From Tieghemostelium lacteum (lineage: Eukaryota > Evosea > Eumycetozoa > Dictyosteliales > Raperosteliaceae), in NCBI GenBank assembly GCA_001606155.1, contig LODT01000039.1:62001-126000 (forward strand): a stretch of 64,000 bases of DNA, read 5' to 3'. This document shows positions 1-64,000 of the stretch, piece after piece. The first letter of the stretch is position 1; each line of letters begins with the position of its first letter. Under the pieces are notes generated by a model that had not been told where the DNA came from, ran no database searches, and worked only from the letters and a program-made list of their open reading frames with translations. Made by a program: the position numbers and the translations under genes.

Positions 1-184
1 TTTTTTTTTTTAATTTTTTTTTTTTTAATTTTTTTTATATTTTTTTTGTTTATATTGGTTTTTTAAAATAAATAAATAGATAATCCAAAGTAATAGATTT
101 TTCATCTAAAATCTTTAACCCGCCATCCTAGATCAACCATTTAGCATAGAGGTGAAAAATAAAAAAAAAAAACCAGGAGAAATA
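1..184 (+). promoter_or_regulatory. T-rich upstream region and 5' leader of the first gene
   Basis: The first 60 bases are almost pure T tracts broken by AA, followed by a more mixed leader up to the ATG at 185. Oligo(dT) runs just upstream of the start codon are a usual core-promoter feature of dictyostelid genes. I cannot place a transcription start. An upstream in-frame GTG at 152 precedes the ATG, but ATG is the expected start. Confidence 0.35.
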
Positions 185-3239
<3,055 letters not shown>

Positions 3240-3352
3240 TTTTATTAATCATAAAACCAAAAAAAAAAACAAAACAAAACACATGTAAACACACAAACAC
3301 AAACCTAAATATATTATAATAATTGGTTGTTGTTATTTATATGAATGAGATT

Positions 3353-5257
3353 TTATTTACAAGAACTTGGTGGAGAATAAATTGGTAATATCATTGATTC
3401 TCTATAAGCATCTTTAATGATTGGATTCATATCCGAATATTGGTGATATAAATCCAATGATAATGAAAGAAGTGTTTTGTTTTCAGTGATGGCATTGGAA
3501 ACCGATAGAATTTGAGAAGTAGTTGGAAATTGTGGATACATGTTATTAGGTAGTAGATTTCTAGTGAAATCCAAGTGAAGTAGTGTTTTGTTTTCTTTTA
3601 GCACTCTACAGAGACATTCCAAGTTATCATCTAAGAACTTGTTACTTAGAAGTCTGGATATCTGTAAACTTGTCAATGTTGAATTTTGACAGAGTGCCAA
3701 TGTACAGTCTTTAGGTGTGATATTAGAATGTAGTGTTTGAATAGATAAATGTACAACTGAAGGATGATTACTTTGAAGAAATCCAATTAGTGCCTGGTTG
3801 GAAAGACCGACATCAATTAGATTTAGGATTTTTAGATGGTTGTTAAGGTGTAGGTGCTCAAAGAACTGGTCCCATTGAGATGACTTTACAGATTGGTTAC
3901 CACGTAATTCCATTCTACTTAGTGTTTTTGGGTTGTTTAGTAGAAGTGGTAAATAGGATTCTTGTACTATATTAGGACCTACATAACCACCTATGGTAAT
4001 ATCTTTAATTTTTGATAGATCAATTAGAGAACTTAGTTTTCTATCTAGAGGTGATATTATACATAAAGATTCTAATAATGGTAGACACGCATATTGAAAT
4101 ATAATTTCACTGAGTTGTTGTTGTTTAAGGTACTGTTGAATTGAGTTATCTTGTTGTTGTGCCTGATATTGATTCGGTTGATTATTACTGGCCACTATAA
4201 ATGATAGTGATTTTATATTTTTATTATTAATAATTTCTTGGTGGTGGTGAAATGGGGATAGATTTTGTTGGTTTTGATCTGAATCTAAAGTTCTGTCAAT
4301 ACATTGAATTTTTATGAGAAGTCTTTGAATGGATTGATTTTGGTTGAGGAATTTAACTAGATTACTATACTGTATTCTGTTGCAGTCACCTAGGAAATCG
4401 TCGTGTGTGGATAGGCGTAGTTTAAGGTTACTTAGATTTCTCTTTTCGTTTAGTATAGGTAGGATTTGGTCAATGTATTTGTTACCGTATATATGAACAT
4501 TATTGAATTCTAATTGCTCCAAATCAGGTAGAGATTCCAGCATTTGTGAGAGACTGTTAATATCTATATTCAGTCGATACAATAACAGATGCGTCAGAGA
4601 TTTCTTTGCCATTATAACTCTACACATGTACTCGTCTAGAGATTCCAAATTGAGTGTTAACTTTTCAACAAAATTCAAATCTTGAAGTATATTTTCAAAT
4701 TCATTGAGATTCTGAGACGAAAAACCAATGTTGGTAATGACAAGATCCTTAATGAGACATTGGTCAATTTGGTTACTTGTATATATTGGTTTGAGTTCAT
4801 TCATCCCATTGTCACCGTCCATTACAATAAGTTCCAATTTGGTGATATTGTAAAATTGTGATTTTAGAATGATGTCGTTTAGTGACCTGTCATCTTGTAG
4901 AAAGTATTTTAGGTTGTAGACAGAGTTCAATTCGGTGACTTGGTAACTGAGTTCTTGAAGATGTTGACTGTAGGTATTACACATGTACCGTATCTTACTG
5001 AGCCTTATACCTCTTTGTAACCACTTTACATAGTACCTCTGTGACCTTTTAGTATTAATGATAAATACTGGATAGTTTAAATGAGGTAGTATAAACATTG
5101 TCCAACATTTCCTAACCTGAACCAGTTTGGTTAGAAAGTTAATAATGATATCATTCAATAGCTCATCATTATTACAATCACTGGCAAAAAATAGGTAATT
5201 TAAAATTTCTTTAATTAGAAAATGTGGAATTGTCATAATAATGTGACATTTAAACAA
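3353..5257 (-). CDS. F-box-like / leucine-rich-repeat protein (expanded family)
   Basis: Single-exon gene of 634 residues. The N-terminus (IPHFLIKEILNYLFF) matches the start of five other genes in this window (IPHVIVKKILNYLF, LPLIIIKEILDYLL and so on). This hydrophobic helix plus a following 'W...L..LNYP' segment looks F-box-like. The rest is a run of irregular leucine-rich repeats, e.g. HLKILNLIDVGLSNQAL and LLHLDFTRNLLPNN, of the ribonuclease-inhibitor-like type. By family logic it would be a substrate receptor of an SCF ubiquitin ligase, but this is inference. The paralogues suggest the true start is the second ATG at 5236 rather than 5257. It is transcribed divergently from MAT1. Confidence 0.75.
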   Translation of the reverse strand: MFKCHIIMTIPHFLIKEILNYLFFASDCNNDELLNDIIINFLTKLVQVRKCWTMFILPHLNYPVFIINTKRSQRYYVKWLQRGIRLSKIRYMCNTYSQHLQELSYQVTELNSVYNLKYFLQDDRSLNDIILKSQFYNITKLELIVMDGDNGMNELKPIYTSNQIDQCLIKDLVITNIGFSSQNLNEFENILQDLNFVEKLTLNLESLDEYMCRVIMAKKSLTHLLLYRLNIDINSLSQMLESLPDLEQLEFNNVHIYGNKYIDQILPILNEKRNLSNLKLRLSTHDDFLGDCNRIQYSNLVKFLNQNQSIQRLLIKIQCIDRTLDSDQNQQNLSPFHHHQEIINNKNIKSLSFIVASNNQPNQYQAQQQDNSIQQYLKQQQLSEIIFQYACLPLLESLCIISPLDRKLSSLIDLSKIKDITIGGYVGPNIVQESYLPLLLNNPKTLSRMELRGNQSVKSSQWDQFFEHLHLNNHLKILNLIDVGLSNQALIGFLQSNHPSVVHLSIQTLHSNITPKDCTLALCQNSTLTSLQISRLLSNKFLDDNLECLCRVLKENKTLLHLDFTRNLLPNNMYPQFPTTSQILSVSNAITENKTLLSLSLDLYHQYSDMNPIIKDAYRESMILPIYSPPSSCK

Positions 5258-5339
5258 GTGAAAATTAAATTTCTATTTTTATATTTTAAAATTTATAAAT
5301 TGATAGAGTTGGAGTTGGTTATTCAAACAAAAAAAATTT

Positions 5340-5367
5340 TTTTGAGTAGTTTTTTTTTTTTTTTTAT
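5340..5367 (+). promoter_or_regulatory. Oligo(dT) tract upstream of MAT1
   Basis: A long T run ends about 35 bases before the MAT1 ATG at 5401, in the 143-bp divergent gap shared with the F-box-like/LRR gene. Its position and composition fit the usual dictyostelid core-promoter T tract. Confidence 0.35.
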
Positions 5368-5400
5368 TGATTTTTTGGCAGATAACTTGGTGGGCACATC

Positions 5401-6654
5401 ATGGATTTGAAAGACGATGAATGCATCATTTGTAAAAATGATTTATATTTTAATCCTACAATGAGATTACTAAGTGGTACATGTGGTCATAATTAGTAAA
5501 TATTTTGTTTTTTCTAAATTTGTTTTAAGCACAATCACCAAGCACACCCAACTACAAATTCTTGGGTTTGTTCAAGTTTGTCTTATATTGGGTTTTCATA
5601 ATCATCATAATCATCAGTATCATTGAAATCTAATTATAGATTATTTTTTAAATATAGTTGTGAATCATGTTTGAATTTAGAATATATTAAAGGACCTACA
5701 ATGGTTTGTAGAATTTGTAGTGTTCAATTGAGAAGAGGGCATTTCAGTTTAAAATTTGATGATGCAAGTCTTGAAAAGGAAAATAAAATTAGAAAACGTG
5801 TATTAGATATGTATGTAATGTTTTATCGATCCATCAATCATAACTATTCAAAACATTAGATTTTAACTAAAACTACTATTCAAACAAAAAGATTTAATAA
5901 AAGATTAGAGGATTTTAATGGAAATCTATTAGAATATAATGACTATTTGGAAATGACAGAAGATATAATATTTGAAATGATGGATACGAATACAACACAT
6001 TTGGCGGACGCCAAAATGAAAGAGTATCAACGACTGAATCAAGCATCTATTATTACCAATAAAGTTATAAAAGAAAAAGAGGAATCTGAAATTGCTTATA
6101 GGATTCAGGAGGAGAATAAAAGATTCACTGAAAAGAGAATAGAATCTCAAACTGAGGATCAAAAAGAACTACAAGCTAAAGCTCTAGAGAATAAGAAAGC
6201 AATGGATGATTTAGCAAAAGGTAAAATCAATGCAAACGATCTAAAAGAAATGGATAAACAAAAATCTTTAAAATTAAAATTACAATTACAACAACAACAA
6301 CAACAGGCTGCTCAACCTGTAATTCCTACTTCTCCAACTTCATCTATTAATAATAGTACTTCAACTACAACAACCAATGTAAATAATAATAATAATAATA
6401 CAAATAATAATAATGGTGGTGGATTTAATTATCAACCACAAGTTAAAGCAGAACCAACTAAAACACAACAACAGCAACAACAGGCAATGGCACAATTAGG
6501 ACCTCAACCACTAGGTACTTTTAAGTATGATGAATTGGGTCTTAAGAATTTAATACCAACAATGAAACAATCTGATGTTGGTGGTTTTAAACAGTCTTAT
6601 ATTGAACAGAGAGCATTTCAAGAAAGTTTTGAAAATTTATTCAAGATAATTTAA
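5401..6654 (+). CDS. mnat1: CDK-activating kinase assembly factor MAT1 / TFB3
   Basis: Three exons: 5401-5495, 5658-5810 and 5892-6654, joined across introns of 162 and 81 bp with frame kept. Exon 1 starts a C3HC4 RING finger (ECIICKNDLYFNP, CGH); the splice creates GHNYCESC and exon 2 supplies VCRICSVQLRRG. Then follow LEKENKIRKRVLDIFNKRLEDF and EYNDYLE, which align closely with human MAT1, and a long charged coiled coil. MAT1 bridges CDK7 and cyclin H, and its RING contacts TFIIH, so it acts in transcription initiation and nucleotide excision repair. The C-terminal third carries Q/N insertions typical of this genome. The last ~50 residues (GLKNLIPTMKQSDVGGF) match the hydrophobic end that binds CDK7 and cyclin H. 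All RING cysteines and the histidine are present. Confidence 0.92.
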
Positions 6655-6835
6655 TAAATCTTAAGATTTACTCTATTCCTGATTTGTAAAGAAAAAAAAA
6701 ATCGTAACAGTTTAGGTTCAAAAATTTTTTCCTTACAAAAAAATTTTTACCACTTTAATTTTATTAACCCTCTCAAAACTAAAAATAATTTAATCATACA
6801 TACATCAATAATATTTAAAAACTCTAAAAGCAATT

Positions 6836-9800
6836 ATGCCACCTAAACCAAAAGGCACCTTATCAAAAGAAATTCCAAAACCTGTTCAAGGGGAACAAGA
6901 ACCAAGTGGTTCCCCTGTACCATTACCTACTGCTCATGTTCCTAAACCAAAACCAAAAATTAGTGAACATAAAAAGCAACCTAAACCAAAACCAACAGTT
7001 TCAAAATCCACAGTTGTTGTACCAACTCCTGTTGTGCCATCTGCTGTTGTACCATCTGCTGTTGTACCATCTGCTGTTGTACCATCTGCTGTAGTTCCAT
7101 CTGCTGTAGTAACAACTTCTATTATACCTGCTGTATCACCTACTATGCCACCTGTTAAGGAGAGTAAAGCTACTACCACCACTCAACTTAAAAAGGAGTA
7201 TAATAAGAAAAAGCTTCCAAAAGTACCAACAAATCCTCCTTCTACAACAAATACAACAACTACTACTACAACTAGTAGCTCAAAACCACCAACAAAAAAT
7301 CAAAAAAAAGAAAAATATAATGATAAAAATAAATCAAACAATCCACCATTACCAACAATTACTTCCCCACTACCAACACAAACTCCAACTCCAATTCCAA
7401 CTCCAACCTCAGCTCCAACTCCAACACAGAGTCAAACACTAGCACAACTCTTGCAAGGTATGTCCATTACCTCTTCAGTTCCAGCTACTGTACCAGTAAC
7501 AAGTAACGTTAGACAGTCTAATACTACTACTACCACTACTACCACAACTAGTAGTTCTAGTCGTAATAATAGTAATAATAATAATACTAAATCTGGTCCA
7601 TTAACTAGAAATGATAATGTAATGAATTTACCTGAAGTCTCCCTGTGGGTCAATCATTTTATTGTTCAACTTAAAAACAAAACTATATACCAATATAGGG
7701 TTGATTTTAATGTAAGATTTAATAGTTTGTAACTTTTTCTCAATTTTAATTATACTAATATCTTGTTAATTTATAATATAGCCTCCTATTGAATCAAAAA
7801 AAATTAAACGTACCTACATTGATAAATTTAAATCACATATTGGGGATATTGATGTATATGATGGTGGTGAACAATTGTTTACCATCAATGATATACCATC
7901 AACAATATTCAATATTGATGAAGCATCTACTCTTGAGATTAGAAAAGTTAAACAACTAACTAATCAAGATTTTGAATCCTATCAATTTCTAAATATTGTC
8001 TTCAAACGTGTATGTATTGTTAATACTATCAAATAATTTTCAAAATTAATTAATTCTTAAAATATATATATATAGTGTTTAAGAAAACTTAAATTAACAA
8101 GGATTGGTAGACAGTATTATAATCCAACACAAAAGATACATCATCCAGCTTTCCAAAAATCACTAGTTGAATTATGGAAGGGATACAATGCCTCTATCAA
8201 CAAAACTGAAGTTGGCACCAGTCTTTCGATTGATACTGCTAATAAGTTTATTAGAACTTGCACTGTGTTGAGTGAGATTCAAGATCTTCTTGCAAATAAA
8301 TTCGAAAAAAGTGACATTGATTGGTCTGGTAAAACGGTGTTGACAAATTACAATAAAAGATATTACAGAATTTCTGGAATTGCATGGAATAAGAATCCAA
8401 CTCAACCAATGTCACCACCAAATACACAAACTTTTGCACAATATACCTACTCTCAATATAATGTAAAAGTCACTGATCCCAACCAACCACTTTTGATTGT
8501 TCAAGAAAAGAGAGCTGGTGTTATAGAGACTATCTATTTGATTCCAGAGTTTTGTCGTTCTACTGGAATGACTGATGAAATGCGTGGTAATGGTGATCTC
8601 ATGAAAGCACTTTCTAAAACCAATGTAAATCCAGAAAAGAAGTTCCAAGAGATTAACCAGTTCTTGGCTACTTTGGAAACCAATAAAGAGGTATCGAATT
8701 ATCTCGATAGTTGGGGTATTAAATTTGATTCTGCTCTTAAAGTCAAAGGCCATTTACTCCCATCTCCCAATGTAGAATTTACCAACAAACCAATTGGTAA
8801 ATTGAGATGGGTGTTGGTATGCCTCCCAAAGGAAAAAGATATGCTAGGTGAATTTATTGATATAATGGTAAAAACATCTGGTCTATTACATCCTGATATA
8901 ATATCACCAACAGGTACATCCAACAATCACTACATTGACTGTATTACCAAACATCATAAAATCACTCAAAACAAATCTCCTTTTTATACCATTGTTATTC
9001 CAAAAGGCTTTGTTGGTAATTTCTATAATGAAATAAAACAATTGACCTTCCTTGAATTGGGGGTCATCTCCCAATGTGCATTATTCTCTAATCTAACTGA
9101 CTCCAAAAAGATTAGATCCATTGTTAAAAATTTGATTTATCAAATTGCTGGTAAACTTGGTGGTCCTCCACCTTGGAGACTTAATAACAATGTACTACAA
9201 GGATTTCCACGTAGAGTAATGCAAATTGGTATTGATGTAGGCCACAATCGTGATAGACAATATAAATCTGTTGTTGGTTTTGTTGCTTCTCTAAATGATG
9301 AATGTACCAAATTCACTAATATCGCCAAACTCCAAGAAAAACCTGGAAAAGAGATTATCCATTCACTGAAACCTGCAATGAAGAAAGCTTTAGAAGAATA
9401 CTTTAAATTCAACAAATTCTATCCAGAATTAGTCATTGTCTATCGTGATGGTGTTGGTGATGGTATGCTTAACCAAGTCAAAACACTTGAGGTTCAAGCC
9501 ATTAAAGATGCCTTTATTGAAATGGGTAGTATTACAAATCTCCAAAATTGTAAACTCATCTATACAGTGGTCAAAAAGAATACCAATACTAGATTTTTGA
9601 GTAGTGACCAAAATGAACTAAATCCAGTACCAGGTACATTGATAACAGAGGGTTGCACTAAAGGACCCAATGATTTCTTTTTGATCTCACACAAAGCTCT
9701 AAGTAGGGAAACCACATTGAACCCTACCCACTATAACATTGTATATGAGAATGCTGGTATCCAAATGTCTGATTTCCAAAAGTTTACCTACCACCAAACT

Positions 9801-9938
9801 TTTCTATATTTCAATACCACCAATTCCATTTCAGTTCCAGCTGTTTGTCACTATGCTCATAAATTGGCATTTTTGATTGGTAGAAATATTTTCGGAGAAC
9901 CAATGGCACTACTTTCCTATAATCTATATTTCTTATAA
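6836..9938 (+). CDS. Piwi-clade Argonaute, copy 1
   Basis: Three exons: 6836-7711, 7782-8009 and 8076-9938, giving 988 residues. The N-terminal ~270 residues are K/P/T/S-rich and disordered, with five VVPSA repeats. A PAZ domain follows (YRISGIAWNKNP, YTYSQYNVKVTDPNQPLL, LIPEFCRSTGMTDEMR), then MID, then Piwi. The RNase H-like catalytic tetrad is visible as D755 (GIDVGH), E794 (GKEIIHSL), D826 (YRDGVGDG) and H920 (PTHYN), so slicer activity is plausible. The sequence is of the PIWI rather than the AGO clade (compare VIVYRDGVGDG and THYNVIYD in animal Piwi). Dictyostelid Argonautes act in small-RNA silencing, including retrotransposon control. The next gene is a tandem paralogue with the same intron positions. 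Confidence 0.93.
7031..7105 (+). repeat. 15-bp minisatellite, five units (VVPSA)
   Basis: Five tandem 15-bp units (gttgtaccatctgct and variants) encode VVPSA five times in the disordered N-terminus of Argonaute copy 1. The tandem paralogue lacks it, so it expanded after the duplication. Confidence 0.9.
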
Positions 9939-10167
9939 ATTTAGATTTTTAAAAATACAACAAAATATCTATATTTCCAAATAACATAATTAACAAAAAC
10001 TATCTATGTAACAATCTATTATCTATATATCAATAAATTTTTTCTATTTACATGTTCAAAAAAAACCCATTTTTTTGAGATACCACCCACTTTTCTTTTT
10101 TTTTTTTTTATTTTGATTTTTCATTTTTTTTATTCTTATCGTCCTTATAGTATTTTAGATAAACACC

Positions 10168-13100
10168 ATGCCACCTAAACCAAAGGGCCCAACACATAAG
10201 ACTACTATAAAAGGGGACCAAGAACAAAGTGGCACACCTACCCAGGTTCCAACCCCAAGTGAACATAAAAGACCTCCTAAACATTTTAAACCAAAGGCAT
10301 TGGTGCCAGTTGTACCAACTTCCACTGTACCAACTGTAGATACTACACTTATACCTACAACTACAACAAATACAACAACTAAAACAACTACTACAACATC
10401 ACCACCACAACCTACCCAAACCAAACCAAAAAAAGAATACAAGAAAAAAGAGCACAAACCAAAACCATCAACAACATCTCCTACTCCTTTACCATTGTCT
10501 ACTGATCCAATGAATACACCTACAACTACTACAACAACAACAACAACAACATCACCATCACAACCTACCCAAACTAAACCAAAAAAAGAATACAAGAAAA
10601 AAGAGTACAAACCAAAACCAAATGTACCTGTTGCTAAAATTGCAACTACAATAACAACACCATCATCACTACCAATAACACAAATGATGGAAGGCATGTC
10701 CATTACCTCTTCAATTCCAGTTAATGTAACAGTAGAAAGTACAATTAAACCCACTAATACTACTACTACCACTACTACCACAACTAGTAGTTCTAGTCGT
10801 AATAATAGTAATAATAATAATAATACTAAGCCTGGCCCACTAACTAGAAATGATAATGTAATGGATTTTCCTCCAATAGATATTCAAGTCAATCAATTTC
10901 GTGCTAAATTCTTGTCAAGTTCAATTTATCAATATCAAGTTGATTTTACTGTAAGTGTTAAATGAATATACTTAAAATCATAGTACTTCTACTATAAAAC
11001 AAAATCTAATTTCTCACACTTATAAATAGCCTTCAGTAGAAGCAAAAAGAATTAAATACTCCAAAATGGACAAGATTAAATCTCATCTACCAGATATTTA
11101 CCTATTTGATGGAGGGGCTTTATTATTTACTATTGTAGATTTTAAAACTGGAACATTTTCTCTTAATGAAACTGATTCTATTTCTATAACAAAAGTTAAG
11201 ACATTTACAAGTAGGGATAATGAAGCCACTCAATTACTTAATATTCTCTTTAAACGAGTATGTTTAATATACCACTTTGAAATCTTTGATATTAAATGGT
11301 TATTAATATTATTTTTAAAAAAATACAGTGTTTAAGAGAATTAAAATTAACTATCATTGGCAGACAATATTTTAATGCAGCTTATAAGATTAGTGATTTA
11401 GATGTTTTCCAAAGATATAAGGTTGAATTATGGCCTGGATACTTTACCTCTATTAATTATATTCAAACTGGTACCAGTCTTTTGTGTGATACTGTTCATA
11501 AATTGGTAAGAACTTGTAGTGTTTTGGATCAGATTAAGGAAGATCTTGACAGAGGTTATCAGAGAAATGATATTGATTTCACTGGAAGTATTGTAATGAC
11601 ACGTTACAATAACAAAACCTACAGAGTTTCTGGTATTGATTGGAAAAAGAACCCAACTCAACCAATGGTGCCACCAAGTCCTCAAACTTTTGAACAGTAT
11701 ACCTACTCTCAATATAAGTACAAGGTTACTGATCCCAAACAACCTCTTTTGATAGTTAGACAAAAGAGAGCTGGTGTTATAGAGACTATCTATTTAATTC
11801 CAGAGTTTTGCCATCTTACAGGAATGACTGATGAAATGCGTAATAATTTCCATCTCATGAAGGCACTTGATCAGACTAAAGTAAATCCAGAAAAGAAGTT
11901 CCAAGAGATTAACCAGTTTTTGACTACTTTGAAATCCAATAAAGAGGTTGCAAACTATCTAAATAGTTGGGGTCTTGGATTTGATACTGCTCTTAAGGTA
12001 AAAGGATATTTACTTCCATCTCCATTTCAAGAATTTAAACCCCAAGTTATTAAAGGTATACCATGGGCATTGGTTTGTCTTCCCAAGGAAATTGGTGATC
12101 TTAAGAGATTTATAGACTTTATGAAGAATGATCATGGACTTCCAGATCCTGTAATAGTCTCTCCTAAAGGTACTTATACCAGAGACTATGTACAGTGTAT
12201 TGAACAACACTATAAATCTTCTGCAAAAGTTCCATTCTACTTTGTAGTCATATCCTCACGTGACAACAAATTCTATAACGTCATTAAGCAAAGTACTATA
12301 TTGAACCTAAGTACCATCTCACAGTGTGCTAAAATCAATAATCTTACTAATCCTGAAAAAGTTAGATCTATTGTCACTAATCTTTCCTTTCAGATTGCTG
12401 GTAAACTTGGTGGACCACCACCTTGGACTCTCAAAAACAATACATTACAAGGATTCCCATGTAAGGTTATGCAAGTTGGTATTGATGTAGGTCACAATGC
12501 AGATCAAAAAGGTAAATCTGTTGTTGGTTTTGTTGCTTCTCTAAATGATGATTTCAGCCAATTCCACTCTATACCAATTGTTCAAACTACTGCAGGAAAA
12601 GAGATTATTCATTCACTGAAACCTGCAATGATGAGTGCCTTGGAAGCCTATCATAAATTCAACAAATTCTATCCAGAATTGGTCATTGTCTATCGTGATG
12701 GTGTTGGTGATGGTATGTTAAAAGATGTCTTTGACAAGGAAGTTATGGCCATTAAAGACGCCTTTGTTTCCATGGGATCTATTTACTCTGTCAAAGATTG
12801 TAAATTGATGTACACCATTGTCAAAAAGAATACTCATACTAGATTTATGTCTGTAAAGGATAAATCCAATCCACCACCAGGTACTTTGGTAACTCAAGAT
12901 TGTACCAAAGGACCCAGTGATTTCTTTTTAATCTCACAAAAACCACTTGGTAAAAACACTACATTGAATCCAACTCACTACAATATTATCCATGACACTT
13001 CTGGTATCCTAATGTCTGAATTTCAAAAGTTTACCTATCACCAAACCTATCTCTATTTCAATACCAAAAATTCAGTCTCAGTTCCAGCTATTTGCAAATA

Positions 13101-13185
13101 TGCCCATGAATTGGCATTTTTTGTTGGTAGAAATATTTTCCGTGCTCCACAATCATCTCTTTCCTCTAATCTATATTTTCTCTAA
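10168..13185 (+). CDS. Piwi-clade Argonaute, copy 2
   Basis: Three exons: 10168-10950, 11030-11257 and 11329-13185, giving 955 residues. Exon 2 is exactly 228 bp, as in copy 1, and both introns lie at the same positions and phase. The PAZ domain (YRVSGIDWKKNP, YTYSQYKYKVTDPKQPLL) and Piwi domain are complete, with D723 (GIDVGH), E762 (GKEIIHSL), D794 (YRDGVGDG) and H887 (PTHYN). The N-terminus shares MPPKPKG and the T/S/N-rich segment ending in GPLTRNDNVM with copy 1, and carries its own duplication of QPTQTKPKKEYKKKE. The two copies lie head to tail 229 bp apart, which points to local duplication. Different N-termini suggest different partners or localisation; that is inference. Confidence 0.93.
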
Positions 13186-13348
13186 AACATAAAATGTTAT
13201 CTATATTCTTCTTTGTCATCCATTTCAATTTGATTCCAAAATAAAATACAAAAAATTTATTCCATCACTATTATATAATTGAACCTGAAGAAAATTCTTT
13301 TGTCTAATAGTTCTTAATTAGTATCATATTATATTTGTGTTGATGTAA

Positions 13349-13975
13349 TTATATTTTATAACATACTGTTTTAATTGGTAATGAATAAATCCAATCTGAA
13401 GGTGTAATTGGTAATAATCCCATACTTGAACATTTATATAGAGTTATACCTAATAAAACTAATTGTATTGCTATATAGGTGAGTTTCATCATTAAAACTT
13501 CATTTAAATCATCAAATCTTAAAAACACTGTAGTATTTAATGTTAGTATTATTGATTTCAATCTAAATCTATTCTGTTGAATCATACTTTTGTTAGTTTG
13601 GAATATAGCTTTAATTGGATTAATAACAGCATAGATTATAATTGGCATTGTAAATATATTGATACCATTTCCTACCATCCACAAAAAGAAACCAGTCATA
13701 AAGATTGATTTGGCTGGTGACTTTGCTAATTCCCATCCTTTTTTAGCTTTTAATGTCATTGATTGTTGAGTTGAGTGTTCACCCATTTGTTGTTGTTGCT
13801 GTTGTTGTTGTGTCAGTTTATTTGAACCTGTAGGTGCTATATTACTATTTGAACTATTACTTGATATTGCATTTTGTGAGTTTGTCGATGATGAAGATGA
13901 TGGTAATGCACCACCTCCATTTAAATCAATAGCCCATCTCTTTTTGGAGTTATTCTCTTTTAAATTTAAACCCAT
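13349..13975 (-). CDS. emc4: ER membrane protein complex subunit 4
   Basis: Two exons on the minus strand, 13975-13588 and 13527-13349. The intron (13528-13587) is exactly 60 bp, stop-free and in frame, so a simple reading would keep it. Removing it yields FQTNKMFLRFDD, which aligns better with human EMC4 (ATFKMLESSS) and gives 188 residues against 183 in human. Landmarks are RWAIDLNGGG near the N-terminus, KGWELAKSPAKSIFMTGFFLWMVGN before the first membrane segment, and YKCSSMGLLPITPSDW after the second. EMC4 is part of the EMC insertase that places tail-anchored and multipass proteins in the ER membrane. A Q-rich insert follows the N-terminal motif. It is divergent from the NAK kinase gene. 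Confidence 0.9.
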   Translation of the reverse strand: MGLNLKENNSKKRWAIDLNGGGALPSSSSSTNSQNAISSNSSNSNIAPTGSNKLTQQQQQQQQMGEHSTQQSMTLKAKKGWELAKSPAKSIFMTGFFLWMVGNGINIFTMPIIIYAVINPIKAIFQTNKSMIQQNRFRLKSIILTLNTTVFLRFDDLNEVLMMKLTYIAIQLVLLGITLYKCSSMGLLPITPSDWIYSLPIKTVCYKI

Positions 13976-14110
13976 TATTTCTAATATAATAATAAATAAA
14001 TAGAATCAAAAAAAGAATATTTTTTGAACTTCTTGATTTTTGATTGTATCTAATGAAATAATTGAAAAAAAAAAATAAATAAAAAAGAAAAGTTGTCAGT
14101 TTTTTTTTAA

Positions 14111-14124
14111 GTGTGTGGTTGTGG
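14111..14124. promoter_or_regulatory. GT-rich box in the EMC4 / NAK kinase divergent promoter
   Basis: The stretch gtgtgtggttgtgg stands out from the surrounding A/T tracts in the 262-bp gap between two divergent genes. It resembles the G-boxes bound by GBF in Dictyostelium developmental promoters, but the match is loose and I give it only as a candidate. Confidence 0.2.
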
Positions 14125-14237
14125 AAAAAAAGATAGTTAATTTTTTAATTTTTAAATATTTATTTATTTATTTGTTATAATAATAATAAGTTTAGTTCTT
14201 GAAGATAGATTTAGATAAAGAACCTACCGAATAGCGA

Positions 14238-16432
14238 ATGAATAGAATATTTGAATTTGGTAATAATTTTATTGAGGCTGCAGGTAACAAAGTTAGAGAT
14301 TTGAAAATATCTGAAAATGTTGGATCTGTAGTTGGAGCTATTACTGGTGTAAAGAGCATTGGATCTGCCTATGAAATCAATGGAAGACTATATACTGTTC
14401 AAAGATTGATTGCTGAAGGTGGTTTTGGATTTGTATACCAGGTCAGAGATGACTATAACCAAATTTATGCATTAAAAAGAATGATATTACAAGATAAAGA
14501 AAGATTTGCAGCTATTAAAAATGAAATTGATGTTATGGTATAGTTTCATACATTTCTTCTTGAAATTTTAAAAATATTTTATTAATTATTATAAAACAGC
14601 AAAGATTTAGAAATAGTAATATTGTTAAATTAGAGGGATATAAAATAACAGAGAATCCAGAAAGAAGAGAAATTGAAGTTTTAATGTTAATGGAGTTATG
14701 TTCAGGTGGTAGTGTTTTGGATATTATGAATGCTCGTACCAATAGAAAATTGGAAGAAAGAGAGATATTGGCAATTTTTCATGATGTTTGTATGGGTGTT
14801 TTGGAAATGCACTCTCAGAGTCCACCAATTGCACATAGAGATTTGAAGATTGAGAATGTTCTATTATGTGAACAAACTAATAGATATAAGATTTGTGATT
14901 TTGGTTCTGCTACAACTAGAACATTTAATACAAAACAAGATCAAGAAAGAAACCGTGCTGAAGATGATATCAATCTATTTACAACACTGTTTTATAGACC
15001 ACCTGAGATGGTTGATCTCTATAGAGGTGATATTATTAATGAAAAAGTAGATATTTGGGCACTAGGTTGTTTACTCTTTAAGATGGCTTATTATGCAGAT
15101 CCATTTGATGGTGGTTCACTTCAAATTATCAATAATAACTATAAGATTCCTGAAAACTCTCGTTTTTCTGATAGATTAAATGGGTTGATTCAGTCCCTTC
15201 TCATTACATCACCAGTTGAAAGACCATCTATTTTTGATGTTTGTAACCGTCTATCTGAACTTAAAGGTGGACCAAAGAAAGTTTATACTCAACCACCAAG
15301 AGTAAACTCATCTAATAGTCTTTCATCAAGCTCCAATTCAACTCCATCTGGAAATAATTCACCAATATTATCATCTCATCAATCTATCAGAAATAGTAAT
15401 AATAATTCACCAGTAAATTCTAAAAAATTATTTGACTTATTGGATTCAAACTCTCATTCTACACCAAACCAAGGAAGTACTAGATCATCTCCAAACCCTG
15501 TAAGACATAATCAACCTATCATTAATCAACAATCCAATAATAATAATAACTCATTTGGATTTAATGATGGTTTTGATGATTTTGATGCATGGGGTCACCC
15601 ATCCATGACAAATAGTAATGGTTCTGTACCATTACCAAATAAACCTCTATCCAATAGTAATAATGTATCACCTCAACCAGTCACAAATAATCATAAAAAT
15701 AATGATGGATTTGGTGATTTATTTTCAAATGTACCAACACCTCAACACCAACAACAACAACAACCACCAATTAAAAAAGTACAACCACAACAACAAACAA
15801 TTAAAACATCAAACTCATCAATGTCAGATTTAGAAGGATTAAATTGGACAACAACACCAAGCAATTCAACAAAAACATCCTCATCATCTGTTGGTAACAA
15901 TTTTGTTTCCTCTCAAAATAGTAATCCTACATTTGAATTTGGTGATTTTGAATCATTTAATAATAGTCCAAGTAGTAGTACTAAAAATCATGATAATTCA
16001 TTTAATAGCACTATTTTAACACCTACAACATCAAATTCATCCAGTCCAATGAATTCAACCAATTCATTTAATCACACTATGAATGGCAGCGGTGGTCATT
16101 TTAATAGCAGCGGTAGTGGTTCTATTTTACAACCAATGAATTCATCTCCATTGAATAATTCACCAAATAGAACTAATTTTTATCAATCCCCACAACCACA
16201 ACAACCTAATCTATTTAATCAACAACCACCAACAAATAATATGAATAATAATTTTAAACCAAATTATAATATTGATTTAAATAGTTTTACTAAAACAAAT
16301 CAATCACCATCATCTTCATATAATGGTATAAACACTTTTAATAATAATAGTAATAATCAAAAGGGTGTACAACAACAACAACAACAACAGAAACCTGAAC
16401 AAAAAGTTTTAAATTTTGATATTTTCAAATAA
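14238..16432 (+). CDS. NAK-family serine/threonine kinase (AAK1/GAK-like)
   Basis: Two exons, 14238-14537 and 14600-16432, giving 710 residues. The kinase domain occupies residues ~50-345: glycine loop AEGGFGFVY, lysine K80 (YALKRM), HRDLKIENVLL with D181, DFG with D200, and RPPEMVDLY in the activation segment. The 'FGFVY...ALKRM' and 'HRDLKIENVLL' signatures place it in the NAK (Numb-associated kinase) group, which phosphorylates clathrin adaptors. The long S/N/P-rich tail has short endocytic motifs: DGFDDFDAWG, DGFGDLF, FEFGDFESF, and DPF within the kinase domain. Such DxF/DPF motifs bind the AP-2 appendage. A role in clathrin-mediated uptake follows from the family; substrates are not visible. 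Confidence 0.9.
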
Positions 16433-16473
16433 AGCTTATTATTATTATTTTTATTTACAAGTAATATATATAT

Positions 16474-17986
16474 TTATAAATATTCATCATTAGTTTCAAA
16501 TGAAAAATCATTTATATTGTTTGATTTAAATTCATGTGAAAAAATTGATTTTGGTAGGGATGATCTTGAAATATAACTATTAATAGATGACAGATTTTCG
16601 TGATATTTCAAGTGATTGAGTACATTTAATTTTGTAAAGGTTTTCAATAGTGAAATCATGGCTTTGAAAGCAAAGGATGGGTGCACACAAATTAATTCCT
16701 TAATTTGATGTAGATATTGTGAATCTATAAATTCCAAAACTTTTCGAAACCATTTAAAATCTGGAGATTGTTGACCACCAGAAACATTAGAATGAAAATA
16801 TACAATGGAAAATTGTTTACCAGTGACACTACATTGTTGTAGTATTTTTATACAATACAGAAATACCTTGGTCATATCTGCATTCTTTGTGTGAATATTT
16901 TCACCAAAAATCACCACTACTGGATTTCCAGAAGTGTCTTGTGATTGATTGATAAAATTCATTTGGACCTCATCTATAAAGTCCAATTGTTTTGAACGTT
17001 CTATATACACTTTATAGAGATCTTTTTTAATATCTCTTTCTAATTCCTTGTCAGTCTTTGCCAAAAGACTATTGATTCTTCTGCGATCAGGATCCTCCTT
17101 TTTCTCACAAAATGATTGTTTTGAACTCTTTAGGTCGCCACCATAAAGAGTGTATTGTTCATTTTCTAGTCTTTCCTCTTCCTCCATTGATTTTATCATA
17201 AAATCTGGAAGATCTTTAATCTTACGATCAAAGTCTGTGGATTCACCATTTTCATCACCGCAATTGTTTGGTATATTTTGTTGACTATACATTTCCTCTT
17301 CTGTTGTTCTAGGGAAATATACTGGCATCATTTTCTGATAGATATCCAATTCTGTTATATTACCAACACAAATAATCACCCTCTCTACGCTTTTAGAATA
17401 GGGTTTTTCTAGAAATCTTCTAATGGTACGCAATGCAATATTGGCACCATTGAAAACTGGAAATTTTGAATCACTGTGAATACAAGAGAAGGCAATAGTA
17501 CTTAGAGAGTTTTCATTCAATAGATTGAATGCAGTACGATAGCAACTGTTGAGTGCATTTTCACTAGCACTTATATACTTGTGATTAAAAGTAGGACACA
17601 CACAGTGAATTACATATTTACAAGGTAATTTTCCAGAACAAGTTATTAGAGCATCACCATATTTACAATCATTAATTTGACTTTCCAAATCCATTTCCAT
17701 CTGTGACCCGCCCCATTTAAAAAATTTGTTCAGCCAAACCAGTTCTATCAGAGAGTTCACTATTATTACTGTAAACAATTGCATCACAATCCAATTTCCA
17801 CAAATCTCCAAACCAAAATACCACTTTTTTATTGATTTCAGATGAGATTTTAAATAATAATTCCTTAGAACCTTCTGAACTATTCCTTTTTGTTAATTGT
17901 GTTGCTCTATTTGATTGTTCCCAATTCACTAGAGTTTCGAATGGTATAAATTTATCCATATGTAAATATTTATTTTTTGGTATCAT
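16474..17986 (-). CDS. gdap2: GDAP2 homologue (macro plus CRAL-TRIO), with an apparent frameshift
   Basis: The protein follows human GDAP2 end to end. An N-terminal macro domain has VVFWFGDLWKLDCDAIVYSNN, then YVIHCVCPTFNHKY and ALRTIRRFLE; a linker is followed by a C-terminal CRAL-TRIO-like domain (VVVIFGENIHTKNADMTKV, IVYFHSNVSGGQ, ELICVHPSFAFKAMISLL). The frame changes once, in a T6 run (plus-strand A run at about 17719-17724): the first part ends GLAEQIF then TAA, and the second resumes as KWGGSQMEMD in the +1 frame. Both sides match GDAP2, so the break lies inside the macro domain. Removing one base would restore frame; a sequencing error, a real mutation or +1 slippage at TTT-TAA are all possible. 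An inner ATG at 17959 is an alternative start. Confidence 0.85.
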
Positions 17987-18366
17987 TTTACAATGAGAAT
18001 TAATATGAGTGGTTTTAATTAATTCTTTTTTTTTTTTATAAACAAAATTGTTGAATCAAATAGCTATTTAATATATATTCATGTGTGGGTTATTGTTTTA
18101 TATAAATCAGCACTTTGTGGTGTGAGTGTGTGATGAAAAAGGGAAGTGATTAGTCAAAATCGATTTCTAAACGTCACAAAAAAAAAGTTTTACAAAAAAT
18201 TAGATTTTGGAGTTTCTAAGTACAATAGGTCTCTGGTTAATTAAAAAAAATATCTTAAAATCATTGAATAAAATACATAAAATATATATATTTATTAATT
18301 AATATTTTGTTTTGTTTTTTTTTTGGGACAAGGTAATTACTATTGATAATTTTAAAAGAAATTTGA
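17987..18366. other. 380-bp gap between GDAP2 and the BAR-SH3 gene
   Basis: No coding signal was seen. The gap holds the GDAP2 upstream region, with a T tract, a GT-rich stretch and A/T runs, and then the 3' end of the BAR-SH3 gene. Confidence 0.6.
18116..18132. promoter_or_regulatory. GT-rich box upstream of GDAP2
   Basis: The stretch tgtggtgtgagtgtgtg lies ~130 bp upstream of the GDAP2 start, in otherwise A/T-rich sequence. It looks like a Dictyostelium G-box, but this is a candidate only. Confidence 0.22.
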
Positions 18367-19975
18367 TTATAATAGTTTAACGTAGTTTGATGGAACTAAA
18401 CCACGAACTCCATTTAATTCACCTTCATACCAATCACCAGTTGTCTTTGTAAATGAAATAATATCACCTTTTGAAAAATTCAATTCTTTTGAATCCAAAC
18501 CAGTGAAATCATAAAGAGCCTCACCTTTTTTAAGTGCAGCAGGTTTTGGAAGTGGTCTACCACTGGGTGGTGCAGTTGCAGCTGGTGTCTTGAACTGCTG
18601 TGGTTGTGGTTTTGGTTTAAATTGTGGTTGTTGTTGTTGTTGTTGTTGTGGAGAAGGTTTAAGTTGTTGAGGTGAAGGTTTAAATTGAGGTTGTTGTTTA
18701 AATTGTGGTGGTGATGAAAAATTATTTGGACCTGAATTTGGAACATACATTGATTTTCTCTGTTGAATTCTATTTGTATTAGTATTATCCTGTACAGGGA
18801 GTGAACTGTCATCATAACTAGTGGTGTTATTTTGATTTATATTCATTTGTTGGAATTTAGCTGTTGGTGGTTGAGGATATATTGGTTGGAATGGTGGTGA
18901 GTTACTCTTATTCAATGAAACACCATTGCTATTTGGTGGTAATGTATAAGCTGGTTGTTGTTGTGGTGGTGGTTGGTATTCTGGTAAAGGTTGTTCCTGT
19001 GGTTGAGGTGGTTGATAAGGTTGTGGTTCACCAAAATCTCTAGTTGGTGAAGTTGTAGCAATGGTACTAGCTCTAGCTCTTGTAGGTGGTGAATTACTTG
19101 GTGTAAAGTCTTTTGGATTCTGAGTAAATACAGAATTGGATCTAATGTTTTTATTCATTGCACTGGTTTCAGAACCTGTGATTACCCATTTATGATTAGC
19201 ACCATCATACTCATTGATGCCTGCAACATAATTTAATATATTTCTATAGGATTGAGAAGCCTGTTCAAATAACTCTGCATTTCTATTGATGAAATTTGCA
19301 AATACTGGATCAAAAGCCTCCTTTCTATCATTAAAGAGTAATTCCATGTCTTGTAACAACTCATTGAGTAGTGATTGGTAACCATCTTTAGTCTTTTGAT
19401 GTTTACCCTCTGTCTTGGCCAAACTTGTAGAATCTTTTCCTTTATTGGCCTTAATTGTGTAATCTCTGTGATATCTATCCATATCCAATCTTCTCTGTTC
19501 CAATTCAGAGATACGTGATCTAATCTCTCTAAATTGTGCACAATAGTTTCTAAGTGGATCATGATAATAAATCTCCAATTGATCAGTAACTCTCTGTCTT
19601 TCTCTCTCAATATTCTTTTGACATTCTTGATAGGCTATAAATGTTGGATCATTATCTTTAAATGATAAAATGTCCTGTGCCATTTCATTTTGTAATATAA
19701 TTATATCTATATAAATAAACTACTGTGTCAATATATTTTATAGAAATCAAAAAAATCTTAAAATATATATATATAAAATACCAACTCTTTAGAATATCTT
19801 CATATTTTGCAACATTCTTTTTTAATCTCTTTACTAATTTAAATAGTACAAATAATTTTTCAGATTCTTCTTTGATTCTAGTATCAACTGTTGCTTCAGT
19901 TGCTCCAAATTTCTCTAAAACCTTATGTTTTGTACGTGCAAAACCTGTTTTAAAACTTTTCCATCCATCTGACAT
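18367..19975 (-). CDS. BAR-domain and SH3-domain protein (amphiphysin/Rvs167-like)
   Basis: Two exons are proposed: 19975-19786 and 19706-18367, with a 79-bp intron (19707-19785), giving 509 residues. Exon 1 begins MSDGWKSFKTGFARTKHKV and has KLFVLFKLVKRLKKNVAKYED, the amphipathic start and first helix of a BAR domain. Exon 2 continues the helical BAR fold (RQRVTDQLEIYYHDPLRNY, REIRSRISELEQRRLDMDRY) to about residue 230. A P/Q-rich linker follows, then a C-terminal SH3 domain (ALYDFTGLDSKELNFSKGD, WYEGELNGVRGLVPSNYV). Such proteins bend membranes and recruit proline-rich partners in endocytosis. Only this donor (gttggt) and acceptor (tatatag) kept frame without a stop; the exact junction is the weakest part of the model. 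Confidence 0.85.
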
Positions 19976-20101
19976 TTTATATGTAATATTAGTATATCGT
20001 TGAAATTAAATAAATTAAAAAAAAAAAAAAAAAAAAATCTTTTGATTTTAATTTAATGAAAAATCTCAGGTTGATCTACGATGCACATCTTGGTGTCATA
20101 T

Positions 20102-20875
20102 TTATTTAAATAGACTTCCTATACCTTTCATAAAATCACCTAAATCATCTTTTTTACCCGCATTGTTATTTTGACTATTATTATGATTTTGTTTATGTGA
20201 AGAAGGTGATTTTGATAAAATGGATATAGGTTTTTTCGTATTACTGTTCTCTTTATTCTTATTTTTTGAAATTGGTGTATTCTGACTTTTTGATGTTTTG
20301 GTTTGCTCAATTTTTTGAGGTTTTTCATTATTATTATTATTATTGTTATTATTATTTACATTATCTAATACAGTATTTATGGAATCTTCTTTCTCTTTGA
20401 AATAATTTTGTTCTTGAGATCTTCGTTTTTTTCGGCTAATCATTTTCTCGCCTTTTATTGGGTTTAAGAGTTGACATTCTAAACAGGTGTGAACTATTGC
20501 ATTATGTGGTTTATGTATAACAGATTTACCTTTTCTCTGTTCTGATTTGTCAATCAGAGAATTAATCTCTTGATACTTGTCATTGGATATCTTGGATTTG
20601 GATTTATTTGATAACTCCTCTTTAGGTGTTATTCTAACTCTACAATTCACACCAGGAACTAAGAAACTTCCACAATTCATACAGTTCCTAGATTCTATAT
20701 CTATTGGCATTCCTTTTAAATGATGAATATTTGCAGACTCTCTGAATTTATACATATAAAATCTACCTAAATTTGCATCCAATGGTTGCATAAAATTCGA
20801 TATACAATATAGATAATTTAAATTCTTTTTATGAATTTCATCATCATCTATTTCATCTAATTTTCTTTTATTCAT
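20102..20875 (-). CDS. Rpp21/Rpr2/Snm1-like zinc-ribbon protein (RNase P family)
   Basis: Single exon, 257 residues. The first ~150 residues match the Rpr2/Rpp21/Snm1 pattern: a helical start (LNYLYCISNFMQ, RFYMYKFRESANIHHLKGM), then NCMNCGSFLVPGVNCRVRI and HTCLECQLLNPIKG, giving two CxxC knuckles of a zinc ribbon. The phrase 'C..CG..LvPG..C.vRi' is typical of the family, which binds RNase P or MRP RNA. The tail is K/N-rich and disordered, with a short ordered end (LGDFMKGIGSLFK). Whether it is the true Rpp21 subunit or a related family member cannot be told from sequence alone. Confidence 0.7.
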   Translation of the reverse strand: MNKRKLDEIDDDEIHKKNLNYLYCISNFMQPLDANLGRFYMYKFRESANIHHLKGMPIDIESRNCMNCGSFLVPGVNCRVRITPKEELSNKSKSKISNDKYQEINSLIDKSEQRKGKSVIHKPHNAIVHTCLECQLLNPIKGEKMISRKKRRSQEQNYFKEKEDSINTVLDNVNNNNNNNNNNEKPQKIEQTKTSKSQNTPISKNKNKENSNTKKPISILSKSPSSHKQNHNNSQNNNAGKKDDLGDFMKGIGSLFK

Positions 20876-20966
20876 TTCCCGAATTGTAAGAGATAAAAAA
20901 TATAATAAAAAAAAAAATTAAGAAATTGTAGAACATCATTATTACAAATACAATTTTATACATTAT

Positions 20967-22691
20967 TTATTTTGGAATTTTGTATAAAGTAGAATAGACA
21001 TGTTGAATATTTTTACTACGCATTATGGATCTAATTTTCATTTGAATAGGTAATTCTAGAGTTATAATGGAAGTATTGGAATTTAATGCTAGGTCTAAAA
21101 TGTTTTCTTCAAAATTGGTGATAGATGATGAAAAATTATCAACTATTTTTAAGTTTTCAACAAAATTGGTGGTTAGAATCTCTTGAAGCATCTCAAAAAA
21201 GTAACCTTTTTGAAAGAGATCAGAAATATAGAGACTTTTGAATTTTCTTTGTGAACCCATCTGTTTCAGGCCATTAGGGTGGAAAGCTTTCTTATTGTTT
21301 AAGATCTCTAATGTGTGCATCTGTGGTGGTGCACTTTGGAGTAGATATTTAATATTTTGAACTGACAAACCAAAGGAATAGAAATGGAGATGTTGTATAC
21401 TACTACTATTACAAATTTCACTTATCAGTTCATTTGTACCTTCTACATCGAATTCCCTTGTCAACTTCAGAACTCTTAATGATTTAGAGGCAATGATAGA
21501 AGGAATCAATAGATTTACCATAGAGGAGCTATCATGTACACACAATGACAAACTAACTAGATTTTGAAGTGGTGTTTTTAGCATTGGACAATAGAGTTTA
21601 TTGGCATTAAGGTACTGTATATCCATTGGAATATGTGAGATATTAAAATTCATAGGGCATTTAAACATTATTAGTGAACTGGAGCTGCTGGATATTGGAT
21701 CTAAAATTTCAGCTCCTCTATTAATTATCCAGTGAAAATTCAAAAGTGTTCGATTCTCCATTATCATCTGACTATAGAATTTAGATGGGCTATTGGTCTT
21801 AAGTTTTGTTATTGATTTGTTATGTACCATTTCTTTTATCAGATCAAAATCCTTTTCGAGAAAATTTTTATGTTTCAAATGAAGAACTTTTAATTTACAC
21901 TCTGGAGATGCAACTAATTTAAATAGTTCATCTGCAAGTTTAGTATTCCCTGGTATTTCAAATTTTAGTATCTCAAGATTCAAACTCGAGAAGATTTTCT
22001 TGTAATCTGTAGAATCATCGACATAATGATTAATTATTTTTAGAGATTTTAGATCTCTAAATACATTTAAATTGAGTAACATTGCCATTGCACCGTGTCT
22101 CCATCTATCACCATACCCAAAATCTATAGATACATTACTATAGTTATTAATTGGATTTTCATCAGTACCGTGAAAAGTTTTTATATTTTCCACACTTAGT
22201 GGATTATCTTCAAAAGGTCTAAGTACTAAACTTTCACAGTTTTCTAAAACTTTTTGGTATCTACCAATACTTATTTTTTTTTCACTTGAATAAGGACTTA
22301 ATACACATAATGTTGATCTATAGATATGAAATTTCACATAATCACAAAGTTCATCTAACTTTTGTGGTGATTCGTAGACTTGATAGATATCACCGCAATG
22401 TATCTCTGGGAATTTTAATCCTCTTTTTACTATCCATAAATGTGCATAGTTTAATGAAAATTGTGATCTGACATTAAATATTGGATAATTTAAACTAACC
22501 AATACCTTTTCATTCCATTCTTTTGATACTAAAAATAACTTATTTAATAGCGCTATTATAAACTCATCTCCATCACTGAAATAAGTTCCGATTTTTGAAC
22601 ATATTTTACTAAATGATTGAAAAAGATAGTTTAATATCTTTTTAACTATTACATGCGGTATTACTAAATTATTATTATTCGTTTCCATCAA
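20967..22691 (-). CDS. F-box-like / leucine-rich-repeat protein
   Basis: Single exon, 574 residues. Starts MMETNNNNLVIPHVIVKKIL with the family's N-terminal helix, then KEWNEKVLVSLNYPIFNVRS, which is shared closely with the next gene (KDWSEKVLVSLDYPPFTIRS). The remainder is LRR-like (LKVLHLKHKNFLEKDFDLI, SIQHLHFYSFGLSVQNIKYLL). It forms a head-to-tail pair with the gene at 22778-24475, 86 bp downstream of that gene's stop. Function is inferred only as a possible ubiquitin-ligase receptor. Confidence 0.8.
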   Translation of the reverse strand: MMETNNNNLVIPHVIVKKILNYLFQSFSKICSKIGTYFSDGDEFIIALLNKLFLVSKEWNEKVLVSLNYPIFNVRSQFSLNYAHLWIVKRGLKFPEIHCGDIYQVYESPQKLDELCDYVKFHIYRSTLCVLSPYSSEKKISIGRYQKVLENCESLVLRPFEDNPLSVENIKTFHGTDENPINNYSNVSIDFGYGDRWRHGAMAMLLNLNVFRDLKSLKIINHYVDDSTDYKKIFSSLNLEILKFEIPGNTKLADELFKLVASPECKLKVLHLKHKNFLEKDFDLIKEMVHNKSITKLKTNSPSKFYSQMIMENRTLLNFHWIINRGAEILDPISSSSSSLIMFKCPMNFNISHIPMDIQYLNANKLYCPMLKTPLQNLVSLSLCVHDSSSMVNLLIPSIIASKSLRVLKLTREFDVEGTNELISEICNSSSIQHLHFYSFGLSVQNIKYLLQSAPPQMHTLEILNNKKAFHPNGLKQMGSQRKFKSLYISDLFQKGYFFEMLQEILTTNFVENLKIVDNFSSSITNFEENILDLALNSNTSIITLELPIQMKIRSIMRSKNIQHVYSTLYKIPK

Positions 22692-22777
22692 TTCAAAAAT
22701 ATGAAAAATAAAATCAATCGATCAATGTCTTTGAAATTGAAAAATATCAGAAAATTTTGTTTTAGTCTATTTTTATT

Positions 22778-24475
22778 TTAATAAATAGCAGAGGAATAAA
22801 TAGGAAGTATTAATTTTTGTTTTAATAAAGAAGTGAAGAGATGGAAACTTGTAAAATTTTGATCGAGACTAATAAGAGAGGTATTAGATGACAAGGATTC
22901 TGTGAGAGAGGTTTCTTGCTTTATATCTGGTTTATCAGTGGTAGTATCTATAAATTTTAGATTCTCTACAAAATTACTCTGAAGTAATTGATTAAAGATT
23001 TCAAATGAGAAACCTGTTTGAAAGAGATCAGAGATGAAGAGATTTTTGAATTTTCTCTGTGAACCTATAAATCTTAGACTTTTAATATGGAAGCTTTGTT
23101 TAAGATCTACAATCTCCAGTGTGTGCATTTGGTCAGGTGCTTTCTGGAATAGATATTTAATGTTTTCCACTGATAGACTTAGTTGATTCAAATGTAGGAT
23201 TTGTATACTCTTACTATTACAAATTTGTGTAATCAGTTCATTGTGTTCTTTAAATTTTTTAATTTCATTCTTTAGTACTAAAACACAGAGTGATTGTGAG
23301 GCATTGATAGAAGGTATTACAAAATTAGATACACTGTTACTTTGTATACTTTCCATTGTCAGTCTTATTAGATTACAAAGTGCAACTGGTTTGTCAGTTA
23401 TTTCAAGACCCATGCTTGTAAGATACTTTATACTTTCAGGAATGTAATGTACATTGAAGGAATTTGGTGTTTTTAATTCAGTTAATGAATTGTTTTGTAT
23501 CTCTAGAGATTCTTCTGAATCCACGTTGATTGTGATTGAGCTCCATAGAATTGTTTTTAAAGTAGAGTTTTCGTTGAGTAACTCAACAAAATGATCACTA
23601 TTTAAGTTAGTTGATAGTTCAGTCACTGATCGGTTTTTGTAAAGTAAAGGAAAGATTTCTAAATCTATATTGTTACTAAATTTATAGTGTAGAGAGAGAA
23701 CTTTAAGAGCGCATTTTGTGTTGACTAATAGGTTTTCTAACTCTATCTCTAATGGAATCCATCTTTCGTTTGTAAAGTTTAGATAGAGATCTTCCAATAC
23801 AGGACTTTGTAGCATATTATGATATTGCATATGATTGGAGTGAAATGTCAATCTGAGTGATCTTAATGATTGGAATGCATTTAGTAACTGTAACTCTACT
23901 AAACATTCTAGACTAGATAGGTAGTCATAGATAATGGTAAGTGCACTCTTATTAGCAAGTGGATTATCTTTGCTTGTATGAAATCTAGCAACATTGAATT
24001 TAGTAACTGACCATGGTTTTTTATCTAACTGAAGTTCTTTAGAGTTATCAAAAATGGAAGGATATCTCCCTACTACTAGTTTTCTATCAATTTTACCTAC
24101 GTGTGTTTTATATCTCTTGATTGGAACTACAGCAGATATCTGATCAAGTAGAAATGGTTTACGATAATCACAATCATATAAATCATGAACATTAATTACA
24201 GAGAATTGTAATTTTCTTTTTACAATCCACAAGTGTGCATATTCTAATGTAGGGTTTGATCTTATAGTAAATGGTGGATAATCTAAAGACACCAATACCT
24301 TTTCACTCCAATCTTTGTTAACCAAAAATAATTTATTTAATAGGAAAATAATCATTTGGTTTCCATGTTGAGTTGTCAAATTCACACACAAACTATTTAA
24401 TGATTGAAAAAGATAGTTTAAAATCTTTTTAACAATTACATGTGGAACAATAGTTATAACTATGTTATTTTCCAT
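22778..24475 (-). CDS. F-box-like / leucine-rich-repeat protein
   Basis: Single exon, 565 residues from the ATG at 24475 (MENNIVITIVPHVIVKKIL). An ATG at 24520 adds 15 residues, but the paralogue starts at the equivalent of 24475. Shared landmarks with the 20967-22691 gene are HLWIVKR, NIKYLFQKAPDQMHTLEIV, FIGSQRKFKNLFISDLFQ and NFVENLKFID, so the two are tandem duplicates that have since diverged. The LRR-like repeats run to the C-terminus. Confidence 0.8.
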   Translation of the reverse strand: MENNIVITIVPHVIVKKILNYLFQSLNSLCVNLTTQHGNQMIIFLLNKLFLVNKDWSEKVLVSLDYPPFTIRSNPTLEYAHLWIVKRKLQFSVINVHDLYDCDYRKPFLLDQISAVVPIKRYKTHVGKIDRKLVVGRYPSIFDNSKELQLDKKPWSVTKFNVARFHTSKDNPLANKSALTIIYDYLSSLECLVELQLLNAFQSLRSLRLTFHSNHMQYHNMLQSPVLEDLYLNFTNERWIPLEIELENLLVNTKCALKVLSLHYKFSNNIDLEIFPLLYKNRSVTELSTNLNSDHFVELLNENSTLKTILWSSITINVDSEESLEIQNNSLTELKTPNSFNVHYIPESIKYLTSMGLEITDKPVALCNLIRLTMESIQSNSVSNFVIPSINASQSLCVLVLKNEIKKFKEHNELITQICNSKSIQILHLNQLSLSVENIKYLFQKAPDQMHTLEIVDLKQSFHIKSLRFIGSQRKFKNLFISDLFQTGFSFEIFNQLLQSNFVENLKFIDTTTDKPDIKQETSLTESLSSNTSLISLDQNFTSFHLFTSLLKQKLILPIYSSAIY

Positions 24476-24803
24476 TTTGTTAAAAAAAAAATCAAATCTG
24501 TAGATATTTATTTGATTCAATAAATTGATTTCTATTCATTTTCCAAACATTAAATTTTAAATAAGAATTTTTTTAAAAAATAATCTTTTCATCACTCATT
24601 GAAGCCTGCAAGTTATTTATGTGTAATTGAAAGCTATTTGTTTTAAACGCTGATTCGAAATTTAGTTGATCGAATTTTTTTTTACATTTTAAATGAATTT
24701 TTTTGTGATTTTTTTAGTTATTCATTTTATTAGATTCATTAATCAGATTAGCATAGATATCAAAAGCAAAACCATTTTAAAACATGATAATAGGATTAAA
24801 GAA

Positions 24804-27677
24804 ATGACATACAATAAAAAGAAATCAAAGAAAATTAATAACCAAAACCAAACATCAAAAGATAAATCTTCATCTTCAAAAGATGAAAATATCAGTAAAA
24901 AGGAGAATACAATTCTAAAGATTTCACCAGAATTATCCAATTTAATTCAACAACAACATAATCAAACCCTAAGTAATAACACATCAGCAACTACAACAAC
25001 AACAACTACTAGTACCAACATTGCAAGTGTAACCAACACTAATAGTTATAATAATACAACTAAAGATAAAATTCAAGAGAGTTCAATTGATACCAAAAAA
25101 AAAGTAAATGAAATACGATCGAGTTACTATGGATCAGCATTATCAAGTTCGACAGCATCCTTAAAATCATCAACATCAAGTTATTCATTGGGTTATGATA
25201 ATAATTCAACAACTAGTACTACAACAAGTGAACAAAATATAAAATCACAAATTACTACTACAAAGTTACAGGATTTCTATTGTTATGGTAATAATAGTAG
25301 TAATAGTATTGTTAATACACCACAAGATGTATATTTAGGTGAGAGAAAAGAGAGTATTAATAATTTTAATAACTTTCTAAATGATCCATTGTATGCTTTG
25401 AATGGTGGAAACGGTCCTATTCAACCATCAGAAGAGCTACTAAATAATGATAAATATGGTTACTCTATTGATTGGAATCAGTATTTTCAAAAACTATTGT
25501 TGTTACCAGAAGACGATTTGGATCAAAAGTTTAAAAAGTATAAAACTCTGTCGAGTCTAAGTAAGGATTTCTTGCATGCTGCAATTACCTATGGAAAGAT
25601 TATCATTGAAGAGGCATTTATAGATACCAAATACAAGACTATAAAGCCTACTTCAGTGGGTGGACAAGCAGGTGGTATAAAGTATGTCTACAATGGAATT
25701 CTCTTTAAATTTGCCCTTGATTGGATTCAAATCTATGGTGGTGACGAGTTTTCAATGAAAGCTGCTGGACATGAACTTAAATCAGTTATGAGATATTGTG
25801 GTTGTGATGGTATACATGTACCTTTGATGGTGGTACTTGATCACAGAGGTTTTCGTCTGGTTGCAATGTCTATTCTTCCAATTACAAAGAAATCTATAGT
25901 TTACGGTTCCAGTGATGGTGGAAAGTCAATTCACGCTTCCAATAGCGAACTCAATGAAAAGATGAAATTGGCAGCCTCAAAGATGAATATAAAAGGTCAT
26001 TTGGCAGGTATTAATCAAGAGAAAGAGTTTATCTATGGTCCTACTGATATTGAAGGACATTTAGGTTGGGATGGTCTCTTTTATGTATTGGACTGTGCTA
26101 GAGTATTTCCACCAACTGTTGATAGAACAATTGACGAATCATTCTTGTATCGTTTGATGAGACCTGAGTTTGTTCAGAATTATCATACACCTCTATCATC
26201 GGATTCCTATACTCCATTTGGAAAAGTAGATTCAAAAATGGAAATTAATAATCAACAGGTACGTGATGCTACTGATTATCTCTTTGGTCAGTGTATTCCA
26301 AAAATGGCAGCATGGATGGAGAATCATGTAGACTCTATTGACTGGTACCAACAGTTGACAGAGATTATTCATCGTGAGGGTATCAATGTCAGATATTTGG
26401 GTTTAATTAGAAATCAAATTCAATCTGAAAAATTAAAATCCATAATTCTCACGGAAATTGTTGCCAGAACTCTAAAGAATCTCATTAGAGAAAATCTCAG
26501 AGAAAAAATGAAATTATTAAAATCAATTGAAGCTGATTCCTATATTCAAGTTATCATTGATTTCTTTAATATCATCTTGGGTGAATCCAAAGATAAACAT
26601 GAAAAACTTTGGTATAAAGATATAAAATCTGAAATTCTCATTAGATTTGATAATTCTTTAACTGCACAAGGTAAAATCAATTTTATTCGATATTATAATA
26701 TTATTAATACTAATTTTATCTATTAATATATTATAGAAAAAGATTCAAAATTCAATTTAAAAAATAATATAAATATTTATTATGTTTTTATTAGAATTCA
26801 AAATATGACTGGTATAAAATTTGGAGAGATATCAATGAAAGAATTAGGTAAAGATCCACAGTCATTTAGAGTTGTTGAAAGTGATATCATTGCAATGGAT
26901 GTCCGTGTAAAACATATGAATATAATCAGTTTAGCTGAAGGTAATGCACTGTCATTACAATGCATGAAATTGGAAGGTAAACCGGGTTCGCAGAGACTCT
27001 TTAAATTGGCTACCAATAAATTTGAGGAAGCTATTCGATCGACACCAGATAACAAGGATATCCTAAATGAATATGCGGATGTTCTCAAGGAATTAGCAGT
27101 ATCAGTTGGTGGTCCTAATAAGGAGGAGACCCTTCTATATCTGGAGAGAAGTTACTCTAATTTCTTTTTGGCCAATAATTACGGACGACTTTTGGCACTT
27201 GGTGACTTGTTAATGTCCCTAGTCCACAATGATGATTTTTGTCATTTGAAATCAGAGATATTGAATCTCTCTGAAAAAGCATTTATGAGTGTTGCCTATT
27301 GGGGCCAAGATATCAGAAAGAATCTATTAAATTCATCATTTGATATCATTTCACGTCGAACATCCTCAACTAGTCATCATTCAACATCAATCTCAGATCA
27401 GTCTAGAGTTATGGCTCTTTTAAAACTTGTTGTCTTACAACAACTAAAATCACAACTCTGTGGTAACACTCTATTAGAATTTGAAAAATGTGGTAAATTA
27501 TTAAAAGAGGCTTTTAAATTAATCTTCAATGATTCTACCCTGTGGTCAATGTTACCAATACCCGAATCACTCTTATCAAAATCAAATATACAATTAGCTA
27601 TCTATTTAAAACTATTTTTACAAATTAATAATAATAATAATAATATTATAGATAGTTGTAATAATATCAATATTGTA

Positions 27678-27762
<85 letters not shown>

Positions 27763-30700
27763 TAGATAATACCAACTCAATGGAAGATATTTTACCATTG
27801 ATATTTAAAAAAGAAAGAGTATTAGAGAGTAATTTCTATAATCTACAAATTGATATGGAATTTTTAGCCTATCTATTAAAGATGGAGAAATTTACAGAAA
27901 TCAACTTCAAGGCATTCCAAGGTTTTAGAATTAGTAAACTAACGATAGGTCATGGAAATACTGTTAGGATATTAAATTTATCATTTTCAGATATTGATGA
28001 CGACACACTTTTGGATCTACTGAAACTACTACCAAATTGCCATTCACTGGATCTATCTAATTGCTATCAATTATCCAGTCAATCACTTTACAATTCATTA
28101 TCAGTACTCACTCATTTATCCAAACTGAAATGTAAATATCTAAAAATTCAAGATCAAGAGATTATTAATCTCTTTAGTCAACAAAATCAACAACAAAACA
28201 GTAAACAAAAAAAGACCAAACCATTGGTATTCCCATCTTTGAAATGTTTGAATCTTTCAAGTACCAATTTGAAATCTATTGGTATATTGATTCAGGCACT
28301 ACCTGGATTACGTCATTTTAATTTCTCCAATTGTCCACTAATTGGTACCTTGGATTTAATTGTAATGATAAATAATTGTAAACCATCAACTCAATTTAAA
28401 AAGATTAACATGTCAGGCTGTTCTGGACTCTCAGATGAATCATTCAGTAAACTCTTGGAATTTGTTAGTTCATCTATAGAGAAACTAAATCTAAATACTT
28501 GTAAGATCTCTAATAGTCCACTTCTCCACTTTAAACCTAAAAGATTACGTTCTTTGGATTTGTCATTTTGTAAAATCAACAAGATTGATTTATTCACTGA
28601 TCAAGTTGGTTTATTATTGAATCTAGTCGAATTAAACCTATCCAATACCAACTTGGAAATTAAAAATCTCTGTCAGATACTTCAGGTTGCAACTAAATTG
28701 GAGATATTATTATTCAATAATAATAATAGTACACCTCAACAACAACAGTATTCACTGAGCACCTCTTCTTCATCTCAATCCAATACAGTACCACCTCACC
28801 AAAACAACTTACTAAACAGACAATTAAAATTGAAAACTCTAGAGATTATCAGTAACAATCTAAATCTTGATATGTTAAAAGAAATTATAACTAGTAGTAA
28901 GGATCTTAAAAATCTCAAAATTAGTAAACAAATAGATATGGATATAGGTCTTATAAAGATACTATGTTCCCTCAATCACTTGGTTCAGTTAGATATCAGC
29001 TTTTGTAAATTTGTAAATGATGATGTATTTGATTACTTTTTACAAAATAGCCAAAGTCTTTCAACACTAGAGGATCTTAATCTCTCTGGATGTCATTTGA
29101 TTACAGATATAACAATTCAAAATATCTCAAAGAAACTACATCATCTAACTAAACTGTCACTTAGAAAATGTCCATTGATTTCAGATCTCCATTCACTGAA
29201 TTCTCATACCATTAGCACACTATTGGAATTGGATTTATCCATTTGTGAGAATCTTCAAGAGTCATCTATCTTCGAAATTGTTAATCTACCATGTCTCAGT
29301 TATCTTAATCTCTATGGATGCAGACGTATAACAGATGAGACATTACGTAATATAGCCGATTCTTCAAATCCCAATCTAAAAACTATTATATTGGGTCTAA
29401 ATAAGACATCCAATCCAGCTATAGAGTTCTTGAAGATTCAAAAACCACAAATTCACTTCATTGTGAATAATAACACCAATGCACTCTCTAGTACCACAAG
29501 TGTTGGAAGTACAACTCCTGGATCGCAATCAAGAGATATCAATACATCCAATGAACTTACCAGTTCTTTTGGTAAAATGTCAATATCAGACTTAACTAGC
29601 TCTACACTTACCACCTCCATAGGTGGTTCATCCAATTCACTCGTTCAATCACCTCCTAGTAGTAATGTACTTACCAATTCATCCCACCTCACCAACAGTA
29701 ATAGCAGTGGTAATTTGAATAATATGATTGGTAGTAGTACACCACAACTAAATGTCTCTGTAGGTATGAACCCACAAGAAATACTACCAATGACAATGAA
29801 ATCTCTGATGGCTGATCTAAAGAACATCAAACAAAATCCATTACCATTAGTATCAGCAGAACCTATTGAAGGAAATCTATTGGTATGGCATTGTAATATC
29901 ATTCCTCCTGTAGAGTCTCCGTATGAAGGAGGTATATTCCATATTGAATTAAAATTCCCTCCATCATATCCAAACAATCCACCATCTGGTGTATTACTGA
30001 CACCATTCCCTCACCCACATATTCATGATGGTGGTAGAATTTGTCTGGATATTCTATCTGATTTCCAGTCCTATTTCCAAGGCCATCAACAGAGTGGATC
30101 AAAAAGTGCTGGTTGGTCATCAGCTTACAGTGTTCAAACTATTCTATTGCAAATTCAGACATTCCTCATTACATTGGATGATGAAGAATCCAGTAATTCA
30201 CCAATTCAAGAGTTTCTATTAAAAATTCCAAAAGCCATAGAATCATCAAAAAGCTTTAAATGTTCGACATGTTCACATGATGCTTCAACCAATAATATAT
30301 GGCCACCTCTAAAAGAACTAAAAGACCTTAAAGATCATAACAAGAATTCCATTCAACCATCAAATAACTCACCCTACAATTCACCAAAACTAACTAGTGA
30401 CCAAGAAAAATCAATAATTAAATTGGACAATAACCAATCAAATAGTAATACCACAAATAATAATAGTAATATTAATAATATTGATCCAAATAACAATAAT
30501 AGTAATAATAATAATCAAAATAATAACCTACTATTAAAGAATATTAATATGGAAAAATTGGAAAACTATATCAATTCCATAGAGAATGAATTGATTTGCT
30601 ATCACACTAGAATATCTTATAAAGAAGATATCTTGGGTGTTGGTATCAGTTTGACATTAAAGAAACAAAAAGTGGAAGAAATTAAGACCACTTTGGATCT

Positions 30701-32306
30701 ATTGTCTATAACTGCATTTAGCCAAGGTGTAAGATCAAGTATTCTAAAAGAACAGTTTACACATTGGATACCATTATATTTGACAACCCAACATGGTGAA
30801 AGAGGTTGGGAACTTTTAGAATCCAGTATCTCTGATGTTTTCAGATCAAAACAATTCAATCCACAATTGGCATGTACTTTCCTATGTAAATCCATGAATA
30901 CCATTATTGTTCAAATAATGAATGGTACAGTACATGCCTCTATTAAACTACTTGAGGGTTATTGCTCATTCCATCAGATGTTCTTGGTGCTCATAAAGAA
31001 ATATCCTCAATTGCTAACAGAGATCAATAAGCAAATCTATGACTTCATTCATATTCCAGAGAAAAGAAATAAGAAATTCACACCAGCACTTGGTGAATTC
31101 TTACCTCTTCTAACAGTCTCTGACTACAAATGGTCTGAAGTCTCTCATTCCTACCTCGACGAAAACTTTGCAAGAAATGTATATTGGCTCACAAAGTCTC
31201 ACCCAGAGTTAGCTGAAACTGAACCTAATCCAATAATTGACAACACCAGAGCACAGTTAACTTTTGATGGAACATTGGTTTCTATTAGACTTTTGATGTT
31301 TCATGTCTATTTCCTTCAAAATGTATCTAGGCCAGATGGAATTAGTATTGATGAAATATCTCAACAATATCTAACACTTTTAGGTAGACCATCACCATCT
31401 GTTAGGGATAATCTCCAAAAAGCTGTTAAAGAAATAATGAAGGTTACAACTTGGAATGAATTCTTTAACAAAATCAATGTACCAGTTGTAGACCCAGATT
31501 CTTTAGTAGTATGGTTGAGAAATTCTGTTGTTTCCTCACTTGATAAAAAGTATCACCTACCACCTAGATCCAAGTTATCTCAAGCCTATAAACAACAACA
31601 AAAGTCATTAGTAAAATCTAATAGTAACGAAACAATTGCAACACCCATTAGTAACAGTCCTAGTACTTCATCAAATAGTCTACAAGTACCATTTTCACCA
31701 ATAATATCAAGATCACCATCACCTAATCGTGCTGGTAATAGTAATAACAACAATATATTAAAATCCAAACAAACACAAACACTACCTCAAACATCCTATG
31801 AAGAATATCTGGACACTCCAATGTTCTTATCACCACCTAACAGTTCAGATAGTATTGATAACTTCCAACAAAAAGTAACTTGGTCCAAATCACCTCCATT
31901 GTATTCAAATGATTCTGTTACAACACACCAATCACCACCAAAATTTGATTACCAATATAACAACAAAGTTTACCCACCACTATCTGCTGCCTCTTCTGAA
32001 TATCGACCACAATATAATTTCAATTATAATTATAACCAACCTTTATCACCACCTCCACAAACTAATACTATCTACAATAATAATAATAATAGTAATAACT
32101 ATAATTATAATGATAATAATAATAATAATAGTAGTAGTCAAGTTATCTGTCCATATTATCCAGTTGGTAAATGTTTTAGAGGCACAAAATGTAAAATGTT
32201 TCATGATTTAAATAGTAATTTTTCTTCATATTATAATAATCGATTATCACCAAATCAAAATAATCAAAATAATCAAAATCAATATTATTATAATAATAGA
32301 AAATAA
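24804..32306 (+). CDS. Giant CLU-like / LRR / ubiquitin-E2 / CCCH fusion protein
   Basis: Two exons, 24804-26670 and 26737-32306, joined over a 66-bp intron; the join is phase-consistent and stop-free and creates YYVFIRIQNMTGIKFGEIS, a CLU-like continuation. About 2,515 residues. Order: disordered N-terminus; CLU-like domain ~285-460 (GGIKYVYNGILFKFALDW, YGPTDIEGHLGWDG, FLYRLMRPEFVQNY); helical segment; poly-N; leucine-rich repeats ~1030-1515 (LEDLNLSGCHLITDITIQ, LSYLNLYGCRRITDETL); E2 domain ~1640-1785 with active cysteine C1725 (GGRICLDIL) but HPH instead of the usual HPN; an E2-associated helical region (ENELICYHTRISYKEDILG); and a C-terminal CCCH finger (CPYYPVGKCFRGTKCKMFH). The E2 domain suggests ubiquitin transfer; CLU and CCCH suggest RNA or mitochondrial mRNA links. 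An ATG at 24693 would add a 37-residue hydrophobic leader that looks spurious. Confidence 0.8.
27683..27762 (+). repeat. (AAT)n microsatellite encoding poly-N
   Basis: A near-perfect AAT run in the asparagine frame of the giant fusion gene, between the helical segment and the leucine-rich repeats. Confidence 0.95.
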
Positions 32307-32366
32307 AATAATTGAAACTGTTGTTATATATAATAATTATGATAATTAATTGGTTTTTTATATATA

Positions 32367-33326
32367 TTAAAATATATTTTTTTGTTGTTGTTGTAATTTT
32401 TGTTGTTGCATTTGTTGTAAATGTTGTTGATGTTGTTGTTGAAAGTGTAAGTATTGTTGTTGTGGTGAAAGGTTACTTCCTCCACCGCCACCAGATGAAT
32501 TCAATGGTGATACAACGTATTTACCCATAAAATCAAATCCACCATCAAGACTTGATCCTAAACTATCAATAGCCTCATCAGAGAATGTCGCATTATCTCT
32601 ATTTTTTAATGACTCCTCCTTTAATATTCTATCAAAATGTGGTTTATAATCTAATTTATCAATTTTAAATAAATTTTTAATACAATGTCTGGGTGGTAAT
32701 TGAGAATTAATATTAATATTTGTTAACCTTTCACCTAAAATTAGAAACACCTACGATAATCTTTCTGTATCTTCAATATTATTATTCCATATACCAATAA
32801 GGTTATTGTCATTTGATCTAAATGATACGACAATACCATTAACATTTTCACCTCCATCTATTTGGTCACCTACAAATGCCAACAACTAAACCTATTGTTA
32901 GGATCCTCCTTATATCCTATTGCTAAATGAATAGATACATACTAAATCTTCCCACCATTTAGAAGAATAATTCTTTCTTGTCTTTATTACAAATTTACCA
33001 CCACTTTTATTGGCTTCATCTTCCCACAATGGTTTAATGCCTTCTTTAAAAAAATAAATATCACTTAGAGTTGAAAATTCATCAACTGGTCTAATCATAT
33101 GACAATAATAACTCCAAAAATCCTCAACCTAAATTATGCAGGTGAATATAAATAGATAAATATCCTAGTTCTTTTTTTAGATTCATATGAAAAAACAGAA
33201 TGCATAAAAACATACACTCTTAATAGGACCAGATATACATTGAAGTCCCATCATATAATCTGATGTGTTTTTTGGTCTTTTGTTATTACAGTAAAAATAA
33301 AATGTATCTTTTAAATAATGTACCAT
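32367..33326 (-). CDS. Class II eIF4E (4EHP-like) with an in-frame TAG
   Basis: Three exons: 33326-33216, 33128-32943 and 32885-32367. The cap-binding fold is clear: TFYFYCNN, SVEDFWSYYCHMIRPVDEF, FFKEGIKPLWEDEANKSGGK, RKNYSSKWWEDLL, then GDQIDGGENVNGIVVS and IGIWNNN. Two tryptophans of canonical eIF4E are tyrosines here (TFYFY and SDYMMG), as in class II 4EHP, which represses translation instead of starting it; the W-E of PLWEDE is kept. After EDTERLS an in-frame TAG (32753-32751) interrupts the frame, which otherwise continues to ILGERLTN, SQLPPRHCIKNL and a Q-rich tail. No canonical intron removes the TAG and keeps the LPP motif. It converges on the giant fusion gene, 60 bp apart. Confidence 0.75.
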
Positions 33327-33595
33327 GGTTGTATTTGTTGTTAAGCTATATTATAATAAATAAAAAAAATTAAAAAATAATGATCATCATCCAAAAAAAA
33401 AATTTCAAAAAAAATTATTATTTCCAAATCAACTAATCTTATTTAAATTAATTGATTATTATTACTTTAATTAACCATATATTAACTGATTTGAAATGAC
33501 TTGAGATATTCTAAGAAAATATCAATCTATATTTCGTTTTTTTTTAAAAAAAAATCAATTTTAAAAAATTTTATTTATTATAATAGGTATTAAGA

Positions 33596-33709
33596 ATGTC
33601 AAAAACAAGCAAAAAAAGAGCTTTAGAGAGTAGTGATGAAAGTGGCAGTGAATCTGTATCAGATCAAGAAGTTGAGGTAGATTCAGATTCTGGAAAAAAG
33701 CAAAAATAA
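33596..33709 (+). other. Short acidic ORF ahead of the conserved unknown gene: uORF or frameshifted N-terminus
   Basis: Thirty-seven codons starting MSKTSKKRALESSDESGSES and ending GKKQK then TAA, four bases before the ATG at 33714. The acidic-then-basic composition looks like a nuclear-protein N-terminus and flows naturally into the KKMKADE of the next frame. A one-base length error in the A-rich junction would fuse the two. A genuine upstream ORF is the alternative. Confidence 0.45.
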
Positions 33710-33713
33710 AAAA

Positions 33714-34694
33714 ATGAAGGCAGATGAAACTAGTAAAAGTGAAGAAAAGATTAGAGCCTACTTTGATGTACTAAAAGATGATAAATTAGTTTATAGTGAT
33801 TATCCAGCACTGTTTAAAACTATAGCAAATCATTTACAAAATGATGTGTTTTTAATGATACAAGGTGAACCATATATTATGGGTGAACTAGAGTTTTACT
33901 ATAAATCTAAATCACATCCAGACTCATTTACACATTGTGATGATATGCAAAAGGAATCATTTACTTGGTATTTTCATAGAACTGGTAATGTTTATCGTTC
34001 TGGTACTTATAAAGGACTTGATATAACATTTGCCACCGACGATCAAACACATGCTGGAATATTGATTAGATCCATATATCCAATTATTAGAAAGGGACAT
34101 TTTGCACCCAAAATTACTGATGGACCTTCACTATCTGTTGATTTGATATTACATAAAACTGGGTTCTCTAATATTGAATCATTTGTAAAGACTGCTGGTA
34201 GATCAGTATTTGATAACACCTATCTTCATTTGAAACTGCAAGAGGAAGTAGATTTGACAGATTATGTTAAAGTGCCAGAGAAATATCAAGTAATGCCAAC
34301 TGGTCGTGTTGGCTTGACTCTAAAGAGATACTTTATCAATGCAGAATATTTTCTTACTGGTCCTTACAGATTTGTCAGATTCCCAGACAAAATCAAAAAA
34401 GGTAAACCTCACATGGTATTAACCATGATTGCCAAAAACGATTCAGCAGATAAAATCAAAAAAGATCTATCAACTACAGCTGCAAGTGTAGAAAATATCA
34501 AAAAGCAATACAAAATAGGTAAAACTCTAACATCAAACGAAACCTTCAAAAAAGATCTATCCAAAGATTTATTACCCCAATTATTTGGATATGCCACCAC
34601 ACTTAAATATAAAACAGCTGACGATAAAAACAAAAAAGAAGAGGAAAAGGAGGAGCCTAAAGAAGTAGAAGAGGAAGAAGAAGATGATGAATAA
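33714..34694 (+). CDS. Conserved protein of unknown function (possible alkyladenine-glycosylase-like fold)
   Basis: 326 residues from the ATG at 33714. The ordered core (residues ~15-245) has GEPYIMGELEFYYKSKSHPD, a SFTHCD and Q-rich turn, WYFHRTGNVYRSGTYKGLD, then GILIRSIYPI. The order 'E.E.Y / H.D.. / G..Y / vLIR..' loosely recalls the MPG/AAG 3-methyladenine DNA glycosylase layout (ETEAY, pG..YVY, vLLRA..P), and I remember similar uncharacterised eukaryotic proteins. This is a fold-level guess, not an identification. The C-terminus is K/E-rich and acidic. See the short ORF at 33596-33709 for a possible missing N-terminus. Confidence 0.7.
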   Translation: MKADETSKSEEKIRAYFDVLKDDKLVYSDYPALFKTIANHLQNDVFLMIQGEPYIMGELEFYYKSKSHPDSFTHCDDMQKESFTWYFHRTGNVYRSGTYKGLDITFATDDQTHAGILIRSIYPIIRKGHFAPKITDGPSLSVDLILHKTGFSNIESFVKTAGRSVFDNTYLHLKLQEEVDLTDYVKVPEKYQVMPTGRVGLTLKRYFINAEYFLTGPYRFVRFPDKIKKGKPHMVLTMIAKNDSADKIKKDLSTTAASVENIKKQYKIGKTLTSNETFKKDLSKDLLPQLFGYATTLKYKTADDKNKKEEEKEEPKEVEEEEEDDE

Positions 34695-34831
34695 ACTATT
34701 ATTAACATTGTACTTGATTATTACTATTTTTGGTATTATTATATATCTATACAATTTGTTGAGTGAAATATATTTATTTTTTTGAGTGGGTTTTTAGTTT
34801 TTTGTTTCTACCCTATTAAATAATGTTCTAT

Positions 34832-35479
34832 TTAAAATGGTTGAAATTCATCTTCATCTTTGTGAGTTTTTGAATAGACTAGAATTAAAGAACTTATAAA
34901 AATGAGGATATTTTGAAGCATTAAAGCAATACCAGGCCACTGAGCAGCAGTGTTGGTATTGTGAGGTGGCATAAATACACCTGCCATAATCCAAATGGAG
35001 GCAGCTACACATCCAAAACTAATTGCAAAACTGATAAATAACCATATTCTAATCTTATTGACTCCGTCTTCATTTGTCAAAAAGGATGAGGATGAAAGTG
35101 ATTCTATATGAACTATATTTGACATTACTAATGCCAATGTTGCAAATATACCTGGTAGATAATATATCCATTGAATAGTTGGTCCTTTGTAATCTTCCTC
35201 ATGATAGAGTCTAGTATTTTCATATACATGTCCATCTATCCAAAGAAACCATGCAACTCCAAACTACATTGGTATATCATTATTCAATAATATTCAATCA
35301 ACAAACATTGAAGTAAATATTTTGAAATAGATTTAGGTATCAGTATATATTTATGAAATATAAGTTTTGATTGTTTGGGATATTTTTGTAATTTTTTTGC
35401 ATTAATCTTTAAACATCCAAACAAATGAAATTCTTACAATTAAACCTGCAAATCCTGATAAATACTTCTTATAATGCAT
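34832..35479 (-). CDS. TMEM50 / UPF0220 family membrane protein
   Basis: Two exons, 35479-35438 and 35263-34832, joined over a 174-bp intron in phase 0 to give 157 residues, the same length as human TMEM50A. Exon 1 encodes MHYKKYLSGFAGLI; exon 2 opens FGVAWFLWIDGHVYENT and has GIFATLALVMSNIV, IRIWLFISFAISFGCVAAS, MAGVFMPPHN, WPGIALMLQNILIFISSLIL. Four membrane segments are visible, as expected. The family sits in endosome or ER membranes and its biochemical role is not well defined. The short first exon is fixed by the ATG and by a phase-consistent gtaaga donor. Confidence 0.88.
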
Positions 35480-38329
<2,850 letters not shown>

Positions 38330-38394
38330 AATAATTTTTGATAATAACAAAAAAAAAGAATAGAAATAAATACTTGTTGTCCATTTTATTCATA

Positions 38395-38560
38395 ACTTTT
38401 AATTTCTTTTGATCAGAACCATTTATCTATAATTACATGTTTCATGTGGTAAACATAATGAATACTTTAGTGTATTGGTAATGGTTCTGAATTCAGAAAT
38501 ATCAGTTACATCAATATTGTCTTTGGAAACCAAATTATTAACTGATGTATTTTAAAACTA
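38395..38560 (-). pseudogene. Relic of a third F-box-like/LRR tandem copy
   Basis: Short pieces match the two neighbouring genes on the same strand. A C-terminal-side piece (ttttgatcagaaccattt) is followed by an internal piece equal to the region near 39870-39910 (attacatgtttcat, ggtaaacataatgaatactttag) and an N-terminal piece equal to 40000-40075 (gaattcagaaatatcagtta, tctttggaaaccaaatta). Most of the gene between them is deleted. The relic joins the downstream flank of the 38570 gene in the same way as the two intact copies join each other, so it was the third unit of one array. Confidence 0.75.
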
Positions 38561-38569
38561 TAGTTTTTA

Positions 38570-40327
38570 TCAAAAGTAAATCTTCCTGGTGTTAATTAAA
38601 TTATAGGTATCAATGTTTGATTGGAACCATTTCTCATTTCCTTTTGTTTTGTAAAAATTTGGTTTAATGAGATAACCATAACTTTCAAATCGATTTTGAA
38701 TTTCATTGTTTGGTATATAGAAATTAGTCAGTCTATTCATGATTTTAGAATTAGATAATAAATTTTCATATTGTAAATCATGTTTTGGTTTGTCATATTT
38801 ACCTCCTTCAGGTAAATAAAGAGATATCAGAGTTTTGTTAGTTGTTAATATTTCGAAATAGGCATCAAAGAAGTTATATGACTTATCTTGTATTGGAAAA
38901 TACATTATCTTCAGTTTAAGAAGATTTTTGTTTTTGGAGATTGAGGAAACTATATTTTTAATTTGTGAATCTAAACAGTGAATAACCCCCACGTTGAGTT
39001 TGGTAATTGTTGGATGATTAAATGTAGTTATCTGTGAAAAGAACATATTGGAGACTGTCAAACTTGTCAGGTTATTATTGTTTTTCAGTGCATTTTCAAT
39101 GATAGAATACTCTGTTAGTTGAAATTTAGGACTTAAATTCAAATTAAGAACTAGTGTACGCATTTTAACAAGATTCAATGAAACTAGACCTTGAATAAAT
39201 GCCTGTGATTGTGTAGGGAGGGGTTCAAAAGAGTCAAACCCGCAAATTGAAACTGAAATCAAATTTGAAAAATCATATTCTTCAATGGGAAACACTGATT
39301 TATAATATGATCCGTAAATGTAGAAGTTTTCTAGATGGGTGAAATTGTAGTTTATCACATTGGATAGTTTCTCCTTATATTCAATACCATTATTATTGGT
39401 GATATACTCTCCATTGTGGAAATGCATTATTTTAGTACTGGGGCTATTAACTTTTTGGAACATTTCCTCTTTGGATTGACAGTAGTAATTGATGAATTTA
39501 ATATTAACGATTCTAGATTTGGTTTTAGATAGAAGGTTTAAATAGGATTTCAAATAGACTGACTGATTTTGATTTATCTCTAGAAGATCTAATTTTAGAG
39601 GTAACAATGCAAGTTTATCAAGCATTTCACTATTCATTTGAGTGGTCCAATTTGGAATTGATAGTTTAATATATTCCAAATTTTCACATTTCTCTAGTAT
39701 TTGTTCGAGCGATTTGAAATCTAAATATGCTCCAATTAGATTTAGTGATTTCAGATTCTGGTTCCCATTGTTCAGTGAAAACCCATTATGATTTAAATTC
39801 AGTTCAATTACTTTGATATTTATAGAATAAAAGATACTCTGACTGAACAGAGTCTCATATGTACTATTATCTGTAATTACATGTTTCATATATGGTAAAC
39901 ATAATGAATACTTTACTGTCTGTGAAATGGGAAATTGTTTTACCATACCAAATTCCTTGAGAGGAATAAAAAATCTTAGTGTATTGATATTGGTGAATTC
40001 AGAAATATCAGTTACATTAGTGACTTCCAATGTTCTAATATTTTCTTTGGAAACCAAATTGGAAGCTGATGTATTTTTTGATATTGAATATTCCCCATTG
40101 AACTTTATTCCAAATTTATGTGCTTGTTTTATTACTTTATGAGAGATTTTAGATTCAGAGTCAATGTAAAATGAGTATCTAACATTTAACTTTGGAAGTA
40201 CTGATCTATTCCACTCTTTAGATATTAGTGTGAATTTCTTAATAAAATACCATAACCGAATAGTATTTTTACAAAAAGATAATAGGTAATCTAAAATCTC
40301 TTTTATAATTATCAATGGCAATTTCAT
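38570..40327 (-). CDS. F-box-like / leucine-rich-repeat protein, tandem copy A
   Basis: Single exon, 585 residues, starting MKLPLIIIKEILDYLLSFCK, the family's N-terminal helix, then LISKEWNRSVLPKLNVRYSF. LRR-like segments follow (LKSLNLIGAYLDFKSLEQIL, LENFYIYGSYYKSVFPIEEY). It is about 94% identical by eye to copy B and only 47 bp downstream of copy B's stop codon. The C-terminal ends differ (NIDTYNLINTRKIYF here). Confidence 0.85.
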   Translation of the reverse strand: MKLPLIIIKEILDYLLSFCKNTIRLWYFIKKFTLISKEWNRSVLPKLNVRYSFYIDSESKISHKVIKQAHKFGIKFNGEYSISKNTSASNLVSKENIRTLEVTNVTDISEFTNINTLRFFIPLKEFGMVKQFPISQTVKYSLCLPYMKHVITDNSTYETLFSQSIFYSINIKVIELNLNHNGFSLNNGNQNLKSLNLIGAYLDFKSLEQILEKCENLEYIKLSIPNWTTQMNSEMLDKLALLPLKLDLLEINQNQSVYLKSYLNLLSKTKSRIVNIKFINYYCQSKEEMFQKVNSPSTKIMHFHNGEYITNNNGIEYKEKLSNVINYNFTHLENFYIYGSYYKSVFPIEEYDFSNLISVSICGFDSFEPLPTQSQAFIQGLVSLNLVKMRTLVLNLNLSPKFQLTEYSIIENALKNNNNLTSLTVSNMFFSQITTFNHPTITKLNVGVIHCLDSQIKNIVSSISKNKNLLKLKIMYFPIQDKSYNFFDAYFEILTTNKTLISLYLPEGGKYDKPKHDLQYENLLSNSKIMNRLTNFYIPNNEIQNRFESYGYLIKPNFYKTKGNEKWFQSNIDTYNLINTRKIYF

Positions 40328-40374
40328 TTGCTGATGTCAATTCACAAAAAATTTAAAAAAAAACATAGTTTTTA

Positions 40375-42156
40375 TTAATAATTATCATTATAAATCTTTT
40401 TGGTGTCAATTAAATTGCATCGATCAATAAATATGGGCATCTTTTTTGATCGGAACCATTTCTCATTTCCTTTTGGTTTGTAAAAATTTGGGTTAATGAG
40501 ATAACCATAACTTTCAAATCGATTTTGAATTTCAATGTTTGGTATAAATAAATTAGTCAGTCTATTCATGATTTTAGAATTAGATAATAAATTTTCATAT
40601 TGTAAATCATGTTTTGGTTTGTCATATTTACCTCTTACAGGTAAGTAAAGAGATGTCAGAGTTTTGTTAGTTGTTAATATTTCGAAATAGGCATCAAAGA
40701 AGTTATATGACTTATCTTGTACTGGAATATCCATAATCTTCAGTTTAAGAAGATTTTTGTTTTTGGAAATTGAGGAAACTATATTTTTAATTTGTGAATC
40801 TATACAATGAACAATACTAACGTTGAGTTTGGTAATTGTTGGATGATTAAATGTAGTTATCTGTGAAAAGAACATATTGGAGACTGTCAAACTTGTCAGG
40901 TTATTATTGTTTTTCAGTGCATTTTCAATGATAGAATACTCTGTAAGTTGAAATTTAGGACTTAAATTCAAATCTAGAACTAGTGTACGCATTTTAACAA
41001 GATTCAATGAAACTAGACCTTGAATGAATGTTTGTGATTGTGTATGGAGGGGTTCAAAAGAGTCAAACCCGCAAATTGAAACTGAAATCAAATTAGAAAA
41101 ATCATATTCTTCAATGGGAAACACTGATTTATAATATGATCCGTAAATGTAGAAGTTTTCTAGATGGGTGAAATTGTAGTTTATCACATTGGATAGTTTC
41201 TCCTTATATTCAATACCATTATTATTGGCGATATACTCTCCATTGTGGAAATACATTATTTTGGTATTAGGGCTACTAACTTTTTGGAACATTTCCTCTC
41301 TTGATTGACAGTAGTAATTGATGAATTTAATATCAACAATTCTAGATTTGGTTTTAGACAGAAGGTTTAAATAGGATTTCAAATAGACTGACTGATTTTG
41401 ATTTATCTCTAGAAGATCTAATTTTAGAGGTAACAATGCAAGTTTATCAAGCAATTCACTATTCATTTGAGTGGTCCAATTTGGAATTGATAGTTTAATA
41501 TATTCCAAATTTTCACATTTCTCTAGTATTTGTTCGAGTGATTTGAAATCTAAATATGCTCCAATTAGATATAGTGATTTCAGATTCTGGTTCCCATTGT
41601 TCAGTGAAAACCCATTATGATTTAAATTAAGTTCAAATGCATTGATATTTATAGAATAAAAGATACTCTGATTGAACAGAGTCTCATATGTACTATTATC
41701 TGTAATTACATGTTTCATATATGGTAAACATAATGAATACTTTACTGTCTGTGAAATGGGGAATTGTTTTACCATACCAAATTCCTTGAGAGGAATAAAA
41801 AACCTTAGTGTATTGATATTGGTGAATTCAGAAATATCAGTTACATTAGAGACTTCCAATGTTCTAATATTTTCTTTGGAAACCAAATTGGTAGCTGATG
41901 TATTTTTTGATATTGAATATTCCCCATTGAATTTTATTCCAAATTTATGTGCTTGTTTTATTACTTTATGAGAGATTTTAGATTCAGAGTCAATGTAAAA
42001 AGAATATCTAACATTTAACTTTGGAAGTACTGATCTATTCCACTCTTTAGATATTAGTGTGAATTTTTTAATAAAATACCACAACCGAATAGTATTTTTA
42101 CAAAAAGATAATAGGTAATCTAAAATCTCTTTTATAATTATCAATGGCAATTTCAT
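40375..42156 (-). CDS. F-box-like / leucine-rich-repeat protein, tandem copy B
   Basis: Single exon, 593 residues, near-identical to copy A over its whole length. Most substitutions lie in the middle and C-terminal repeats (for example GVIHCL against SIVHCI, and MYFPIQ against MDIPVQ), while the first ~130 residues are almost invariant. The repeat unit is about 1.8 kb. High identity at the DNA level implies recent duplication or gene conversion. Confidence 0.85.
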   Translation of the reverse strand: MKLPLIIIKEILDYLLSFCKNTIRLWYFIKKFTLISKEWNRSVLPKLNVRYSFYIDSESKISHKVIKQAHKFGIKFNGEYSISKNTSATNLVSKENIRTLEVSNVTDISEFTNINTLRFFIPLKEFGMVKQFPISQTVKYSLCLPYMKHVITDNSTYETLFNQSIFYSININAFELNLNHNGFSLNNGNQNLKSLYLIGAYLDFKSLEQILEKCENLEYIKLSIPNWTTQMNSELLDKLALLPLKLDLLEINQNQSVYLKSYLNLLSKTKSRIVDIKFINYYCQSREEMFQKVSSPNTKIMYFHNGEYIANNNGIEYKEKLSNVINYNFTHLENFYIYGSYYKSVFPIEEYDFSNLISVSICGFDSFEPLHTQSQTFIQGLVSLNLVKMRTLVLDLNLSPKFQLTEYSIIENALKNNNNLTSLTVSNMFFSQITTFNHPTITKLNVSIVHCIDSQIKNIVSSISKNKNLLKLKIMDIPVQDKSYNFFDAYFEILTTNKTLTSLYLPVRGKYDKPKHDLQYENLLSNSKIMNRLTNLFIPNIEIQNRFESYGYLINPNFYKPKGNEKWFRSKKMPIFIDRCNLIDTKKIYNDNY

Positions 42157-42187
42157 TTATGATAAAAAAAAAAAAAAAATAATTTAT

Positions 42188-45100
42188 TTACACCAATTCA
42201 TCAAATATTGGATCGGAAATTATATCAACATGAATTTCAGATTGTGAGTCGTTTGAATATTGAGCTAAACCATTGAATTCCACATTTTTACCATTCAGAT
42301 TAGATATAATATCAGTGTATTCATTAACTAAGGAATACTCTAATGGAAATATAAATAATTCCTGGCAATATATATTACCAATCTGTGTATAAATATTAGT
42401 TAATATATTTCTTTTTTCATTTAAATTTGTATTTATAATTACCTTTAATTTTATAAACTTTTCTTGATATGAACAAATCAATTGTAGTTCAATCATAAGG
42501 TCACTAGAAACCAATTTTCTACATTTTCTACAAAATGTTGCATCACCATTGGCAGCCAAAGGTATATAATCATTTTGAAATTTAGAAACTGGACTTGAAC
42601 ATTGGCTGCAACCTCTATATATACAATCATTGGTTTCAACATGAGTGACTTTAGCTCTAAATCTGCTAATAAATTGATAGTTTTTATATATATTATCATT
42701 TAGGGGATTTAGAAATGAATGAATTGGTAATTGATCTTTTAGTATACCAATTGATAATTTCACTTCTGCTCCTACTGATGGTTGATAAATTTGCATTTGT
42801 TGTTGTTGTTGTTGTTGTTGTTGATTTTTAGAAACCATTGAAAATTCATCAACTAAAAGTATAGTTGAACTTGGAATTTGTGGTGGTTGTATTACTAAAT
42901 GTTGTAAAGTCCAATGATCTCCAATGAATATTTGCTTATAATATTGTTTATCTCTAAACTCTACACCAATTGTATTTAGATTATTATTATTACTATTTAC
43001 ATCTAATACAAATATAAAAAATGATTTTGAATTACTGGATAATGGTTGAATGTACACTACTACACCAACAATAGATACTCTATTTACCAATGAGTAGCTA
43101 TTGTTTAAAAGAAGTTCCAATGTTTTTTGTACTGATTGTACTGGAATAGGTTGATAATACATTGTAAAACTTGGGTTTGGTGTAGGACACAAATAAAAAC
43201 TACTGTTTTCCTTTACTCTTAGAACAGTTAGATTAAACTGTTGTTGTTGTTGAAAATCTATAGGAATATAGTGATTTAAAAATGAACAAAACCCAATAGA
43301 CAGCTGATTGGTATTACGAATAAATTGTAAATCCTGAAATAGACATTCACAAAATACATCACCACCTGCAATATCCTTCCATCTGTGTGAATACTGATTT
43401 GGAATTTGAATCTCTGCTACAAATCCTTGAAAATTTGCAACATAAATTGACATTATTATACCATCATCATTTTGATTGTTTACCATATTTTTAGTCTTTT
43501 CTTTTATACTCTTTAGACCACTAATATTTGAATTACTGTTACTATCAGCATTATGTTTTATAAAACATTGTAAAATTATTGCATTTAGATTTATATCTAT
43601 TAAGTTTTGATTTAAATCTTCTAATTGTGTAGTTTCCATTTTTGAAATAATTTCTAATATATCTTCTGTTGATTTACTATTATTATTATTGTTTGATTGT
43701 TGATGTTGTTGGTTATATAACTGTACAGTTGAAATTTCAATTTTTTCAGATTGATTATATTGGTGTACTGATTCTATAGAATTGTCTTTTAAGATATCAG
43801 GTTGATTTTGACTGGGTAAAGGTTTTGTAATGTGAGAATAAATAATAACTTGTTTCTGATTAGTAGCACTAACCAAATGCCAATACTCAATCAACAGACA
43901 ACTATAGAGCTCTAATTTCAATTCAGTTTTGGTAGACATTGAAAAGAGTACTGTAACCAATTGAGTACCAGTTAGAGTTGGATTTGGTAACTGATTAGGC
44001 CAATTACTACAAATACATTGACAAACATAGACATGTGGTTGAATGAGTGATGGTGTTTGTACAATTTTTACCATTAATTCCACTGTATAATGATTGGCAA
44101 TAGGTGTTACCAATGACTGACACTGAGATGATATAGCATTTCTTCTCTGATACAAATCATAATTAAACTTCTCCTTATTCAATAATTTCGCTAATCTCTC
44201 TGATAAACCACCTCTAACTGTTATTTTCTTTCTACCTTGTTTTAATAGTTTAGTTACACTACTAGTTACTGTATTGGAACTAGAATTATGTGAATTCGAG
44301 TTTATTATAGAATCTGATAAATTATCCAACCATTTTGATTTTAGTGGTCTATTACTATTATTATCTTGTTGGAAATTAATAGGTGGTATATTGTCACCAT
44401 CAATATCATTATCATCATCATCATCGTTCATATTTATATCATCATCCTTTAGAATATTTCTAGATTTCCATATTGGTTCATCAGTTTGTTGTTCGTCATC
44501 AATTTCCTCTCTTACATATCTATATTTTGAAGAGTTTGGTGACCGTCTACTAACATCTTTAAATGTTGGTGGAGGAGGTGATAAATCAACCTGAACTGGA
44601 TCTTGTTGCTTCTGATGTGTAAATGTTATATGTTCATCATCATTATCATCTTCTATTGATTCAATAGTAGATTGTTTTACAATTACAACTTTTTTCTCTT
44701 CTTTAATCTCATCTTTTTTCGTTGGTTGTATAACAACATGACTTTCATGTGCTTGTACTTCTTCATCTTCAATCTCTTCATAATTTATCTGTTGTTGTAG
44801 TATATTATTAATTGATAAATTACTACTACTTCTAATGATATTTTGTATAGGTTGAATAGGAAGAGGGTTTGTAGGCTGTGCAGAAGAAGAAGTTGAATAA
44901 TAATGTTGTGAAAGTGTTGATCTTTGGGACTGAAGTTGCTGTGGTGGTTGTTGTTGTTGTTGTTGGTCATTTACTAACTGTGTCAGAGGTTGGTCATCAC
45001 TATTCATTCTTGAAAGTAATGTTGTCTGTGTTGGTTGTTTTAATAGTGACCCAAGGTATTTTTGATCTTGTTTAAATAGATTTGATTTATTCCTCAAAAA

Positions 45101-45781
45101 AGGATATACAGAACCAACACCTTTTTGGTTATTTATAAATGCTGTTTTATCTAATCTACTACCAATGTTACTATTATTATTTTTAATATTATCATTCTGT
45201 TGATGTAAATCTTGAGTTGGTGTAAAATTTGAACTACTATTGTAACTGTGTGGTATTGAATCATCATTATCTACAATATCATCTTCTAATTGTCTTTTTT
45301 TACTTTTTACAAAGACAACAGTTGGTACAGGTGATGAACTAACTGGAAATGATAACTTTGCTTTCGTTGGTGTATTATGTGATATAACTGGTTTCTTACT
45401 AACAATGGTGTTGTTATTGTTATCTTTAATTGGTGAATTTAATTTTTGTTTAAATTCTTGGAATGCATTATTACCTTTATGTTGTTCCTGTTCTCTTTTC
45501 TTTAAATTTATTTGTTGTTGTTCATATGCATTCCATGCAAATGAATCTGAATTATTATGTTGTTGATTTTGTTGTTTGTTTATAAATGGTGATTTTGGTT
45601 TTTGTACTTTTTGTTGTTGCACATCATCAATTTCATCTTTAACAATTTCATTTACATTATCAACAGTATTGATATTATTACTAGTTAATTTTGAAAATAC
45701 ATTGTAAGCAGTATCTTGATTATCTCTAGTTGGTTGTTGTTGTTTAAATTTTCTAAATTTATTAGAAAAAGAATCTGTCAT
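42188..45781 (-). CDS. SPIDR-like DNA repair scaffold protein
   Basis: Single exon, 1,197 residues. The first ~500 residues are Q/N/D-rich and disordered. Residues ~520-555 read KKITVRGGLSERLAKLLNKE and LYQRRNA, close to the RGGLAERL block I recall in vertebrate SPIDR (KIAA0146). The second half is β-rich with OB-fold character (VVYIQPLSSNSKSFFIFVLD, FRAKVTHVETNDCIYRGCSQ), followed by a zinc-knuckle pair CSQCSSPV and CRKCRKLV, as at the SPIDR C-terminus. SPIDR couples RAD51 and BLM in homologous recombination. The assignment rests on two motifs and the layout; a generic RPA-like OB-fold protein is the alternative. Confidence 0.6.
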   Translation of the reverse strand: MTDSFSNKFRKFKQQQPTRDNQDTAYNVFSKLTSNNINTVDNVNEIVKDEIDDVQQQKVQKPKSPFINKQQNQQHNNSDSFAWNAYEQQQINLKKREQEQHKGNNAFQEFKQKLNSPIKDNNNNTIVSKKPVISHNTPTKAKLSFPVSSSPVPTVVFVKSKKRQLEDDIVDNDDSIPHSYNSSSNFTPTQDLHQQNDNIKNNNSNIGSRLDKTAFINNQKGVGSVYPFLRNKSNLFKQDQKYLGSLLKQPTQTTLLSRMNSDDQPLTQLVNDQQQQQQPPQQLQSQRSTLSQHYYSTSSSAQPTNPLPIQPIQNIIRSSSNLSINNILQQQINYEEIEDEEVQAHESHVVIQPTKKDEIKEEKKVVIVKQSTIESIEDDNDDEHITFTHQKQQDPVQVDLSPPPPTFKDVSRRSPNSSKYRYVREEIDDEQQTDEPIWKSRNILKDDDINMNDDDDDNDIDGDNIPPINFQQDNNSNRPLKSKWLDNLSDSIINSNSHNSSSNTVTSSVTKLLKQGRKKITVRGGLSERLAKLLNKEKFNYDLYQRRNAISSQCQSLVTPIANHYTVELMVKIVQTPSLIQPHVYVCQCICSNWPNQLPNPTLTGTQLVTVLFSMSTKTELKLELYSCLLIEYWHLVSATNQKQVIIYSHITKPLPSQNQPDILKDNSIESVHQYNQSEKIEISTVQLYNQQHQQSNNNNNSKSTEDILEIISKMETTQLEDLNQNLIDINLNAIILQCFIKHNADSNSNSNISGLKSIKEKTKNMVNNQNDDGIIMSIYVANFQGFVAEIQIPNQYSHRWKDIAGGDVFCECLFQDLQFIRNTNQLSIGFCSFLNHYIPIDFQQQQQFNLTVLRVKENSSFYLCPTPNPSFTMYYQPIPVQSVQKTLELLLNNSYSLVNRVSIVGVVVYIQPLSSNSKSFFIFVLDVNSNNNNLNTIGVEFRDKQYYKQIFIGDHWTLQHLVIQPPQIPSSTILLVDEFSMVSKNQQQQQQQQQMQIYQPSVGAEVKLSIGILKDQLPIHSFLNPLNDNIYKNYQFISRFRAKVTHVETNDCIYRGCSQCSSPVSKFQNDYIPLAANGDATFCRKCRKLVSSDLMIELQLICSYQEKFIKLKVIINTNLNEKRNILTNIYTQIGNIYCQELFIFPLEYSLVNEYTDIISNLNGKNVEFNGLAQYSNDSQSEIHVDIISDPIFDELV

Positions 45782-46087
45782 TTTATATATTTATTTTATC
45801 ATAGTTTTAAAAATGAATCTATTTTTTTAAATTTTCACTCATTTTTGCAATTTTTCGAAGAAACACCTCATGAGTCCGCAGATACATTAGCGTCTACATT
45901 CAAAATTTAAATTATATCCTACAGCCTATGAAGATCTTTCCATATATTTTAATATACATGTACTAATAGTTTATTTTGAGAATAGTATATTCAATGTATA
46001 AATAGTAATGAATCAACTAACTATTAAAAGGATAATTTCATAGGAAAGAACCATTTTATCATTGATCACATGAATAAATTCAACTGA
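45782..46087. other. 306-bp gap between the SPIDR-like gene and the P-loop gene
   Basis: Contains the 5' flank of the SPIDR-like gene and a short patch of more even base composition at 45856-45900 (cacctcatgagtccgcagat). I see no ORF and no recognisable RNA gene. Confidence 0.5.
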
Positions 46088-47104
46088 TTATTTTAATATA
46101 ATTTGATCCACTTCTCCGCCTTGATAATAAATATTATAGGTTTTAAAATCAGTTGAATATGTGATGATACATAAGTTGGGATCAACAACTTTTGGTGCAT
46201 TATTCTGGTACAACATTTCAGATGAAAAGTCAATGACTATCCATTCTTTAATCATTGTATCCATCAATGGAACATATATACCCATGTTTGTGGCATTATT
46301 ATCAAATCTAGATGTAGAAATGGTTTTGATTGTCTTGAATCTATTCAAGTGTTCATCTGTACCTATTCCTTCTGATAAGAGCTCTATTCCCCAATTATAA
46401 GGTCGCTCAACATAGAAATCAATCATTCCTCCAGCGTTTGGGATTACAGTGTTTCCTAAAAGATTTGAGAATGAACAATATAATTCCATTTGCCAAATAC
46501 TTTCAACAGGTTGTACAAATTCCTTAAGATTTCTCCAAAAACACTTAAAACAATCAAGGTCAGAATTGTAAATGGCTTGAAGTTCGTCCATTATCAGATA
46601 AACAGGATATTCAAATGATACTCTCAACCATTCATAAAATTCCAACCCTGTGTTTTCCTTCCAAAGTTTTTTAAATGAATCATTACTATAACCATCGAGC
46701 CAAATATAAGAAATTCTTCTGACATAATGTTTTCTTTTTTCATCTTTAAACTTGTCATTCAAATATTCTTCTAACAATTGGCCAATCGAGGTTTTACCGT
46801 AAATGGTGGAGATTTAATAAATACAATTATATATTTTTTCATTTCTTCAAAAATATTTTGACATAGATTGGTTCTTTTAATAACCAATTTAACTCCCTTA
46901 ATGCCTTCACATCTGGTACTGTCTTCTACAGTTGAATGAAAATAAATTGAATTGTAGTTTATTTTACAAATATATTAGTATCAAAGTATAAAAAGTGTTA
47001 ATGTATATTCTATTAATAGTTTTTTGTATGTTACTAAAATTACTACCTGTACTAGATGTAGTAGTAGTTTCGGATGTTTTATTATTCTTAGTATTTGTAT
47101 TCAT
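46088..47104 (-). pseudogene. P-loop ATPase of the dictyostelid/fungal Crinkler-like type, frame broken at Walker A
   Basis: Exon 1 (47104-47047) encodes MNTNTKNNKTSETTTTSS; a 121-bp intron leads to exon 2 from 46925 (EDSTRCEGIKGVKLVIKR, then MKKYIIVFIKSPP). There the frame shifts by one base near 46800, and the next frame continues YGKTSIGQLLEEYL, so the Walker A motif (PPF-x-GKTS) straddles the break. Downstream are FYEWLRVSFEYPVYLIMDEL, a Walker B-like hhhhDE, and a C-terminal part rich in aromatic residues, ending VDQIILK. The 'PPF.GKTS..qLL..Y' and 'YLIMDE.Q.IY' phrases are those I associate with Crinkler-like and related P-loop families expanded in dictyostelids and Glomeromycota. A single one-base error would make it intact, so it may be a working gene. 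Confidence 0.55.
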
Positions 47105-47999
47105 TGTTGAATGAAAATAAACTTAAAAATTTCTTAATTTGATTAAATCTCAAAATCAAGAATCATATTCTATACCCACTTTTAGAGAATCTTTTTAAAT
47201 ATTTAATTATAATATCAAATTAGGTTTTAAAACATGAATGACGAAAATAGTTAACTATAGGTTCTAAAATTTTAGTTTTATTGAAAATTTGATCCCAGGG
47301 TTACTAAATGTAAAAAATACTTTAAATCCTATATATTAAAGTATCAGCTAACATTTACAACAAATCCAATAAAATTTCAGTGTGGAAAAATAATTGTAAA
47401 TTTAGGTGCCAAACAGCACTTTTACCATAAAAATAAAATACCTATTGATTAATAATAATAAAATGAGAATAGCAAGTCCGAAAGATTTCCAATTAACCCT
47501 TTTCTAATTTTCTAAAAACATTTATTTTTAAAAAACACTTCATTTCCAATTTATCTTTTTTTTATCATTTAGTCTAATAATATTTTTAATTTTTCTTTAA
47601 GGTTTTTTATATTGGAAAGAAACAATAATGACATAAAAAAAACAAAAATTTACAATGGCTTTTGTTTTGTGAGTTTCAGTGAATTTAAAATCAATATTAT
47701 TTTTTATCATAGTTTTTGAATTAAAGTACAGATAATATTAATATATTAATATATTAATGTGAAGATCTTTAAGAATTTTTTGAATTATGAAAATATATTA
47801 GAAATCTTTGTTCCTACTTTAAATTTCATTTAATACTAATGAACAGATATTATACTTTAAATTAGAATGTAATCAAAATAAATATTTATTTTTTTGATAC
47901 ACCGATTGTTTTAACATATTGTCAATAAGTTCAATTTCTTGCTTCATCCCCCACATTTATAAAACAGCTAATGTGCTTTTATCAACTCTATCTATATCT
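47105..47999. other. 895-bp gene-free A/T-rich stretch
   Basis: No coding signal on either strand. It contains scattered poly-A/T, an 8-bp inverted repeat with a short loop at 47318-47343 (tactttaa ... ttaaagta) and alternating atattaat repeats near 47733-47758. Nothing here could be assigned a function. Confidence 0.5.
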
Positions 48000-48470
48000 A
48001 TTTAGATAATTTCATTCTCTTCTCCTCAGCCTCAGCATTAACAGGATCCAACAAACAAAGTCATTACAGTTCAGCCAATCTATTATTGGATCATTTGGCA
48101 GAATTCAATTTCCAGTGCTCAAACAATAATTTTGTAAAGATGTATTACAATGGAAAAATGTTGAGAAATATATTAGAACATTTAATTTCCAAACCAGACC
48201 AAATCCATCAATTACTTAACCTCATAGATTTCACCAACATCAATGATAGTGTTAAATCCAAAGTATTTCAAATGATATCACAACTCCTATCAATTGAACA
48301 AAACTCAACCCAGATATCAAATTGAAAGATTATGGAATTGATTCACTCATGACAACTCAACTCAAAATCAATTGAAGACACTTATGAACAAACCAGAAAC
48401 CAATTCACTCACATTCAATTGATTTCAAATTTCCCCAATTCTATTGCTCAAAAAATTTCATACATAATTA
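48000..48470 (+). pseudogene. Polyketide synthase relic (ketoreductase end plus acyl carrier domain)
   Basis: A forward reading from about 48012 gives FILFSSASALTGSNKQSHYS followed by SANLLLDHL, the end of a KR domain with the Tyr of the YxxxN motif. It runs through a linker to about 48325, where it stops. After a one-base shift it resumes as NPDIKLKDYGIDSLMTTQLK, the carrier-protein motif with the serine that takes phosphopantetheine, and then meets a TGA. No other PKS domain is present on either side. It is a decayed 3' end of a type I PKS, a family greatly expanded in dictyostelids. Confidence 0.8.
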
Positions 48471-48677
48471 ATAAATATAAATATAAGTACATTATTTTTA
48501 TAAATTTTTATTTGTTTCAAGGATTACTATATATATATACAAGTAGGATTTGATTTTGAAATTTTTATTTGAATAGTTTTGAAATTTTTTTATGAATTAA
48601 AAAAAATATCTTTATCGCTTAACAAAATGATTTTAATTTTTCACAAGTATGATTATTTTGTTTTGTAATACCAAGCT

Positions 48678-50833
48678 ATGGTTTTGAAAGTTGTATTCTT
48701 TTTATTTTTGCTATTATTAACATATGTTGACTCTCAACACTGTTTAGACCATAGAAATGATATCAATACTAAATATCAATGGTCTTTTTATTATTCCGAT
48801 AGACCTTCAAAACTAACATTTAGTTTCTCATATGATGGAGGTAAAATTAACGTATGTGTATTTAAAATTAAAAAAATAGATACATTGATGATTAATTATT
48901 AATATTTCTCAGTCAGAAAGACAAACCAAAAACAATTATAAGAAATTATTTAAAACAATTAAAGATTCAGATATGATTGCTTTTCTATTTTCAGAACAAG
49001 GAGGAACTTCTGACTATGCTCATCACAAAGTATATATTTTATAACCTATTTAAAATTTTAATGTTCTAATTTCAAATAATAGAGTTTTTTAGTTTTAAAT
49101 AAGGATTATAAATCAGGATTTGTACTTTTGCACACATATCCTGATTTACACAACTCATTTATTCGTGATGAAGAGACTACAATGTCACACACCCAACATA
49201 TGATTTGCATAAGTTTAAATAGTAAAGAAGGTTTGTTTACTACTCTAGAAACTCTAAATTTTACAATATATTTATAATTCTTTAGATGTAGATACTATAC
49301 TAGATATGTATGAAAAAATTCAACCTTTTTTAGTATATAAATTTGAAGGTAGTAGTTATGATGATTATACAAATAAGAAAACAGATCGACCTAATTTTCC
49401 TATTTCATTGCCTTGGAGTTTTCAAGATGATGTATATTGTTTTGGAGGAATATTTGGTGATGATACCTCAACAAAAACAGATGCAACAGAGGTTACAAAA
49501 GATTTATTAGCCTTAAATAAAGCAAAGTTTGATGCATGCTTTAAAAATATTGAAAGAAACTTAGCTGGTTTTCAATTTTATGCAACCGGTATGTTATTAT
49601 ATACAACTGTTTACGATATAATTTAATATTAACTTTAAGTTAGTTTCTCAAAGAAAACTAAAGAAACTTAGAGGTGAGAACACTGTTAGAGAATTTGGGG
49701 TTGATTCTTGGTGGAAATTAACAAGAAAATTAGAAGAACAATTTTTTATGATATCACATGTAAGTTATGATTAGAAGCAATATACAAATTTTAATATTAC
49801 TGATTTTAAGATCTTAAATTAGGTTCATCCAGATAAAGGCTTCGGTTCAATATATTCAAAAGAAATTTCGATTCAAAATATAGTTTGGGATTATGGAAAT
49901 TCTGAAGCTAGTGAAGGATACCATCATGATAAAATAGCTTTTAGTAAAAAGAAGGATTCAAAGTTGGTTTGTCTGGGTGATGGAAATAGAGATTATACTC
50001 AAAACTCTAGATCTGGTTTTATTGTAAATATATATTTATACTATGTATTAACTTAATATTTGAATTCAAATTAATATTTTATCGATTATAATATAGGGTT
50101 GTATATCGAATGAACCTATTCACACATTTTTTACTGGAAAAAATAGGATCTATCTAAATGAAGAATATATGATATTGGATGAAACCACAGAAGATGATTT
50201 GTTTCCAATAGATGCAAATTATATAGCTTCCAGAAGGAAATTCATTTATAATTTATCAACAGTTAACAAAGTTAAACCCAAGAAAAGACAGTTAGGTGAA
50301 GAAAAAACTCTTCCTAGTCTGGCTGATCCAACTTTAGATAAACATCTTAAACTTTCTGATGGTTCAACAGTTGAAGTAAGAACTGCTTTGAGAAGTTTTA
50401 TAATAGATTTTGAAAAAGAACCATTAGGAAAGGAAATTGAATCCAAAGAAGTATGTGTATTGATAGTGTATTGGTATAATCTATTTTACTGATTCTATAT
50501 TTTATATAGGCAACACCCAACAGATTACATTGTGTACAAAAATGTTTAGTTGCTAAAAGTAAAAAATATAGGGAATATAAAGATGGAGTTAGAATAGAAT
50601 GTACAACTCCTAGGAAACAGGGTGGTTGTGGATCGATAGCAGTTGATAACTTTTCTTTAGAAGTTGATGACGTTACAAAAGGTTCTATCAATACTAAACT
50701 CATAGAATTGTTAGAATACATGTACAAAAACAAATTAATTTCAGATGGACAAATAATTGCAAGATATGAGAAACATTTAGAAGAGGATGCAGAAGAATCC
50801 AAAAAAGTAGTAAAAAAACATAAAATTAAATAA
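48678..50833 (+). CDS. Deoxyribonuclease II with C-terminal extension
   Basis: Eight exons: 48678-48851, 48913-49029, 49083-49230, 49286-49588, 49644-49759, 49823-50023, 50097-50450 and 50510-50833, giving 578 residues. All introns are 53-73 bp and every join keeps frame. The protein opens with a signal peptide (MVLKVVFFLFLLLLTYVDSQ). Both HxK catalytic motifs of DNase II are present: H95-H96-K97 (YAHHKSFLVLNKDYKSGF) and H321-D322-K323 (EGYHHDKIAFS). Also seen are FVLLHTYPDLHNSF, HMICISL and CLGDGNRDYTQNSRSGFIGC, the last matching 'C.GD.NR...Q..RGG..C'. It should cut DNA in acidic lysosomes or phagosomes, apt for a bacterivore. After ~residue 355 about 220 residues have no counterpart in animal DNase II. 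Confidence 0.87.
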
Positions 50834-50935
50834 TAATAGTTGGGGTCCTGTCAACGCAACAATGTTTCTGATAAATCTGATATCCAAAGTGTTATCTATA
50901 TCCATTTGAAACAAAACATACGAATATTTAATTAT

Positions 50936-50976
50936 TTAAATTAATTCATTATCACTATTATTATAATTCATTTCCA

Positions 50977-51022
<46 letters not shown>

Positions 51023-51975
51023 TTGTTTAAGATGATTTGCTTTATAATTTTTAATATCGATTAAAATTGTGACAGCGTGTCCAATGTTATAATTAACACT
51101 ATTTGCTATCCATTCAATTACAAATCCATCAATATATTTTTCAAAAAGTTCTTTGAGTTCTGAAATGATATCTGGTGTTTCCAGTTTTTTCATTAGTGGT
51201 GGAAGTGGTACTACAAAATTACAACTATTATTAATTGTATTGTTTTGTGCAATACTTGGATAATTTGGTTGTAGGGTGGAGCTTGATATTAATTGACCAA
51301 CATTAGTCATGTTATTTGTCACAGATCTTCCCATTTTTTGTGTAAATTGTGGTTGGTTTTGTTGTAGTGGAGTTATATATGGTGGTTGTCGCAATTGTTG
51401 ATTTGGTAGCTTATTCTGAAGTTGTTGTTGTTGCTGGATACTAACTTGTTGTAGTAGTTGTTGTGCTTGTTGTTGTGGTGGCGATAGTGGTTGTAGTAGT
51501 GGTTGTTGTTGTGTTTGTATTGGGATTGATGAATGCAATGGATAGATATTTTGTTGTAGTTGAAGAGGTTCAGTTGTACCAGGTAATTTATAAACCAAGT
51601 TCATCATTACGCTAGGTTTTGATTTTGATATATTCATAAATTTATCTAGTTTGATATTATAATCTTCTTTTGAAGTGCTACTATCATAAATTTTCTTTTC
51701 TAAACTTTGAGAAAATTTAAATGCTTTTTCAATATTCTCAACAAATAATGATTGATTTCTTATTATCATAAAACTATAGTTTGCAAATAGTATTAGATAT
51801 AAATTAAAGATATATTTTATAAAGGTACTTACAATTGTATACAAAAATTCAGTCTATCTGAAAAATCAATTAGATTTGATTTCATAGACTCCCCATTAAT
51901 ACCCTCACTATTCATAAATTCTGAAATGACATTATCTTCATCTGTTTTTGGTCTTTTGAATGTTGATGGTTCCAT
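50936..51975 (-). CDS. Unrecognised Q-rich protein
   Basis: Two exons, 51975-51833 and 51773-50936, giving 326 residues across a 59-bp intron. The N-terminus (MEPSTFKRPKTDEDNVISEF) continues into a helical block RLNFCIQFFMIIRNQSLF and ENIEKAFKFSQSLEKKIY. A long Q/P-rich middle follows, then an ordered C-terminal block (LKELFEKYIDGFVIEWIANS, GHAVTILIDIKNYKAN) and a poly-N tail. Two ordered ends flanking a Q-rich linker recall Mediator or other transcription-complex subunits, but I cannot match it to one. Being just downstream of DNase II in convergent orientation says nothing about function. Confidence 0.75.
50977..51023 (-). repeat. (AAT)n microsatellite encoding poly-N
   Basis: ATT repeats on the plus strand encode poly-asparagine near the C-terminus of the unrecognised Q-rich protein. 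Confidence 0.9.
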
Positions 51976-52095
51976 CTTAAAAAAAAAGCAAGTTAAGAAT
52001 TTAAAAACAAAATATCATCTAAAATATATACTTTTTTCTTCAGAAACCTTTTTTATTTTTTTTAGTTTGCATTACTTCATTGTACCTACAATAAA

Positions 52096-53366
52096 ATGAC
52101 TGATGTTCAAATGACTGAAATTTTTGAAGATGATGTTTTTGCATTCATACCTTCAACTCCAATTGACAAAGATTCAAGAGATAAATTATCTGATTTAATT
52201 GAAGAATTGGGTGGAACCATTTCTAGAAATATAACAAAAAAAGTAAGTGATGTATCTATACTCTTATTGGCCATGTTACTTATAGTTTACCATATTATAT
52301 ACAGACTACAATAGTGATTTGTGATGAATTTAAAGATAATCAAAGTGATATTGAAAAAGCACAAAAAATTAATAGTAATTTGAAGATTGTAAAGTCGATC
52401 TATTTGGATGAATGTAAAACTAAACAGACAAAGTTAGAACTTTCTACCTACATACTTGAGAATCCAAATAATAAGAATAAAAGAAAATTGGATGATAATG
52501 AAGATGGTGTCACTCAAAATGGAGATAATGATGATAATCACCAACCACAACAGAAAAAAGTAGTAAAAGTCGATCATTTCACTGAAGGTAGTGTATGGCA
52601 TGGTAATTTAATCTATAAATCTGAAGATCACTATCCATTCTATATGACATTGTTGAAATATAATGATGATTCAACTATAGAAGGTTCAATAGAGTGGCCT
52701 GATTACGAAAATGCTATAACTAGATTTAAAGGTCATGTCGAACAACCTGATAAAATTCAATGGGAGGAATTTGAATTTATTAAAGAATCTGATCAGATTG
52801 AATTACCAATGAAATATGAAGCTACACTCACAATGATTGGTAAAGAGAAGAAACCAGCTTTGAAAGGTCGTCTTGTATATGACCCTGTAACTCAAAAAGA
52901 GAGTTATGAAGACAGTGATCTACAAGCTGATTTTACCATTCTCAAACAGAAACAAACAGCATATACTCCTTCCACTACAGTATTGGCAGCTTCTACATCA
53001 TCATTAAACAATTCAACTGCATCTGTAACACCACCACCTACCACCACACCACTAGAATTGCCATGGCTATTACCAATTATGAGACCTATGGAAGGTGTAA
53101 TGTACAAAGATTATCCATTTAATTATAAAATCACCAAAAGACCAAAAGAATCAGAATTGGAGGGTGTTATTGAATGGAATGAATTTAATACAAAAACTAG
53201 ATTCAAAGGTAGCATAGATAAAGAGGATGTAACATTTAAAGAGCATGAAATTATCTCTGGTGATGGCGTGGAATTACCTGTCGACTATAAAGGTAAACTC
53301 AATCAAGATCAAACTGAAATCAAAGGAACTTATGATTATGGTACTTTTACATTAACACAAATATAA
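52096..53366 (+). CDS. BRCT-domain protein with a duplicated novel domain
   Basis: Two exons, 52096-52242 and 52305-53366, giving 402 residues. Residues ~10-105 form a BRCT-like domain (LSDLIEELGGTISRNITKK joined to TTIVICDEF, then LKIVKSIYLDECKTKQTK, with the usual GG and the late aromatic/Cys). A basic, D/N-rich linker with KKVVKVDHF follows. Then two copies of a ~95-residue β-rich unit: the first with YPFYMTLLKY, EGSIEWPDYENAITRFKG, IELPMKY; the second with YPFNYKITKR, EGVIEWNEFNTKTRFKG, VELPVDY and KGTYDYGTFTL. I do not know a name for this unit. The BRCT domain suggests a phosphopeptide-binding nuclear role, which is inference. Confidence 0.75.
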
Positions 53367-53547
53367 TATTGTAAAATAAACTATTCTTCAATCTTAGTTT
53401 TCATTCTTCTATACAAATTTATATGTATGCTTTTTGTTTTTGGAGGTTTTAAATACTTTTTTATTATAATAGTGAAAAAAAAGATTATATATATATATGT
53501 ACATATCTTTTAACTAATTAAAATTGTTTAAAAAGTAATGTATAGTA

Positions 53548-54161
53548 CTATCTTCTTTTAAACATTCTTGTATGTTGCAGATCACTGTTAATGGTGAAAC
53601 ACCCCTGACGTAGATAATATTCTTTACTGGGATTCACACCACTGTCACTATCAAAATTATTACTTTTACTTAATATGATTTGATTAGTCTGTGGCAGCAA
53701 CATAATCTTCTTTTTATTAAAACAATAATAAATATTAAAAGTATTAAAAGTTATATTACATCTGTGTACGAAAATATGTGGATCATCTATGCTAAAATAT
53801 ACAAATAATGACCATAAAAATGCTATTGTTGTTATAATTGGTGGTATGTAAATTAAAAAATACTCTGTAAATGTAAATTTCTTTTGTATTGAAAGAGAAA
53901 AAAAAAAGTAAACACAGTCCGTTAGTTTTCCTATAACACACCATAATGTTTCATTGTATTGTTAATGCCTACTATAGTTGAAATTTGCTGTGATTTAAAT
54001 TTTAGTATGCCCCATATATAGGATACTATTGTCAATACGAATATTGCTAAACTCAATTTTATATATTTCTTTTTCTCTAAAAATAATCTAGAGATTGTGT
54101 TGTTTAAACTGGTTTCAAGTATATAAATGTCTTTTAATTGTGTATATTTATCTAGTGACAT
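53548..54161 (-). CDS. CNEP1R1/Spo7-like membrane protein (nuclear envelope phosphatase regulatory subunit)
   Basis: Two exons, 54161-53942 and 53864-53548, over a 77-bp intron, giving 178 residues. Exon 1 has a charged cytosolic start (MSLDKYTQLKDIYILETSLN) and membrane segment YIKLSLAIFVLTIVSYIWGI; exon 2 has YFLIYIPPIITTIAFLWSLF and then a cytosolic tail with HRCNITFNTFNIYYC and KKKIMLLP. The layout and the tail resemble TMEM188/CNEP1R1, where 'RCR..L..YN' and 'GKLILKP' follow the second segment. That protein activates the lipin phosphatase CTDNEP1 at the nuclear envelope and ER. Similarity is modest, so another two-pass membrane protein remains possible. Confidence 0.6.
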
Positions 54162-54413
54162 GTTTTAATGTGTATATAACTAGAATATTGATAAAATATT
54201 TAAAAAAAAATATAGCAATTCTTTCTTGTTGTTTTTGGATCAATTAAAATATTGGCATGTCGATTGATCAGAGCGCAACTAAATAAAAAAAAATTTACAA
54301 AAAAAATCAAACACATCCAAAACATCTAAATTTTCAATTTTTAATATTTTATAACATTTTTTTTTCATGTTCAGGTAGAGATTGATATCTATGGATTTAT
54401 AGAAGAAAAAGAG

Positions 54414-57400
54414 ATGTCAAACAATAACAATAATAATATTAGAAAAAGTTCGAGTGAACATGATATAGATTTATATTCATTGACATCTAGTCTATCAACT
54501 ATATCAGATTTTACAAAATTGGTATCGGCTAGAAAGAATACTATTTCATTTCAACCGACAACTACAGGACAACAGGTTATAAATAAATCTCTATCTTTTT
54601 TCTCTGAGAAAACACCAGAGGAGATTGACCATGAGAATCTAATTATATCTCAATTAGATAAAGAATATTTTGAAGAAGAGTTTGATAGTGGATATATACT
54701 CAATCAGATACCATCAGATTCAAATATTGATTTAATAGATCAACTCACTGTAAAGATATCAACATTTCATGAGGTTGTAGATTCAAGATTTAATGATTTA
54801 ATTAGAAAATCTTATAATGGTTTTGGTATGTATATGGCATCGATATTAAAATAAAAAATAGAGAAAAGAAGTGGTATTCTAATATATTATATTGTAGTAC
54901 AAGGAATGTCACAAGTTTATGAAATTGAGAAGGATCTTACACATTCAGCAGTAATGTGTCAGTCTGGTAAAAGTTATTTATCAAGTGTTAGTAGGAATCT
55001 GACATCATATGGATTTATAATTCTAGCAAAACATCGTACTAGACAAGTTAGTAAATTCATTTTGGAAGAGATGAATAAATTTAGAGAGATTGGACAGGTT
55101 TCAAATAGAATAGATACATTGATGAATAATAATGAATTTTCATCTGCGTTGGTCCTGATGAATCAATGGGATTCCGTTATTGGAAACTATCAGAAATATC
55201 ATTGTATTCGAGAGTTGGCACAGAGATTTCATTCAACTACCAAGGTCATAATAGACCGTATCGATTGTAGTTTTTTGGAGGTTTGTCATCAATTTCAGAG
55301 AAAACAGTTTGAGAATATCATTGATGGCTATGTAAAACTAAACCAATCCATAAGATTTCGAGATAAAATTCATCAGAATTTTATACTAAATATAGAAGAC
55401 CACAGTAAGAAGATTCTAAAAACTCATTTACAATTGTCTCATCAGAGACCTGAGGAACTGGGTACAATGAAGTTTATAGACATGTGTAAACTACTAAAAG
55501 AAGATCAATATGTAACTTCACTGTTGGCAATCCTAGAACACCTCTCCGATCTGATGTTTAGTCATTACCAAATGAAAAACTGTGTATTGGAACTCTATCA
55601 TTCCGGAATGGTAGAATCCAATCCACAAGAGGCTGCATTCTATTTAGATATCTTTAAATTAATGTGTACCAATAGAAAACCAATGTGGAATACTATACAG
55701 AACCAAGTTAAACATCTTCTATCAGCTTTTAATCCAAAATTTAAGATAGAAGAGTTTCTACAAGTTTTAGAATCCATTAATCAATTTATTCAAGTTGGTA
55801 GAGAATTCTCTCAAGAGGAAGCAAACCTCCTACGAATGGTAATGAAAGAGAAATCTCTAGCCTATTTTGAACATTTTCACAAAGATCGTATTGAAGATCT
55901 AAAAACAATGTTAGAAAATGAAATGTGGCATAAAGTACCTTTACCAAATAATTTCTCAGTTTTGGATATAAAAGAATTTGGTATTGTAATTCAAAATACC
56001 AATCATAATAATAGTAATAATAACCATAATAATAATAATATAGTAACAGAAAAACCAATATTATCACCATTTTTAACATTAAATAATTTAGAGAATCAAA
56101 AAACTAGTTTGGAATTAAAAGATCATAATATAGAATTTTTAAATCAATTTAAAGAGAATGGTAACCCCTTTTCAATTAAATTAAAATCAAAAAAAACTTT
56201 ATCACAATTTTCAAATATTACTGATGATCAATTAAATAATAATAATAGTAATTCTAATAATAATAATAATAATTCAAATAATCAATCATCACCATTAATA
56301 TCATCAACAACTATTAATGTTATTAGATTAATTGGAAAATATTTACAAATGATGAAGATTTTAAATACTTTATCCTATCCTATATTCACTGCCATTTCAC
56401 AACTATTGGAATATTATGTCTACAGTATATATGGTAACTTTTTTAATGAAACAACTCAACAACAACAACAATTTGATAATAATAATAATATAAATCCCAT
56501 GTTGAAAAAGACAATGACTAGATTGAAACAAAAGTTTAATCATCATCCAAGTTCTAGTAATACTCCAACTATATTACAAACCTCATCCTCTCTGCTTTCC
56601 AGTACGAATATCTTCCAAAATAAGCTAACTGCATCTCCCCTATCTTTGAGATCCTCTAGTAATATTATAAATAACAGTGGTAGTAATAGTTCAAATAAGG
56701 ACTCGGATTCTAAAGATGGATCAAAATCTCCAGGTTTAGCAAGTTCATTTTCATCTTCATCAACAAATGCGAATGGGTCATCTTGGGAGCATGATGAGAT
56801 ATCTATTAATTGGAAACTACCAAAAAAAAACGAACATGTAGATACACAATCATCCAAGAGTCTATATGGACTTGAATATAAAGTCATTGCATTAGAATCC
56901 ATGATGTTTCTTGTAGATGGTCTAATGGAAGCTCAATCATTGGTTCTAAGTCTAGTACCACAAGAAAAGATTGAACAAATTAGAAATTTCTATATTGAAA
57001 CTGTATCTGTTGTTGCAAGTCTGCGTAACTACTGCTACAAGAACCTAACCTCACAGCTACTGAATATCGAACAAATCTATCAAATTATAAGTAACCAAAA
57101 ATGGGAGTTGAAAGAAGCACCTACTATGGATTCTGGGTCCTATGTAAGTCATTTAATCATTGAATTTCATAGATTTACAGGACTGTTAGATGAGATTAGT
57201 AACCGTACTGGTATCCTAACTCCAAAAGTTAAGAATCTCTTATGGGAAAATATCATTACACACGCAATGGAAACTTTAATTGAAGCCTACAGTCGTATAA
57301 AGAAATGTAACAACTATGGTAGAAATCTAATGATTATGGATTTAAAGAAACTTCAGTCTGGTTTGGAATCTCTTACCACTATTCGTCCAATACCTCATAT

Positions 57401-57590
57401 TCAACACGTAGATAAATATATTACGGCTTTTTATCTTCCTGAAACCGATCTGTATAATTTGGCAAGAGATTCTGAATTTACACCAAAACAAGTACTTTCT
57501 ATTGTCAATATCATTGCTCACTTAAAGAAACCTGAAAAACAAAAACTCATTTCTGATATTGAAAAATTAGAAAAGGAAAATAATAAATAA
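54414..57590 (+). CDS. vps50: VPS50 / syndetin, EARP complex subunit
   Basis: Two exons, 54414-54825 and 54898-57590, giving 1,034 residues. The N-terminal part matches the start of syndetin (EEFDSGYILNQIPSD, then VQGMSQVYEIEKDLTHSAVM after the splice, KSYLSSVSRNLTSYGFIILA). The middle has NNEFSSALVLMNQWDSVIGN and YHCIRELAQRFHSTTKVII. The C-terminus is very close to animal VPS50: LTPKVKNLLWENIITHAMET, YSRIKKCNNYGRNLMIMDLK, TTIRPIPHIQHVDKYITAFY. Two N/S-rich inserts interrupt the middle. VPS50 replaces VPS54 in the GARP-like EARP tether, which returns cargo from recycling endosomes. A small upstream ATG at 54391 opens a three-codon reading frame ahead of the real start. Confidence 0.93.
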
Positions 57591-57841
57591 ATACAAACCA
57601 ACCCCTTTGGTATATTATTTATTTGATTTTAACAAGGTTCAATTAATTTTTTTATATTTTTCAGAAAACCAATTAAAATTTAGTCTAACTGTATCTCTAC
57701 CCAATCCAATAAAATACAAAAGTTGAATGAATCCTTGGAGATCTCATACATAAAAAGAATTTATAAACAAATATTGGAGGACAGATTTTTGACCAATATG
57801 CTCATTAATTGAATAAATATATACAAGCACTGAACAATTTA

Positions 57842-59298
57842 TTATAACTTTTGGAATATTAAATGATTAGGTACTGTTGAATAACTAGGTATAAACTTTA
57901 AATTACGTATAGGATAATAAAAATCAATTGTACTCGGTAAATACTCAATTGATTTAGTGTAATAATGAATCTCCAATCTACTTTGGTAAGGGGTGTAATC
58001 AACATCTACAATAATATCCTTTAGTGCCGAGAAATCTCTAGTTTGTGATGGGCTGTTACTGTACTCTACTATATTTAAAACTACCACAGAACAACTTTTT
58101 GAAATTTGTAATATCTCTCTAATATTTGCAGTACATTTCTCCAACCCAAAGATATTTAATGACATTTTTAATTTTGTTATACTAGGTAACTGTAGGAAAT
58201 GGAGATAGTATTGATTGGTTTTTTTAGGTGAACTAAAAAAACTTGGATTTTGTTGGACCAACTCTTCATAATGTAATTCAATGTCAAGTGTCTCTAGTCT
58301 TTGGAATGCATTGGGTGTTACCTCTGATCTACTTATAGTATTAAATCTTATGTTTGGGTTGATTTTTAGTTTTTTTAAATAGTTGCTGTATCCATTTGGA
58401 ATTGAAACTAAGGAATATTGTGACATAAATTTAGTACTCATGGTATCAGTTGCTATAACTTTCAGTGACCGTTCCTCTTGTATCTTTAGTGATGGTATTA
58501 GACTTTCAAGTGGAAAACTAGTTAATTCAAATACTGTACTACTTTTCAGTTTGAACAAATGTAGATTTTTACATTTTTCCAGTAGGTTGGTAAAATATCG
58601 AGGAAGAAGTTCACAATAACCTATATTAGATAAACTTGAGATTTTAAATTTAAATTCCTCCAAATTAGGTGTCAAATCCAAGAAATCCACCATTATAGAG
58701 ATATTCCTATTATTGATATTGTATTCTAGTCTCTGATAAGGTGCCTCACTGATGGATAGTTTAACCAGACTCTGCAGAGGTGATGTGAAACCACAAACAG
58801 TTGAAGTTATTCCCCAAGGTGTTGGAATTAGTGATAATGATTTTAGATTATTATAAATCATAAACTGAATTTGTTTGTAGGGTATAGATTGGAATTGGCC
58901 ATTAGACAAGTGGTATGGTATAGTACTTATCAATGAATATTTAGAATCAAAATGAAATACACTCTTTACTGAACCATCATAATTAGATCCCACACCAAAT
59001 GGTATTTTAATTCTATTCATTTCAGTTACTTTTGAAACTAACTTAAAGAATCTCCAAGACACTGTAGCTAAAATAAAAAGTCTCTTCCAAAGACCTATTT
59101 TGTTTATAAATTGCAATAATATTATTTTCTTTATCAAATAATCTGGTAAAATTTTAAAATACTCATAATCCCGTTCTTCTATATTATTATTATTATCTCT
59201 TTCATTATTATTATTATTAAAACGATTACTATTATATGAATTTTGATATTCACCTGGATGTTTGATATCATTTAGAACATTACTCATTAAATTATTTC

Positions 59299-59332
<34 letters not shown>

Positions 59333-60789
59333 ATTACTATAATTTTGAAGTAAAACCATATCATAAGTTGGCTGTATTAACTTAGTATTCTGAGATGAAT
59401 TGTATGGTAGGGTTTTAAACAATAATTTTAAAATATCACCATCACCAATGCTTTTATGGTCTGCTAACATTTCATCTATAAATGATTGTTTAAATTCAAT
59501 TTTATCTTGATAAATATTCTTTAGTTCTCTAAGGATTAATAATGTATCCTTTAATGGAGAATTATATTTATAGTTTTTTTTTAATATTTCGTTGCATAGA
59601 AAACTATGTATTTGAAGTATTATATTAGTATATTATATTAATCATATGATTATCAAACTCTACATACTCTACTATATCATTTAAATGATTTTCAATTAAC
59701 TGGAATAAATTTAAATTTAGTAATAATTTTAAAAATTTTTGAATTTGATTGATATTGGTGTTGGTTGATATTGGAAATATTTGTTGAAAATAGTTGATGA
59801 AGCCTTGATTATATTCCTCTGCTGATAATAGTTTGTTTTGGAGTAAACTGATGTTTAATAGATTCTCTTGTAAATCTAATTCCATGATTTTGTATATCAA
59901 ATGTTTTAGTGAATTCCTATATTGTTGAATATCAATGGGTTTGATATTAAAACAAATGTATTGAATTATAAAATCTATTAAATCTTGATTGGAGGGGTTA
60001 TGTATTGACAATTGAACTAGTTCTTTAAATATCATTTCATTTACAGTCAGTTTATCACGAACCATAAACAATGGTTCTTTATCATTTAAATGTAATCTAA
60101 AACTGTTTACCAAAACTTTTACCAATTCAAATAGTTCATTTTTAAATAGTGATCGATTGTTTTTATAAAACTATGTTATTATAAACTCAATTAATAAATA
60201 TTGTAAATTTACATTCAAACAAATCTAAAAACATTACATTAAATATAGAAAGTAAAGGAATATAACTATCTGATAGATTTACTTGACTGTAATCCAATGT
60301 AGATAATAACCTGATCGCAATTAATTTGATTGTAGGGTCATTATCATCTTCCAATAGATTTGTAATTAAACCATTAACATAAATTGAGTTTTTAAATTCT
60401 GGTACTGACAATGCCAAACATAATAGAAATTCCTTTAAATGATGGTTATTACTCATTTCCAGTATTTCTAAAAAACCTTTTTGAATTTTAATAAGATGTC
60501 ATGTAAGAAAGATAACTTTTGAATAGTCAAACTTTAGACATTACATACATGAAAACTCTAAATAATTTCTTTCATAAACAAGTTTAAAAGTCTCTTTAGC
60601 AAATATCAATTCATTCTCTGTAAAACCACATTGCATTGGTTTACCATACAACCATTGTTTAAATAATACTTTAAACTCTGATAAATTATCACTAAATAGT
60701 TGTTCTACATAAGTTTTTATAGTTGATGTTCTGTATATATCATGATTAAATGATTTCAATAGAATTTCAAATTTTTCAACACAGTTCAT
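57842..60789 (-). CDS. Helical-repeat N-terminus joined to F-box-like/LRR C-terminus
   Basis: Four exons: 60789-60549, 60476-60238, 60170-59668 and 59603-57842, giving 914 residues; introns are 72, 67 and 64 bp and all phases agree. Residues ~1-440 are leucine-rich helices like ARM/HEAT repeats (NHHLKEFLLCLALSVPEFKN, YVNGLITNLLEDDNDPTIKL, LIYKIMELDLQENLLNISLL). A poly-N linker follows. Then an F-box-like start (YFKILPDYLIKKIILLQFIN, ATVSWRFFKLVS) and a C-terminal LRR-like region (LQSLVKLSISEAP, LPSITKLKMSLNIFGLEKC), as in the other family members in this window. The reading frame is continuous from exon 4's start into the LRR part. If the model is right, a helical scaffold precedes the F-box module; two adjacent genes read as one is the alternative. 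Confidence 0.65.
59301..59330 (-). repeat. (AAT)n microsatellite encoding poly-N
   Basis: Plus-strand ATT repeats encode the poly-asparagine linker between the helical-repeat and F-box-like parts of the composite gene. Confidence 0.85.
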
Positions 60790-61441
60790 CTTAACAAAAT
60801 TTTATCTAATGAACTAAAAAAAAAAATCATTCAATTTCAAGTAACAGTGGTACAATATACCTCTATTACATTGAAAATTAACTGTTACACAAACCTAGCG
60901 ACACTTAATACTCATCTTGCAAAGTATAATGTAACTTTAAGTATGAAATCAGAACTCCAACATTATAAATATTTTAAATATTCTAAATATATAAATTAAA
61001 AGATATTTAGAGTATTAGAAAAGTTTAAATGTGATGATGTATCTAATTTTTTTTTTAGTGCTAGATATTTTTGTTCTGAAGTGAAAAGATTTTTTTTTAA
61101 AATCCCGACTATTCTTTGTATTATTCAAACTCAAACGTGGAATGCAAAAAGTGTTCAGAACAAACATGTTTGAATTCTTTATTACAATTCTTACCAATTT
61201 CTTTATACTAAAATATTAATACCAATATTTTTTTATTTGTTATTAATATTTTGAAACAAATCAATTGGAAAAAAAAAAAAAAAGTTTGTGATTCATTCAA
61301 TCCCAACAAATAATCAAATTTCTTTCCAAATTGAAAGATTTTTATTTAATACCTTATCAATCCCCCAGTTTCAAAATTTAAAAATTTTTTTTATTTATTA
61401 TTTTTCTTTCGATATTTAGATTTAAAGTAAAGAAAAAAAAA
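60790..61441. other. 652-bp divergent gap before the MFSD1-like gene
   Basis: A/T-rich with several T runs (61045-61055, 61088-61100 region) and an A/T-rich leader before the ATG at 61442. The only open frame (61015-61197, minus strand) is of A/T-driven composition with no family resemblance, so I do not call it a gene. Confidence 0.5.
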
Positions 61442-62815
61442 ATGTCAGATGATAGTAGTCAACCACTAATATCAGATGGATCAAAACATCAACAAGAAGA
61501 AAAGATCCCACTTAGAGAATCATTATTTAGATATTTAGGTTTATTATTTATTTGTTTGATTACCTTTGGTAGTTACTATATTTATGATATTCCAGGAGCC
61601 TTTGGAGCCAATGTATTAGCACCATTTTATCACACATCAACTATAAACTATGGTATTTTGTATAGTGTTTATAATTTTCCCAATATGATTATTGTATTTT
61701 TTGGAGGATACTTTATCGATACACTTTTTGGTCTTAGAAAAGGTGCATTGATTTTCTGCAGTCTTGTCATGGCAGGTCAGATTATATTTGCAATTTCAGC
61801 CAGTACCAGACTCTTTTGGTTAGCAGTTATCGGTCGTTTGATCTTTGGTTTAGGTGGTGAATCTCTATCTGTTGCACAATCCACATTTTGTGCATCATGG
61901 TTCCAAGGTAGACCAGATATCAATTTGGCATTTGCCATCACCTTGGGTTTCTCACGTATTGGTTCAGCTGTCAATTTCAAGACTACACCAGCTATTGCCG
62001 ATCATGCTAATATCCCAACTGCCATTTGGTTCGGTGCCATCACTTGTGGTATCTCATTTGTATCCTGTATCGTATTGATTCTATTGGATGTCTATCGTGG
62101 TAAAAAAGATAAAAAAGAAGCTGTAACTAATGATCCAGTTAAACTAACTGACATCACTAAATTCTCTGGTTCAGTATGGTTGGTATGTCTAGCTGTTGTA
62201 CTCTTTTACATTCCATTATTTGTCTTTGTAACCAATGGTACTGATTTTATTCAAGCTAAATGGCCACAGATCTCGCCATCTGCTGCAAATACTCTTGTAA
62301 GTATCCCATATTACACTGCTGCTCCATCACCAGTCATTGGTTTCATTATTGATAAAGTAGGTCGTAATCTCTCTTGGATGACTTTTGCCTCAGTTCTCAT
62401 GGCTGTTGCACACATTCTACTGACATTCTCCAGCTTAACTCCATACGTTGCAATGATTATCATGGGTGTTGGTTACGCTTGCATGGCTGCTAGTATCTGG
62501 GTAACTTTCCCAGTACTTGTACCAAACATTCGTTTGGGTACTGCATATGGTTTGGCATTTGCCTGTCAAAATGCTGCTGTTGCTTTGACAACTCTTATTG
62601 TCGACGCAATCTTACAAAAGACTGACAACAACTGGTACTACGTTGAGGGCATTTTCATTGGTTGTGCTCTATTAGGTATTATGGTTCATGTCATTTTAGT
62701 ACTCATTGATATCAAGGAGAAGAGAATTAATGTTCCATCTGCTGATATGAAACAAAAAGTTAAAGAAATTAACAAAGAATCTAAACCTATTTTAGATACC
62801 AGTATTAATCAATAA
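61442..62815 (+). CDS. MFSD1-like lysosomal major-facilitator transporter
   Basis: Single exon, 457 residues with about twelve membrane segments. The N-terminal tail has SQPLI, a candidate (di)leucine-type lysosomal sorting signal, as in animal MFSD1. Landmarks: YYIYDIPGAFGANVLAPFY, GILYSVYNFPNMIIVFFGGY with FIDTLFGLRKGALIF (the MFS motif between segments 2 and 3), GRLIFGLGGESLSVAQSTF with ASWFQGR, and FIIDKVGRNLSWMTF in the second half. GGESLSVAQ and the FGLR loop are characteristic of the MFSD1 branch, recently linked to lysosomal dipeptide export. Codon use is relatively GC-rich at third positions, which suggests strong expression. The substrate is not visible from sequence. Confidence 0.85.
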   Translation: MSDDSSQPLISDGSKHQQEEKIPLRESLFRYLGLLFICLITFGSYYIYDIPGAFGANVLAPFYHTSTINYGILYSVYNFPNMIIVFFGGYFIDTLFGLRKGALIFCSLVMAGQIIFAISASTRLFWLAVIGRLIFGLGGESLSVAQSTFCASWFQGRPDINLAFAITLGFSRIGSAVNFKTTPAIADHANIPTAIWFGAITCGISFVSCIVLILLDVYRGKKDKKEAVTNDPVKLTDITKFSGSVWLVCLAVVLFYIPLFVFVTNGTDFIQAKWPQISPSAANTLVSIPYYTAAPSPVIGFIIDKVGRNLSWMTFASVLMAVAHILLTFSSLTPYVAMIIMGVGYACMAASIWVTFPVLVPNIRLGTAYGLAFACQNAAVALTTLIVDAILQKTDNNWYYVEGIFIGCALLGIMVHVILVLIDIKEKRINVPSADMKQKVKEINKESKPILDTSINQ

Positions 62816-62845
62816 AAAAAAACCAAAAAGGTAAACAATGTGTGT

Positions 62846-63283
62846 TTATTGAATGCAAACTTTTTGTGATTTTGATTTTTGTAATTTTGGTAAGGTTAAT
62901 TCCAAAACACCATTATCAAAGTGAGCATTAATACTCTCTGCTGTACATCCTTCTGGTACTGCAAAGGAACGAGTGAAACTACCATAGGATCTTTCAACAC
63001 GATGGAACTTTTCATTGTCCTCTTTCTTTTCTGAAGATCTCTCACCAGAGATTATCAATTGACCATTGTCAACTTCAATTTGAATTTGATCCTTTGTCAT
63101 ACCAGGTAAATCTGCTTTAATAATTAAATTATTTTCAGTTTCCTTTACATCAACAGAAGGTTTCCACATTTGACCACCTAATGAAGAGTTCCAATTCATT
63201 AGATCTCTATCAAATTCAAATGGATTCATGGCATTATTAAAAAATCTCCATGGGTTTTCTGTGTTTCTATTTACTAATGACAT
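62846..63283 (-). CDS. Small heat shock protein (Hsp20 / alpha-crystallin family)
   Basis: Single exon, 145 residues, the usual class I size. A short N-terminal arm (NPWRFFNNAMNPFEFDRDLM) precedes the alpha-crystallin domain at ~40-140: WKPSVDVKETENNLIIKADL, DLPGMTKDQIQIEVDNGQL, SGERSSEKKEDNEKFHRVER, SYGSFTRSFAVPEGCTAESI, FDNGVLELTLPK. The GVLxLxxPK motif near the end is the family hallmark. It acts as an ATP-independent holdase oligomer. I found no clear nGAAnnTTCn array upstream, so heat control is not shown by the sequence. It converges on the MFSD1-like gene with 30 bp between stops. Confidence 0.95.
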   Translation of the reverse strand: MSLVNRNTENPWRFFNNAMNPFEFDRDLMNWNSSLGGQMWKPSVDVKETENNLIIKADLPGMTKDQIQIEVDNGQLIISGERSSEKKEDNEKFHRVERSYGSFTRSFAVPEGCTAESINAHFDNGVLELTLPKLQKSKSQKVCIQ

Positions 63284-63679
63284 ATTATTTTTAATTGATT
63301 ACTATTTGTATTATATTCAAATTATGAATTATAATGAAAAAAGAAATTTACAATAGAAAATTTGAAGTCAATTTATATTCAAATTCAATTAACATAAAAA
63401 GAAACTATCCATATCTTCATCTAATAAAATTTCAAATAAATAAAAATATTTTTTTTTTCCAAAATTGGATATTTACTTTCATTTAAGATAGGGTACTTAA
63501 TTAAAAATTAAATATATAAAATATCACTTTTTATAGAAATTACTAAATACATAGAAGTAAATAAAACTATAATAAAGAGATATAATAAATATAAAAAATT
63601 TAAATAATTTATTTATAATTCTTTTTTTTTTTTTTTTTTTTAGTTTTTTGATTTTGAGAGTGGAATTGATTATTGAATA
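63284..63679. other. 396-bp divergent gap between the sHSP and the last gene
   Basis: A/T-rich promoter DNA for both flanking genes. A TATA-like stretch (tatataaaatat) lies near 63511 and a long T tract near the downstream ATG. No RNA gene was recognised. Confidence 0.5.
63622..63641 (+). promoter_or_regulatory. Oligo(dT) tract upstream of the last gene
   Basis: Twenty Ts end 38 bp before the ATG at 63680, in the usual place for a dictyostelid core-promoter T tract. Confidence 0.4.
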
Positions 63680-64000
63680 ATGTCAATGAAACGAAATGTA
63701 GATAGTATTTATAATAACAATAATCAAAATGGAAATACAAAAAATATAAAAAGAACTAAACCTCAGGAAGAAGATGATCCATTAGATTCTATTTTAGGTG
63801 AAATTAAAACAACTCAACAAGGGTAGATAGAATTTGAAGAATCATTATTATAATATCTTAAATGTTTATATTAATATTAATGATGATAATGACAATGATG
63901 ATTATTATAAAATAGAAAATATAATAATAGTAGTAGATCAACATTTTCATTAGAAAATGTAATTTCAAAGATTATGGAGATGACAAATAATGGTAGTAAT
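63680..64000 (+). CDS. 5' end of an unrecognised gene (runs off the window)
   Basis: Exon 1 is 63680-63822 and encodes MSMKRNVDSIYNNNNQNGNT, a K/R patch and DDPLDSILGEIKTTQQG. A 93-bp intron (63823-63915) leads to exon 2 from 63916 with SRSTFSLENVISKIMEMTNN; the join in phase 2 keeps frame to the window's end. The basic patch followed by an acidic helix suggests a nuclear protein, but no family can be named from this fragment. Confidence 0.6.

What the first reader, a model, noticed from the sequence alone, without database searches (positions are those of the whole stretch)
24804..32306. One protein joins CLU-like, LRR, ubiquitin-E2 and CCCH modules
Two long open stretches fuse across a 66-bp intron with matching phase and no stop, and the junction peptide (YYVFIRIQNMTGIKF) looks like CLU-family sequence rather than noise. 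The product is ~2,500 residues. CLU proteins bind mRNAs for mitochondrial proteins; E2 enzymes carry ubiquitin; CCCH fingers often bind RNA. I know no described protein with this order, so it may be an RNA-linked ubiquitin carrier peculiar to these amoebae.
Basis: partly seen in the sequence, partly recalled or inferred. Interest (0 to 1): 0.75.

Follow-up and report, generated by a model that had tools for sequence, protein, structure and literature searches.

The report
E2 fused to UBR4-type ligase module
A giant amoeba protein carries, in one chain, a ubiquitin-carrying enzyme and what looks like a zinc-less copy of the matching ligase module of human UBR4, joined to a mitochondria-linked CLU domain, leucine-rich repeats and a zinc finger, suggesting a self-contained ubiquitylation machine directed to messenger RNAs or new proteins.

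The parts
24804..26670 (+). Exon 1: low-complexity N-terminus, CLU domain, start of eIF3_p135/CLU-central region
   Evidence: open frame; start MTYNKKKSKK resembles MSGYQKKKSP of P0001; Pfam
25470..26120 (+). CLU domain (PF13236)
   Evidence: E 4.9e-62, 210 bits
26671..26736 (+). 66-bp intron, GT...AG, phase 1, A+T 0.89
   Evidence: relatives continuous across it
26737..32306 (+). Exon 2, to the stop codon TAA at 32304-32306
26343..27629 (+). eIF3_p135-like and TPR-like region that follows CLU (includes the intron)
   Evidence: PF12807 E 9.3e-13 in exon 1; homologous to P0001, P0002, P0004; no TPR family reached E 1 in the window
27984..29459 (+). Leucine-rich repeats (F-box/LRR-like type)
   Evidence: 11 core motifs against shuffle mean 1.86; LRR_4 25.1 bits and LRR_FBXL18 20.3 bits, both under the cut-off of 27
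29793..30281 (+). E2 (UBC) domain, Rad6/UBE2A-like
30042..30044 (+). Catalytic cysteine codon, residue 1725, in HPHIHDGGRICLDIL
30261..30278 (+). CxxCxH knuckle after the E2 (CSTCSH)
   Evidence: motif found between E2 and CTD in 63 of 133 E2+CTD proteins
30552..31559 (+). UBR4-type E3 module (hemiRING-like + UZI-like), zinc ligands mostly replaced; no Pfam family; called CTD in the report
32148..32204 (+). CCCH finger C-x7-C-x5-C-x3-H (CPYYPVGKCFRGTKCKMFH)
   Evidence: such a motif follows the CTD in 8 of 136 proteins with the CTD, 0.02 expected by shuffling

Best explanation
The gene encodes one 2,478-residue protein with the order CLU - CLU-central/TPR-like - LRR - E2 (Rad6/UBE2A type) - UBR4-type E3 module without most of its zinc site - CCCH. 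Proposed working: E1 charges Cys1725 of the built-in E2; the adjoining hemiRING-like/UZI-like domain, tethered by a ~99-residue flexible linker, holds this E2 in the RING-bound pose and eases ubiquitin transfer, so no external RING E3 is needed; the LRR solenoid selects the protein substrate; the CLU and CCCH parts bring the enzyme to an mRNP, ribosome or mitochondrial-surface site. Shown: gene structure by sequence and relatives, domain order and its recurrence, the predicted fold and its match to UBR4. Inferred: E2-E3 cooperation in cis. Hypothesis only: substrates, RNA binding and the mitochondrial link.
Confidence: 0.67

Rival explanations
1. The UBR4-like domain has lost ligase function with its zinc site and is only a scaffold or brake on the E2; the protein works as a large E2 that binds its substrate directly through LRR and CLU, as UBE2O and BIRC6 are known to combine E2 with substrate-binding parts (recalled).
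For: C4841, H4887 and C4890 of UBR4 correspond to T/S, A and K/N/Q in the family; the diGly contact is absent in the window.
Against: Cys4838, Gly4854, Arg4896 and Pro4921 equivalents are near-invariant in 109 sequences, and U-box domains work without zinc (recalled). E2 and CTD occur in one order in 133 of 133, though the search was seeded with both.
Confidence: 0.2
2. Two separate genes: a CLU gene (24804-26726) and an LRR-E2-CTD-CCCH gene starting near 26806, with no shared transcript.
For: The Acytostelium record P0147 is a CLU half of 746 aa whose likeness stops at the exon-1 end; P0003 is an LRR-E2-CTD-CCCH transcript ORF without CLU.
Against: Intron with matching phase; P0001, P0002, P0004, P0132 and twelve more hold both halves in one chain; the residues on both sides are conserved. 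P0003 opens inside the TPR-like region, so it may be cut short (inference).
Confidence: 0.05
3. The module is an adaptor-type E2 of the SCF kind: LRR as in F-box/LRR proteins, with the E2 delivered to a cullin complex.
For: An F-box lies in the same chain as the CTD in 12 of 120 listed rows, 11 of them with the E2 (also for P0049); the window LRR weakly matches FBXL18, under the cut-off.
Against: No F-box was found in the window protein; the E2-CTD linker here is a ~99-residue low-complexity stretch; F-box and CLU members fall on different sides of the CTD tree.
Confidence: 0.07

Closest known systems
UBR4 E3 module (hemiRING-UZI; PDB 8b5w, 8btl; PMC10873205)
   Different: The E2 is fused in the same chain; three of four zinc ligands replaced; diGly contact absent; no UBR box or the rest of giant UBR4. 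The same genome keeps a separate UBR4 in a 5,283-aa open frame.
E2/E3 hybrid enzymes UBE2O and BIRC6 (recalled; the one literature search for them was turned back)
   Same: Giant proteins that carry an E2 and bind their own substrates.
   Different: As recalled, these have no UBR4-type module and no CLU, LRR or CCCH parts.
CLU/CLUH proteins (canonical copy in this genome: L001)
   Same: CLU domain and following eIF3_p135 region.
   Different: No CLU_N and no TPR family at E 1, both present in L001; CLU is followed by LRR-E2-CTD-CCCH.
Heterolobosean E2-CTD-LRR-RRM proteins (Naegleria P0008, Willaertia P0009, Acrasis P0014)
   Same: E2 plus the same CTD plus LRR plus an RNA-binding domain.
   Different: E2 comes first, LRR after the CTD (P0008), RRM instead of CCCH, no CLU.
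Planoprotostelium fungivorum P0048, Pelomyxa schiedti P0135, P0133/P0134 (unnamed)
   Same: CLU-LRR-E2-CTD in the same order; P0133/P0134 also CCCH.
   Different: Diverged; P0048 lacks the catalytic segment; P0135 is named 'Histidine kinase A' in its record.

Membership tests
UBR4-type hemiRING-UZI E3 module | Overall hemiRING + UZI fold | tested here: met
UBR4-type hemiRING-UZI E3 module | C2HC zinc site (C4838, C4841, H4887, C4890) | tested here: not met
   In 109 CTDs, by the hhalign placing: C in 105 (4 gaps); T/S in 97; A in 94 (no H); no C at the fourth. The first placing tried for the second pair gave no H and one C in 109. So it is called hemiRING-like, not a hemiRING
UBR4-type hemiRING-UZI E3 module | diGly non-RING element G4979-G4980 | tested here: not met
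   aligned to Met-Asn in the window by hhalign; the placing of this loop is low-confidence
UBR4-type hemiRING-UZI E3 module | Binds and activates a Rad6-type E2 | tested here: inconclusive
   joint model seems to dock the fused E2 in a RING-like pose; no coordinates seen, no assay
Ubiquitin-conjugating enzyme (E2) | UBC fold and family score | tested here: met
Ubiquitin-conjugating enzyme (E2) | Catalytic cysteine | tested here: met
   Cys1725 in HPHIHDGGRICLDIL; Cys in 122 of 133 E2+CTD proteins, 5 gaps, 6 others
Ubiquitin-conjugating enzyme (E2) | HPN motif | tested here: not met
   HPH in the window; in the family N and H both common (HMM column: N 85, H 31 of 133; regex: 46 and 46 of 101); UBE2W also has HPH (recalled)
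CLU/CLUH | CLU domain and CLU-central (eIF3_p135) | tested here: met
CLU/CLUH | CLU_N domain and TPR families | tested here: not met
   absent in the window at E 1, present in L001
CCCH zinc finger proteins | C-x7/8-C-x5-C-x3-H and family score | tested here: inconclusive
   spacing exact; 14.3 bits, cut-off 24.6 in the window; relatives P0003, P0043, P0076, P0100, P0133 pass zf-CCCH
E2/E3 hybrids (UBE2O, BIRC6) | E2 that ubiquitylates bound substrates without a separate E3 | not testable with these tools
   needs a ubiquitylation assay

The most novel reading that the evidence does not exclude
The protein is a natural single-chain E2-E3: a Rad6-type E2 permanently joined to a zinc-less relative of the UBR4 ligase module, an ancient protist device re-used with different RNA-binding and substrate-binding parts. 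In the amoebozoan form CLU and CCCH place it on mRNPs for mitochondrial proteins, where it marks failed nascent or unimported precursors. The fusion would then be a Rosetta stone linking the CLUH pathway with the UBR4/SIFI pathway, which degrades unimported mitochondrial precursors (PMC10881396, abstract). Separate CLU-LRR proteins that carry a UBR box (P0156, P0158, P0160) point the same way.
Probability: 0.27. Interest if true: 0.92.

Novelty: new variant of a known kind. Interest (0 to 1): 0.74.

Why it matters
The UBR4 E3 module was described in 2024 as an unprecedented RING-related architecture (PMC10873205, section 9). A protist family in which the same fold sits next to a Rad6-like E2 in one chain, without most of the zinc site, would show a second way to build a working RING-like ligase and give a compact E2-E3 unit to study. 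The recurring RNA-binding partners (RRM, S1, CCCH) and the CLU part suggest ubiquitylation at mRNPs or ribosomes. It makes one question directly testable in animals: whether CLUH and UBR4/SIFI act on the same mitochondrial precursors.

Tried and rejected
Pfam and NCBIfam for the CTD: only chance-level matches (Rcd1 15.3 bits, cut-off 37.7). phmmer of the CTD against PDB: 0 matches at E 1. hhalign with one UBR4 sequence: P 0.042, probability 1.2%; with three UBR4 sequences P 0.0088, probability 4.6%; the global mode gave nothing (0.1%, 11 columns). The residue pairs come from the relaxed run (-mact 0.05), so single pairs are unsure. The structural match is the main evidence, the hhalign shuffles support it. 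The profile of A5 in PDB showed E2s in its 60 listed rows of 321, because its rows were whole proteins. My first guess that H4887/C4890 fall on 'LYLTTQH' was replaced by the hhalign placing on 'SITAFSQ'; neither restores the site. The catalytic-motif regex missed real cases (101 of 133), so the HMM column was used (122 of 133). The UBR1-type RING-UZI fold did not appear in the lists; that shows nothing either way. blastp of P0147 against the window protein gave no match with default composition correction, also with -seg no, and 55% over 628 columns without that correction.

Dropped before counts: of 136 proteins with a CTD match, 27 were left out of the CTD alignment and tree because the fragment was outside 250-420 residues; P0061 is one of them. 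The and listings show 120 of 158 and 120 of 280 hits, and only 7,985 and 7,991 candidates were scored. That no D. discoideum E2-CTD protein was seen rests on those listings and (7 hits); D. discoideum appears as P0208, with a CLU but no E2 or CTD match. No search looked at animals, fungi or plants specially. A distant second CTD in the genome could escape the single-sequence search.

Literature (search listings only, unless said): 'hemiRING'+'UBR4' 4 papers; 'CLUH'+'UBR4' 5 papers, one to two occurrences each; E2-E3 fusion terms 15 papers; UBR4+fused+E3 module+protist 1 paper; Naegleria+F-box+E2 4 papers; Dictyostelium+CLU+E2+LRR 24 papers, 20 listed; T. lacteum+ubiquitin terms 2,907 papers, 8 listed. 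No title or abstract start in those listings describes this fusion; the texts were not read for it. The passages of PMC4327156, a survey of the ubiquitin system, say that E2 families use exclusive accessory domains with few links and name no such fusion.

Full report
Gene. The window (G000:C33:62001-126000; the genome is Tieghemostelium lacteum or very near it, since DLAC_05501 = P0212 matches locus L003 at 97.6%) holds one plus-strand gene at 24804-32306. Exon 1 is 24804-26670, the intron 26671-26736 (66 bp, GT...AG, phase 1, A+T 0.89), exon 2 26737-32306. Joining gives 2,478 residues without an inner stop. An in-frame ATG at 24693 exists, but the stretch before 24804 has the base make-up of spacer (A+T 0.80) and the start at 24804 resembles the start of P0001. 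Relatives P0001, P0002 and P0004 align across the junction without a break.

Named modules. Pfam finds CLU (210 bits) and eIF3_p135 (49 bits) in exon 1 and UQ_con (99 bits) in exon 2; LRR and CCCH lie under the curated cut-offs in this protein. The LRR core motif occurs 11 times in 560 residues against a shuffle mean of 1.86, maximum 7 in 1,000 shuffles. A CCCH motif follows the CTD in 8 of 136 proteins with that domain (window included), against 0.02 expected by shuffling the tails; five of them pass a curated zf-CCCH cut-off (P0003, P0043, P0076, P0100, P0133) and P0134 is listed with that family.

Recurrence. Three protein searches brought 239 proteins. With HMMs built here, 16 of them plus the window carry CLU, E2 and the conserved domain after the E2 (CTD below), in that order: P0001, P0002, P0004, P0048 (Planoprotostelium fungivorum), P0061, P0063, P0064, P0127-P0131, P0132, P0133, P0134, P0135 (Pelomyxa schiedti). 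P0004 and P0132 are ORFs of assembled transcripts, by the names their source gave. Against this, the Acytostelium subglobosum record P0147 has only the CLU half: its likeness to the window protein ends at residue 619, exon 1 at 622, and the last 16 residues are unrelated; whether this is a cut-short gene model cannot be told here. In the window's genome there are about 19 CLU loci (my count of distinct loci in 24 matches) and, among the places listed, one with both CLU and E2, and one place with the CTD.

Zinc site. UBR4 holds one zinc with C4838, C4841, H4887 and C4890, and mutating the cysteines abolished activity (PMC10873205; section 9 read, section 8 seen in passages). In the 109 CTDs these positions are C (105, 4 gaps), T or S (97), A (94), and K, N, Q and others with no C. 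My first placing of the second pair, at another stretch, gave no His and one Cys in 109. The UZI diGly contact to ubiquitin (section 12) aligns to Met-Asn. So the domain has the UBR4 fold without its defining zinc site. Asn4884, part of the hydrogen-bond network in UBR4, aligns to a near-invariant Ser (98 of 109). I therefore call it hemiRING-like, and membership in the hemiRING class is not claimed.

Family. All 120 listed rows match the CTD and 117 also the E2. By their precomputed Pfam lists 17 carry RRM, 5 S1, 2 CCCH, 12 F-box (11 with E2), 4 SPRY, 3 vWA and 4 CLU. Named holders are Naegleria, Willaertia, Acrasis, Euplotes (Moneuplotes), Paramecium, Acanthamoeba, Arcella, Balamuthia, Planoprotostelium, Symbiodinium; Chromera is. 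A CTD tree of 109 rows (quick method, SH-aLRT only) puts the 16 CLU rows (window included) with six others in one group of 22 rows (support 84, inside open), apart from the F-box group; 7 of the 8 CCCH rows lie in that group. Over all rows the CLU label needs 6 changes, because those six others, some of them partial proteins, show no CLU. CCCH looks like an old part of the CLU branch, and its absence in P0001, P0002 and P0004 would be loss or a cut gene model. Parsimony needs 6 changes for CCCH, 8 for RRM and 16 for 'any RNA-binding domain', numbers inflated by partial proteins; repeated joining is still the simplest reading, as RRM, S1 and CCCH mostly sit in separate parts of the tree.

Mechanism. 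Most likely a single-chain E2-E3: the built-in E2 is charged by E1, held by the hemiRING-like/UZI-like domain, and transfers ubiquitin to what the LRR binds. [quoted passage not shown] PMC7196838, search listing), and UBR4 is part of SIFI, which degrades unimported mitochondrial precursors (PMC10881396, abstract; that UBR4 is its subunit is from the listing). Together with CCCH this makes quality control at mRNPs or of nascent mitochondrial precursors an attractive but unproven role; the CLU part here is not the canonical CLU protein of the genome, which is L001 with CLU_N and TPR. Three CLU-LRR proteins carry a UBR box (P0156, P0158, P0160), a second tie between CLU and the UBR system. CLU domains are joined to many other partners in the rows, so this tie may be promiscuity.

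Verdict. Nothing here shows enzyme activity.

Noticed in passing
own genome G000: About 19 distinct CLU-domain loci in a 23-Mb dictyostelid genome, four of them on contig C17 (three within about 11 kb), a large expansion.
   Followed up: partly
P0156, P0158, P0160: CLU-LRR proteins with a UBR box (zf-UBR) between CLU and LRR, one of them from Planoprotostelium fungivorum.
   Followed up: partly
P0137: A CLU-LRR protein with a Hom_end_hint (intein-like) match lying before a CLU match that starts at profile position 39; the CLU domain may be split by an intein.
   Followed up: no
P0049, P0047, P0050, P0069 and others: E2-CTD proteins with an F-box in the same chain, which could bring an E2 and a UBR4-like module directly to Skp1-cullin complexes.
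   Followed up: partly
P0078, P0092, P0096, P0098, P0101; P0084, P0085: E2-CTD proteins with S1 domains, or with ankyrin repeats and an RRM: further RNA-type partners of the same E2-CTD pair.
   Followed up: partly
P0135: Pelomyxa schiedti CLU-LRR-E2-CTD protein is deposited as 'Histidine kinase A'; the name does not fit its Pfam matches.
   Followed up: no
window 20967-24535, minus strand: Two neighbouring ORFs (584 and 585 aa) that look alike by eye and have no Pfam match at E 0.01, apparently tandem paralogs.
   Followed up: no
Toxoplasma proteins CGP and PCR10 (PDB 9ya0) weakly match the CLU-central region of exon 1 (E 3e-4 and 0.03).
   Followed up: no
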